In this document: piece by piece, positions 1 through 64,000 of the stretch
How the letters are laid out: every line of letters starts with the position of its first letter
Numbering within the stretch: position 1 is the stretch's first letter
Source of the DNA: Medicago truncatula
Taxonomy: Eukaryota > Streptophyta > Magnoliopsida > Fabales > Fabaceae
DNA: 64,000 nt
Reading direction: 5' to 3'
Assembly (NCBI RefSeq): GCF_003473485.1
Contig: NC_053046.1
Span: forward strand, 33,743,332-33,807,331
Notes under the pieces: model-generated
The model's input: the letters and a program-made list of their open reading frames with translations, nothing else
The model's database searches: none
What the model was told of the DNA's origin: nothing
Program-made: the position numbers and the translations under genes

Positions 1-2665
1 TTATAGTGTCCATAGTCCTTTACATTGAGTCCTAGATACATGCTATGGTCTTGCAAGGAATTAAAAAGGGAACTAATCTACCTAAAATTATTACAAACCC
101 ATTTGATATAGAAATGAATAAAAACAAAAAAATGATGCTAAAACTATGGGATGAATGAAATATGAGATGAAATGGTTAGTATCATAAGGCATAAAAATAG
201 TAGAAAGGTAAATAAAATTGAATAGAATAGCAAGAGAGAAAAAAAAGTAATGAAATGAAATAAAGTGGCAAAATATACCTAAAATTGGTTATGATACTTA
301 GACATGCATATGACCTATAATTCCCTCATTATATCCATTTTTTGAAAGATTTGAATTTAAGCTACAATGTGAGGATCATAAGAGTACACACAAGCAAAGC
401 ATTATATCATATTCCTAGAGATATTTTCACACATTATTTCACATGCCAAAATATCATAATATGTAAAAAATGCATCAAGAACATATATGGAATTTAATGA
501 GCAAGAATTAAAAGAACAAAGTAAAGAAAATAAATGCAAAAATAAGCAAATAAATTCTAACACTTGGAGGAAAAATTAAAATGATAGGGAAATATTTTTA
601 GAAAATTTTTTAGGAGCATAAAATGCCAAGAAAGTGTAAAAAAGTATTTAAAACACAATTAAAAAGCAATTAAAAAAAGGCTCAGCAGGATTTAATCTGG
701 TCCGCTGGATGAATCCAGAGGTCCAGATCTAACTCCCAAGATCACATCACAGCCACTGGATCAAAGATCCAAGGGTCCAAAAAAGAGCACAAAAGATAGT
801 GTAAAATGCAGGAAGCACAGTGACCGTTAGATCAAAGATCTAACGGTTCAAACAGAAGATATATCATATTCCACACAAAAAATCACACACAGGATTCAAA
901 ATCAAACACACAGCAGCCATCAGATCTTGGAACAATCCAGATTTGATGTTTCACAGAGCGAGGGAACACCACAGAAGCATGCACGCGCGCGCGTGGGAAC
1001 GGAGGGAGTATATGAAGGAATTTTCACACAAAAAACACATAAACCTCTTCTCCTTCTCTCTCTAAGTCACACTTAGAGAGAGAAGCTCTCCCCTCTCTCT
1101 AAAACAGCTCGTCGGAGAAGAAGGTGGAGGAGGTGGCCGGAGCTGCTCCGGCGGCGGCGCCACCGCGTCGGAGCTTTTTTCTTTTTTTTCTTTTTCAAAA
1201 TTTTTATACCAAAAGCTTCGTCTCCTCCTCCTCTACACAAATCCGGCACTAGTTTTAGAAAGGGCTGAGAGATTTGGGCTAGATCTACGTTTTTACTTTG
1301 AAATTTTTTTCACACTTTTCGCAAAAAAAACTACGGATCTAGATATCCTTTTCTCTATAAAGTCCAAATCCGGCCTCAAAATTTCCAAAATCCGAACACA
1401 AAAGCCTAGATCTACAAATCTTTATCCGTAACAAACTTTTTCACACTTTTTTACACTATAGGCGCGCGCAAAAAATGAAGGAAAAGAGAAGAGAAATGCG
1501 ATACCTCTGTCGTAGAACGGAGAAAAATCTTCGGAAAACTTCGAATCTCCCTTTTTCCCCTCTCCGTGCGCGCGCGTTTTCTCTGTTTGTGGTTGTTTTT
1601 GCTCAAAAATCCGGTACGTTTTGGTGTTGATGTGATGATTCGCGGTGGTTTTGAGTGAATCCGGTTCGGATTTGTTGATTTTGTGGTGATTGGAGTTGAT
1701 TCTGAGCAGATCCGGTTTAGATCTGTTGATTTTGGTGATGATGTGTTCTTGGTGTTCTTCCTCTTTTTTTCTGAGATTTTTCTGTTTTGATTCTGTTATG
1801 GATGAGAGAGAGAAAACGATTCTGTTTGAGACTGATTGTGATTGATTCTGATTTTTTCTGACTGATTGTGATGGATCTGACACATTTACTATTTATAGCC
1901 TGCCATGTGTATTGGAGACCCAATGGAAAATTGACACCTGGACTGTTTTGGACTTAAGGACTAATCTGCAAAAAAGTTAATATGAGGACTAATCTGCAAT
2001 AAAAAAAGACTAAAAAAATGCAATTAAAAAAAAGTATTGGACAAAAATGCAATTTTGGAACCCTTTTGGGGGACCGAAATGTAAATAAAAAATAAAATGA
2101 ATTAAAATTGGTAATTGGTAAAAAGGTAAAGTGAAACGAAAAATAAAATCAACAAACGGACTAAAACGAAGAAATTACCGATATGAGGTATTTTAAAATA
2201 CCTCCCTGTCGGAATTTTGACAGGAAAAGACCAAAATGCCCCCTAGGGACTAAACTGACCCAAACTGACTCAAATGCAATTTTGAAATGATTTTTAAACA
2301 AAGACTCAACAATGATTTGTACAGACAAATTGAAAAGGCTCAGAGGCAAACACAGGGACTAAAATGGGTTCCACTGCAGGAAATGACCAAAATACCCTTT
2401 TGTATGATTTTTTGAAATAAAAATGTGAGAAAAGTAATGCGACGTTTCAGAGAGTTCTTAAATGACTTATAATGCAAGAAAAGACACTTTGAATAGTTTT
2501 ATGCAAGAAAATCGAGCTTGAACGTACTTTGAGACAGAGACAGTAAAATATGCAGATGAAAAGAGAGTAAAGATTCAGAGTAAAACAACAGCGAATTGAC
2601 AAATATCAGTGTTAAAAAAAAGAAATTTGAATGAGTATTTTTAGGTCCAAAATCAGGGTATAACA
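1..2665 (-). mobile_element. Large LTR / 5' region of a Ty3/gypsy-type retrotransposon, partial
   Basis: Read on the minus strand, the right end begins TGTTATACCCTGATTTTGG, an LTR start that I associate with Tat/Ogre-like Ty3/gypsy elements of legumes. About 770 bases inside there is a TATA box, followed by a long region of short repeated motifs around AACCGGAT, GC-rich proline-like triplets near 1130-1180 and CT-rich tracts near 1045-1100. No gag or pol coding region is visible inside the window, and the element continues past the left edge. The small minus-strand reading frames between 1422 and 1923 look like leader sequence rather than genes. The class assignment is family knowledge; the extent to position 1 is inference. 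Confidence 0.5.
1889..1898 (-). promoter_or_regulatory. TATA box of the LTR
   Basis: The minus strand reads CTATAAATAG about 770 bases inside the LTR start, with a repetitive leader downstream. This is the expected place for the U3 promoter of an LTR retrotransposon. Confidence 0.45.
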
Positions 2666-3325
2666 GTAGGGTATGTGTTAGAGGAAACATTTGACTTTTT
2701 GATTCATTGCATAAATATTGTATTTGGTCTATATTCTAGACAAGCTACATTAATTACGCAATGAATATAAAAAGTCAATTTTCTGCAAGTACATAGTTAT
2801 AAATAAGACCGGATGGAGTACAAATTAACTTGCAAAACTCTAGACTCCTATCTTTTATTTATTTTATTGTTCTCAAATAAGTAACGCGAGTTGCCTAATT
2901 GGAACGACAATCCATGTGGATACTCTACTCTTGTGTGATTATAATGAAATCCCTTGAAAGTGTAAGGGGACTGGACTACTTCTGGATTGTAGAATGAACC
3001 ATTATAAATTTATTTGTGTTTGCTTTCTCTCCCTCTCTATCTAAGTCAGACTCTGACCAATCCATAAACACTTTTTTTTTTTATAGAAAAAAGCCAACAC
3101 AATTCAACTATCTTTTTATGTTTTTCTCACCTACTCATAATCACTAACCGCACATCCTTCACTCCTAAACCTCCTTTTGATTTCGGATGACAAACTTTTC
3201 TCAAATTCTCCCAACTTATCCTCCCACACCCTCCTATCACGCGTCCCCAAAGAAAATCCCTTTCTCCAATTCTCTAATTTCCGATTAGCGACGCCCCTAA
3301 AGATAATCCCTTTTTCTAATTTCCA

Positions 3326-3368
<43 letters not shown>

Positions 3369-3430
3369 GTTGGTATACCTTCTACCACTAACCGCCTTGC
3401 TTGGATTGATTTCATTGTAACATGTGTTAC
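2666..3430. other. Gene-free stretch with a decayed MITE end and an (ATT)n tract
   Basis: Near 2690-2821 there is a Stowaway-like piece: inner arms with gactttttgattcattg and a right end reading ccggatggagta, while the left end is missing. The stretch 3177-3415 gives weak open frames on both strands only because of the ATT microsatellite. No gene is supported. Confidence 0.4.
3326..3368. repeat. (ATT)n microsatellite
   Basis: An uninterrupted ATT/TTA trinucleotide run of about 43 bases, translated as poly-Asn or poly-Leu in spurious frames. Confidence 0.9.
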
Positions 3431-4053
3431 TAGGGATGTTCAAATCAAAACAGATCCAAAAAAAATCGACAACCGCACAAAACTGAATAATATTGAATGT
3501 GTTTGGATGACATTTTATGAAAATCGCTCGGATTAGATCGTATTTTGGATTGATTTTCAAAACCAAACCAAACCGAACCGATACATATATTTTAATATAT
3601 ATTTCCGTTTTTATAAATATAATATATTATATTAAGCTATTATTATTTTTCTTTTTAATTCTTTTAAAATTACATTTGAGTTTAATTTAATAATTTTGTT
3701 TCTATTTCATATGTTCCAAAGATAATCAGTCATTTTTATTTCGCACTCTTAATTTTTTTATAAATCATATGTTATATTTTGTATCAAATCTATTATTTTA
3801 TCATATTTTTTTAAGATTATTATTAATAAAAAAGTTATAATTTGTATTATAAGACTGTTATTAATAAAAAAGTTATAATTTGAATATCCAAAAACCAATC
3901 TAAATTAAACCGCATTAAATTGAATCGAATCAGATCGATTTTTTAAAATTAATCATCCAAAACCGTACATAATCACATATAATTTTAACTTTGGTTCAGA
4001 TAAATTTTTGCCTCAAAAGTAAACTGATCCAAATCGGACCGCGAACACCCTTA
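3431..4053. mobile_element. hAT-like non-autonomous DNA transposon
   Basis: The left end reads TAGGGATGTTC and the right end, reverse-complemented, reads TAAGGGTGTTC. The flanks are tgtgttac (3423-3430) and cgtgttac (4054-4061), an 8-bp target duplication with one mismatch. TIR form and 8-bp duplication fit the hAT superfamily. The interior is AT-rich, with no transposase frame. Confidence 0.6.
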
Positions 4054-5556
4054 CGTGTTACAAAGGTCATTGAGACTCAATGAATCCCGTGACCTCAATG
4101 TTATCCCTATAAAATCCCACCAAGATGTTGTTTTAAAATTTTAGGAGGGACTCATGAGATCCCATTTGCTTGAATGCTTCTCTAAATATGATGTTTTTGT
4201 CGTGCTTTCTTTATCCCGTTTCTTCGGTCTTTCCCCTAAAAAAAGATTGTAAGATAGTTTATTTTTCTTGATAAATCTAATTTCTTATCGGAACAAAAAT
4301 CTTTACTTATTGCAAACAAAGTGATTACACATTTGCATCACTCTATGCGTCTGTTTGGTAGAGCGTTTTTCGCTCCCAAACCACGTTTCCGCCTCAAAAC
4401 GCGGTTTTCATCTTTTCTGTCATGTTTGGGAAAGATTAAAACTGGATCTGAAAAGTACGTTTTCTTTTCCAAACGCGGGTTGAACTGAAGCTGCAATTTC
4501 AAGCTTCTGGCTTTTTAGAATCAATTCTGCATAAGCCCCAAATTCTTTTCCAATTTTACCCCTGTTTTTCTGATGCGTTTTCCCTGCTTGGTTCTTGCTA
4601 CAGTGCCGTTTCTAGAGGTTAGGGAAGAAAGATGAATGGGCTTCTCATTGCTTCAGAAAACAGAATCCAAATAAGGCCCTTTTTTTTTTTTTTTTTTTTT
4701 TTTATAAACCCATTTGAATATCTTACAAACGTTTGTTTTCTTTTGACACCCATTATTCTTATATTATATTAAAAATAATACAATTTATAAAACAAATTTA
4801 AAAAAACTCTTATAAACAAATATCTATTTATAATGAATTCATGAATCAACAAAAATGAATTTATGATATTAGATAAGTTAAAATAATTATCAAAAATGAA
4901 AATGATATTAGTTTTAATTACAATTACAAGGATAATTTGGTCATTTTACATTCAAAATTAATTTTGATTCAAACTATCCAAACAACATCAACTCATAAGA
5001 ATCACTTTTAAACAAGTGTATCCAAACATAATCAATTCACCTCAAACTCACTTTTAACCAAAATCAATTCTCTCAAACTCAATTCTAATCAAAATCAATT
5101 CTCGCCACCGCCATACCAAACACACACTATATACATTTCCTCATCAGAGTCTTTACCTATTGAATACAACTCATTCATTCACTACAAAAGTATAAACTAT
5201 GCAGGCTCCTGTTGCATTTGCTTAGAGAAATTTTTTAATTTAAAACTTGTAACATTTTATTTGCGATCTACACAGTAACAAAATATATTAAATTATTTTG
5301 CTTTTGCTTTGATTTATATAAAAAATGATATTTAAGTTCAAAACCTTAAAACATGAAAGTTGTTACTTTGGATCCAAAAAATGGAAAGAAAATATTATTC
5401 AAAATCTAAAAAATGCAAGAGAATATTACTGATAAAAATCTCAAAATATCAAAAACCTTTAAATGATATTTTAAAGACCTAGACCTCGAAAAAGACCTAG
5501 ACACTGTGGATGACCTTGACCATAAGTAAGAAAACATTAATTGAAAAAAGTCCATT
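4054..5556. other. Gene-free repeat-rich stretch
   Basis: Contains a MITE-like block around 4345-4680 with degenerate ends (tctgtttggtag and ccaaataaggcc), a poly-T run at about 4681-4702, and an AT-rich block near 4930-5120 in which aaaatcaattctc-like words recur. I see no gene. Confidence 0.4.
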
Positions 5557-5572
5557 AACTCCATAATTAAAT
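5557..5572 (+). repeat. 16-bp direct repeat, left copy
   Basis: Reads aactccataattaaat, identical to 6141-6156, which lies across the stop codon of the neighbouring acyl-CoA ligase gene. The 568-bp interval between the copies consists almost entirely of two MITEs. Confidence 0.8.
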
Positions 5573-5573
5573 A

Positions 5574-5718
5574 CTCCCTCCGGTCCTTGTTATAAGAAAA
5601 TTGACTTTTTTGATTCATTGTGGAAGTGATGTATCTAGTCTATATTTACAATAAGATACATTAATTATTCTATGAACTTAAAATGTTAACTTTTTCTTAT
5701 AATAAGGACTGGAGGGAG
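5574..5718. mobile_element. Stowaway-type MITE
   Basis: Terminal inverted repeats begin CTCCCTCCGGTCCTTGTTAT on the left and end ATAATAAGGACTGGAGGGAG on the right. The element is flanked by TA on both sides (5572-5573 and 5719-5720), the Tc1/mariner target duplication. Length is 145 bp with no coding capacity. Confidence 0.85.
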
Positions 5719-5733
5719 TACAGTTTTAGAAAA

Positions 5734-6132
5734 GGCAAATTTTACCGCACACCCAACATATTTGAGTGTACCGGTACATCAAACTCTTAAGTTTATAGTT
5801 AAATGAGTTATTTTTTGAAGAAAAATATTATTTTTTATCATTTATAATTATAATGATTAAATTATCTTATTCACCAAAAGCATCAACAAATTAAAATTGA
5901 AATTTTATCGCTCATAATAGAGAACTTTGATTATTTTATACGATAATATGTAAAAAAAACTCATTATGATTCAAATAAACAATGAATAATATGTTTTTCT
6001 TATGAAATGATATTTTCTGAGATATAAATGCCGACAAATAACTATTTATTTCATAAAATTGATTATTAATGTATAAATTTAGGAAGCGAGTACCGATACA
6101 CCTTAATTTATGAGTGTACCATAGAAGTTCCC
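5734..6132. mobile_element. About 400-bp TIR element, copy A
   Basis: Matches 17470-17880 along its length in the same orientation. Terminal parts carry ggtacac-type words in inverted orientation (right end gtgtaccatagaagttccc). AT-rich interior without coding capacity, so a non-autonomous DNA element of uncertain superfamily. It ends only 18 bp from the stop codon of the adjacent ligase gene. Confidence 0.6.
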
Positions 6133-6150
6133 TTCAAAAAAACTCCATAA

Positions 6151-7842
6151 TTAAATGCGACTAATAAGACGCGGCGGCGGTGGTAAGGACAACGATCCCA
6201 TCTTCTTAGCAACCTTTCTAAGCACATGTTTTTGAACCTTTCCGGTTGATGTCTTTGGCAATTCCTTCATAAACACAATTGTTTTAGGCATCATAAAATG
6301 CGGCAACTTCTCTTTACAAAACTCCTTAATCTCATTATCAGTCGGAATATCATTCTTCTTCAATTCATCTTTCAAACTCACAAACCCACACGGCGTCTCC
6401 CCCCAAAAATCATCTGGTCTCGCCACCACCGCCGCCTCCTTAACCGCCGAATGCATATACAAAACCCCCTCAACCTCCACACTACTCATATTCTCTCCGC
6501 CACTTATTATCAAATCTTTTGACCTATCTTTAATCTCCAAATACCCATCCTCATGCATAACCGCAACATCACCCGTATAAAACCAACCATTCTTTTTGAT
6601 ACACTGCGATGTGGCAATCTCATCTTTAAAATAACCTAACATAACACATGCACCTTTTACAACGATCTCACCAACGGTTACACCATCATTCTTCACACTT
6701 TCACCAGTGGGTCCCACCACATCAACCTCCGCCACCCCCACCTTCCTCACACCTTGCCTCGCCTTCATCCTCGCCTTCTCCGTTGCCGGAAACCTATCCC
6801 ATTCTCTCTTCCAAGCACACGACACAATCACCCCAATCACCTCCGTCATTCCAAATCCATGACTAACCTCAAACCCTAACCTCTCCGCACGTGTGAGAAT
6901 CGCCGTTGGAGGTGACGATCCTCCCGTTAAAACATGAACCGGTTTTTTTAACGGTTCAGTTTTGTTGAAGTTTGACAGCATGTTAAGAACAACCGGTGCA
7001 GCACACATGTGTGTTACACCATGAGATTCAATCAAAGTATAGATCGTCGGCGCGTCTGTCCTACGCGTGCAGATATTAATTCCTCCAACTGCAGCCATTG
7101 CCCACGGGTAGCTCCATCCATTAGAATGAAACATCGGTAATGTCCACAAGAAAACCGGTTGAACCGGAACTGACCAGTCAATGAGAGAATCAAGAGAAAC
7201 AATGAACGTTGCTCTGTGACAATGCACTACACCTTTCGGAGACGACGTCGTTCCGGAGGTGTAGTTTAACGTAATTGGATCCCACTCTGAGTCAGGTCGG
7301 ATCCATTTGAAATATGGATCACCCTTTGCTACAAGACCCTCATAGGTGTTGATAATGTTTACGTTTTTTGGAAGTGGAGGAATCTGGTGCGGTGCTAGGG
7401 TTTCATCCATTATGAGGACGAGCTTAGGTTGTTGGATGTTTGTTGGGAATAAAGAGAGAGCATTGAGGGTAAGAGAAAGAGAGAGAATGTCAACAAAAAT
7501 GAGTTTTGATTCACTGTGGATGAGAAGAACGGAGAGGGTTTTGTGGTCAAGTCGGAAGTTGAGGTTATTGAGAATGGCGCCGGACATTGGAACGGAGAAA
7601 TGAAGCTCGTACATGGCCGGAGTGTTGGGGGAAAGGACGGAGACGACATCGCCTTTTTGGATGCCGAGGGAAGAAAGTGATGAAGCAAGTTGAAGACATC
7701 TTTTGTGGGTTTGAGACCAAGTGAATGAGGTATTGTTGTATATGATTGAAATGGAGTTGCCATAGACAGTGGCTGCTCTTTCTAAGAAGGTGAGTGGGGT
7801 TAGAGCCGTTGAATTTGCTTGGTTTCTGGTTAACTGGTTCAT
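6151..7842 (-). CDS. Acyl-activating enzyme / acyl-CoA ligase, copy 1 (peroxisomal, SRI end)
   Basis: An intronless 563-residue member of the ANL (AMP-binding) superfamily, closest in character to plant AAE and carboxyl-CoA ligases. These activate a carboxylic acid with ATP to an acyl-AMP and then transfer it to CoA. Visible motifs are the P-loop YTSGTTSSPKG (194-204), the region with HGFGMTEVIG (328-337), YTGD (422-425), the hinge KDRSKDLIISGGEN, and the catalytic lysine region PKTSTGK (Lys about 534). The C-terminal SRI is a plausible plant PTS1, so a peroxisomal matrix location is inferred. Full length for the family. It is the inverted near-twin of the gene at 14156-15847 but has Phe instead of Tyr in the A5 motif and Val-Ile after Thr-Glu. 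Substrate unknown. Confidence 0.93.
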   Translation of the reverse strand: MNQLTRNQANSTALTPLTFLERAATVYGNSISIIYNNTSFTWSQTHKRCLQLASSLSSLGIQKGDVVSVLSPNTPAMYELHFSVPMSGAILNNLNFRLDHKTLSVLLIHSESKLIFVDILSLSLTLNALSLFPTNIQQPKLVLIMDETLAPHQIPPLPKNVNIINTYEGLVAKGDPYFKWIRPDSEWDPITLNYTSGTTSSPKGVVHCHRATFIVSLDSLIDWSVPVQPVFLWTLPMFHSNGWSYPWAMAAVGGINICTRRTDAPTIYTLIESHGVTHMCAAPVVLNMLSNFNKTEPLKKPVHVLTGGSSPPTAILTRAERLGFEVSHGFGMTEVIGVIVSCAWKREWDRFPATEKARMKARQGVRKVGVAEVDVVGPTGESVKNDGVTVGEIVVKGACVMLGYFKDEIATSQCIKKNGWFYTGDVAVMHEDGYLEIKDRSKDLIISGGENMSSVEVEGVLYMHSAVKEAAVVARPDDFWGETPCGFVSLKDELKKNDIPTDNEIKEFCKEKLPHFMMPKTIVFMKELPKTSTGKVQKHVLRKVAKKMGSLSLPPPPRLISRI

Positions 7843-7918
7843 TGTATATTAAGAGTTTTTCTTGTTCTACTAGTTAGAGATTAGTATAGTACTGCATATT
7901 GTAGTGAGTCATTAGTGT

Positions 7919-7928
7919 GTTTAAATAA
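7919..7928 (-). promoter_or_regulatory. TATA-like box of acyl-CoA ligase copy 1
   Basis: The minus strand reads TTATTTAAAC about 77 bases before the start codon. The leader that follows resembles the one upstream of copy 2 (GACTCA..GCAGT..TACTAA words in the same order), so the duplication includes the core promoter. Confidence 0.5.
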
Positions 7929-7929
7929 T

Positions 7930-8863
7930 AACACAAGGACTCAAAAGAAGTGTTTACCCTTACATTAGTTAATCTTAAGCTGTTTTCAAAAACTAACAAA
8001 TCATCAAATTTAATATTATTATTCTATTTTAAGTTGATATCTTTTTTGAGTCAATTCCTTAAAAAAAAAAATCTTTTTTGACTAGATTGAATTAAATTCT
8101 TAATGTGTTGACAAATAATCTTTTTTTTTTTTTTTTTTTACAAAACCAGCAACTTATTAGTAAACAGCTAAGTCTAGCAGCTAAATCAGCGGAAAAATAA
8201 ACTAAATAGCTAACCTGGGCCATTAAAAAAAGAAAAATAAGCTAAGTTCATAAAAAAAAAAAAAAAAATTGGAAAGAAAGCTAAGTTGGTAAATGCATAT
8301 TTTCTTTCATGAAATGATACCAATTAAATAAAAGTTATTCGTTCTTCGGTGAAATGGTTAGGGTCGTATCTAAGGCAGAAGAGGACGATTATATTAGGTA
8401 TTAAAAAGTACGTCTAAAATTTGGGCCCCAAAAAAGTAGTCAGATTGTTGAAATCATTGGTAAAATTACACATAAAATTGTGTAAGGGTTACCTAAAATT
8501 ATAACATAAAGGATGAAAATGTTACCTAAAATTAAGTTAAGGGACTAATTGTGTAATTTTGCCTTAATTTTATATTTTTGAGTACAAAATTCACATTTAA
8601 ATAACCATATTTAATCGACTTTAGTAGTTTTTCACATATTTTAATTTTATTTTGGGTTGTTTCACATTTTATAATAGGGTTTCAAACTATATGTTAATGA
8701 AATTGTGAAAAAAAATAGAGAAAAATATGTATTCAAAATTTGATTATATTAAAATGAATCCGCAATGCTATTTTTCTTTGAAGTGTGCTAGATTATTTTT
8801 TTCCTAGATTATTAGAAATATATAAAAAAATTATTGAGGGACTAAAGCGTTGGTTTTAACTTA
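7930..8863. other. Gene-free AT-rich stretch
   Basis: Contains poly-T and poly-A runs near 8120-8140 and 8255-8268, and AT-rich sequence without coding structure on either strand. Confidence 0.4.
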
Positions 8864-9053
8864 AGAGGGGAGGGAAATATAATTCAAGCTTCTCTCAAGG
8901 GAGGGGAGTGAAATATTTTCTAATATGTTTTGAATAAGAGGGGAGAGGAGTGTATATTTTAATATAAAAGGGGAGGAGAGTGTAATTCAAGCATCTTTGA
9001 CAGAAGGGGGGGTGTAATTTAAGCATCTTTGAGGGGAGGGGAGTGTAATTTAC
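8864..9053 (+). repeat. Degenerate G-rich tandem repeat, about six units
   Basis: Units of about 27-38 bases start with gaggggagggg-like blocks followed by tgtaattcaagcatctttga-like sequence (for example near 8864, 8899, 8938, 8969, 9004 and 9031). The G blocks sit regularly on the plus strand in otherwise AT-rich DNA. Confidence 0.65.
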
Positions 9054-9842
9054 TCTTCTCTTAATTATGTCGATGAATATTGAATTTGAAAAATAAAATT
9101 CGAAGTTAAACTTATTGAGAAACTATTTGAGATCGTCAATTTCATAATGTTGGGAAATATAATAGAACACATTGATGTAGACAAAATTATTAACGACTTT
9201 ACATTTAAAATTACTCTGAATTATTTTGCATGAGAAATATAATAGAACACAATGTTTTTCTACTAAGTTTTGTGTTTTTATAAGATTAATTTTTAACATG
9301 ATAAATACTATCTTCTTCAAACTGATTATTTTCACATTTTGGGAATTCAATATTTTCATATACGTTATGACCCAAATTGCAGATTCGTCTTAGGCCACAA
9401 AAATTTTCAAAAAATAGGTCTGGAAATGGTAAGAGACTTTTTTTAACTTAATCAGATGTCGTCGATTCAAATCTAATTATAGAAGTGCAACTGATTTGAA
9501 GAATTAGTCTTTGTAGTTGCGCCCAAAAATACCCAATTCGCATAAAGAATAATATAAATATAATTAAGTATCCTCTAAGTTAATCACATTTAATATTACT
9601 ATTCTAAGAAATCCATTTCAATTCAATTTTTTTGACTAAATCTAAATTATTAATTCTTTTTTTAGATTCATTAAATTATTGATGTATGTAGTCTATATTA
9701 TAAATCAGATATATTAATTATTAAAAAAGTTATGCTTATATAAGTTTGGAAGGAGTATCTTTCTTCGAATTAAATATATTTAATTAATATTTTTAATTTC
9801 ATTAATCTCTTAATGAATTATTATAGTTAGTTTTTTTTTTTT
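9054..9842. other. Gene-free stretch, decayed MITE fragment
   Basis: AT-rich. Near 9640-9760 a Stowaway-like internal sequence ends ggaaggagta, with its left TIR lost. A cattcaaatct-like box near 9465 hints at an old SINE, but not securely. Confidence 0.35.
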
Positions 9843-10369
9843 GGGTCAAATAGCAGTTTTGGTCCTTTTAGTTTGACAAAATTCACAAGTTAGTCATTTA
9901 AGTTTCAAAAGTTTTAAATAGGTCATTTTAGTTGATAAACTATTTCACTGTTACCCATATTCGTTTAATTAATGTTGATATGGCCGTTAAGTTGCTGCCT
10001 TAGATCAAAACGCTACATTTTAAAGGCTCCAGTGTGTCAAAACTCTGCATTTAATGGTCACAAATAATAATTTATATGGCTAAAAAGACAGTTCTTGTTG
10101 TCAATAGTTGCCTTTTTAGCCCTATAAATGATCTTTTGTGACCATTAAACGTAGCGTTTTGACTACTTGGAGCATTAGAAACACATCGTTTCGATCCAAG
10201 TTAGTAATTTAACGGCCACATCAATATCAGTTAAACGGAGACTGACAACAATGGTAACAGTGAAATAGTTTATCGACTAAAAGGACCTATTTGAAATTTT
10301 TAAAACTTAAAAGACTAATTTGAGAATTCGGTCAAACGAAAAGGACTAAAAGTGGTATTTAATTTGACC
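9843..10369. mobile_element. Foldback-like element with about 235-bp inverted arms
   Basis: The left arm starts gggtcaaatagcag..ttttggtcctttt and the right arm, reverse-complemented, starts ggtcaaattaaatacc..ttagtcctttt. The arms (about 9843-10075 and 10132-10369) align along their length, sharing gataaactatttcactgttac, ggccgttaa and aatggtcacaaa. No transposase frame. Long inverted arms fit Mutator-like non-autonomous elements or foldback transposons; I cannot see a convincing target duplication. Confidence 0.7.
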
Positions 10370-10435
10370 TTTATTTTTTTACAAATAGTTAATGGTATGT
10401 TAGTAAATGCATTTCCTATTTACATAAAATCAAGT

Positions 10436-10530
10436 GTCTCTGTAAACTTAACTCAGTTGATAAAGACAATACATAATATATACAAGGTCCGTCAGATTTC
10501 AATCCAGAGAGAAGAGAAGAGACATCATTC
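10436..10530 (+). mobile_element. tRNA-like SINE fragment
   Basis: A box-A-like CTTAACTCAGTTGATAAAGA and a weak box-B-like agatttcaatcc lie at tRNA spacing, resembling the better preserved SINE at 56112. Tail and target duplication are not evident. Confidence 0.4.
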
Positions 10531-10787
10531 ATAGAAAGAAACGAGACAAAGCACTTGTAGAGAGAGTACAAAGGGTTTGTGTGGGATTTCGGTAAATATT
10601 TATCATAAGCAAGATTAGTTATATAATTTCACCTATATAAGAAAATATTTTATTTTTTTGAGCGGGCACCTTTGTCCATTCTACTAAATGCTTCTCAACC
10701 GTGTGATGTTAACATGCTATGAAATTTAAAAAAAAAAATAAAAAAAATAAAAAAAATAAAAAAATATATATATATTAGGAGAATAGA

Positions 10788-10852
10788 GATGAAGGAGAGA
10801 AAGAGAAGAAAAGGAGAGAGGGAGAGAGGGGGAGAGAGAGGGAGAGAGAGTA
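10788..10852 (+). repeat. GA-rich low-complexity tract
   Basis: A purine-only run of gagaga, aggaga and gggaga words directly before the LTR-like block. Confidence 0.8.
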
Positions 10853-11149
10853 TTGCATGTTGGAACATGTGTTGAAATTGAGTTAAAAAGACTAATCACA
10901 AATTCCCATGTTGGGTAGAACTAGTGTTGTGTGAATTGAAAAAAGTGGAAGTACCACATCGGATGGAACACACACATTAGTAGTGTTTATATAGTGGGGG
11001 TGTACCTCTAAGAGGTACATAGTTATGTGAATGAAGTAAGTACTAGAGAAAAAATATATATTGATATATATTTTATTATTTGGAAATGATAAATTAAATA
11101 ATTAATTTAATCATTATTAGATAGTAAGTGTTTTCTTAGTCCCCAAATT

Positions 11150-11345
11150 TTCCTAAAATATTTTGGAGCGCAATCTAGAATATTTTGGAACACAATCTGA
11201 AATATTTGGGTAGGCAATCTAATATATTTTAATACATGAAATATATTTTGATACTCAATAATTTATTTCTGTATTGAATAATATATTTTTGTTCTCAATA
11301 TGATATATTTTGAGACTCAATTTGAGATATTTTTGTACTAGATCT
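11150..11345 (+). repeat. Degenerate tandem repeat 1 (atattttg..caatct)
   Basis: Seven or more diverged units built on aatattttggaacacaatct, spacing about 24-28 bases. Confidence 0.65.
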
Positions 11346-11529
11346 AATATGAGAATTACTTGCTCCTAAAGTTTCTCACTTATTAGTTGTGAACTTTATC
11401 TATAAATAGAGAGCTCACACAATGCATTCCATACACCGAAATTCACAGTTGATGCTTCCTGTGTTTTTCCTCTCTTCTCCCTCCTTCGACTTGTGTTGAC
11501 AAGTCCTTCTCCTTTTTCTACTCCTTTCT

Positions 11530-11700
11530 GTCCCTTCGGAATTAAGAGTATTCTTAAGACCATATAGTCCCTTGTCGGTTTATTGATCCTTCGGAATCAA
11601 TAATGGTCTTAAGAGCATAGTCCCTTCGATAATTCATTCTCTTCGGAACAAATAATGTTTTAAAGATCATAGTCCCTTTTCAGTATAATAAGAATGATCT
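11530..11700 (+). repeat. Degenerate tandem repeat 2 (cttcgg..ggtcttaagaccatagtccc)
   Basis: Four diverged units combine cccttcggaat, a short AT part, and ggtcttaagancatagtccc. Unit length is about 45 bases. Confidence 0.65.
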
Positions 11701-11749
11701 TAAACATATATATTCTTCTTCAATTCTTGAATAAGTTAGATGTTAGAAT

Positions 11750-11935
11750 GGTCGTAACACCATATTTTAGCGGTTGAAATACCATATTGATATTTGGAGA
11801 AGTTAAAAAATTAGAATGGTGGTAACACCATATTTGAGTGGTCTCAACACCATAATAGAGTGGTCATAGTACCATATTGGTTTCAGCATTAAAAGAGTGG
11901 TCTTAGTACCATATTGAAGGTGTAATTCTCGAACG
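11750..11935 (+). repeat. Degenerate tandem repeat 3 (gagtggtcttaacaccata)
   Basis: About six diverged copies of a 20-base core (gnnTggtcntaacaccata) separated by short spacers. Confidence 0.65.
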
Positions 11936-12079
11936 GTTTTCTACAGTGCAGTAGTTAACCGCACAGTTGCAGCTGAACTTGTTTTATCCTGGAGGCGGCG
12001 TGGTTGATAGTCTGTCTTGCACAATTTTGGGCAGTGCCACAAAACGTCTTAAAGAGAGCGACCTGGTCGTGACTCAACA

Positions 12080-14087
12080 CTTCGGTAGATAATAGAATTT
12101 AGAAATCCAAATACAATTTGGAAATCCAAAAACCAACATTACATTATACACTTCAAAAGCAACATTCACAATGATGTATGCATAAATCCTATTTATAGAG
12201 CATTATTCTTGTACGCTCCAACCATACCAATACTCTAACATAACATACAACTAACTTTAAGAGCGCTAATTTTGGTGGAAGAAGTCTCATAAAAGTTATT
12301 AGCGACACATATGAAATACGATAAAATTTATTTGGATCTAATTTTATCTCTATCTCGTGATAAGAGACGGATTTTTAGCATTTTAAAGACTGATTTAACC
12401 CGTTTATAATTTAAATTTTTTTAATAGCGATCTAAATATCATAACAAAATAATTGTTAGATGGATGGATTAGATCCAACCCATTAACAATTTTTCTATGT
12501 ATTAGATGAATTTATAATTGAATGTGAGTGATGGGCAACGGGACTCAATTGTCATCCTAAGATCATTAGGTTTGAATCATAAATATCATATATTCATGTT
12601 AACAAGTTATATATGATTATAAATGTTATGGTCCAACATTAGACAATGGTTATAGTTTCTGTCTCTCATATAGTAATAAATTTTCCCATTTAAAAACGGC
12701 GGCATTCAAAATTTAATTTCGTACCAAAAATACATTGTATCAACATAATTTATAATCAGCACCGCACCAGTAACATTTAGCATATGAGTATGAAATAACA
12801 TAGACATATACAGTTGGTAGTAGCTTTTAATTGTAATAAACACTGATAATAGCTTTTCATACATGTTCTTGTTATCATAGCTGTTCTGAGTTTAGACTAA
12901 ATTTGGCTCAGGGGAAACCCTACTCTTACATCTTACCAGAGTCAGTAGTACAGCATTATTGATTGAAACAAACTGAACTACTCATGCCGAACTCTATTAA
13001 TGTCCATGGTCCAATTTTCTGACATCACCATTTATTACTTCCCAACAAACACCATATTCCCTCCTATACAACTGCTTATACGGCACCACCCCCACACTTC
13101 TAGTCTATACTATCCCACCATTCTATAACTTGATTCAAAATACTAACATATATTGTAATCAATAAAGTTTATTCACATGTCTATAAATGTCACATAAATA
13201 ATGTTGCAAAAAGCAAATGATGTTACTTATACTATGTCTTGAATTTTTGTGTTCACTCAAAATTTTGAAACATATCTAAAATGATTAACTAACCAAAGTT
13301 TTGAAATGAATAGAAAAATACTAGACCAATGGTCCAATACGTGTAGTTTGGTTTCAATTTTGGAAGGACCAAAATTGATTATAGATGTATCTTCTCCCCT
13401 GTTGTGCTTTGGGATGGACACTACATTGTCAGTCAAACTAAACAAACACTATTGTTTCTACGGTGGCACTGCACCTTTACCAGACTCTACATTTTTCAGC
13501 TTTGAAAATATAGCGGTGGACACGAGAAAATAAAAGCAAATGTTTGACCTAACGTTGCCAAAGCCGTTACAAAAATGGATTTTGAGTGAAACTAATTTGA
13601 CTAAAATTAAGTTGAAAATAAATTATTTATATTTGGATACATTCAAATATAAAAAAGCACGTGTCACGATTAAGTGTTCCAAGTGTTGGACAATATTGAA
13701 GCATGGACACTTCTTCAATTAGGTATGTCCCAGTATTGGACAGATATGACATTGACACTTCTTTAATTAGGCGTGTCTTGGTATCGAAACGACACCATCC
13801 TGACAATTATAATTTCATTAAAATATATGATTTCTCAAATTATTAATCGGATCGAAATGTCGGTGTTAGTGTTGTATCGTATCAGTGTCCGTATCTGTAT
13901 CTATGCTTCGTGAAACAACAAATTAAAAGTACGTCACGAGCTTGCACTAGCAAGTAACACACTCAAAATCTATTAGACCTTTACAATCATCTTTTCCTCT
14001 TTCAAAGTAGAACCACATAACAAAAACACTAATCAATTAATAGGAGTATCTACCACTAATGTTACTTCAGGTTGGTTACACTCATTA
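12080..14087. other. Gene-free intergenic stretch
   Basis: No supported gene. 13673-13920 resembles a dispersed legume repeat (recurring tgtc..gacacttcttcaattagg and cggtgttagtgttgtatcg words). The short open frames at 13306-13722 have no recognisable protein features. Confidence 0.4.
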
Positions 14088-14097
14088 CTATTTAAAT
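14088..14097 (+). promoter_or_regulatory. TATA-like box of acyl-CoA ligase copy 2
   Basis: Reads ctatttaaat about 60 bases before the start codon, matching the position and context of the box before copy 1. Confidence 0.5.
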
Positions 14098-14155
14098 GTG
14101 ACGACTCAATGCAGTGCAGAGTGTACTAACCAGAACAAAAAACCATTCATATACA

Positions 14156-15847
14156 ATGGACCAGTTAACCAGAAACCAAGCAAATTCAACAGCTCTAACC
14201 CCACTCACCTTCTTAGAAAGAGCAGCCACTGTCTATGGCAACTCCATTTCAATCATATACAACAATACCTCATTCACTTGGTCTCAAACCCACAAAAGAT
14301 GTCTTCAACTTGCTTCATCACTTTCTTCCCTCGGCATCCAAAAAGGCGACGTCGTCTCCGTCCTTTCCCCCAACACTCCGGCCATGTATGAGCTTCATTT
14401 CTCCGTTCCAATGTCCGGCGCCATTCTCAATAACCTCAACTTCCGACTCGACCACAAAAGCCTCTCTGTTCTCCTCATCCATAGTGAATCGAAACTCATC
14501 TTTGTTGACATTCTCTCTCTTTCTCTTACACTCAACGCTCTCTCATTATTCCCAACAAACATCCAACAACCTAAGCTCGTCCTCATCATGGATGAAACCC
14601 TAGCACCAAACCAGATTCCTCCACTTCCAAAAAACGTAAACATTATCAACACCTATGAGGGTCTTGTAACAAAAGGTGATCCAAATTTCAAATGGATTCA
14701 ACCTAACTCAGAGTGGGATCCTATTACGTTAAACTACACCTCCGGAACGACTTCATCTCCGAAAGGTGTAGTGCATTGTCATAGAGCAACGTTCATTGTT
14801 TCCCTTGATTCACTCGTTGATTGGTCAGTTCCGGTTCAACCGGTTTTCTTGTGGACATTGCCTATGTTTCATTCTAATGGATGGAGCTACCCGTGGGCAA
14901 TGGCTGCAGTTGGAGGAATAAATATCTGCGCGCGTAGGATTGACGCGCCGACGATCTACCGTTTGATTGAGTCTCATGGTGTAACACACATGTGTGCTGC
15001 ACCGGTTGTGCTTAACATGCTGTCAAGTTTCAACAAAACTGAACCGTTAAAAAAACCGGTTCATGTTTTGACAGGAGGGTCTTCGCCACCGGCGACTATT
15101 CTCTGTCGTGCTGAGTTATTAGGGTTTGAGGTTAGTCATGGATATGGAATGACGGAGACATGTGGAGTGATAGTGTCGTGTGCTTGGAAGAGAGAATGGG
15201 ATAGGTTTCCGGCGACGGAGAGGGCGAGGATGAAGGCAAGGCAAGGTGTGAGGAGGGTGGGGGTGGCGGAGGTTGATGTGGTCGGACCCACTGGTGAAAG
15301 TGTAAAGAATGATGGTGTAACGGTTGGTGAAATCGTTGTAAAAGGTGCTTGTGTTATGCTTGGTTATTTAAAAGATGAATATGCCACGTGGCAGTGTATG
15401 AGAAAGGATGGTTGGTTTTACACGGGTGATGTTGGGGTTATACATAAGAATGGGTATATGGAGATTAAGGATAGGACAAAAGATGTGATAATAAGTGGTG
15501 GAGAGAATATGAGTAGTGTGGAGGTTGAGGCTGTTTTGTATATGCATCCGGCGGTTAAGGAGGCGGCGGTGGTGGCGAGGCCGGATGAGTTTTGGGGCGA
15601 GACGCCGTGTGCATTTGTGAGTTTGAATGACGAGTTGAAGGAAGAGGAGATACCGACGGAGAAGGAGGTTAAGGAGTTTTGTAGAGAGAAGTTGCCACAT
15701 TTTATGGTGCCTAAGACGGTTGTGTTTAAGGAGGAGTTGCCAAAGACTTCAACTGGAAAGATTCAAAAACATGTGCTTAGAAGGGTTGCTAGGGCTATGG
15801 GGTCCTTGCCAATACTACCACCACTACTACTTCCAAGTCGCATTTAA
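14156..15847 (+). CDS. Acyl-activating enzyme / acyl-CoA ligase, copy 2 (peroxisomal, SRI end)
   Basis: Intronless, 563 residues, nearly identical to copy 1 over its whole length. An in-frame ATG at 14114 would add 14 residues, but the start at 14156 is chosen because copies 1 and 3 begin at the matching M-x-QL. ANL motifs are complete: YTSGTTSSPKG (194-204), HGYGMTETCG (328-337), YTGD, the hinge KDRTKDVIISGGEN and PKTSTGK with the catalytic lysine near 534. It ends in SRI, a plausible PTS1. The A5 motif keeps the usual Tyr and Thr that copy 1 has lost, so this copy looks the more conventional of the two. Expected reaction: ATP-dependent CoA thioester formation on a short or medium carboxylic acid; the actual substrate cannot be told. 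Confidence 0.94.
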   Translation: MDQLTRNQANSTALTPLTFLERAATVYGNSISIIYNNTSFTWSQTHKRCLQLASSLSSLGIQKGDVVSVLSPNTPAMYELHFSVPMSGAILNNLNFRLDHKSLSVLLIHSESKLIFVDILSLSLTLNALSLFPTNIQQPKLVLIMDETLAPNQIPPLPKNVNIINTYEGLVTKGDPNFKWIQPNSEWDPITLNYTSGTTSSPKGVVHCHRATFIVSLDSLVDWSVPVQPVFLWTLPMFHSNGWSYPWAMAAVGGINICARRIDAPTIYRLIESHGVTHMCAAPVVLNMLSSFNKTEPLKKPVHVLTGGSSPPATILCRAELLGFEVSHGYGMTETCGVIVSCAWKREWDRFPATERARMKARQGVRRVGVAEVDVVGPTGESVKNDGVTVGEIVVKGACVMLGYLKDEYATWQCMRKDGWFYTGDVGVIHKNGYMEIKDRTKDVIISGGENMSSVEVEAVLYMHPAVKEAAVVARPDEFWGETPCAFVSLNDELKEEEIPTEKEVKEFCREKLPHFMVPKTVVFKEELPKTSTGKIQKHVLRRVARAMGSLPILPPLLLPSRI

Positions 15848-16384
15848 TCATGCAACATGCTTCCCAATTCCCATTAATGATTTATGCATTTTTGAGATGA
15901 AGAGGGAGAGAATGAGAGAGTATAATGTGGTATGCTGCTGGTTAAGATGGTCTAAAATGGCTCATCAAATTTGATTTATTTCTATATTATTTCAAAGCTA
16001 ATACGTAGGTTTTTTTTTCTTCTTGTATGTATCTTCATGATTCAAGCATTTATATTTTATACCAACTATAGTTTGTGTTTACTTCTTGTATGGGTCTATT
16101 ATTTTAAGGTTGGTGAGATGCAAATTAGACAGATAGTTGCAAGTCTTGGTCCATATGTCTATTTATATGCTTGTGGTATTTATTGACTGATGTGATAACA
16201 CATTTTTGTAATGGAATGTTACAATACATCATGGTACATCCTTAAAAAAACCACATCATAATACATGTGTAAAACATCTTTATGGAAATATGATATGGTA
16301 AGCACACATTAAATTATTATAAACTTTTTTGACAACCAAATAAAAAGAATCATGTTACATAGATTAAATTATTATAAATTTTTG
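15848..16384. other. 3' flank of acyl-CoA ligase copy 2
   Basis: Probably contains the 3' UTR. Short open frames to 16186 (low-complexity, Tyr/Phe-rich) have no support as genes. Confidence 0.35.
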
Positions 16385-16556
16385 CCTCCTAAGTTTTAAA
16401 ATGTTGCAATTTTGGTAAAGATAAGGGGTCAAAAAACTTAATTATCTTATATTAGGGGTCAAAAGAGCATATTTTCCTAAACATGAGAATCATTTTTGCC
16501 ACTTTTTTAATAGGGGATCAAAATCGCAACATTTTGAAACTTAGGGGACGAAAAGT
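16385..16556. mobile_element. Small foldback MITE
   Basis: The left arm cctcctaagttttaaaatg and the right arm cattttgaaacttaggggac are inverted copies, with nested tgcaattttgg / caaaatcgcaac. Superfamily unclear. Confidence 0.5.
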
Positions 16557-16982
16557 ACAGTTTAACTTAAAAAAAATTTGTTAACCAATAAAATATATGT
16601 GCTAATTTTGAAAAAATAAAATATGTGGTATAAGTATCACGTTTATTTATTGCTTCAAAAAAAGTATCACCTTTTTTTTTTTGGTAAGAAAAAGTATCAC
16701 CTTTATCATTAAGGGTTTAATTAGAATACACCACCATTATTCCAAAAAATAATACACCCTTACTGTACAATTATTTTATGCATGTATTAAATCATGTGTT
16801 GTCAAGTCAGTTCATAATTTAATTTTTTAAAAGGGGAGTAATTTAACTCATACCAATAATTAAATCATGTGTTCTCTCCACCAAACCATTAAGTAGAAAC
16901 CACTTTGTCATGTACCGTAAACTACTAAACTCTACAACATGTATGTTTCGGGAAAATCCACAACAAATAATTCGCTAGAAAT

Positions 16983-17153
16983 AACACTATTGTTTTATAT
17001 CCAGAAGTCCTAGTTCAACTGATAAAATGTCGAAATTATTAGGCCGGATGCTATGACCGGAGTTCGAACCCCGATACCTCCACTTATGTGTGTGTGAATT
17101 TATAATGGCTTTGTCATTTCATCTATCTACAAAAAAAACACTATTGTTTTATA
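16983..17153 (+). mobile_element. tRNA-derived SINE with 17-bp target duplication
   Basis: The body at about 17000-17136 has box A (ctagttcaactgataaaatg) and box B (gagttcgaacccc) at tRNA spacing and ends in a short A run. Flanks 16983-16999 and 17137-17153 both read aacactattgttttata, a perfect target-site duplication. Same family, on the minus strand, at about 52228-52360. Confidence 0.85.
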
Positions 17154-17469
17154 AATACTTAGGCAGCACTGTCTAAGTATAAAATAAGCGATAAAGTTGG
17201 TTTGAGAGTGTTCCTCCATAGTATTATCTTCTTTAGTTTCTTTAAATTGGAATCAAGAGCAATTTTTTTCTTTCTAAAAGTTCCAATTATATCATCTAAT
17301 CTATAACTCACATAATAGAATTAAAATAATTGGTTTGTTAATATTGATGAAAACTAAGATCCACAAGTAGAGTTAAGGAATTCATGACAAGGTCAAGATT
17401 AAAGAAGAATAAGGAGACTTCGAATAAAGAAGTCCATCATCATTTCTAACCCAAGACTATTCTATAAGA

Positions 17470-17880
17470 ATCAGATAAATTATATGGTACACTCAATCAT
17501 TTAAGTGTATTGGTACATCAAATCATTAAATTAATAGTTCAATGAATTATTTTTTGTAGGAAAAAATTATTTTCTATCACCTATAATTATAATAACTAAA
17601 TCTTATTTACCAAAAACGTCAACGCAATAAAATTTGATTTTTGTGAATTCTTATTACTCATGATAGAGAATTTTGATTATTTTTTACAATAAAATGTAAA
17701 AAAAATTAGTATGATTTTTATAAAAAATGAAATGATATTTTTTCTTATAAAATGATATTTTCTGAAATATATATGTCAACAAACACCTATTTTCTTCATA
17801 AAAAATGATAGTTAATTTATAAAAATTGCAAGCGAGAGTACCGGTACACCGTAATTTGCGGGTGTACCGTAGAAGTTCCC
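17470..17880. mobile_element. About 400-bp TIR element, copy B
   Basis: Homologous to 5734-6132 along its whole length, same orientation on the plus strand. Right end gggtgtaccgtagaagttccc. The left TIR is partly decayed. It overlaps a meaningless minus-strand frame at 17684-17992. Confidence 0.6.
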
Positions 17881-18184
17881 AATTAGAAATTTTTCCACTT
17901 GACTTCACAATGGTATAAGTAAGCCAAGTGGGAAAATTTCTAATTACCTTCCTTCCTACTTGAGCGCCCTTCAAATTTTCAATTTTATCCATTTTTAAAT
18001 TGTGAAATATGAATCGTATTTTGGATTTTTTGGATCATTAAATCTCATAAAATTTTATCCTGTGTTTAAATTTTGTATATTGTTGTTGCCACTACAAGAA
18101 AGTTTACTCATGTGTCTACAAGAAAGTTTAAATTTTGCAAGACAAGGTGATTCACTAGGCGAACAGAAGCAAGCTCGGAGCAAA

Positions 18185-19171
18185 TGACTCTAGACAGTTG
18201 TAGGGATGATGAAAGATCAAATTCGCTAGTACCATACGACCCCAGGACCACTCATTAACTATGTTGAGGGTCCGTTGAGGCTCTGGAAATATCAGCCCTA
18301 TATGTTTGTTTCTCTAGTCACTGAATAATATGCATTCGATCTAATATAGTAAGAAAGTATGTATGCAACACCTCTGGTGGTAAACTCTGTCATTCTCCCT
18401 CCCAACTACATTTTCCAATTGGATTCCTTATTGAGATGATCCTCAAATATTTTCTTCAACCAAGCAAATCCAATGTGAGCACCCTTCATGTTCTTATGCA
18501 GTAGCAACATCAACTTCATCAACACCAAGAAACTCAATCATAAGCATAGCACATTTCTCATGGGACAATTAAGCCATATGATTAACCAACTTGTCAAGTG
18601 TTAGGATGTGTATAAGACATGACACATCACTTAGCGTGATGGTCATCTCACTAATTGGTAGGTGGAAGCTTCGAGTCTCCTCATGCCACCACTCATCCAG
18701 CATTGTACATAGGCTTGAATTCACACTCATGAAAGGTGTCACAAGAAGTGAAGCAAGACTGGAAGCATGCACAATATTCCAAAATCCAATCTAGAAGCAT
18801 CTTAGACGTGGCAACTCCAAAACACTTATCTTCTTGTCATGTCTAATGCATTGGAGTACACGTTCACGACTCTAAAATACAAAAAATAGTTAAATAAATG
18901 TAAATTAAAATAATCACATGAATTTGAAAATCATTTGAATTTGACTAAGATAATTATACTATTCGTCATCCTGAACCTTGTACTGCTGCTCAGGCATGTA
19001 GGGTCAACCACTTGTGATAGGCCCGTATGCAAGGCGGTGCTCGTCTGTGAGGTTTGTATCACATTGTAGCGCCTATCCCTACATTGACCCCTTTTAGAAA
19101 GAGGATTTGTCGCAGTATTCTCTTTGGGTACGCTGCTAGTTTGGGTTGGCTTGCCTAGCCTTAGCTTATCT
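18185..19171 (-). pseudogene. Plant mobile domain (MAIN/MAIL-like, transposon-related) pseudogene
   Basis: Conceptual minus-strand translation gives successive blocks typical of plant mobile domain proteins: an N-terminal stretch starting MADNLDKLRLGKP (near 19170), LDEWWHEETRSFHLPISEMT and ITLSDVSCLIHI (18590-18700), FLGVDEVDV then KGAHIGFAWLKKIFEDHL (18430-18520), and NEWSWGRMVLANL (18215-18260). The blocks lie in different frames, with stops and frameshifts between them (for example after DVATA, and a stop near 18790). The gene cannot encode the full domain. Such domains occur in MuDR-type transposons and in domesticated MAIN-like proteins; which of these this derives from is not decidable here. 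Confidence 0.7.
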
Positions 19172-20275
19172 AGGTTGTCAGCCATATCTACGTAACATGC
19201 AACTAGAAAGAAAAAAAACAATGGAATTTTTTTTGAGACATTTCATCAAACACTTGGAACACAAAATATATATACTTTGTTCCTTGTGTTATTTCAATTT
19301 TCAAACCACCATGTTGCACTTAAACTTGGTTTAAACTACATTCACAAGAAAAACCCTATTAGTTTTCCATGCTTCCTACATAATTCAAATTATATAATTT
19401 GAAAAACGTAAAACTTGTTAAAAAAAACTCCATTTTTTTAGATTTTATAATCCAAAATAGGGTGGCTGACAAGGTTGGAGGGTGGAAAAAGTAAACTCAA
19501 TATCACAGGCATATAACTAGACATATGGACCAAGACAAGGAAGTGTAAAATATGTATCTTATACCACCCATAAAATAACAAGACCATTTACATGCAAGTC
19601 TTTTCAAGTAAGTTCAATTAGGCTGTTTCTTTTCCCACCATCCTCTCTTCTTGCTCACCCTCCAGTATTCTAAAATGTCCTTGAGATTTTCAGATTATAT
19701 AATCTAAAATGAAGGTTTCCCTTTTTTTTTTTTTTTAATGGAAAAATGCTTCTTTTTTTTGACCGATTCAGATTATAAAATCTGAAAGTTCTTGTTTTTT
19801 CAGATTATAAAATTTGAAGGTCCCTATACACCCTCTTGAGTAAATAAATCACATGAAAAACTTATTTGGATTATATATAATTCGAACCGTATCACTGATC
19901 CAGTGTGTTCATTGTATTTCAAGTCATTGTCCGTTGTGTTCCAGTCGAAAAATTGGTTTTCCGGCTACATAATCGGATTGCATTATGTCTTGGTTCGCTT
20001 TTGGCTCTCTTTATCTTGCTTATCTAATATGTTTGCCTTGAAATTCTGACACTTTATTTGTTATTAAGCTCAAAGTCATACACACTTGAAAGAAAATAGA
20101 TGAAAATATCATAGTTGGTTTTATCTCGATTATCTATTACCTCTTTTCTATAGCTTAGACGATGATTTTAAATAGTGTATCCAAAAAACGGGAAAATTAT
20201 CGTCTTAGATATAGGAAACTCTTGCTTACAAGACGATTGGAAACTGATCCCTAAACCCTTGGGAAAAATTTTCAA
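19172..20275. other. Gene-free stretch with recurring cagattatataatctga palindromes
   Basis: Palindromic or near-palindromic words of the form cagattatataatctga occur near 19438, 19688, 19768 and 19800. No gene seen; open frames here are short and low-complexity. Confidence 0.45.
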
Positions 20276-20787
20276 GGTTTAGTGGATGTTTATTTCCTGG
20301 ATGCAAAGGGTACTCCCCATAATAACTTTCCCAGGAAAGCATAATGAGAATTTTACTCATAAGAATTTTTTAAGAAAAGTGTTTGGTTGCCTATTTTTAT
20401 TCCTAGGATTTTTTTCAAAGAAGTGGACGGTTACATTGATAAACCTTACGTCTCATTACTCAAAAAAATGGGTACGGTTATGTTAATTTTTACAACGTGG
20501 GAACATGTACAATGTTAAAATGTGGATATGTATGAGTTTTGATTAAGAACGTGGGCTCTCTTTTCCTGGAAATGTAATTTTCCCATCCCTTTTTCATGGA
20601 AATAAAAATGACTATAATGATACTACCAAAAAAAAAAAAAGACTAGAATGTGAGTTAAGTAGATCCGTGGGTATTAATTATTCCTAGGTATATTATTTTT
20701 GTTCCTTTCTACCAAACACATGAATTCTTTTTTCCCAATCTCTATTGAAATGTGTTTTTTTATCTCCGAAACAAACGTCCCCTAAAG
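20276..20787. mobile_element. Probable MITE with degenerate TIRs
   Basis: The left end tttagtggatgtttatttcc and the right end, reverse-complemented, tttaggggacgtttgtttcg are similar. Internal ttcctggaaa and ttcccaggaaa words are inverted relative to each other. No coding region. Confidence 0.45.
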
Positions 20788-21310
20788 TACATTTCACAAC
20801 AACGGTTGAAAAGAAAAATTGTTGTTGTATAAAAATAAAAATAAAAATTGATCAGGTTTTATGTCACGTGTTTGATTTTAATTTTAGAGGGTTAAAAGTA
20901 ATTTTAAAAGTTGTAAAATAAATTTTATCATATTTAAAGGAGAATGGATTTTGTTTGTGGAATAGATTATACACTTGTGAAGCTATAATTTGTAGATTTG
21001 TTGTTTTTGGCTTATGCAATTGATTTTAATTTTAAATTTACTTTTAAATTCATTTTTACATAAATACATCCCAAACATAAATCGTTTATCTTTAATTTTC
21101 TCTAAATCAATTCAATCAAAATTAAATTATAATAATTAATTTTTCTTTCACATGTTACATCCGGTTTTTGATGGAAGATGGTGATGTGTTGTGGTCAATA
21201 TTATTTACAACATTCGTATCACCAGAATGTTTAATTTTTTTGACTGAAAGAAAAGAATTCTAATCCCCAACAAAAACAAGAAAAAACTAGAAATTATTAG
21301 TAAAAAAGCC
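20788..21310. other. Gene-free AT-rich stretch
   Basis: Nothing recognisable on either strand. Confidence 0.4.
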
Positions 21311-21313
21311 TAA

Positions 21314-21469
21314 GAGTGTATTTGGATGGAGAAATGTTTTGAGGGAATGTAATGTTTTGAAGGAATTCAACTATTTTAAGGTAAATTCTATTATTTGAAT
21401 TCAACTCAAAGTAGTTGAATTCCCTCAAAACATTACATTCCCTCAAGATTTCCACATCCAAACACACTC
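21314..21469. mobile_element. Tourist/Harbinger-type MITE
   Basis: Two nearly palindromic arms of about 60 bp: GAGTGTATTTGGATG on the left, CATCCAAACACACTC on the right, then aatgttttgagggaatgt against acattccctcaaaacatt. Flanked by taa at 21311-21313 and 21470-21472, the 3-bp duplication typical of PIF/Harbinger elements. Confidence 0.8.
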
Positions 21470-21472
21470 TAA

Positions 21473-21885
21473 GGAAAAACACAAACAACTTTAAATTCTG
21501 GAGTCATAGAGATAAAACACTTATTGTCGTCATCACATAAAGTGTACTACTTCCGTTTTTAAATATAAACAAAATTTATTTTTTAAATTTATTCATTTAA
21601 TAATGTATATAGTTCATATTATTAATCACATAAATCATTAAACGAATTAGTCTAAAAAATTAATTTTACGAGTACAAAATGACAAACCCACACTGACTGT
21701 CACATAATGACATAAACATGATGAATAGGAAGAATCGTGCAATACTCGACAACACATTTTTTATTTATTGTTCATTGTATTCATTTGTTCAACATCTTAT
21801 GAATTTAAGGCATAGATTCATTTCATAGTACAATCACTATGTACTTTGGACCCACCTTGGCTTGGCAATACAAAATTCCCTACAT
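21473..21885. other. 3' flank of acyl-CoA ligase copy 3
   Basis: A Stowaway-like decayed fragment near 21545-21680 (ctacttccgtttttaaatataaac), then probable 3' UTR. No gene. Confidence 0.35.
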
Positions 21886-23574
21886 TCACATGCGACTTTT
21901 TGTTGGTGGTCCAACATCCTTCCTGAGTGGTCCCATATCCTTAGCAATCTGTCTAAGTACAAATTTCTGAATTTTCCCGGTAGAAGTCTTTGGAAGCTCA
22001 TCTTTAAACACCACCGTTTTTGGAACCATATAATGCGGCAAATTCTTCCTACAGTACTCAACTATCTCTTTCTCCGTTGGTATATCCCTTTCCTTCAACC
22101 CTTCTTTCAAACTCACAAAAGCACACGGTGTCTCCCCCCAAAACTCATCCTCCCTCGCCACCACCGCCGCCTCATTCACCGCCGGATGTCCATACAAAAC
22201 CGACTCAACCTCCACACTACTCAAATTCTCACCACCACTAATAATCACATCTTTTGACCTATCTTTTATCTCTAAATACCCATCTTCATGCATCACACCT
22301 ACATCACCAGTGTAAAACCAACCCTTCTTAAAACAATTTTTTGTTCCTTCACTATCTTTCAAATACCCTAACATAACACAACCACCTCTCATAACAACTT
22401 CACCAAGCGTTGCACCATCACGTTTTACACTTTCACCACTTGGACCCACTACATCAACCTTTGTCATCCCTAGGGTTCTCACTCCTTGCCGTGACTTCAA
22501 CCTTGCTCTCTCCGTCGCCGGTAACAAATTCCATTTCTTCTTCCATGTACAACAAACCACCAATCCACCGGTCTCCGTTAGCCCGTAACCATGACTCACT
22601 GTAAACCCTAAAGCTTCTGTACGGTGGAGTACTGCCGCAGGTGGCGGTGCTCCAGCTGTTAAAATATGGACAGTTTTTTGCAACGGTTTATTATCAGGTG
22701 AGTTAGTTAACATATTAAGAACCACCGGAGCACCGCACATGTGTGTCACGTGGTGTTTTCTGATGAGAGAAAAAACAATTTCAGCGTCGAATTTTCTTAC
22801 ACAAATGTTTGTTCCACCAACAGCTGCAATCCCCCACGGGAAGCTCCACCCGTTAGCATGGAACATAGGTAGCGTCCATAGATAAATCGGTTGTTTTGGT
22901 ACCGTCCATTCGATTAAAGTATCGACGGTTACGATGAAAGCTCCACGGTGGGAATGAACTACACCTTTTGGTGATGACGTTGTTCCGGAAGTGTAGTTGA
23001 GTAACATTGGGTCCCACTCTGAGTTTGGATATACCCAGTTAAAATTTGGATCACCGGAAGCCATTAGATCTTCGTAAGTTGAAATGAAATCAACTGTGGA
23101 AGATGAAGAAACATTTTCGTATGTTTCAAATGTTTGGTCTTTGATGAGAATAAGGAGAGGTTTATGTTGTTTTGAAGGGAATAAGGATAAAGCTTGGAGA
23201 ACAAGATCACGTGCGGCGATATCCACGAAAACGAGTTTGGATTCGCAGTGGAGGAGGATGTTGGAGATGATACGCGCGTCAAGGCGCGTGTTGATGTTGT
23301 TAAGGATAGCTCCGGTGAAGGGGACGGCGAAGTGGAGTTCATACATGGCGGGGATGTTGGGAGCGATGACGGAGACGACGTTGCCGCGGCGGATACCTAA
23401 GGAGGTGATGGCGGAGGCAAGTTGGAGGCATCGTTTGTGGGTTTGAGACCATGTGAAAACGGTGTCGTTGTAGATGATGGAAGGTGTGTTGGGGTAGATT
23501 GTTGAAGTTCTTTCTAAGAAGGTGAGAGGGGTGAGTGGAGAGTTGTTTGCTTGGGTTGGTTTTAGTTGGTCCAT
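21886..23574 (-). CDS. Acyl-activating enzyme / acyl-CoA ligase, copy 3 (peroxisomal, SRM end)
   Basis: Intronless, 562 residues, clearly paralogous to the other two ligases but much more diverged. Motifs: YTSGTTSSPKG (194-204), HSHRG as in most plant family members, HGYGLTETGG (328-337), YTGD (421-424), the hinge KDRSKDVIISGGEN (437-450) and PKTSTGK with Lys534. It ends KSRM; SRM is an established plant PTS1, so import into peroxisomes is likely. It retains the consensus at positions where copies 1 and 2 changed (Ser for Cys in H-x-HR, Gly after it), suggesting that it is closer to the ancestral enzyme of the cluster. Substrate unknown; known relatives activate short-chain, branched or aromatic carboxylates. 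Confidence 0.94.
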   Translation of the reverse strand: MDQLKPTQANNSPLTPLTFLERTSTIYPNTPSIIYNDTVFTWSQTHKRCLQLASAITSLGIRRGNVVSVIAPNIPAMYELHFAVPFTGAILNNINTRLDARIISNILLHCESKLVFVDIAARDLVLQALSLFPSKQHKPLLILIKDQTFETYENVSSSSTVDFISTYEDLMASGDPNFNWVYPNSEWDPMLLNYTSGTTSSPKGVVHSHRGAFIVTVDTLIEWTVPKQPIYLWTLPMFHANGWSFPWGIAAVGGTNICVRKFDAEIVFSLIRKHHVTHMCGAPVVLNMLTNSPDNKPLQKTVHILTAGAPPPAAVLHRTEALGFTVSHGYGLTETGGLVVCCTWKKKWNLLPATERARLKSRQGVRTLGMTKVDVVGPSGESVKRDGATLGEVVMRGGCVMLGYLKDSEGTKNCFKKGWFYTGDVGVMHEDGYLEIKDRSKDVIISGGENLSSVEVESVLYGHPAVNEAAVVAREDEFWGETPCAFVSLKEGLKERDIPTEKEIVEYCRKNLPHYMVPKTVVFKDELPKTSTGKIQKFVLRQIAKDMGPLRKDVGPPTKSRM

Positions 23575-26219
23575 TGACTTTATTTTCTTGATAATTTGAT
23601 GATGATGGTGGAAGATAAAGTGTGGTGAGTTAATGAATAATGATGGTGGTCCAATAAAATAGATTATCTAAGTGTTGGAGATAAGATAGATGACAAAGTG
23701 AAGGTGGGTGAATGGAGAAGACAAAATGATATAAGTGGTGATACATGTACACCTCCATGTGGCAATACACCTCTTACACCCACACAAAATTCTGACATGT
23801 GGCAAAGAAAAGGGAGAGGAGATGAAAGAGAAAGTATGGTTGTGAGATGAAATTACCAAAATATCCCTAATGCATGTGGTGTACAATAAGGTGTATGATT
23901 AAAGGGTGTTCATGTAACATTTTCCAAATGATATACTAGTAGTAGTGATGTCCGTGATGATGTGTATATTGGTTGGAGAGATATTATTAGACACGTCATT
24001 CACCAATTTTACATCTCCAAGATAAATGACATTTGTATAAATTATTTTTGGACAATTTTTAAGTTAACTTCTTTGTATTGATGTTATTTTTTTTTTTTAG
24101 ACGGATATCATTCGCCTTCAATTACGAAGATTAATTATTTAAACATTGTGAGATTTAAATGGACGATAAATTCTCTTTAAAGAATTTTAACTTTGGATCA
24201 TGTTTAAGGCTCGGTTCGAACACATAATCTTTTTTATATTGGCGATATATTTTTACTATTCACTCCGTCCCATAATACTTGACACAATTGTTTTTATTAC
24301 GCATGTTAATGCATAATTTTGAGCGTAAATATCTTGAATAATATATTAAAAAAATTATGAAAATTTGATATTTTGAAAATACTCATCGAGACAAATTTAA
24401 CGATATCTTATATGATATTATTTATCTTTGTATATTAGTAGAAAAATATGGTCAAAATAAGTTATGTTAAAATTACACATTTTCAAATGGGTCATCTATT
24501 TTTGGACGGGGGGAGTATTTTACACCCTCAATTCCTTTTTGTGTGTATTTTTAGTGTGTTTTTTCGTTCCTATTTAACTGTCTTTTTTGTATTTTAAGGG
24601 TACGATTTGCCAATTATACCCTTTATCAATTACTCATTTTTTTTCAATAAAACTAATTAATGCTATCTATTTGGAAAATTAAAGTTTGTTTTTTTAAACA
24701 AAGTTTTTTTCTTTTAAGACAAAGTTTGTTTCTTGTTATCTTCAAATTTAAATAAAATTTTGTTACAAACAATGGTTCTAAAAAGAGTTAAAATTCTAAA
24801 AATAAGATGAATAACAATTGTTAAAAGTTTCAAGTGCAAAGTAAAACAACAAATTTGAGAGAAGAAAAATCAAAGACTCCATGAATGTTCAAAAGGAAGA
24901 AAAAGTGAAAGACTCGTTAGAACTGTGGATGAGAGATGAAGAGGGAGAAATATGAATTTGTTGGAGAAAAAGATAATAAGTGACAATTGTTTGTTTTGGG
25001 AGAGAAAGTGCGTACAAAAATAGAAATTTGTTGAAGAAAAAGATAATAACTGACAATTGTTTATTACGATAAAAGATAACATATTAAATTTATTGGAAAG
25101 ATAAAGTGTTTGCGAAAAAATATGAATTTATTGTTGGATTAAAATGAGGGTATAATAGAAAGAAAATGTGCAAAAATACAAATCGCTATTTTGATGGTAA
25201 TTTTCTTAAAAGATACTTAAAATGAAACAAAGGGCGTTTTTTTTTTATTATTTTTACCTAAAAAAAATATATGTAAAAAGAGTTGTCCTCAAAATGTCTC
25301 GTGAATGCGTGTATGAATAATTCCTTTGGTCACTATGATAAACAAAAGATGTTTTTTAAAGTTCATTAAATATTTGATTTATTTGATCAATTATATAGAT
25401 TAGATATAATAATTTTTCAATAAACAAAAACAATTAATTTTTACTTATAATAATAATCAAAACTTACACTTTTTTAAAAAGAGAACAGAGGTTAAGAGAG
25501 AAGAGGTACAACTTGGATGGATGACGACATATACAAATTTGATATTTTATTATTAATTAAAATGATCCGATATGTTATACTCAAAAAAGTCCAAATGAAT
25601 GAGTCAAAACTATATGAAGTACCGTAAAGGACAAATATTTCGCTGCTAGATTTTTATTTAGATTTTGATTCCATGCAATCTAGTTCCAATACAATGAAGG
25701 ACAACTTCATTAATCGTTCAAGTTTTTCGATGGAGCTTCCTATCCTAGCAAGGGGAGGTTTTATCCTTTCATCGAGCGAGAATTCGACTATGTCTGGTTT
25801 TGTGAATCCCTCAAATCCTTATGGTTGATAAATTTGGTGTCATTTTCTTGTGTTACTAAATTTTGTTGCCCAATTATCATTTTTGGTTATTGGCTGATGA
25901 CTTCCTTGGTCGATCCACTCATGATGGTAACTTTCTTTTCCTTGACATATATATCAATTCTTTAAATCTAACTTGTCTCATAAACTTGATATGAATGTTA
26001 CTTTTGACGGCCAGTTCCAACTTCACATGGAGGAGTTGAAACTACAATACTCCTTATCGGTATTTGTTTCTCTTAATCTCAATTTTCCTTCATTTGCCTT
26101 GACATACTTGTTGACATGTTTTTCTTTCGATCGAAACTGCATTACCCAAACCTTTCCCTGCTCCCGACACTAGTGGGAAGGATGCTGACAAGTAATTCAA
26201 GGGCATTGACAAATCTAAG
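23575..26219. other. Gene-free intergenic stretch
   Basis: The first few hundred bases are the promoter side of ligase copy 3. The rest is AT-rich, with a MITE (24258-24517) and an imperfect internal duplication around 24850-25080 (ttgttggagaaaaagataataa.tgacaattgttt twice). No supported gene. Confidence 0.4.
24258..24517. mobile_element. Stowaway-like MITE
   Basis: The left end cactccgtcccataatac and right end tttttggacggggggagta are inverted and typical of Stowaway elements. Length is about 260 bp. The TA duplication is damaged on the left. Confidence 0.6.
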
Positions 26220-26660
26220 CGAAAAATGGAGTCTATTGACATTCTTATAGATAAAAATTTGGTTGTACATTGCATCGTAGTCCATACAATTCAGGATTTT
26301 GTCCCTAATTCTGCTTCGACAAGCATGTCAGCCATCAACATCAAATACTCATCGTTGGATGTTGCCTAATTTAAATCTCTAAAATTGACACACACCTGAA
26401 GTTTACCATTTTTCTTTGCGACTAGAACTACATTTGACATACCTTATTGTCTTGACAAGTTTTGCCTTCAAAATCCTTTCAACCTCTTATTTAACCTTCT
26501 TGAATACTTCGGAAGTGAATCTTTGTTTAGCTCGTTTAACATGCTTGAATCCTTCTTTCAAAGGAATCTTATGTTCGACCAAGTCTTTGTTGAGCCAAGG
26601 TATTTCACCGTAATCCTAAGCTAAACAATCTTTAGCTAGAAAAGATTTAATATTTGGAAG
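26220..26660 (-). pseudogene. Ty3/gypsy reverse-transcriptase fragment
   Basis: Minus-strand conceptual translation shows the conserved approach to the RT domain: VEHKIPLKEGFKHV, then KKVK-stop-EVERILKAKLVKTIRYV, then KKNGKLQVCVNFRDLN followed by a stop, DEYLMLMADMLVEAE, and YDAMYNQIFI. It is interrupted by several stops and lacks the downstream catalytic YxDD block. It is a dead fragment of a Tat/Ogre-like or related Ty3/gypsy element. Confidence 0.75.
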
Positions 26661-28567
26661 TTTGATGGTCTTGGTTTTTGAAAGTATATGATAAAAGAAA
26701 TGTTTAGAAATTATGGATTCATCACAATGATATAAAATTCAATTCCTAATCCTTTCTATTGTTATCGAAATCATAGTCTAACATTGAGGTAAACTAAGTA
26801 ATTCATGTCCTCTTATTATCATGACTTTCTATATTACAAGTTAAGTTTAGATACCCAATATCACCTCAAGAGAATTTAGACTATTGTTATGTTTCAAAAC
26901 TCTTGTTTAGTCTTATAGTTCCAACATCAACCTTCAACTTTCGTTACCTCAATTGATGCCTAAAATATTTCTTGAATACAATAAGATTAAGTTAGATTGC
27001 TTTGAAATACCATAACAAAAAGAAAAAATTACATTTATGGAAACACTATCATTTGACTACTTTCCATAATGGTTTATATAACTAGAAGTAAATAAAATTT
27101 AGCTTTATTGAAACTGCAACAACAAGAACAAAATTTCAAGTTTTCTACGTGTGATGGATGATTAAGGAAACTTAACTTACAACTCATTATATAGCCATTA
27201 AGGATATAATTTCGTGCATTAAGTAACCGCTAATGAATACGTGTTGATTATTATTGACTCGAGGTCCTTTTCGACAAACTTTAGTTTACACCAACAACGA
27301 TATATTAACTTAGTTGTGAGCTTGTTCGCAAAATTATTTTTTTCTGTTGTTTAACAATGTTAAATTTGCGTTATTTTAGATGTATTATACTAAATTTAAG
27401 TGAATGGATGTTAAAATTTTTAATCAATAAAAGTTAAACAATTCTAGTATTAATCTTTATTTTTTTTGGCTAGTAGTATTAATTATAGTCCACACTAAAT
27501 CTTAAAAAAAAATTATAGTCAATATACAAAATAACAAATAAATTAATTGTATCAATTAAAAGTATATTTTTAAAATGAAATATTGGTAAGTCTATACTAA
27601 TTTAACAATTAGACACAAAAAAAAAAAAAAAACAAGGCGGGGTGGTCCTTCAAAATAAAAATATAGGGTGGGGTGGGGGTAATTTTTGCCTCTCAGCTTC
27701 CCAACCTTACCTCTAAAAAAACCGCACTTACACTCGTTTTAATTTAGGATTGAAATTTGGATCATCATCCTCACTCTTGAGGAGATTAACTTTTCCGCTG
27801 CACCTTAGTTGTATATTAAATAATAAAATTATATTATATTAAAAATTTATTTTCTATTGAAATGTGATTCAAATTTGTGATATATAATTAAGTATTAAGC
27901 CTCTAAAAAAATTAAGTATTAAATAAAATGAAAAGGTGTAGCAACACAAAGAAATTATATTTTACTATGGAGAGTTTGCGTGCGAAATAAATATGTACAA
28001 TAGTATCTTGACCATAAAAATGTTAGTATCTTGACTATCAAGATATTATCAAATAGTAACACTAATCTCTCAATAAATATAAAATATACATATTTTTTTA
28101 TAAAAATATAAAATTTATTTTATATATTAAATATAAAAGATATCAACATCTCACTCCACACTCCTACTCTAAATATTGAAAAAATCCACAACCACACTAT
28201 GTGAAAATAGGAATTCTCGGCCAAAATCAGGGTGTGTTTGAAATTTATGTTGCTATGCCAATTAAGCTTATATTTGATAAAAATAAATGAGGTTATATTT
28301 TGAAGAATTTTGTAAAAGGAATTTATATTTAAAGCAGTAATAAAAATGGTCAATGGTGTCATTCAGTCAAAATATTATAAAAACAAAAAATGTTATTAAA
28401 ATTGGAAAACAAAAGTGGACAAAATCCAAACCATAGATTCTATATTATTATGTACTAAAGTACTTTTCTGTCCCAAGTTATGTATTATTTTATCTTGAAG
28501 GCAAGTTAATTAATGAAAGAAGAGTGTTATTTCAATAACTTGCGACAATTTATTAGATAATTAAATT
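26661..28567. other. Gene-free intergenic stretch
   Basis: AT-rich with no recognised domain. An A-run near 27607 and a short G-rich segment near 27640-27680 are the only notable features. Confidence 0.4.
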
Positions 28568-28871
28568 ATATTCTCTCCGTCCCTAATTATAAGACCCTTT
28601 TGAGAATTTTTTTTGTCCCTTTTTATAAGACCCCTTTGTTATTTCCAACTACATTAATTATTTCTTTACATACATGCCCTTATTTATTATACATCTTTTT
28701 CTTCAATCAACAATAAATAACATGTTGAAAATATAAACTAACCTTCTTTTTTAAAGGATAAAATTGTAAAAACAATAGTGATTACAAACAACTTTAATAC
28801 AAATATCCATTATATTAATTCCCGTGATTTTGGTAAAAGATTCTTATATATAGAGACGAAGGGAGGGAGTA
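28568..28871. mobile_element. Stowaway-like MITE upstream of the LRAT gene
   Basis: The left end tctctccgtccctaattata and right end tatagagacgaagggaggga are inverted. The right side is followed by TA. About 300 bp, no coding. It ends about 250 bases before the start codon of the next gene, so it may lie in that gene's promoter. Confidence 0.65.
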
Positions 28872-29121
28872 TAAAGAAATTTAGGTAGTGACATAAAAAT
28901 CAAAGCAATAGAGAGAGAAAATAGAAGATCAATATACATATACAAAAGTTTCAAAAAAAAATGATTCTTCAAATATGATCTCTCTTAATCAAAAATGAAA
29001 ACTTAACAGTCAAACCGACGTGGAATATAATCAGAATCATCTCAGATTCTGTTCTTCCTTCTTTCCCTTCCTTCATTCCTTACTCTCAAAGGAATCCATT
29101 TCCATTTCCATTTCAAAAAAA

Positions 29122-32100
29122 ATGGGAGTGTTTTCCAATAAGATTGATCATGAACAACTCAATCCTGGTGATCACATCTACTCATGGAGGCAAGCATATA
29201 TCTATGCTCATCATGGTATTTGTTTATTTTTTATTTTTTAAATTTATGATCTTTTTTATGTTTTTACTTTCTGGGTATTTGTTTATTGCTCTTGTTTTTG
29301 CTTTAGTTTCACATTATAGATTCTGGGTATTTTTTGTTTTTGTTTTTAATTTCGGTTTTGTCAACTTTGTGATCTAGTTGTTTCATTGCTTTGTTGTTGT
29401 GTTGGACAATTTTGTTTCATTGATTCGGGTTAGTAGTGTAATTTAACCGCAATAGTTTGTAGTTAACTTGAAATTCAACATGCTGAAGTATCAGTTGTTG
29501 TTGAGTTAAGGAAAATTGGTTGGAGATTTAACGATCATAGAGATAAATACAGGGATAGAAACAATGCTTTTATATGTTGGAACCTTTGGATCTCCCCAGA
29601 TGTTAGAGGGAGAGTTGGTTCTTGCTTTGTGGTGTTTCATTGCTTTGTTGTGGTGTTAGAACTCTTTGTTTATCAAGCACTGAGTCATACACATACGCGA
29701 ATACGACACTGGCATATAGACACCAGTAATAAATTTAAAAAGTGAAAGTGATCTCTTAGAATTTTGGTTGAGCCTAACTCAACTCTTACAAAACGATTTG
29801 TAAGATAAGGATTGTGCACCACTTATAAACACATTTTTTGGCTTTATCTCATTTAATGTAAGACTCTTAACACACCCCTGAATCCACATATCCAAATACA
29901 AGACTGACACATAGACACTAGACACCAATAATTATTGTAAAATGTGAAAGTGATTTCTTATAATGATTGAGTTAGGCTCAACTCTTATGAAACCGACTTG
30001 TAAGGTAAATATTGTCCACCGACTATAAACACATTTTTAGGCATTATATCATTCAACGTGAGACTCTTAACACACCCCCTCACGCACAAGATTGGACATT
30101 TGGAGCATGACCCGAATGATTGGATGGTGGTGGTCCAATTAATTTTGGATGTACTCTGATACCATTTTAGAATTTGAATTGGGCCTAACTCAACCCTTAC
30201 ACAACTGATTTGTAAGGTGATAATAATCCACCACTTCTATAAACACATTTTTAGGCTTTCTCTCATCGAATTTTGAGACTCTATAAAATGATTATGTGGA
30301 ACTTTGTCAGACACTGAACACATCTTCAATTAAGTGTCATTGCTACATTGCACTCATGGCTTCTATCTTCTATAAAGGAGATAGGAAAATGATAAGGCTA
30401 GTATGGACACCTTAAAATGCTGTTTTAAAACTGAACTATACAGTTCAATCGGTTGAACTGTGAATCGGTACTGTGCACGGTTTGGTTGTTTGAGTGGTTC
30501 AATCGTGGTACTGTCCATGGTTTGATTATTTGAGTGGTTCAATCGTGGTACTGTTCACAGTTTGGTTATTTGAGTGGTTCGACTGCGGTTTCGTTCTGGT
30601 TCAAGCAGTTTAAAACAGTTAAACCATGACCTAAATGTCTTGAGAGTTTGATGTTTGGTTCGGTTTTTTAAACATTCTTAAACCTCGTGGTTTTGATATT
30701 TACTCAAGCCTCACTGCCCATATTTCTGACAGATACCAATCTTTAATGTTGAGTAGGGTTTGGGAACCTGTGAGTCGAGTCCTACCAGGTTGAGATTCAA
30801 AGTTCACATTATAGCTTAAAAAACTAATGAATTACTTGATATTTCTTTTGATTTTGTATTATAAATTTGTTTTACATGGAATTGCAAGTCATTGGCGGGA
30901 CTTATCATTTTTTACTAGTTAGCAGCAGAGCACAAATGGAGCTGGAAGAAAATGTATGTTTTAACCTTAGAAGCAAACACATAAACCCGCCAATTAAGCC
31001 CCGATGCTCATGTTTATTTTATTAACTTTTATGTAAGTTTGGCCATTAAGGCTTCATTGTTGGAAGTTTGGCCATCATCTACCTATATATAATTTATAGT
31101 ATCTTACTTACAATTTTGGTGTTTCTTTTCTTCCAATTTTACCCTTCATTTAAAGTATCTTACTTACAATTTTTTCTTTTATCCAATCAAATAGATATAA
31201 GTTTTAAACATCTATACCTGTACTGTACTGTACATAAAGAAGATACCAGATTTTGGTACTGCCATTTATTCTTTCAATTTTAACTTTTATTCAAACTATT
31301 TTGTTTTTCAATTTTATAATGAAAGCGGACCTTCATGCTAGTCTTTATAATAAAAGTCTTTTATTCTAGTTATTTCTCATGGTTTTGAAAGTTTAATCCT
31401 TATGAAATAAATTGTTGTCAGTTTAATTTTTCAGTGGAATGTAGTGATTATGGTATACCAATCCATTTTTTAAAATCTAACTAGACTATTTTATTCCTTT
31501 TCACTTCATTCTACCGTATATCACTAATCTAAACATATTCAGGTTTTGTCGAGAGTTGAGCGAGAAAAGGAGACTGGAGGGGTTTGAGGGGAAAAGGGAT
31601 GGGACATGAGTACAGTCTCTCTATAACCAGAGTTTTTGGAGGGGAGGGGGAGACTTATGATTATAATATCTTTGTTTGAGTGTATTATAAAGAGGGAAGT
31701 GATTTGGGAAATTGTCCAAAGACCTTCAAAATCCTTCATCAATTCATTTTTTGAGTTCCTCAAAATTTGGAGATTTTAGTCCTATGAAGAAAAATAAACT
31801 CTATGTAAGGTTGGGGACTATCCTCCCTTCCCTTTCTTCCTTGCTTTCCTCTCAACACCTCCACACCTTTCCACTCCCAACTCCAAAATTGACCCTTAGG
31901 GGTCACTTGGACGTGGCTTAAAAATAGTATCTAAGAAAAATAAGTCTTGAAATCTGCAGGAAATCTTATGCTTATGATTTAATTGCGTTTTGTACAATAA
32001 GATACAGAAATTACGTGTTCTTTATAATCTGGCACATTTGGTTGATGTATTTGGTGAACTGTGTGTGAACGATCCATCACTATCACCAATAGTGGGTGAA

Positions 32101-33269
32101 TCTCAGTCTTCGTTGTTTTATATTGCGCTTTTATTCCTTAAATATGATTGAACTATGGAACCATTTGGTAGTAGGATTTCCAAGTTTCAAGATATATCTA
32201 CATATGGACAAACATACATGGTAAACACGCACTTTGTTTTGATATTGATTCATGTGAGGCAATGTTGTATTTGATATTTAATTAAGCTGGAAATTAACCC
32301 CATTAGCTGCACATTATGTAATCTATAGATATTTAGGAATGTATGTATTGAATGTCAATGGGGACAAAAATGTTGAGGTTGACTCACAGTCCTTCAATCC
32401 TTTTTGATATTTGAAATTTGGATACTCTAAAGGCATTGATCTTGTTGTGTGTATTAGTCCTTTAGTTCTTTTTCGATACTTGAAAATTTGAAAATTCAAC
32501 TTGAAATGGACTTAGAATCTGTAATTTTATTTCTTTAATGTGTGTGATGCTGCATTTGTCATATTAGTTTTGCCAACTGTTTTGGTGCAAAATCGCAGGG
32601 ATATATGTTGGTGATGGAATGGTGCTCCACTTTACAAGGGGAGGAGGGCAAGAAATTGGAACAGGAACAGTGTTGGACCGTTTCCTTTGCAGTTCATCAC
32701 CCTCCAATGGCACCGACACTCCATGCCCAAAATGTGGTGACCAAAACAAGACTGATGGTGTCGTTTCTTCCTGTTTGGATTGTTTTCTCTCTGGTGATAA
32801 TCTTTACCTCTTTGAGTACGGCGTCTCAGCTGCATATTTTCTAGCCAAAGCCCGAGGTGGAACTTGCACCCTTGCAGTTTCTGATCCAACTGAAGATGTC
32901 CTTCGCCGCGCTTCATTTCTTTTTGAAAATGGATTTGGCGGTTACAATGTTTTCAATAATAACTGTGAAGACTTTGCAATTTACTGCAAAACTGGTCTGC
33001 TTATCATCACAAGCATCAGTGTAGGCCGTAGCGGACAAGCTGCGTCTTGCTTGGCAGCTGCTAGTGCTGTGATTTCTACACCACTTCGTTTTATGACGAC
33101 TAGTTTTAGTGGCTTGGCTGCGGTTGGCTACGGCATGTACTGTGTCAGCCGATTCGTTTCCGATATTGGAGTTCGCCGCGATGTTTCCAAAGTTCCGGTG
33201 GAAAAGCTTGTAGCTTTACCCGACATAGATGAACCTGAGAAGACACCTGAGGTGACCAAAGAAGATTAG
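29122..33269 (+). CDS. LRAT (NC) domain protein, LEAD-SENSITIVE 1-like
   Basis: Two coding exons, 29122-29215 and 32599-33269, joined by a 3383-bp GT-AG intron in phase 1, giving 254 residues. Exon 1 starts MGVFSNKIDHEQLNPGDHIY. The junction forms the conserved HHGIYVG motif, followed by LHF (second His, residue 42) and NNCEDFA (Cys154). These are the His, His and Cys positions of the LRAT/H-RASLS-like thiol fold of the NlpC/P60 group. An inserted CPKC..CLDC (Cys74, 77, 90, 93) could bind zinc and is typical of the plant proteins as far as I recall. The C-terminal part (about 160-220) is hydrophobic and Ala-rich, so membrane association is possible. Biochemical activity in plants is unclear. 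The start is fixed by the family's N-terminal pattern. Confidence 0.9.
29745..30295 (-). mobile_element. TRIM retrotransposon remnants (three LTR copies) inside the LRAT intron
   Basis: Three related segments of about 115-130 bp (29750-29876, 29960-30073, 30158-30285) share gaktTgtaaggt, ccac..ataaacacattttt, ggcttt.tctcat and agactcttaacacac. On the minus strand the rightmost LTR is followed by TGGTATCAGAG (primer site for initiator tRNA-Met, near 30148-30158), a short spacer, a purine tract gcgtgaggggg and the next LTR beginning TGTGTTAAGAG. This is the layout of a TRIM. The extra LTR suggests recombination or a second insertion. Confidence 0.7.
30430..30640 (+). repeat. About 45-bp tandem repeat in the LRAT intron
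   Basis: Three to four units of gtggttcaatcgtggtactgt plus cantggtttggttatttga in direct order. Non-coding. Confidence 0.7.
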
Positions 33270-34092
33270 TGTTGGTTGGAACAACTCTCATGTTCAATTT
33301 TAAGCTTATATGTATTTTAAATGTATGCTTTGTTGCTGAAGTTTAATTATCTCCCTCAAATATTTACTATTTACATTTGTGCATTTTCCTTACATATGGA
33401 AGATGTTATTCACACTCGATACTGTATCACTGACAACAATTAAGTTTTATTTAAGAACCGTGATTCTATGTTGCCTAACTTGGATATCGTCATAATATCT
33501 TGGTAGTTTTCTACATGTTCTGTGCTGGAAAATATTTCTATGGAATTGTTTAGGTGTTATTTTTTTGTAGGAATAATAAATAATGCACATGGAACGAATA
33601 TTCCATTAGCGAGAGAACAACCTCTCTATCACTAGCATTTTTCGTATGGGTCGTCGTCTCATGTTAGGGTTATGTCCCTCCAGTCTTTTAGAGATCTTTT
33701 TGCCTCTTTAATGGAGGCTCTTCTTCCCCGCAATTGGGCTATGCTTGTGAAAGATTCTTCATGACCCTTAATCTATGTCCACTCTGCCGGTTAGGTGTCT
33801 GCCCCACATGAAGATATGGGCATGTACCGGCCGCCAACTAAGCCATGGTGAAAATTTTGTGGTTTGTTATTATTATCTCTTCGTTTACGCTTTTACATTG
33901 TTATGTTGGTATTTTTGTTTTTTTAATCGTATGTCAATTCTTGTGTTGTGCCTAAACTTCACTAAGCATACCTAGTTTTGTGTATGTTACATATTTTCTA
34001 CTCTCTACCCTTGATCATGTGTATGCATGGTTTTTGTTTGAAATAGCTCCTTGATTTTGAACCCAACACTAATATATAGATAGTATGTGAAC
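33270..34092. other. 3' flank of LRAT gene
   Basis: 3' UTR at first, then (33560-34020) a GC-richer segment that may be an old retroelement fragment but gives no recognisable protein. Confidence 0.35.
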
Positions 34093-34218
34093 ATTTTTTT
34101 ACTGCTGGTTTTTGTGGGAGTTGATGCAACACCATCATCAGGAGAAGATTATTGGCAATCTATTTGGTCAAACACTCCTCTGCCAAAGGCTTTCTCGGAT
34201 CTATTGCTGCCTTGTTAG
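34093..34218 (+). pseudogene. BURP-domain protein N-terminal relic
   Basis: A continuous frame reads a hydrophobic IFLLLVFVGVDA, like the end of a signal peptide, followed by EDYWQSIWSNTPLPKAFSDLL and a stop. The W-x6-NTPxPKAxxDLL pattern is the conserved start of mature BURP-domain proteins of legumes. No in-frame ATG is present upstream and no downstream BURP C-terminal CH motifs were found, so it is probably a relic. A donor-like GTTAGTAA just before the stop leaves open that it is one exon of a gene that I could not complete. Confidence 0.5.
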
Positions 34219-35347
34219 TAATATGCATTACATGTTTTGACTTCTCATGGTGATTTTTGTTTTTAACATAATTAATATATATATACAACAAAAATTACAC
34301 ATGAATGGATGATAAGCGGACAACAAGATGTGTCGCACATCTAAACATTTTAATAAATACATAATGAATGGTGCCTTATAATATAAAACTATTTGTCATG
34401 ATTTGGAAATAATCATTTTGGCCTAATGTGACAGATGGCAAAACTAATAACCTACCTATAAGAGTCGATGAATTGAACCAATGCTCAACACTTTTTTTCA
34501 AACAAGATCTTTATCCCTAACAATTTTATTATTACAAAGTTCAAACAAATTCTATTTTTTTAATGTTCATTATTCCTATCAAACAAATCCAATACCTTTT
34601 TGTTTAGTTAAGTTATAAATAGTATTCGACATTATAACGCGAACCTCAAATTCGACACTCGGTCTTACCATTTTAAATATGAATTTTTTATATCTTGTTG
34701 ATCGAATGAATTTATCTTCAAAATTAGTGCAAACCATGTCGCGAACACCCTAACATATCGCTATTATGATAAAAAAAAATCTATTAAAAACACAATAATC
34801 TGAAGGAAAAATAATTGTTGTCGCAACGAATTATACAAGTAATTATCTTTTTTAATGTTATCGTAGTAGTTAAATATAATTTTTTTTTAGTGACATTCTA
34901 GTTTTCAATTTGTTTTAAAAATCAGATGATGCATTTGAAGCTATTAAACAAAATAAAAAGCAAGAGAAATATAAACTGGTGTTTTTGAAAATGGTAAGCA
35001 TAAGAATATTATGATATAAAAAATAAAATTATAATATTTGAAGGAAAACAAAAAAATTATCTCAACTTAACAATTAATGTTATTCTTATAGATGGTAGGT
35101 TAGAAAGAAGGTATGATATGCTATCACTAAATTAAAGAGACATGACTATTTAAATAATACTATTTGCACCCTTATTTCATCATCATTATCGTCTTAGAAT
35201 ACAAAACAATAATTATTAGATCAGTGAAATTAGAAGAGAAAAAACAATTATTGGTTGCCATCACAATAACTAATTCAAAACTCATGAAATATTCTAACAT
35301 AAGGTGAGTTCTTTTGTACTCTCTTGAGTCTGATACTACTCATAGAA
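34219..35347. other. Gene-free AT-rich stretch
   Basis: Nothing recognisable. It ends at the 3' side of the NCR gene. Confidence 0.35.
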
Positions 35348-35636
35348 TCAAAGATATCTTCCAACAGTAACACATTTCTGTTTAATGCACCTAATAGCAA
35401 AAAGGAATGAATAGTTTGGTGGACAATCAATTTCTGATTGACACGCAATATACGCTGTAATGGAAAAAGACAATAAAACAATTTTAATAAACATGATTTA
35501 AGATTGTGTGCAATCTATGATAAAGAAGGAATTTTTAGAAGGATAAACAAAATGGCTTACCACCAACTTTCGTTGTGACAAGAAACAAGGAAAGCAGTAA
35601 AATCATAGTATAAACAAACTTGATAATTTCTGCCAT
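35348..35636 (-). CDS. NCR (nodule-specific cysteine-rich) peptide, four-cysteine type
   Basis: Two exons on the minus strand, 35636-35561 and 35454-35348, with a 106-bp GT-AG intron in phase 1; 60 residues. Exon 1 encodes MAEIIKFVYTMILLLSLFLV.., the highly conserved NCR signal peptide. Exon 2 encodes a short mature peptide with C-x5-C (CQSEIDC), 11 residues, then C-x4-C (CIKQKC), ending VTVGRYL. The Cys spacing, the small intron after the signal peptide and the length all match the family. NCRs are secreted into symbiosomes of nodule cells and push rhizobia towards terminal differentiation; the mature peptide here has a slight net positive charge by count. No frame defects are seen. Specific role and expression are unknown. 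The exons are too short to stand out as an open frame. Confidence 0.88.
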
Positions 35637-35689
35637 TTCCCCCCCTTTTGCTTGTAAAAAAATATAATATGATTTGATATATTTATAGT

Positions 35690-35697
35690 GTATAAAG
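35690..35697 (-). promoter_or_regulatory. TATA box of the NCR gene
   Basis: The minus strand reads CACTATAAATATA about 55 bases before the NCR start codon, a suitable distance for a short leader. Confidence 0.55.
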
Positions 35698-37380
35698 TTT
35701 GTGTTCTCTTAAAAATAATTAAATAGTTTGTATCACTTACAAAGTTGTAAAAACCATTTTATAAAATTAAAATTACTATGAAATGTTTCTTAAATATAAA
35801 AATAATTAAATATACTGTGTTTGTCCCTTTAACACACTTAATAAGTAACACAACATATTTGTCAATCATAAGAATTGATTTTCTTTTAACTACCTTTTCA
35901 ATACATTTTATAACCTTTCATAATCCTAAAGAGAGAGAAAATGGACCATGCATAGTAATTTGTTGGAATAATGTACCATGGGCGTGAGAGCATATTTATG
36001 CACAAGTAAAACTTATTGCATGAGCACAACTCAGTCTCCATATATAAGGACAAACTTATTGCATTGTGATATTGTGATTGATCAATGTCACCAATGTCAC
36101 CCAACTCTGTGTCACACAAGTGTTATCCATGTAAGTGGGATGTCAGTATATTTGCTTTGGTAACTTGCCATCACTTTCTTCTGTGTATTATGTGTGTCAG
36201 ACAACTAGCTAATAGTATTGAAAATAGGCACTGTATGATAGCGCAGCAATTGATGCTTGTTACACAAGCAACAGAAGCAGTTTTACGATTCTAGGGTTTA
36301 TGTGAATTTGTGATTTTTGAATTAGAGAGAATTGAGAGAAGAGAGAAATTATGATGAAATTGTTATTGATTTTAATGAAAATATATAAAGGAGGTAGCTT
36401 ATATACAATGTCTAGCTAAGGAGGTTGAAGCACAAGCAATGTAACAAACTCTAGATCTTATTTGCTAACCTCTAACAAACTTGTAACAAACTTCATAACA
36501 AACTAAAACAAAATGTGATTAATCATTGATTGTGATTATCACTAAAACTAAACTTGAATTAAAACAAACTAACACTGTAGAGCTTTCGGTCGGATTTCGA
36601 TGGGTGTATAATTCAAATCCAATTCTGTCCAATATTATCCGTTGCAAACTGAACTAAGTAAAACCGTTGACCCGCTGACCTGAATTTAACCACCCGAGAC
36701 ACTGTTTTGTTCATCGGATAATCTGGTTTCGGTCGGACCTCGGGTTTTTGTCCAGCCCTAATAGATGGTGCTCGTTGGAAAAACAAGAGAAAATATAAAA
36801 GTGAAAACATATATAGAAACAACGGCAAGAAGCTTGAAATGATGATATAATAACTTGAACAAAAAGAAGATGAAGATGACATGATTAAGATTTCACAAAT
36901 AAATTTAAAACTTATATGGTCGTAGTTAACTTTAGGTATTATTCACCGATTTATGTAAACTAGATGGAAATAGATAAAATACGGTTGGTTTGAAGGCAGA
37001 CACTCATACCCACTCATTGCATTCTTCCGTGTTTGAGTCCCAACCTAAATTTTCAAAACTCCACATTATATTCAACCATTAATTTAGGAGGAAGTCTTAC
37101 ATAATTACAAATATTTAGGCGCATAGAAACGCAAAAATACTAATCTCTTAATTATTTGAAAAATATATATTATTTTATTCTTTTTGCTCTCTAATTTTTC
37201 TCAAGTGTTTGAGTGTGATTAAATAGAGTATGAGTTTCACACTAGTGTACCTTAGTATGTATAGGACTATGATCATCGTGAAAAAAGATACCACAAACTT
37301 CGGAGATTGTAACTATGGTGCATGGATGCCAAAGTACACACAAGTTTATTTTTTCTTTTCAAATGACCAGGTGCACAGAA
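35698..37380. other. NCR promoter side and gene-free stretch
   Basis: Contains a repeat near 36578-36765 whose right end gtccagcccta and ggtcggac words resemble degenerate hAT MITE ends. No gene is supported; frames at 35898-36294 are artefacts. Confidence 0.35.
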
Positions 37381-37388
37381 GGTTAGAT

Positions 37389-37752
37389 CAGTGGCGGATC
37401 TTGGTGGAGACCTGCAGGTGCCACTGCATCCCCTAACTTTACTATAATTATCATATTATGCATGATAATTCAAACGGAGCATTGTTGTTGCAGTGGATTG
37501 GTGAGTTTCAAAACCCCCCAGCTGCGTGGGTTCGATCCTCGTTAGCTGTTTTTTTTATATTTTCAATTGTATTATTAATACTTTACTCAAAAAAAGAGGT
37601 CCTAATGGGAATCGAACCACCGTTCCCTATAGTTGTTCCAGGAAAATAAACCACTAGGCTAATTCATTATTTCATTAATATTTTAAAACTGATATATATA
37701 TATTCTAAAAATATTTGGCACCCCTAGAAAAAAAGTTCAAGATCCGCCACTG
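37389..37752. mobile_element. hAT-type MITE with perfect 15-bp TIRs and 8-bp TSD
   Basis: Left TIR CAGTGGCGGATCTTG (37389-37403) and right TIR CAAGATCCGCCACTG (37738-37752) are exact inverted copies. Target duplication ggttagat occurs at 37381-37388 and 37753-37760. Length is 364 bp, no transposase. The interior carries two tRNA box-B-like words: gggttcgatcctc on plus near 37528 and, on minus, ggttcgattccc near 37610. Confidence 0.9.
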
Positions 37753-37827
37753 GGTTAGATAACTCTTGGAGACAACACCAGTACCTACCACACAAGCTTT
37801 GCAATGCAGATTTAACTGTTGGTTTGC

Positions 37828-38095
37828 AAGTGTGAGTTATATGTCCCACATCGGATAAAATAGTAAAGGTTGAACACCTATAAGTAAGAGGACCCATAAA
37901 CCCATTGCCTTAAGGTTTTGGGTAAGAGTGTGACGTATCTCTTGCTTATGTGGTTGTTCTAGCCTCGATGTGGATGGTCCCCCAAGCTTCCCCCATGACC
38001 CAACTCTGGTATCAGAGCCCCGATTCGACGAAGGGTGCGACTGAGGCAGCCGATCGTTGTGCAGAAAGCCGCAACGGCGGTACAAGCAGCAAAAA
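37828..38095 (+). mobile_element. LTR end plus primer-binding site of a retrotransposon
   Basis: A segment starting gtgtgagttatatgtcccacatcgg and continuing to the primer site tggtatcagagc at 38007-38018, followed by an A-rich tail near 38088. This is the 3' part of an LTR with its PBS (initiator tRNA-Met); no second LTR is visible nearby. Confidence 0.6.
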
Positions 38096-39425
38096 AAAAA
38101 AATAGATGCTCTCATTGTGAAATGACAATTAATAAATGAGCGTTGTTGAAATGATGATTTAGAGTTATTTCATCTATTTAGAGGTCATGTTCAAAAAAGA
38201 GTGTAGAGTATTATTGGTTTATCAAAACATGACCTCTACCCGGGAAAAAAATGATCTTGGCTAACACTCGTTCTATCAAAACAATAGTACATGACAATGT
38301 GTCACAGATTACATATGACTAGCAAATAAAGAAAAGAAAGAAAAAAAAGATAAAGTCTTGGAACACAAGCATCGTGTATCATCCTTGGAATTAGTAATTG
38401 ATCATGTCTTCATTTCATATACTAATATATGGTGGAGGAAATGAAATGAGTAGTTAGACAATGTTGTGATGATGTGTCATAGATTGAATTTTGAGACATT
38501 AATAGTTCGTCACGATGATACAAAGAGGTATATGAATCATGAGTTGCTTTATGAAATTCAAAGTCAATAGTTTTGATATGTATATTAAAAAATTTGATCC
38601 ACCAATCATCACGTTATTGTATTTATATTCTCAAAACTTTAGCAATGGAAAAAATGGAGAGGGTTAAAAATGAAGAGGATATTGACTGCTTGGATACTCA
38701 ATCATCCCGTCGATCATTCATGTGTCATCTCTAAAAGATCAAAATACTCCAAACGACATTTAATAGCCGTTCGAGAGATTTTTAAATCAGTTAAACCAAT
38801 TTAAAATGTAACTGAACCGAACTAAAATAATACCGAACAACACTTAACTAATGGAGAGGCGAACGACAGTTAAGTTCTGCTTGGCCAACGGCACTTGCAA
38901 AAATTTGGGCTTGTACCGAAAAGTATATGTTTAGAGAACTGTGATGTGCAAGTATCAAATTTCATGTGTTCTAGTAAATAAAACTAGTTGGAATATGGTG
39001 TACCTTTGTATGTGCTGGTAGCTTATTCTATGGTCAATACATTAATGTATGCTTCAAAATGATGATGAGAAAAAATAGTGTTTGGTCTTGTTGATATATA
39101 CGTGCTTTTAAAAGACTAGGATGTGGCTTGAAAAAATTTCATTCTTGTTAGTTGTTAGGATATAAATTACAACTGGCTAAACAATTACAGATAGGTTGTT
39201 TGTTTTTTCCAAATCAAAAGAGTAAATGGTAGAATAAAATTAGCAAAAGCTTACGCAAAGTAGAATATTAACTTAGTTTTATATAAGGTACTTGTGATAA
39301 AATGAAGGGTAAATTAGAAAACTAATTTTACAGATAGCTTTAACTTGAAATTCTAACTTTGGTCTAAACTGTTCAAAATAATACCCTCGTGCATGTTAAA
39401 AAAATATTCATGAATTTGATACGAA
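38096..39425. other. Gene-free stretch
   Basis: AT-rich, no recognisable genes or elements. Confidence 0.35.
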
Positions 39426-39775
39426 TAGAAAAGCTTGATGGGAAAACCGTTAAGAATACTTCAGTGTTAAAGTCTTTCAATTTGACCACGCGGCCGGGGG
39501 GTTCAAGTCCCACCAGCATGTTTTTTTTTAGAATCTTGTCAAGGCCGGTTCCAAGCTCGAGTAAAAGGAGAGGGTTGTGTTAGACCTCGACAGTCAACGT
39601 AAAACTTTGTCGAATCCCTATGACATGGACCAAATATAAAATAGTGTTTGCCTGGAAGCAACGCGCTATAAAGTTCACATACAGTGTCAAATGAGCAAGA
39701 GTCGCTGCATCGCCGCTGGACCAACCCCACTTAGTGGGATAAGGCTTGGTTGTTGTTGTAGAAAAGCTTGATGGG
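39426..39775 (+). mobile_element. SINE with 17-bp target duplication and TTG tail
   Basis: The flanks 39426-39442 and 39759-39775 are identical (tagaaaagcttgatggg). The 316-bp body has a tRNA-like head with box B ggttcaagtcc (about 39500), and a body ending ccccacttagtgggataagg then cttggttgttgttg. A TTG-repeat tail without poly-A is the pattern of plant SINEs thought to be copied by RTE-type LINEs. A poly-T stretch near 39520 sits between head and body. Confidence 0.85.
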
Positions 39776-40564
39776 GATGGTCAAATAATACAGACAATAC
39801 ACAAATACAACTTCCTTAGAATTGGGTATTTTATGTTTTAGGACAAAATTGTGATTCCTCTAAAGTGCAAAATTTTATATATGGTAGAAAGATGCATTAA
39901 AAGAAAAATATTAGCCTTTGCGTCTAATACAACACATTCTCCTACCAATTATTCATGTGCCTGATGACCATGGATCTAGATAATTTATCATCTCAATCCC
40001 AACATTTCGTGTTTAGTTCAGATTATACAATCCTCACGTGTAAAAAACAAAGGTGTTTGTTGCTCGTTTGGACTGTGTAGGACTGTAATACAGACAAAAG
40101 ACGTGTTTTGAGAAATGTTGTGTTAGTTGGAATAACAGCGTAAAATCCTACAATGAAGTGAAAGAAATTTCAACTACTCGTGTGGGAAGCATATAAATAT
40201 TGACATAACTACACTACTCATACTCCTAGATTTCTAACTGTACAATTCATGCAAGATTTAACCAAATGCTACAACAATAGCAGTAACACCATATTTCTGC
40301 TTTTGGCACACAAGTTTACAAATTGGTCCAAAAGTTTGCCCTAAATTTTTCGTCTTTCTTTTGCGATAATTTCAACAATCCTGATACAAATAATAATAGT
40401 AAACATGGAATAGACAATACATAGTATATTCAGAATATGCAAGGTTGATATATAGTGCTCAAACATAAGTAACAAATACGCGATAGTAGTAGTAGTAGTA
40501 GTAATAATAGTACGTAGTTGTCAATTTGACCGTAGGATCTGAAGGAATACTTTGTGATATTATC
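39776..40564. other. 3' flank of ARF8
   Basis: Probably holds the ARF8 3' UTR (with a TAG trinucleotide run at 40484-40502) and spacer DNA. No other gene. Confidence 0.4.
40484..40502. repeat. (TAG)n microsatellite in the ARF8 3' UTR
   Basis: Six TAG units about 65-80 bases downstream of the stop codon. Confidence 0.75.
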
Positions 40565-43500
40565 TCAGTATTCAAGTGAGCCTAATGATGGTAGTCCAGA
40601 AACAATGTCGTGAGATTCTGCACCAGTGTTGTTCATCCTTTGTCCAGAACTTGGACCAAGGGATTCTATCGCTTCTTCTCCCATTTTCTGAATATCTTCA
40701 GGAGAAAGTATTTTGATATACCAAACATTATTGACAAATGATCTGCAAGAGGTTATCAAATAACCAAACAACAAAATGTCAAAACTTTAGTCAATTGAAA
40801 TAAATAATTACCTATAGCATATAATATGCATCGGTCTCATATTAAGCGTCGTATAATAAGGTTATGCACATTTTTAAAGAAAATCACTAAATGTACTAAT
40901 TTTTATGATAAAATAAGCTTCATTTACTAAACTACTCTTATTAATAGTAGTTAGTGGAATAGCTAGATTGGTTGATATACAAAAAATAAGGGTATATTAG
41001 TGAAGAAAAAAATAATAATACGTCGGTGGTAATCTAAAATGACATAATATTGGACACAAATATTTTGGATGTGGCACTTAATGTGAGACAGGAAGTACTA
41101 TTGTATAATTTGAACTCTATACTTACTCCCACGGATCGTCTCCAAGGAGAAGAACATCGTTCTCCCTGTCGACAAATACAAGCTGCCAGCCTGATCTAAG
41201 AGGATCTTCAAATTTCCCCTCGATTCCAAACATCTGAGCCAACTCCTCCCGCAGCTCGTGATAGCTGTTGAACCGCGAGATGTCAAGTGAGCGCCCTACT
41301 GAACCTGATTTGTATACCTGTGAAAAAGATAAAAACTAAACAATCAATTTTAAATAAAAGAAAGGCTGAAAAAGCTGCAGCTAATAATAATATATATGAA
41401 TAAGACCTTCACAAATATCGGTGTCTGGTTTTGCGCATCAACTTGCCCTGCACTTTGCAACAACTCCGATGAATCTTGCATGCAAGGATATGGAGAACCC
41501 TGGAAACTAGACTCCCCTAACGGCATTGTCGATGCATCGGCATGAGCAGATGCAGTAGTATAACGAGGGACAGTGGTAGGGAGCAGAAGGCCAGACGAAT
41601 CGATATTGACCCCAAACAGAACAGAATTTTGGGCATCTGAGCTGCAATGTGGCGGTACGATTGATGTATCTCTTCCGGAATACTGCACATGCGACATCGA
41701 ATTGCCAATGGCATCGACCTGCGAAGGTGAATACTTTGAGGCCCATGATTGTTGAGGTGACTGTTCAGTCAGCATAGAATGACCACTTCTGGATAAATTC
41801 AACAGATTGCCACTCCCTTCAGAAGAAAGTGAACCAAGCATGTTTTGACCCGGCGAAACCGAAGCAGTAAACTTCATGCCTGAATCTATGAAATCTGGTT
41901 TTGTGTATGATGGTGAAGGCAAACTAGAGTGTTGCTTCTGATGGAGCGGATCACCTTGAATTAAAACTGAATCTTGATAACTGTGTTGCTGTGTTTGGTT
42001 TTCTCGATTGTTGTGCGATTTCTGAAGGATGTGCTGAGAAAGATTCTCCGCCAACCCTTGGCCTTGTGGTTGCATGATATTATTAGTCGATACGGATTGC
42101 TGAATTGCTTGTTGTTGCTGAAGTTGCATGGGACTGAGGTTTCCTGATTGTTGATAATTGAAAGGCTGTTGAAAATTCATCATCTGTTGCCTTAATAGAT
42201 CTACATTCCCTTGGTTCTGCAAACCAGCAGCAGCCAACATGGCTTGGTATTGCTGATTATGATCATTTCCGAGCAAAGTTGGATCGAGTCTTGGCTGCAT
42301 CCAGGGCAACAATCCAGCACCTTGAAAATTCATGGCATTAAGACCATGGTCTCCAGGACCGCCTCGCATCCACATTAGTCCATTAGTTGCCTCATCTCTG
42401 CCATCTGTAACAACATCCTTTGTAAAGAAAGGAGACAAAAGAAGTGTCCTCAAAACCACCACAGCCAACTTTCATAATGAGGGGGTAGGAGACACTAGGA
42501 CAATTAAATGTAGATAAACAAAAGGAAATTTAAAGCCCTTAGGTTTTGGACACGACGGTAGGAGGAAATATGAATCGTAAAAAAATTCATGCGACGGACT
42601 TAAACACTGATTCTACAATGCAGTAGTTAAAAGGAAGATAAGCAAATAAATAAAATTAAAAATATGTACCAAGAAAAGAAGAAGTGCCAGGATGCCATGG
42701 TCGTTTCAATCTAAGGGGAAATAGTGATGGATACATTGGAAATGTAGTTAAAGGCTCAATTTCCCATAACGATACCCGTGGCTGTCTTTCCCCAGCTGTT
42801 GATTCATCCCAACCAACCTATGCACAATGGATGAAACAAGATAAACAGGTTAAAACTTTTAAAACATTGAATGAAATTCGCTAATATATGGAATACAAAT
42901 TACGCTGAAACCTTGAACCTATTAAAACCTAGTCAAGAAGGTGAACTAAAGAACCTATTGAATTTGAACATGATTTGTGTTGCTGTATTCCAGGTTATGT
43001 AAGAAGAAAATAACTAGTTGATCTAGAAGGTGAACTACGATTACAGAAAATATGCAGGTAGTAATCCAGACAAATTACAAAAAACCTCATGGTTTAAGGA
43101 TGAAAAGGAATACAAAGTAAACTTTATGAAACAGGATTAGAGATTTCAAGTGTTTTTGAAAGGTTTATTTATCAAAGACAGGCCCCGTCATGACTAGAGC
43201 TCAAAGTCCCAAGACAGCAAAGTTACCATTGTACTAACATTCTCCCTTAGTCTTATGTTTCGAAGGAGCATTTTCATATAAACTGCTATCCAATTTTATG
43301 TATTACATTGTGATGATCTTGCTTACCTTAACAGACCTCCAATGAGAATTTGGCCACCGAACAGGATCCATGTCACTTATGCTAGTTATAGTACCCATGT
43401 ACCTGCACAAACAAGGTGGCACATGCATAAGTAGAGGGAATATAGTATAGTGCTGTCAAGTGTCAATAACGGATTGCAGAAAATAGAGGAATGCCAAAAT

Positions 43501-46500
43501 TCGGCTAATTGAAATAGCAGGCAGATAGCATTGTGGAAAACTAAAGGAAGCGGCATAGCAGTTGAATAAGTCAATTATATGTCAAAAAAAGGCATGCTTC
43601 ATACAAATAAAAAGGAAATTGACGGAGTACATGGCTTATATATTGAAAGGTTTACATACCAAGGTGAATATGGGGGTAATGCTCCGTAATTCTAGCATTG
43701 CTAACAACACACTCTATTGCTTACATTTTTTAACACTTCTAGTTACATTTTATAACGCGCTTTCTTTTATTGGTTAAAATTCATATGGATCCTACTAAAT
43801 TTATATGGGACCCACATAAACTTTAACCAATAAAAGAGTGTGTTAGAAAGTGCGTTAGAGAGTGTTGCTAGCACTCTTACAAAAACTTGGTCACGATTGC
43901 CACACATGCAGTATCTTCAGTTTTATATTTTAAAAAACCTTAAAAATTGTTTTTTTTCGGTATTTCAGCTGTATGAACTAGCAGAAACCGGAATAGCGGT
44001 CGTTATTGCTTTGATATAAAACTAGAATAGTGTCATGGTTTTCATAGCAGATTCATCAAAATCCACTATGCTATAATGTTATAGGGTCGCTATTTGACAA
44101 TGAGTGCCAAACTATCAAAGTATAATATTTTTCCCTTAATTACAGCTACTAAATTCAAATCCCAAATTTTTTTGAGGCCACGGTAAGAGGCTCACGTCCC
44201 ATAAACAAAACATGTAAGCACAGGCAAAGGCGCAGTACGAGACAATGGCACTTAGCAGATTGGTTTCTATTTTGACTACCTTCAGGCGGTAACTGCTAAC
44301 CTTTTTTGCTCTTCTCAGATCCCAAAATTTAAAGGTGATAAAAAAAATATATGAGCAAATGCTCTCTTTCCAGTTAATTAACCAATAGCCTTGTGGGATC
44401 GGTCCCCTAGATTAGTCGGTTCTTGGACCGGATACCAATTTTTCAAAACAAAAATCAAACAGTAGCCTGGTGGATCTATTTAATAACCTTAAGTCCAAGT
44501 TAAATTTGCCACCTTAGAGAATATAGATGTAGATGCCACATCAATCAATCTCATAATAAAATAAAACAATTTCAAAAGGCATAATTTATGTAATACACAT
44601 TTATGATTATCCTACCAAATAACTATTATGATATACTTTAAAACCATAAATCCAGTTATCAATAAACTTGCCTTCGTAGAGAGTATAGATGCAGATATCA
44701 ATATCAACCTCACAATACATTGGCAATTTAAAAGGTATAGCTTCTGTCATACTACACATCTATAAATATAACTAAAATAATCCTAACAAAATTATGTCTA
44801 CAATGTAAACCAAATCAATATACGTTCAGAGAAAAAATAAATGATGGCAACAAGTACCTGCGGACACTTGATTCTTCAGTCTCAAAAAGCATCCTGAAAC
44901 GCATACCGACAGAAACGCGTGTATGGTACACAGCTTTGATATATTTTGAGAGTGGTATGACGAACTCGGATGGACTAGCCCTGCCGATGATGTAGGTTTC
45001 AAATGATAAGTTATGATTTCTTACAAATAAGTATCAAAAGTATAAATTTAGAAAACAAACACAACCTTGGATTAAAGAACACTGTAAAGCAGCTATTAGT
45101 TGCTGCAGCATGTGCTGCAGCTGCAAGAAGTCCAATGTGCATGCTATCACTTGAAAGAACTGATGATGGCATAACAGTTTGTGGCCTACTGGCACGACGT
45201 ATTCCCAAAAGAAGCTGATTCTTTTCATTCCTATCAAAGAAAATACAGATAATAACAATAAACAAGCAGTTTGCACCATCGATGAGGAATAAAAAGTATT
45301 CAGATTTCAGAAAGGTGGAACAAAATGTATACCAAATGAAAAGCACAGAATCTCCAGCTACTAGTCTTTTTGCACTAACAAATACGCTCCAGCCTGTGGT
45401 AAGAAGGTGTCGTTTTGGCTGTCCTGAAATGATAATGAAGCAATACACATATCATATCACGCATAAATTACAATAAAGCTAACAATCTCAAGTCAAATAT
45501 GAGTGTGATTCGTAATGACATAGGCATAGACGCATAGCAGCTCTAATTTAAAAAATAAAAGGAAAAAAAAAACCACCTAGCTTTATGCTTCTTTTTTATA
45601 ATGGAAACACTAACTTTGAACCAAGAAAAAGGGCAAACATACTATTAACTAAAGTAAATTAAAACGATGGTAGAAAACCAAAAGCTTCTATTTCAAGTAA
45701 GTAGTTATTACATCCAATATCTGTTTTCTTTAGTTAATATTACAAATTATGTGCAATGCAACAAAATTTGTGAGATAATTGACACATAGAAGTTCCACTA
45801 AGGTACCAAATAAAATCTAACATCACTGGCAACGAAGACCAGTGAACCCAAAAGTTGTGTTTGCTAATTTTTTTCTATCAGGTGACTTAGAAGCTTGCTT
45901 GAGCTTCTACGAAATACAATTCAACTTTCACAGACAACAATCAATTCATTCGGCCTTACGTTGAGAGATTACTGGCAGTGTAACGTTGGCCAAGAAGTGG
46001 CAAAGCCAGTAACTCAACTATCTTGTGTTTTTTATATGTTAAATCTTTATAATGTAGAAGGATTTGAATCAATCCCTTTACATATGACCAATTTCCTAAC
46101 AGAATCATTTCACTAATAGACTTTATTGAATGATTCTAAAGTTGTTTATACCTTCTTAAAAAACGTGGTAAAAAGTAAATATCCCAAAGAGACAAAGTGC
46201 GTATTTGGATCATAGTGACCTGGTTCGCGATTGGCTTCAGTATGTGGTACATACGTGGTACGCAACCCTCAAAGTATTAGGTATGTGGGGGGTATACAAA
46301 GTTGGAACGCTATTTCAGTTCATGGTAGGTTCTAATATACTAATGGTAAACTGTGAATTAAAAAATTTATTCAGTTACAAACAACAATAAATTATGATAA
46401 ATATTAACACTATCAATAAAAATTAACTTTGACAAACATAATTGTCTTGTGTTAAATAAATAGATAATTTTTGTTGTAGAATCTATCAATGATTTATGAT

Positions 46501-49500
46501 ATAATATACTGCTAGTGTTTTTAATAAAAATTGTAAATTAATTTTAGAAATTAGTTCTATACTTTTAAAGAAATAAGTAAAATAATAAAAGATAAAGTAT
46601 AGTTTTGCTAAAAAAAGCAGTGAAGTTATTTATGATGATGCCTACATCCTGTTCCTGATGCTGTTTTAAGGAATTTTGTAGTTTTTTAAAAACAAACAGT
46701 TAAGTCCCACATCAGAAAGTTTGGCAAGCAACCAAGAGGGAAATGGGCTATAAATAAGTTGTGTTGACTGTAGTTCTAAGTGTGCAAACCAAATGTTAAT
46801 GTAATGCACATGTGGTCCCAGTGTTCCAATGCTTATTAAAAGTGGCCATTTTCCAATGCAGTTAAAAGAAAATCATCTATACTATGTTTTCTTTTTCTGA
46901 GCTATTTTTAGCTCAATACAACTGCATATTGCTTTCTCTATCCGGTGCTTGGTTTTGTGTGAACTGTCAACAAATATGAGCAAACCAATACGTAAAAGTA
47001 CCGCGAATTGGTTTGCAGTTCCCTAGGGGTGTGGTGAACTATGTGACTATTATTTGGATTGGCAGTGAGTTTGGCAGAATCAGATTGGGATACTGTAATT
47101 TTAGCAAAAACTACTTTTTGGAGCTGAACAAAATCACAGTGCTACCATGACTTCGCCAAACTCATTGTCAATCCAAAATATGCACTAATTACTTATGCTA
47201 GTAGCATTATGTTTCCAAATTATAACTGCAAAGTGCCATAAAAAACCTATTGATTTGCTTAAAAACATGTTCATATCACTTACGTCTGAGTATTCATGTT
47301 TCTCACGGGACACAAACTTGAGAGATCTTATTATTTCACCGCACCATTTGTTAATAACGGTTTGATTGATATTTGATGTTAGCAGATGACAGCCATTACT
47401 AACAATGGTCAGAATTTTAAGGACAGATGATAATAGCAAGCTGACAACGTACTATAAGTTGTAATTTTGGAGCTAATGAGTTTTGCTCGTATATATTCAC
47501 AAATTTCATGATAGGTATAACAGAAATTTTCTCACAAGTACCAAGTTAAAAGTATCCTTTTTAATAGGCAAAAGTTGGTAAGATGGTGGCTACGGTAGTT
47601 TCCAGGGTTTGAAACCAGGAACTCCTTCTCAAACTCCTTTTTGTCCCTTAGCTCACTAACCGAGCTACCTATGTGGGACACCAAGTTATGTGTACATGAT
47701 GCTAATACATGTGTAAAAAGGAGGCTTCCCAGACCTTGAAGTCACTAATGGTATGCTAGACACCAGTGACTACTAACTTGACTAAATTAATTGCGCATCA
47801 GGATTCTGGTGAAGGTCCCAATTTAAAATTGTCTTAATTTGTGCGTAAGAGATCAAGCTAGTCAAGATCAAGATCCTACCTAGGATCTTGTTCAAAAAAA
47901 AGATCCTACCTAGGACAGGAATACCCAAATATAAATCATATTCAAATATATAGATCATGCATATAAAACGACGTGAACAAGCAAATAAGCTTAAAATCAC
48001 AACTAACATCACCTCAACTAACATTTAATTAAACTGCAATACGATTGCATAAGCAAGTCTCAAGCTACAACTCAAGTAAAGTTACAACTGAACGTGGAAA
48101 ACAAGTTGTTGACCGCGTGATAGGGGTGCGTTTTTTGTTGTGTGAAGTGCCATGGAAAGTCCGCATACAGTGAAACTATAAAACTTCAACATAACCAAAC
48201 TAACAAGATACTGTAACATATATGAAGTCAACAATGGATTAGAAACTAACCCCGAAAAATATGTCGAAACTTCCACTCAACATCATGGAGATCCCTAGCA
48301 ATAAGTTCTTGAGCAGGAGGTTGCTGTGAGAAATCCTGCACAGCCCAAATAGAAGATAAATATATCCATATCAAACTAGAATCAAACAGAAAGGGAAAAA
48401 AAAATCAGGGACACTACCAATGGAGGAAAAACTTTCTCAGCTGCACGACGAGGAACGGAGAACCCTCCATGTGTGCTTGTATCACTCGCCGTCAATGTCT
48501 TGCAAAAATAATTTGTAGGCTGCTTACTTGGAATCCCCAATTCCATAGGAAGAAACGTATCTTTCTGCTCTTGCTACAAGCACAATTACAAACACATTTA
48601 AAAAAAAAAAAACTCTCATTACACGAACAAAACATCAAGTCGGAGAATAAAAGGATAGCATACCGGAGTCAACGGCTGTAGCGTCATTTGAGCATACACT
48701 TCGTCTGTTTCAACATCTGCCTGAAAATTAACACAAGCTCTAGTTGACTGAACTCATTCACTTATATTGGAGATAAACCTAACTCACAACTATCATAACT
48801 ACGTCTACAATGAAGATATAAATATTGCACTCACATGCATTGTAACATTATGAAGTTGGCATATCAACTGAGGCGGCAAACTAGGATAATTCGGTATTTG
48901 CCCATCAATTTCTCTGTTGGTTGTGGCAGAAACCTAGAATCATTGTTCAGCAAAAGTTCAGCTCAACAACTTCCAATAACAACAACAAAAAGAAACTGCC
49001 ACATTTGAGTCTCTTTCAAACCAAAGTTTGCAAGAAAAATTATGTATCACTCATAGCATGTAAAACTAGACAACACTGAAACAATAAGGAGTTGTAGTAG
49101 GAAATAGGGTTTAAAATAGCACCTGCTCACTATGACCTTGAGGGAAGTAAACCACACGAGTCCCTGCAGTTGGTAGAGAAACTAAGGGACCCGCACATGC
49201 ATGCCATAGCTCAGAATTCAAACACTTCTTCTCCCCTCCTATTACCATAATTTCACACATCAAATTATCTCATACAAAAAAGGAAACAACAATGATATTG
49301 AAGCATAAACAAAAGGGGTTTTTTGAAAGTGACACATAGTCATATACTATTCAATATTCATCTACAATTCTACTACATGTATAAAACATACAGCAGACCC
49401 CCCCAACAAGGAGCTCAGAATAGGGTACCACATACTATTCAATATTCATCTACAAATCAACATGTATAAAATTCGCTCGAGAGGGATTAATCTATACAGT

Positions 49501-49648
49501 TGCACGCAGATGATACTAAAACTCGCTCGAGGGATTAATCCCTGTAATTGCACACAAATGATACTAGTTCACAAAAAAAAAATTAGAGAAAAGAGAAAAT
49601 GATACCTTCATGACCCTGCTGACTCATTCCTGATGTTGAAAGCTTCAT
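40565..49648 (-). CDS. ARF8: Auxin response factor 8-type transcription activator, 14 exons, 841 aa
   Basis: Exons: 49648-49606, 49238-49123, 48933-48835, 48720-48664, 48573-48418, 48335-48251, 45423-45333, 45230-45066, 44980-44858, 43402-43327, 42817-42670, 42404-41407, 41317-41127, 40742-40565. All have GT-AG borders and consistent phase, totalling 2526 coding bases. The start [15 protein letters not shown] and [14 protein letters not shown], with B3 DNA-binding domain at about 126-230 ([20 protein letters not shown]), ARF dimerisation part to about 386 ([18 protein letters not shown]), Gln/Ser/Leu-rich activation region 387-719, and PB1 domain 720-810 ([21 protein letters not shown]), match ARF8 over its full length. 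It binds auxin response elements in the nucleus and is restrained by Aux/IAA partners through PB1. Intron 6 is 2.8 kb with a SINE; intron 9 carries a MITE. Confidence 0.95.
41178..41198 (-). promoter_or_regulatory. miR167 target site in ARF8
   Basis: The transcript strand reads TAGATCAGGCTGGCAGCTTGT in exon 13, encoding the RSGWQL part of the PB1 domain. It pairs with miR167 apart from one internal mismatch and the last two bases, as in known ARF6 and ARF8 sites. Cleavage of ARF6/ARF8 mRNAs by miR167 is established. Confidence 0.93.
43680..43885. mobile_element. Palindromic MITE in ARF8 intron 9
   Basis: Arms share gctaacaacacact / agtgttgctagc and ttttattggttaaa / tttaaccaataaaa in inverted order around a centre near 43790. 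No coding region. It lies wholly within the intron. Confidence 0.65.
47549..47680 (-). mobile_element. tRNA-like SINE in ARF8 intron 6
   Basis: On the minus strand, box A (ggtagctcggttagtgagc) and box B (ggtttcaaaccc) appear at SINE spacing, followed by a pyrimidine/A-rich end. The flanks share accaagtta, a possible 9-bp remnant of the target duplication. Confidence 0.55.
49340..49570. repeat. Two pairs of imperfect direct repeats in ARF8 intron 1
   Basis: One pair contains catactattcaatattcatc (near 49340 and 49431). The other contains ctcgctcgag..ggattaatc..gatacta (near 49473-49520 and 49521-49566). Local duplications in an intron. Confidence 0.7.
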
Positions 49649-49702
49649 AACACACAAGCTATACCTTTTTTTTCCTCTTTAAAAAGACACAATTTTTAGC
49701 AA

Positions 49703-49807
49703 TCACACAGACACATTGAACCCTAACTCAGAGTCCCCATCCTCAATTTCCCCAAACCCATTATTACATTCACTCATACCTCTCTCCCACTTTCCAATGC
49801 ACTCCAT
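49703..49807 (-). CDS. Upstream ORF in the ARF8 leader, 34 codons
   Basis: The minus-strand ATG at 49807 opens a 34-codon frame (MECIGKWERG..) that ends with TGA at 49703, 54 bases before the ARF8 start codon. It counts as a uORF only if the leader is unspliced here. No conservation can be judged from one sequence. ARF mRNAs with regulatory uORFs are known in plants for other family members. Confidence 0.4.
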   Translation of the reverse strand: MECIGKWERGMSECNNGFGEIEDGDSELGFNVSV

Positions 49808-49861
49808 CCCAACACACACACACAAAAAAAAAAACACTAATTTCTATAATCAAACATTACC

Positions 49862-49888
49862 TTAAAAAACCAACATCATGGGATCCAT
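49862..49888 (-). CDS. Upstream ORF in the ARF8 leader, 8 codons
   Basis: The minus strand reads ATG at 49888 and encodes MDPMMLVF before TAA. Short, in the presumed leader, possibly affecting initiation at the main start. Functional status unknown. Confidence 0.35.
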   Translation of the reverse strand: MDPMMLVF

Positions 49889-50021
49889 GTGAATAGTTAC
49901 AAAATCATTAACAAACAAAAGAAACTAAGAAACCCCACCAAAAAAAAACCTTAAAAAAAGTAATAAAAAACCCTTCTTTGCAAAAAGGGTTTTTGTTAAT
50001 AAGAACAACTATGAAGCAGAG

Positions 50022-50129
50022 TTAAGAAAAACTATGACCCTTATGAGCCAAAAGAGGAAACCAAGTGAAACATACAATCAACATAAACAAAAACATGAAG
50101 AAAAGTGGCACGTTACTCAAGAAAACCAT
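50022..50129 (-). CDS. Upstream ORF in the ARF8 leader, 35 codons
   Basis: The ATG at 50129 is the first start codon in this frame downstream of the presumed transcription start. The encoded peptide (MVFLSNVPLF..) is hydrophobic with no recognised domain. The frame is also open upstream to 50351, beyond the TATA box, which I regard as accidental. Confidence 0.3.
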   Translation of the reverse strand: MVFLSNVPLFFMFLFMLIVCFTWFPLLAHKGHSFS

Positions 50130-50315
50130 TGAAATGAAACTGAAGAAGAGAATATGAATGTGAAAAAAATACACAGAAAGTGAGTTTGAAGTGTAATGAA
50201 GTAAAGTCCTTGTTTTGTGGCCAATCACTTTCTGATAGAGACACAAGTGAGAGATTTTTGGGTTTGAAATGAAGAGAGAAGAGAGAGAAAGAAAAGTAAA
50301 AGGAAGAGTCTTTGC

Positions 50316-50327
50316 CATATATAAAGG
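50316..50327 (-). promoter_or_regulatory. TATA box of ARF8
   Basis: The minus strand reads CCTTTATATATG followed 25-60 bases later by a CT-rich leader (ttttctttctctctcttctctc), the usual form of plant core promoters. A leader of about 640 bases before the ARF8 ATG would result. Confidence 0.6.
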
Positions 50328-50785
50328 GGGGTCCCGACAGAAATGGGACATGGTGCAGAGGTGAGAAGAGAGAGAAAGTTTGTGTTGGAGTGAAATGTGA
50401 TCAGCCGTTGGATTTTCCGTACGTTGAATCTAGGACGTTGGTTTGAGGTTGATGTGACAGCATGCATGTGCCACCATCCTTCAGTGGTCGTTGTCAGAGT
50501 ACGGAGTATGTATGTGAGGAAAAATATACTATGAGAAATCAAATCTTTTTTCGATTTTATTTTATACTAAGTGTATACTCATAATCATAATCAAAATATA
50601 CACAAAATTTTGTGGCTTTTGTCTTCCAACTTCTTAATTCTATGTAATAACAAAAAAATTTGCTGGTTTACTATGATTTTTTTTTTTTGTGTATATCAAA
50701 GCGGAGAAATGACAAACTTTGGAACGTTATTGAAATTTATTCTCTTGTGACGGTACAGTTGGGGCATGATATCTTGCTCGAGTGG

Positions 50786-51135
50786 AAACATGTGTGCAAC
50801 TGAAGAGAACAGCACGAAGCAATGCAAGATGTCTTAGCTTCGGGTCTGGATCATTGTTGATAGAATTTGCTGGAAAAGGCCTAAAGCAAAGGGTGAAGTG
50901 CAATGTCAATGTGGCAATCTTTCAGAAGCAAGGATGATATGGTATAGGGATGTGTATATGGACGACAAACGTGACCTCATGGCTGCAAAGATTTCTTCGT
51001 ATAGAGGTTTACCAAAACTTCATGAAGCAAAGGCACAGGGCTTAGAGGAGACAATCATTTAGCTTGGTAACATGAGTTTATCACGGGTGTATATTGAACT
51101 CAGCTATAAGCAAGTGATTTAGGACATACATAATA
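50786..51135 (+). pseudogene. Non-LTR retroelement RNase H-like domain fragment
   Basis: The plus-strand frame includes CWKRPKAKGEVQCQCGNLSE, KISSYRGLPKLHEAKAQGLE and, after an in-frame stop, LGNMSLSRVYIELSYKQVI and a stop. This is the RNase H-like (RVT_3) module found at the end of plant LINE polyproteins (W-x-PP..VKCNVDA, ..EAEALGL.., SRVYIELDC). The catalytic Asp-containing NVDA is lost (CQCGN). Dead fragment. Confidence 0.7.
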
Positions 51136-51389
51136 AATTTAGTTTCAATTTTAAAGTAATTGCTATTTTAAATTTTTGAAAAGTTTCCTTTAGTTTTACA
51201 CAAACCTTGATATAAGTTTTCTTTAGTTTTGCTAAAAAAAAAAGAAAGTTTTATTCGGAGATAAGCAAATATTGTTGCTCATTTTTTTAGGCAAAGTGGC
51301 GCTATCATACGCTTATTCCCAAGTTCATGAGCATATGCCGCCTTTTTCAAAGATATCTTAAAAATTGTGGTTGGGTCTAACAAAACCGG

Positions 51390-51507
51390 TTTTTGAGGTG
51401 AAGATTTTTCCCACTTGTAATCATTGATTCAGACCATTTCTCAACCAATGTGGGACTATTTAACTCACCCTCTCACAACCATGGATCTTGGAGGAGACTC
51501 TGATACC
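51390..51507 (-). mobile_element. TRIM-like LTR fragment, reverse orientation
   Basis: The minus strand reads GGTATCAGAGTCTCC, then TTGTGAGAGGGTGAG, then TTAAATAGTCCCACATTGG: a PBS-like, purine-tract and LTR-start order as in the neighbouring TRIM, but inverted. Confidence 0.45.
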
Positions 51508-51753
51508 ACCTTAAAAGTCAATTTTGTAAGGATGAGTTAGATCCCAATTTCAACATGGTATCAGAGCCTATCGATCGGGTACCCCACTGTTTATATACGT
51601 GTATCAAGCCCAAGAGTGTTGGGTGTGAGGGGGTGTTGGGAAAAATCCAAGTCCCACATCGGATAGATAAGACTCTTGATAAGAGTTTGTAAAAAGGAGA
51701 CATTCGTCACTTTATAAATCTGTTTTGTAAAGATAAGTTAGACCCTAATTTCA
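51508..51753 (+). mobile_element. TRIM retrotransposon with truncated 5' LTR
   Basis: The 5' LTR end (..gatgagttagatcccaattt), primer site tggtatcagagc at 51556-51567, a 60-bp interior, purine tract gtgtgaggggg, and 3' LTR starting TGTTGGG at 51634 and ending ..gataagttagaccctaattt. The two LTR ends match each other. No coding capacity. Confidence 0.75.
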
Positions 51754-52227
51754 CCGGGATGAGTGTATGCCATCATATATTATAATATAATTGAAGTTAT
51801 GAATAAAATAAATTAATTATGAATAAAATAAATTAATTTAGTTTGTGTATAAAAAAAAAAAAAAAAAAAGTCAAAATATACACACACAAGTTTATAATAT
51901 GATTACCAATGATAGATTGATTCAAGTGACATTAAAATGTGTTGCAGTTGGGATTTAGAAAAAATGAATTGTTGTTCTGATTCCCTTTATGTAGTCCAGT
52001 TAGGGACTACGAAAACGTATCAATATCACCATTAAGCTAATATGTTGAAGGTTATGGTATATTGCATTAAGAAAGATTGGAATTTTGTTTTGAAACATAC
52101 TCTTCATGAATGTAATATTTGTGTGGATATCCTTATAAAATTTGGAACCAATTATTTAGTCTTTTATTATGGTTAATGAATTGTTTTCTAGTTTGTCTTC
52201 ACACTTCTAGCAGACGCTCGATGAGTA

Positions 52228-52360
52228 TCATTTTTTTTTTGTTTGTAAATGGACGAAATAATAAATAATTATTTAAACTCACACACATGAATGGAGGGAC
52301 CGGAGTTCAAACTCCAATTACAACATTCGATCTAACAATTTTGTCAGTTGAGTTAAGATT
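52228..52360 (-). mobile_element. SINE, same family as 16983-17153
   Basis: Minus-strand box A cttaactcaactgacaaaat and box B ggagtttgaactcc, then ..gtgtgtgagttt.. and a terminal A run (plus-strand T run at 52228-52238). No clear target duplication. Confidence 0.6.
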
Positions 52361-52682
52361 TTTTAACCGAGGAGTGTCCTCTATTAGGACTTTTTTTCAC
52401 TTTTTCTTTAAGAGAACCATAAAAAGATTGATCAAAGTGATAGAATATTTTGACATCTTAAATAAGTGCCTAAATGGTCAGAGAGTTTGATGTTTGGGTC
52501 GGGCATATGGAAAAAATATTTGAAAGAGAGAATTTACTTTGTGTGTTCAATAAATTTTCCAATATAAATTAGTAATTGATAAACGACGGTTGAATTTTTG
52601 TGCATATAACATGTAAAAGAAAGGATAGTATGTTTATAAGAAATTAAATTGTATACATAATTAATATTGTGAAAATTTTCAC

Positions 52683-52686
<4 letters not shown>

Positions 52687-52750
<64 letters not shown>
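52687..52750. repeat. (AT)32 microsatellite
   Basis: Uninterrupted AT dinucleotides over 64 bases. Confidence 0.95.
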
Positions 52751-52752
<2 letters not shown>

Positions 52753-54329
52753 TATTCGATTATTTTGTATGGATAAAAAAAGTTGATCATTGTATCACTT
52801 TCTTACCAATTCTTAAACAGTTTTTTCTAATATCAATATGGCAAGTGCGAATTAAGACATCTCTCAACAAGATCGGTCTAAAGATAAGGTCATCAAGACA
52901 ATCATCTTAGGCCTTGAAAAATATATATTTGATAAAAACTTCGCATATTCTGTCGTTGAAAAAAATATCTGCTTGATAGAAAAGTTTCATAATCTTTTTT
53001 TTTTACAAAAAGACCTCATAATCTACTAAAATTAATACTACATTAACAAAGATTAAATAAGTTGATTTTGTGATCAATAAAAAATGAAATATCAAATAAA
53101 ATTGATTGCAATGGTTTAATATATGGTTTTGCATCTAAAACGTATGAAAACAATAATTAATATAGAGTAATTTTACTAAAGCACTGTTATGAGTTTCATA
53201 AAGGTTTCAACTTAAAATTCACCTTAGGTCTCAATATATGTTGAACCGACCTTGTCTTTATAACTTTTCACATGTTTATCGTCAAATAAACATTTATTAA
53301 TCTTCGTTGTTACAAGCTCGTGATTTAATTATGGGTATTTTCTATATAGAATTCCGAGTTTGAATCCAAATAACCATATTTTTCCTTCTTATGTGTATGT
53401 TTATTTGAGTTTGTTTTGTTCGCTAGACTAATAGCTAAATAAATAAATAACTTTAATTATAATTTTGTATTTAAAATTAGATTCAATTTGTATGTAGTGT
53501 TAGTATAAAAAGTTATGCACATATATTACATGATACATTTAACCACATTTCACAATTTAAATATTTGTGAAGATCTAATATAGAAAGTCGACAAAAAATA
53601 TTGTATGATTTGATTGAATGTGTGTTTAAAAAATATTACAATGTCAATAAATAAAAATTATGGGTAAATAGTTATTTTCGTCCATCAATGGGTAACGAGT
53701 AGGCAAAATAGTTTATCAATGTATCATAATTTCAAAATAATCTCTAATTGTGCACTGTGCTAATCAAAATAGTCTGATGTTGAAATATTCAATTAATTCT
53801 GAAAGTAACTCTTTTTTTTTTTTTACATGGACTGATATGACAATAGATAAATATATTAAGGAATTAATACCATAGGATTAACATCATTGAATTTTTTTTG
53901 TAGGATTAACATAACATTTTAATGTTAAAGAATATTTTGATTAACAAGTGTACAATCATGAACTATTTTAAGATTTAATATACTATGTGAGGTTATTATG
54001 ACTATTTTTACACGTTTAGAGAAGGAAAGACTATTTGATCAAAATCTCATAAAATTTTGGTATATGTTATTTTAGAGAGAATAAAATCATAGTTATTATG
54101 CATGTTGTTTTATGGAAAATGAAAAATGTTCTTATTTTCATCCTAAATTTTTGAAAAATAATAATATTCGTTTTGGCTCAATAAGATGATTAAGTTGCTT
54201 GATAACCTGCAATGTATAATGTATTCAAACTAAATCAATAAGAGCAATTTCCAAGAAAAAAATCAAATAATGATTAAACATAATTGTGGTTGAAATTTGT
54301 ATGTATAATAAAAACACATAAGAGATAAT
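52751..54329. other. Gene-free AT-rich stretch
   Basis: No recognisable coding regions. A ccgagtttgaatcc word near 53360 may be an old SINE B box. Confidence 0.35.
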
Positions 54330-54332
54330 TTA

Positions 54333-54440
54333 CTGTGTCATTGGCTCTATAATACCATTGCGCTGTGAAATACAGTTCTCATCAATTGCTTCAAACATTT
54401 CCACAATTTTGCAAATGAAATGATAATCATCTTTCTCCTC
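54333..54440 (-). other. Possible orphan terminal exon
   Basis: On the minus strand a strong acceptor (ttttcttttaatatttag) at about 54458-54441 precedes a 36-codon frame with complex composition (EEKDDYHFICKIVEMFEAID..) ending MTQ-stop. The rest of the gene is not recognisable; it could be a gene fragment or chance. Confidence 0.25.
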
Positions 54441-56095
54441 CTAAATATTAAAAGAAAATATATCATACACATATTTAGAATTGAACAAGAAGCATATAAC
54501 ATTCAATATACTATATTTCATCGTCACAAGCAGACCAACTAATTAAATAGAATTCTACATAATAATGAAGCATCAGCATCATACAATGATTAACTTGTAG
54601 CTATGTGTGCTAGCCCATGTTATTATAGATTGACCTAACACGTGCTCTTGAAAACAAGAACTAAGTGATAAATTGTAAGGGTTTTGTTCATCATTATTTT
54701 TAAGTAACAATTGGATAGTTTATCTTCAATTTTGTATTATTGTTTTCCACTCACTTTTACTCTTCATTTCTTGATTATCAAAGCCTAAAACACTTGAATG
54801 TTCTATTTGTGGATTGGAGTTTGCAATAGGACAAGCTTTAAGCGGCTACATGAGAAGATATAGAGCTTCAAATATAAACGAAAATAATATGAACAATTTT
54901 AATAATACTATGAGTTGTAGTGTGATAGTCTTATCTCTTGATTATTAATTGATTTATGTAACATGACATATAACATGTGTTTTGCATGGGTTTGATTATA
55001 ATATTTTTTTATAGTTGGGTTTGATTATAATATTTACTTGCAACATTTTTATAAATGAGAAAATAAAAATTGTGATAACTATATATTTTTATAATTAGAT
55101 GATTGATAATATTTTAACATGCCGTAAAATATGATTACCATGTTATTACTAATTTATATTAAAATAGGAGTGTTGTTTAAAAATAAAAGAATTTATATGA
55201 ATTTATATCGTAGATTTAAAAACATATATATGGTAGAATTTGAAGACGCTATCCTATTTTACCCTAATAGTGCAAATATTTGTTTGTTGGGTTAACCGTG
55301 GTGCAATAATAGATTGATTTGGTTTTTTATATTTGAATGCAATGTTTTGTGACCTTTAAACTTCTTACCATTCTTCCAATATATATATTATTTTATTTTG
55401 TTTTTGATAAACCCATATGAAAAAAAAACTACTATATACGATTAGGTTCTTCCCTTAAAAAAAAATTATTAGGTTATTCTACCCAATATAATCACAACTA
55501 TATATGATGGAACAAAACTACATGAAATGAAGTTAAATTAAGGAAAAAAAGTTCTTTTTTATAGTAGGAATAACAATGGTACACCAATGAGTAAGGAAAT
55601 GAAAGAAAAAAACACAAGATCAATATTATAATGCAAAATAAATCTTTATGTTTAGATATGATTGGTACAATTATACATACTCTTATCATATTATTTGAAT
55701 GCAATGCCTTATGGACTTTTAAACTTATGCTTATATGTTATTTTTTTGGTAAAATTCATAAAAAAAAAAAAATATGCTTGCGTTCTTCTACTATATAAAA
55801 TAGATCGTAACAATATTTTTATAATGAATTATATATATACACAAACTTTAAAATTTAAAAATAACCAATACTAATTTTATGTTTAAAAATAACAAATGAT
55901 TAAACTTTGCCATGAATTAATGTGAATGAGTATTGGAGTAGTTAAGGAATAGAAAATAACCAATGATTTAGAGTCCTATAAATATTTTTGTTGATAATTA
56001 AGGAAAATATTTTTGTCCTATATAGTTATACACGAATGCATCAGTTTTTTGTGGTATTATTTATATAATAAAATTAGACATTAAATTGATATAGT
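54441..56095. other. Gene-free AT-rich stretch
   Basis: Nothing supported. Short hydrophobic frames at 55498-55704 and 55662-55874 are low-complexity. Confidence 0.35.
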
Positions 56096-56265
56096 AAATA
56101 GTTTCAAGGTCATCCCCGTGAGCTTAGCTCAGTTGGTAGGGATATTGCATATTATATGCAGGAGCCGGGGTTCGAACCCCGGACACTCCACTTCTCCACA
56201 ATTAAATTGTGTGAGCTCTAGCCATCAGGCTACTTGACCAAAAAAAAAAAAATAGTTTCAAGGTC
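56096..56265 (+). mobile_element. tRNA-derived SINE with 16-bp target duplication
   Basis: The flanks 56096-56111 and 56250-56265 are identical (aaatagtttcaaggtc). The body at 56112-56249 has box A (gagcttagctcagttggtag), box B (ggttcgaacccc), a short unique part ending gctacttgacc, and a terminal A run. The tRNA-like part lacks a matching acceptor stem, so it is a SINE and not a tRNA gene. Confidence 0.9.
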
Positions 56266-59200
56266 TTAAGAGAATGAGAGATCTCTTTGTGTAGTACCAC
56301 ATATGCACAATCCAAACATAAGGTTAATTCAAGCTCACTTTACAATATAGAAATGATAAATAGATTGAACGCTTAGATTTTTTTTCATCAATTCATGTAT
56401 TATTAGTATATGTGCAAATTTAATGAAAAGTTAAGGTAAATAATATAAAACATGTATTCATAAATAGTCTCTGTTTTTTATTTTAAAGATTTTAAAAAAG
56501 ATATATAGTCTCTCATGATGAGCACCTATTTATATCATATTAATAATCATGATGAGCACCTATTTATATCATATTAATAATACAATGTGCATGGTATTTT
56601 TTTTAAACTTTGCCATATATTTGTATTGGGGTATTGGAGTGTACATATAGTACCTATCAATATCAATTCCATCTTTTTTTTTTGTTAGTTTCACTCCTTA
56701 TACTCAACTCTAAAAATTTATAGGATTCATTTGATTGTAATTTGGGTCTTACTAACCAGTACTCCCGAAACAATGGTTAGGAAATTTGTAAATATAAATT
56801 TTATTTTAAAAATATAAGATATTATTTTTTTATCAAAGTAGTGATTATACAATTTCTTTATCAAGACTTACTTGTTTTGGATGTTTAACCAATGTTCATA
56901 GACACTCTTTAGCATTCTCCTTATAATTTTTATCGTTAGAATATTTGTCCTCTAAAAAAAAATCTTCAGAATTTTTCATTTTCAATTATTTATTATTTTA
57001 AAACATTAAGGGTAACATCTATAAAAAAAAATATTAAGGTAACTTTTATTCAATTTTTTATAATACTTTAATACAATTTAATTTTTTAATATACTTTGAT
57101 ATAATTTAAACATTTATATAACTATTATGCTATCTTTTTAACAAGAAAAAATTTATATAAAATAAATTATGTATCTTCTCCCTTTTGTATTAAAAATGTT
57201 TTTCTTCCAAAATTAATCAAACAAGATTTTCACTTTCATATTGGAAATCATTTTTTCAGTAAAAATGATATTTAGAACAAAAAAATTAAGACACAAACAT
57301 GGTTAAAACATAAAAAATATAATATGCAAGACCGGTGAATCCACTAGGGAAACATAAAAAATATAATATGCAAGCCTAAACAATTTTCTCACATTTTTTG
57401 TACTATTTTTCCCATGAATGTTTGTTTCACAATGGGCTAAAGTAATGAGAGTGTACATTGTTTGTTTAAAACGGGGGATATGAACAAGATGGGGGAACTA
57501 ATATAAACATTTTTGTTTCTAATATGACAAAATCTATCTTGACCAAAAGAACATGTCAATGATTCTCCATATAAAAATTCATGTCAATGATTATATATGC
57601 ATTTACAAAGGTAGCCACCATAATAACGAGTAATTTCTCGACTCAATGATTATCACCTAACCTACCTGTCCATTTTATGCATTAACTTTAAAAGTTCAAC
57701 CCATTTTGCTATCTCTAGTATAAGTAACATTCTAACTAAATTTGACTAACAAATATAGAAATGATTAAATAATTAATCGTATTAACCTTGTAGCCTGCAA
57801 AAAGAAGAATGACCATGTTAGGACCTTAAAGTGGTCCTCTGTTAGAGGACATTATGTTTAATAAAACAAAGGACATTTTTAATTGTTTTGGACCATAAAA
57901 GAGGAAATGAATGACATGACATTTTTAATTTTTTTGGTCCTTAAAGTCGTAAATGCATGACTATTGGCCGGGCCTCTCACATGCATATTTATTCTTAACC
58001 CCTCTCAACTGTGTAAGTGATTTAATCTTAATCTATTTCCAGGTGTAAACACACAAAAAAAGTTGTAAAATTTGATGGTTTAACCCGTGCAGATTAAACA
58101 GTAAAATTACTTATACCAAGCATGGTAACAATAAAAGTTGTTGTGACTATATGACACATTATTAAGTTGATCCTGTTGGTCAATAAAATTAACTAGTAGT
58201 GTCATTGTCAAAAAACAAATTAATTAGTGCCTTTTTTTAATTATCACTAAGTACAATGGATTAACCAGATTTATTGAGATCCTGTACTTCTTTTCTTCTT
58301 CGACAATATACTAGTACTACTTTGTAAATGTCACATGTCTTATCATTTGCAATAAGGATATAACCTCCAAATAAAAGCAAAAGAACAAGGAGAAAAAGCC
58401 AGAACTTTCTATTTGCATTGACGCAATCCTTTATCTAACTTATCATCGGTATTTTTCGATACGGGTCAATTCCACGACACTTTATAGTTATTTCAAGCTT
58501 ATGAAAACTAGATTAGGTAAATAAATAAATTTTCATATTAATTCATAAATCCTCACTAATAAATATCATCATATTTCTAAGTTATTTTTTCATAAACTAC
58601 CTTAACAAGTTTATGAATGATAAATAAAAGCTTGTTTTTTTTGCATAAACTGTTTTACATAAATTCAAAATAAGTTCAATCCAAAAAGGTCATGAATCCG
58701 AATCAACCAGAATAAATTGGGTGTCTAGGGTTCGAATCTAACTCTTAAGTATAACAATACAATATTTCTGACGACTGAATTATGTTAACGGGGACTCTTA
58801 TTTTATTTTTGTTAGTGTAGTTTAAAACTTTTATATGTTGATCTAAAAGTTTTCAATTTACAAAACCATATTTAAAGCTTTCAATTTAGTTCAAGTTTTA
58901 AAATTTTAAATTGTGAAATTTAGTTCAATTGTTGGAATTTTACGAAATAAATTATCCTTTTTTTTTTTTTTTTTTTTTCTTCATGTTTCATGACTTTGAT
59001 GAGAACCAAACCGCTCATCATCAAACTGCGTTAATTTGAATATGATAAAAAACTACGATTTTTTTATTCAATTCAAATCAATAAAATTTGATTGGCTCAC
59101 CGAAACTCATCCATCCAATCCGTCAACACCCATGCTTTTTCGTAGCTACGGAAGAAAACACATATTTAAAAAAAAAAAAGTTTTTTTTTGTTTTGAGTAA

Positions 59201-60059
59201 ACCACCATATTGATCTATGTCTTTTAAGTCTTTCTCAGATTAGTGTATGACCCTCTTGATATTTCAAATTAGTCTTTATCTTTGTTAATAGTGATTTTTA
59301 TGTTTTTGTCATATGACAAACACTAATTTGAAGTATTTAAAGAGTCATAGACTAATTTGAGAGTGACTTACAAAAACATGGATCAATTTGATGATTTACT
59401 CATTTGTATTTTTTTTGCTAATCCACTGTAATATGAATCTTTGATCTCCGGTGGGTCTCGTAAGGCATCTCCACATCTTATGTTCTTCGGATATGCTATG
59501 AAACCAATTCTCAAGTCAACGACAAAACATTTGATTTCTTTTTATCAAGGTTGAGCTACCTCCCAAATGAACGATTCTAGAAATTGAAATTTAATTCTTT
59601 TCTCTGATGTCTTTGGTATTGTAGTTGAGAAAAGACTAGGCATTATATTTGTGTGCTAGTGTGCAACAAATATTTTGGTACATTTTGATTTTTTTTTTGG
59701 TCTTGAGAAATATCTATCTCTCACCCTCTATCATCTATTAATTAATATTTAAATTTATAAATAATATTATAGTAAATTTCTCTCTATGTTGTTCGTGTTA
59801 TTCATTGCAAACCAAACATCTTACATGACAAAAACCACCTTATATCTTAAATATTTATTGAGTATGTGATGATTAAGACTCGTTTATAAAAAAACTTATT
59901 CCCCAATATTCTAAAATTGTAAGCTGTATTTTTGTATCAAAAGTCCATTTCAAAGTTTATGGAAATTTTTGAACCAATTAGAAGCCACTGGGTTTTCTAT
60001 GTTAGCGAAAGCCAAGATTATTGAATATTTACGAAACAGTGTAAAATATTAACATCAAC
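56266..60059. other. Gene-free AT-rich stretch
   Basis: No gene seen over 3.8 kb. Notable only are the 34-bp duplication at 56514-56581, a 24-base repeat (aacataaaaaatataatatgc) at about 57307 and 57350, a weak SINE-like box near 58727 and a long T run near 58960. Confidence 0.4.
56514..56581 (+). repeat. Perfect 34-bp tandem duplication
   Basis: Two identical adjacent copies beginning catgatgagcacctattt (56514-56547 and 56548-56581). Confidence 0.9.
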
Positions 60060-60141
60060 GTGGACGTGCCGGAGTGGTTATCGGGCATGACTAGAAATCA
60101 TGTGGGCTCTGCCCGCGCAGGTTCGAATCCTGCCGTCCACG
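60060..60141 (+). tRNA. tRNA-Ser (anticodon AGA)
   Basis: Acceptor stem GTGGACG pairs with CGTCCAC, discriminator G. Anticodon stem CATGA/TCATG closes a seven-base loop CTAGAAA with anticodon AGA. There is a long variable arm as expected for Ser, and a T arm with GGTTCGAATCC. A and B boxes are intact and a T-run pol III terminator follows directly. Full length at 82 bases with no intron. Confidence 0.95.
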
Positions 60142-61998
60142 TTTTTGTTTTTGTTTGAAATTTTGAACAATTTTTTTGACTGTTGTAGACGGAAACTTCT
60201 TTGTTTTTTTTTTTTTTTTTGGATTGAAATTTCTATTTCGTAAATCACTAACTCACATATGCATTGAACAAATTTTAAGGAAAGTATAGAATCAATAATT
60301 AAATTAAATTATATGAAGATGTTTTATACAGTTCATACACCTTTATATCCATATGTGCCACTTCTATATACATATACTATATTACTATTGTACTTCCTTG
60401 TCATTAGAATGAATGTAAAATATAATCATTTCCCTCTCTTAGTTTGAACGTCCTCTAAATTATCAAGTGTGACTCTTCTTAAATTGTGTTTATTATTTGG
60501 TGATTTTACTGAGAGTTATGTTATGAAAAATTCTATTTATAAGTTGGATTAATGTGTTCCGTTAAATATAGATAGGTGAATGAAGCCATCGAAAAGAAAT
60601 GGACTATTTTCCGATTAGTGCCAATGGAGTGAAAGTCATTATAGATATCAAATCTTAAAAGGTATGGAGGTAATAAGAGTCCTCTATTGAGTAGATAAAA
60701 ATGTACATTGTACTATTTAAGTTACAATGCTCTTCCACCTAATGAACTAGTCGATCATTTCATGTTAAAAAAAATCTAAATTTTCGTAAACAAACCTTTT
60801 GTAATGTTCTAGACTTACCTCATAAAAATCATTCAAAAATTTAAGAGTTTAAGATTAATTAGAGAAACTTTGTTTTATTAGGAACTCAAACTACATGTAA
60901 ACTATTTTTATAAGGACTAAAAAAACTATTAAAATTAAGTAAGGATTAAACATAGAAGTTCCAAATTTTATAGGGACCAAAAACATATTTAACCCTAAAT
61001 TCAAAATCAATTCCAATATAAACACAATACTTATCAAATGCATAATGCTTTTTAGATAATTCAAAAAGTGAATTATTAATCAAATTGAACTGCAGTCTTG
61101 TGAAATTAATTGACCACATTTTAAGAGAGAGAATCATGTAAGAAAACAAACAAACAAAAAAATTGACCATATTTTTCTTATTTGAACAACCATAAATTTA
61201 GAAGAAAAAAAAATAGATATCAGTACGAAAACCAAAACAATAGAAATAAAAAGTAAAAAGATAATGTGAGTATAAGTGAGAAAATTGTCACAAAAATTAT
61301 CATAAATTGGTTGTATAAATATAATTTTTTTCTTTATGGTTGAATTTTTGAGCCGCATTCGTAAAAATTTAAAACTATTTTGATCAATAGTTACATTACA
61401 ATTTCAATAACCAAATTACCAATTCACTCAAATCGCAATATAATATTGATCGCCAAAATCACCTAACATTTCATGATTTCAAAAATTGTACTTTTGAACA
61501 ATTGATAGTTTCAATTTCAAGGCTAAAATAGTGAGCATAAACACAAACATGCATTTGCTTTTTTCCAAAAAGAAACACAAACATGCTTTGAATCTTAGTC
61601 TTACATGACAAGAAATCAATATTTCAGTTCCATAAATGTAAAATAAACACCTCCATGCACATGATTGATTGCATCACCACACCACCCAGAACTATAATCA
61701 AGCCATCAATCAAATATCACTTCTTTTTGTTCGCCATAATGTCAATGGTTTGCTGTCAAATACAATCACGTAAACAAGTATAAGTTTCTCCCAAAAGTTA
61801 TGCCACAAATTATGCAAATACTAAAGTCTCAGTTTCACTTCAAATTATGAAAATATCACTTTTATATTTTTTATTTACAAATATTTCTATGTATAGGTAA
61901 TTTTTGAAACTTGTCATCTTCCAAATATAACACTTTTGTTTCCATACCAATGATTATACAATTCAAATGAATATATGAAAAAGATGTGATGGCTTCAC
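60142..61998. other. Gene-free stretch
   Basis: AT-rich DNA between the tRNA and the helicase gene. Frames at 60946-61358 are low-complexity. Part of the right end may be the helicase 3' UTR or a further exon. Confidence 0.35.
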
Positions 61999-62267
61999 TT
62001 ACCTAGAGAAGTTGGTAGTTTCTGACTTGTCCCTTATGCTTAGTTTATTAAATGCTGATTCAGATTCATCTAGTAGTTCAAACTCAAAGCATGCATCCTC
62101 AATAACTTGATCCAATTTCTTGTCCTCATCAGCATTATGAAAACAGTTTCTCTGCTTAGCATCCATAACAACTTTTCTCCACACAGAGTTACTATTAATC
62201 AAAGTTGTTGCATTTCCAACTATCCAAAGGCAATATCTGCAACAAATATAATCAGTTTAAATCAACA

Positions 62268-62311
<44 letters not shown>

Positions 62312-64000
62312 CGACCAAAAAAATAATACTTGAAAGCAACAAAATAATAGCATACCTAGCCCTAGTGATTGCAACATTAGTTCTTTGTCTATTGGAAAGA
62401 AAACCAACTTTTCCACCAAAATTTGATCTAACAGTAGATATTATTATGAGGTCTTCTTCGCCGCCTTGAAAACCATCAACAGAACGGACATTAATCGAGA
62501 AGTTAGGAGCCGAAACCATGTACTGCTTCACTCTCTCTTGGATTTCATGAACTTGCGCCTTGTATGGAGATATGATCCCTATGCTAACTTTATTCCTTGT
62601 CCTTACAAACTCTGCCACAAAAATAAAAAAATTACATAATGTTATGGTATATTATATCATATGGTTAAATATGTATTTAGTTTCTATAAAATACATAATT
62701 TTTCAAGTTTAGCCCCTACATTAATTTTGTCTAATTACAGTCCATTTTATGTTTTCATAGAAACTAAACGATAATTAACCCTACATCATATTATATTTAT
62801 ACTCCAATGCTAAAAATTTGATCAACAAACTTATAGACAGAAGAAAAAGTAAGAGAAATCAACCCTTTTGAATTCTTCCAATAATCTCCGAGATAGCTGC
62901 AGCTTCAATCACATTCTTCAAACTATGATCATGATTACACTGCTCTTTACCCTTAGATATGTTAATGAAAGAGTAGGAACCATACATTTTTCCTCCAAGG
63001 AAACGCTTGTTATAGCTTATTTCTCTTACAATCTGAGAATCAGAAAGTTTCTTATTATAGAACTCTCTACTCGGGAATATGCTAATGGATGGATGCATTC
63101 TGTATTGAACATTAAGCATATGTTTCTTGTATCCCAACGTAGCAAGCCTCTCAAACAAGCTTCTTCCAAATCCAGCCCTATCAGCAATCTGACACAGAAA
63201 CACCATATCATAAGCGATGATAAATATTTCACCAACTCATTTTATCTGTCATGTTAGAAACAATATCTTATTCTTATCACATATTATTCACCACTTTACA
63301 ATATCAGGGACTTACTTTTCTAACAGTACTACAAAATATGTCTTTGTAGTGAACGATTTAGTGGCCGAAAATGTCAAATTGGTCGCTTACATTAGCAAAT
63401 AATAGTTTAAAAGCATCTTCAAATCAGAGTCTCTAAATTGGTCACAAGCTCATTTAGTGGTCGATTTAGATACCGATTTAGCAAGTGATTTGAAATATTC
63501 TGGTCAAAGCCACTTATCAGCAAATTTTAGCAGTAAAACACATGTTTATTGTTATGTAGCTTACTTTATGTTGATTACTTCTTCTACCAAAAACTTGCAA
63601 CAGAAAATAAAAGCAATAATAAAGATATTTTATTAAAGACAGAATAGATTGTTTTGATAAGATAGAAAAAAAAACAGATTATCTTAACTTAGTATAACAA
63701 ATACTATTGTTCAACTAAAATGAGACAGAAAAATTTCTAAGTACCTCGCTTTTGACCATTGCAGGGAGTTGTATCTCATCGCCAACGAGAACACAACGCT
63801 TAAGGCCATTCAATTGCAACGGAATAGCTGATTCACATTCTTTAAGCTGAGCAGCTTCATCAATCACTAAAAATTCCACTTGTGCCATTCCTTCTGAGAA
63901 CAATTTTACACAACTTGAAGCAGTGCATAAAAGAAGGCATGCATTCTTCAAGCAAAATTGTGATATTCCATATTTGGATGTAACTTTAGGAAGCTTAATA
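61999..64000 (-). CDS. SEN1/UPF1-like superfamily 1 helicase, 3' part (runs off the window)
   Basis: Four exons on the minus strand: 64000-63745 (5' end beyond the window), 63188-62864, 62611-62356 and 62236-61999, with GT-AG borders and consistent phase. Motif order is that of the SF1B UPF1/SEN1 family: Walker [19 protein letters not shown] (motif III), [12 protein letters not shown] (motif IV), [17 protein letters not shown] (motif V), and NVAITRARY (motif VI). Walker A must lie to the right of the window. The tail ends [18 protein letters not shown].. to ETTNFSR-stop. Members unwind RNA or RNA-DNA hybrids in the nucleus; plants have lineage-expanded copies of unknown role. The stop overlaps a very good donor (AG|GTAAGT), so an extra 3' exon is possible. 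Confidence 0.88.
62275..62307. repeat. (AT)n microsatellite in a helicase intron
   Basis: 33 bases of alternating A and T inside the last intron, just past the 62356 donor side. Confidence 0.9.

Follow-up and report, generated by a model that had tools for sequence, protein, structure and literature searches.

A two-exon locus of Medicago truncatula with the family profile and five-motif promoter of a four-cysteine NCR gene

In certain legumes, the family of nodule-specific cysteine-rich (NCR) peptides, which are small and secreted, controls nitrogen-fixing bacteria in root nodules, and NCR genes are turned on in infected nodule cells. We asked whether two tiny exons within a 64-kb stretch of Medicago truncatula DNA (the window; all positions are counted from its first letter) make up such a gene, or whether they are better read as a silent copy, as a secreted peptide of another programme or as a chance reading frame.

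Gene model and family profile

The locus lies at 35348-35636 on the minus strand. The initial annotation had given exactly these coordinates and an intron of 106 bp; the strand is an addition of the present analysis. The coding sequence of 183 nt yields a 60-aa pre-peptide, MAEIIKFVYTMILLLSLFLVTTKVGAYIACQSEIDCPPNYSFLFAIRCIKQKCVTVGRYL, and the two-exon layout, in which the intron separates the signal peptide from the mature peptide, is a gene model drawn from the sequence:

35636-35561 (-), exon 1: 76 nt, with the ATG at 35636 and the signal-peptide part MAEIIKFVYTMILLLSLFLVTTKVG
35560-35455 (-), intron: 106 bp, GT-AG, beginning GTAAGC and ending TTACAG
35454-35348 (-), exon 2: 107 nt including the TGA stop, encoding the mature four-cysteine peptide

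The stretch searched has a single AG acceptor, which we paired with each of four GT donors. Of the three alternative donors, one shifts the frame, with loss of the cysteines. The other two keep the frame; their products, 59 and 64 aa long, reach 66.7 and 65.9 bits with the Pfam family PF07127 (Late nodulin), compared with 69.0 bits for the 106-bp intron model, which is mildly favoured because the in-frame alternatives score slightly lower.

A search with NCR models was the check that the initial annotation had called for, with the lack of a match to count against an NCR gene. The 60-aa product matched PF07127 at 69 bits, well over the family's curated cut-off of 30.4 (E 4.6e-19), so that the whole product passes the profile threshold that characterizes group A NCRs. 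Residues 1-53 aligned to profile positions 1-53 of 54 with no net gap, and PF07127 was the sole Pfam family detected at E values up to 1. Exon 1 alone matched positions 1-24 at 39.1 bits, above the cut-off, and the exon-2 peptide alone matched positions 27-53 at 21.7 bits, below it. Exon 1 gives most of the score, and it is chiefly the signal peptide that carries the match. That exon 1 encodes an NCR signal peptide, as first annotated, is thus borne out by its own profile match and by a hydrophobic N-terminus (GRAVY 1.6 for the exon 1 part). Judged on sequence, the PF07127 match is far beyond chance and decisive for an NCR gene.

Other searches added little. An NCBIfam scan of the product returned one match, below its cut-off (E 0.18), and a PADLOC scan returned none. 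Searching PDB sequences with the full product at E values up to 10 gave one unconvincing match, to a lectin (E 0.84), and the exon-2 peptide alone gave no match. Verbatim strings of the peptide, signal peptide included, were not found in open-access papers, supplements aside, a result that says little about earlier annotation.

Promoter motifs and alternative readings

We searched the full window, on either strand, for the five published consensus strings of Medicago truncatula NCR promoters (41-50 bp; PMC3613412), using 20 whole-window shuffles as the null for motif scores. All five motifs had their best matches in the window on the minus strand, no more than 300 bp upstream of the NCR ATG, and all five scores exceeded the maximum of the shuffles:

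35656-35705 (-), NCR promoter motif 3: 45/50 positions; score 29.7, shuffle maximum 10.8
35687-35681 (-), TATA box TATAAAT: 51 to 45 bp before the ATG, inside motif 3
35709-35749 (-), NCR promoter motif 5: 38/41 positions; score 33.8, shuffle maximum 14.3
35752-35792 (-), NCR promoter motif 4: 36/41 positions; score 27.7, shuffle maximum 9.5
35802-35842 (-), NCR promoter motif 1: 37/41 positions; score 33.3, shuffle maximum 13.1
35896-35936 (-), NCR promoter motif 2: 35/41 positions; score 20.9, shuffle maximum 11.7

Read toward the ATG, the motifs follow the order 2-1-4-5-3, with motif 3 adjoining the ATG and containing the TATA box that had already been noted at this locus. A cluster of motifs 1-5 within about 400 bp upstream serves as a mark of group A NCR genes; here 5/5 lie within 300 bp of the ATG. 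Motif 1 includes an ID1-type site, TTTGTCCCTTT, on the opposite strand. Two ID1-type sites and a CTCTTT element occur within 1,000 bp upstream of the ATG; the evening element, AAATATCT, was not found in that stretch.

Among the four best matches listed for each motif, just one outside the NCR promoter beat its shuffle maximum, an isolated match to motif 5 at 18864-18904 (+) (35/41 positions; score 19.1 against a maximum of 14.3). None of the other four motifs had a listed best match nearby. This site is perhaps a relic or an AT-rich chance occurrence.

The five motifs reportedly do not occur in the 1,000 bp preceding any of 33,131 further annotated Medicago genes, and in reporter experiments of the same study a 400-bp upstream segment was insufficient for expression and 1,000 bp was sufficient (PMC3613412). 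The NCR169 promoter is described as sharing this motif order, 2-1-4-5-3, in which motif 3 comes closest to the start; MtAHL1 and MtAHL2, two AT-hook factors, bind a motif-4-like region in it, and 436 bp of this promoter are enough for expression in nodules (PMC9946822). In pea, a separate set of NCR promoter motifs is reported to precede some genes that are co-expressed with NCRs as well (PMC9515463), and the five motifs may be less restricted to NCR genes than published.

The promoter bears first on whether the locus is a silent or decaying NCR copy, its frame still open and its expression lost. NCR genes without reads do exist, numbering 11 of 248 four-cysteine genes in one report (PMC10673856), and the locus appears to stand alone, which also speaks for such a copy: we found no second NCR in the window, either by a six-frame scan for the cysteine pattern or by tblastn of both exons (among the matches listed), although these scans could miss a diverged six-cysteine gene or a single-exon relic. 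Against decay stand the open frame, the consensus splice sites and the TATA box, together with the five promoter motifs, every one of which matches its consensus at 35 to 45 positions. We give a silent copy only a small probability.

Plants have cysteine-rich secreted peptides outside nodules too, and a four-cysteine pattern alone is unspecific; the product could accordingly be a defensin-like peptide of a seed, flower or defence programme, without a role in nodules. The sole Pfam family being PF07127 argues against this reading, as does the reported absence of the five motifs from 88 defensin-like genes without nodule expression (PMC3613412), and we regard it as extremely unlikely.

The cysteine pattern itself was weighed against chance. 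Group A NCRs have the spacing C-x5-C-xn-C-x4-C, and the form C-x5-C-x11-C-x4-C that the initial annotation had read in exon 2 is present in the translated product. It places four cysteines at conserved positions, by which group A NCRs are defined (PMC9515463). In six frames of the 64-kb window this pattern occurred once, at the NCR gene, and a looser version (C-x5-C-x6..22-C-x4-C) likewise matched only there. Of 100 dinucleotide-shuffled windows, however, 2 contained the exact pattern and 10 the looser one, and the pattern alone is therefore weak evidence. Although the exact pattern can thus arise by accident, a chance reading frame is vanishingly improbable here and is already refuted by the PF07127 match (E 4.6e-19) together with an independent five-motif promoter at the right place, in the right order and on the right strand.

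From the profile and promoter evidence, we conclude that the locus is very probably a complete group A (four-cysteine) NCR gene of a legume. Hosts of such genes are expected among IRLC or Dalbergioid legumes, and the match to promoter motifs derived from Medicago suggests a Medicago-like IRLC plant. The first description of it as an intact gene of this kind agrees with the open frame, the consensus splice sites, the PF07127 match and the five-motif promoter. It is an ordinary member, new or already catalogued, of a well-known family, and its interest is that of one well-formed addition to several hundred. The gene model and the complete promoter make nodule expression a firm prediction. Tiny two-exon genes of this sort can be separated from chance by promoter motifs plus profile, the cysteine pattern alone being weak.

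The peptide and its proposed role

The middle of 11 residues, between cysteines 2 and 3, had been singled out as unusual and hydrophobic. It does have 11 residues and is hydrophobic, but mildly so (GRAVY 0.22), and its length is ordinary: since residues 1-53 span profile positions 1-53 without a net gap, the segment is of about the usual family length. The residues between the cysteines are reported to differ among NCR members (PMC9515463). The mature part of about 35 residues, a length that follows from an approximate cleavage position, has a pI of about 8.5 and a net charge of about +1.7. Compared with the most cationic NCRs, this peptide is less likely to be strongly bactericidal, because its charge is modest and no lysine lies between cysteines 2 and 3.

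We modelled the 34 residues encoded by exon 2 in one frame with AlphaFold2 from the single sequence. The model (mean pLDDT 73; pTM 0.38, which is low) has a predicted helix of three residues lying between the first two cysteines, and a predicted two-stranded hairpin, residues 18-23 and 26-31, bearing cysteines 3 and 4. Foldseek against the PDB at E values up to 10 returned two matches (E 6.5 and 9.4), neither below 0.001. The predicted model resembles NCR044 of Medicago truncatula (PDB 6U6G), described as a four-cysteine peptide with a short helix and a C-terminal antiparallel sheet by NMR (PMC8110993); NCR044 was absent from both the sequence and the fold matches, and no NCR chain in the PDB matched the full product or the exon-2 peptide by sequence.

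NCR169 of Medicago truncatula is likewise a four-cysteine secreted NCR, with the promoter order found here and motif 3 by the start (PMC9946822). Both peptides are cationic, NCR169 with a pI reported between 8 and 9. A C-terminal two-stranded sheet was seen in NCR169 by NMR (PMC8110993), and the predicted model of the peptide studied here has a two-stranded hairpin. NCR169 is also reported to carry a mid-peptide cluster of five lysines linked to membrane binding (PMC8110993); a Lys-rich middle that binds negatively charged phospholipids would mark an NCR169-like membrane-active peptide. The peptide studied here has no lysine (and one arginine) between cysteines 2 and 3 and two lysines between cysteines 3 and 4, and may differ from NCR169 in this respect.

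Group A accounts for 97 of 360 NCR genes in pea, where most NCR genes are reported to have two exons, exon 1 carrying the signal peptide and exon 2 the mature peptide (PMC9515463). The same arrangement occurs here, and the exon and intron lengths fall within the published pea ranges (PMC9515463).

Going by the family, infected nodule cells are the most likely site of the gene's expression, and symbiosomes the most likely place where its product acts. Transcription would start near the TATA box of motif 3 in rhizobia-infected nodule cells, and AHL-type factors may act on the motif-4 region, as the family suggests. The pre-peptide would then enter the secretory pathway and lose its signal peptide near residue 25, and the mature part is predicted to form two disulphides. 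The peptide that would reach the symbiosomes is mildly cationic and about 35 residues long; there it would contribute, probably in a partly redundant manner, to bacteroid differentiation or control. NCR peptides are described as using the secretory pathway and as governing the change from rhizobia to bacteroids (PMC10673856). A laser-capture dataset includes some NCR signal in uninfected cells, which its authors think contamination may explain for several genes (PMC4168050).

It is very unlikely that the peptide is one of the few individually essential four-cysteine NCRs with its lysine-free, mildly hydrophobic loop acting otherwise than through the membrane binding of the NCR169 lysine cluster; if it were, its route could be, for example, binding to a specific bacteroid protein. 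The four-cysteine pattern, signal peptide, nodule expression and charge are reported to be inadequate for identifying essential NCRs (PMC10673856).

Neighbouring sequences in the window

Three long, uninterrupted frames, at 6146-7860 (-), 14138-15852 (+) and 21886-23667 (-), each encode an AMP-binding (acyl-activating) enzyme in which both domains are present. The first and second of these frames make up an inverted pair whose members are 91% complementary along 1,715 bp.

Part of exon 2 (35414-35448) matched 50212-50246 over 35 bp (83% match, E 1.6e-4), in the upstream part of a small open frame. The three forward frames at this site lack the four-cysteine pattern. When 461-bp pieces were drawn at random outside the three AMP-binding genes, 36 of 100 matched some other place with an E value as good or better, and 25 of 60 pieces drawn without restriction had a non-self match at E below 1e-3. 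With no cysteine pattern at the site and with 36 of 100 random pieces doing as well, we rejected the match as background.

An LRAT-domain frame at 32568-33269 (+) (PF04970, E 4.9e-22) lies tail to tail with the NCR gene, about 2.1 kb from its 3' end. Pfam identified a B3-domain exon at 45011-45451 (-), and a glutamine-rich frame at 41350-42471 (-) had no significant Pfam match; these two may form one auxin-response-factor-like gene. An AAA_12 helicase-like gene has two exons at 62262-62651 and 62859-63236 (-) and may extend toward the end of the window.
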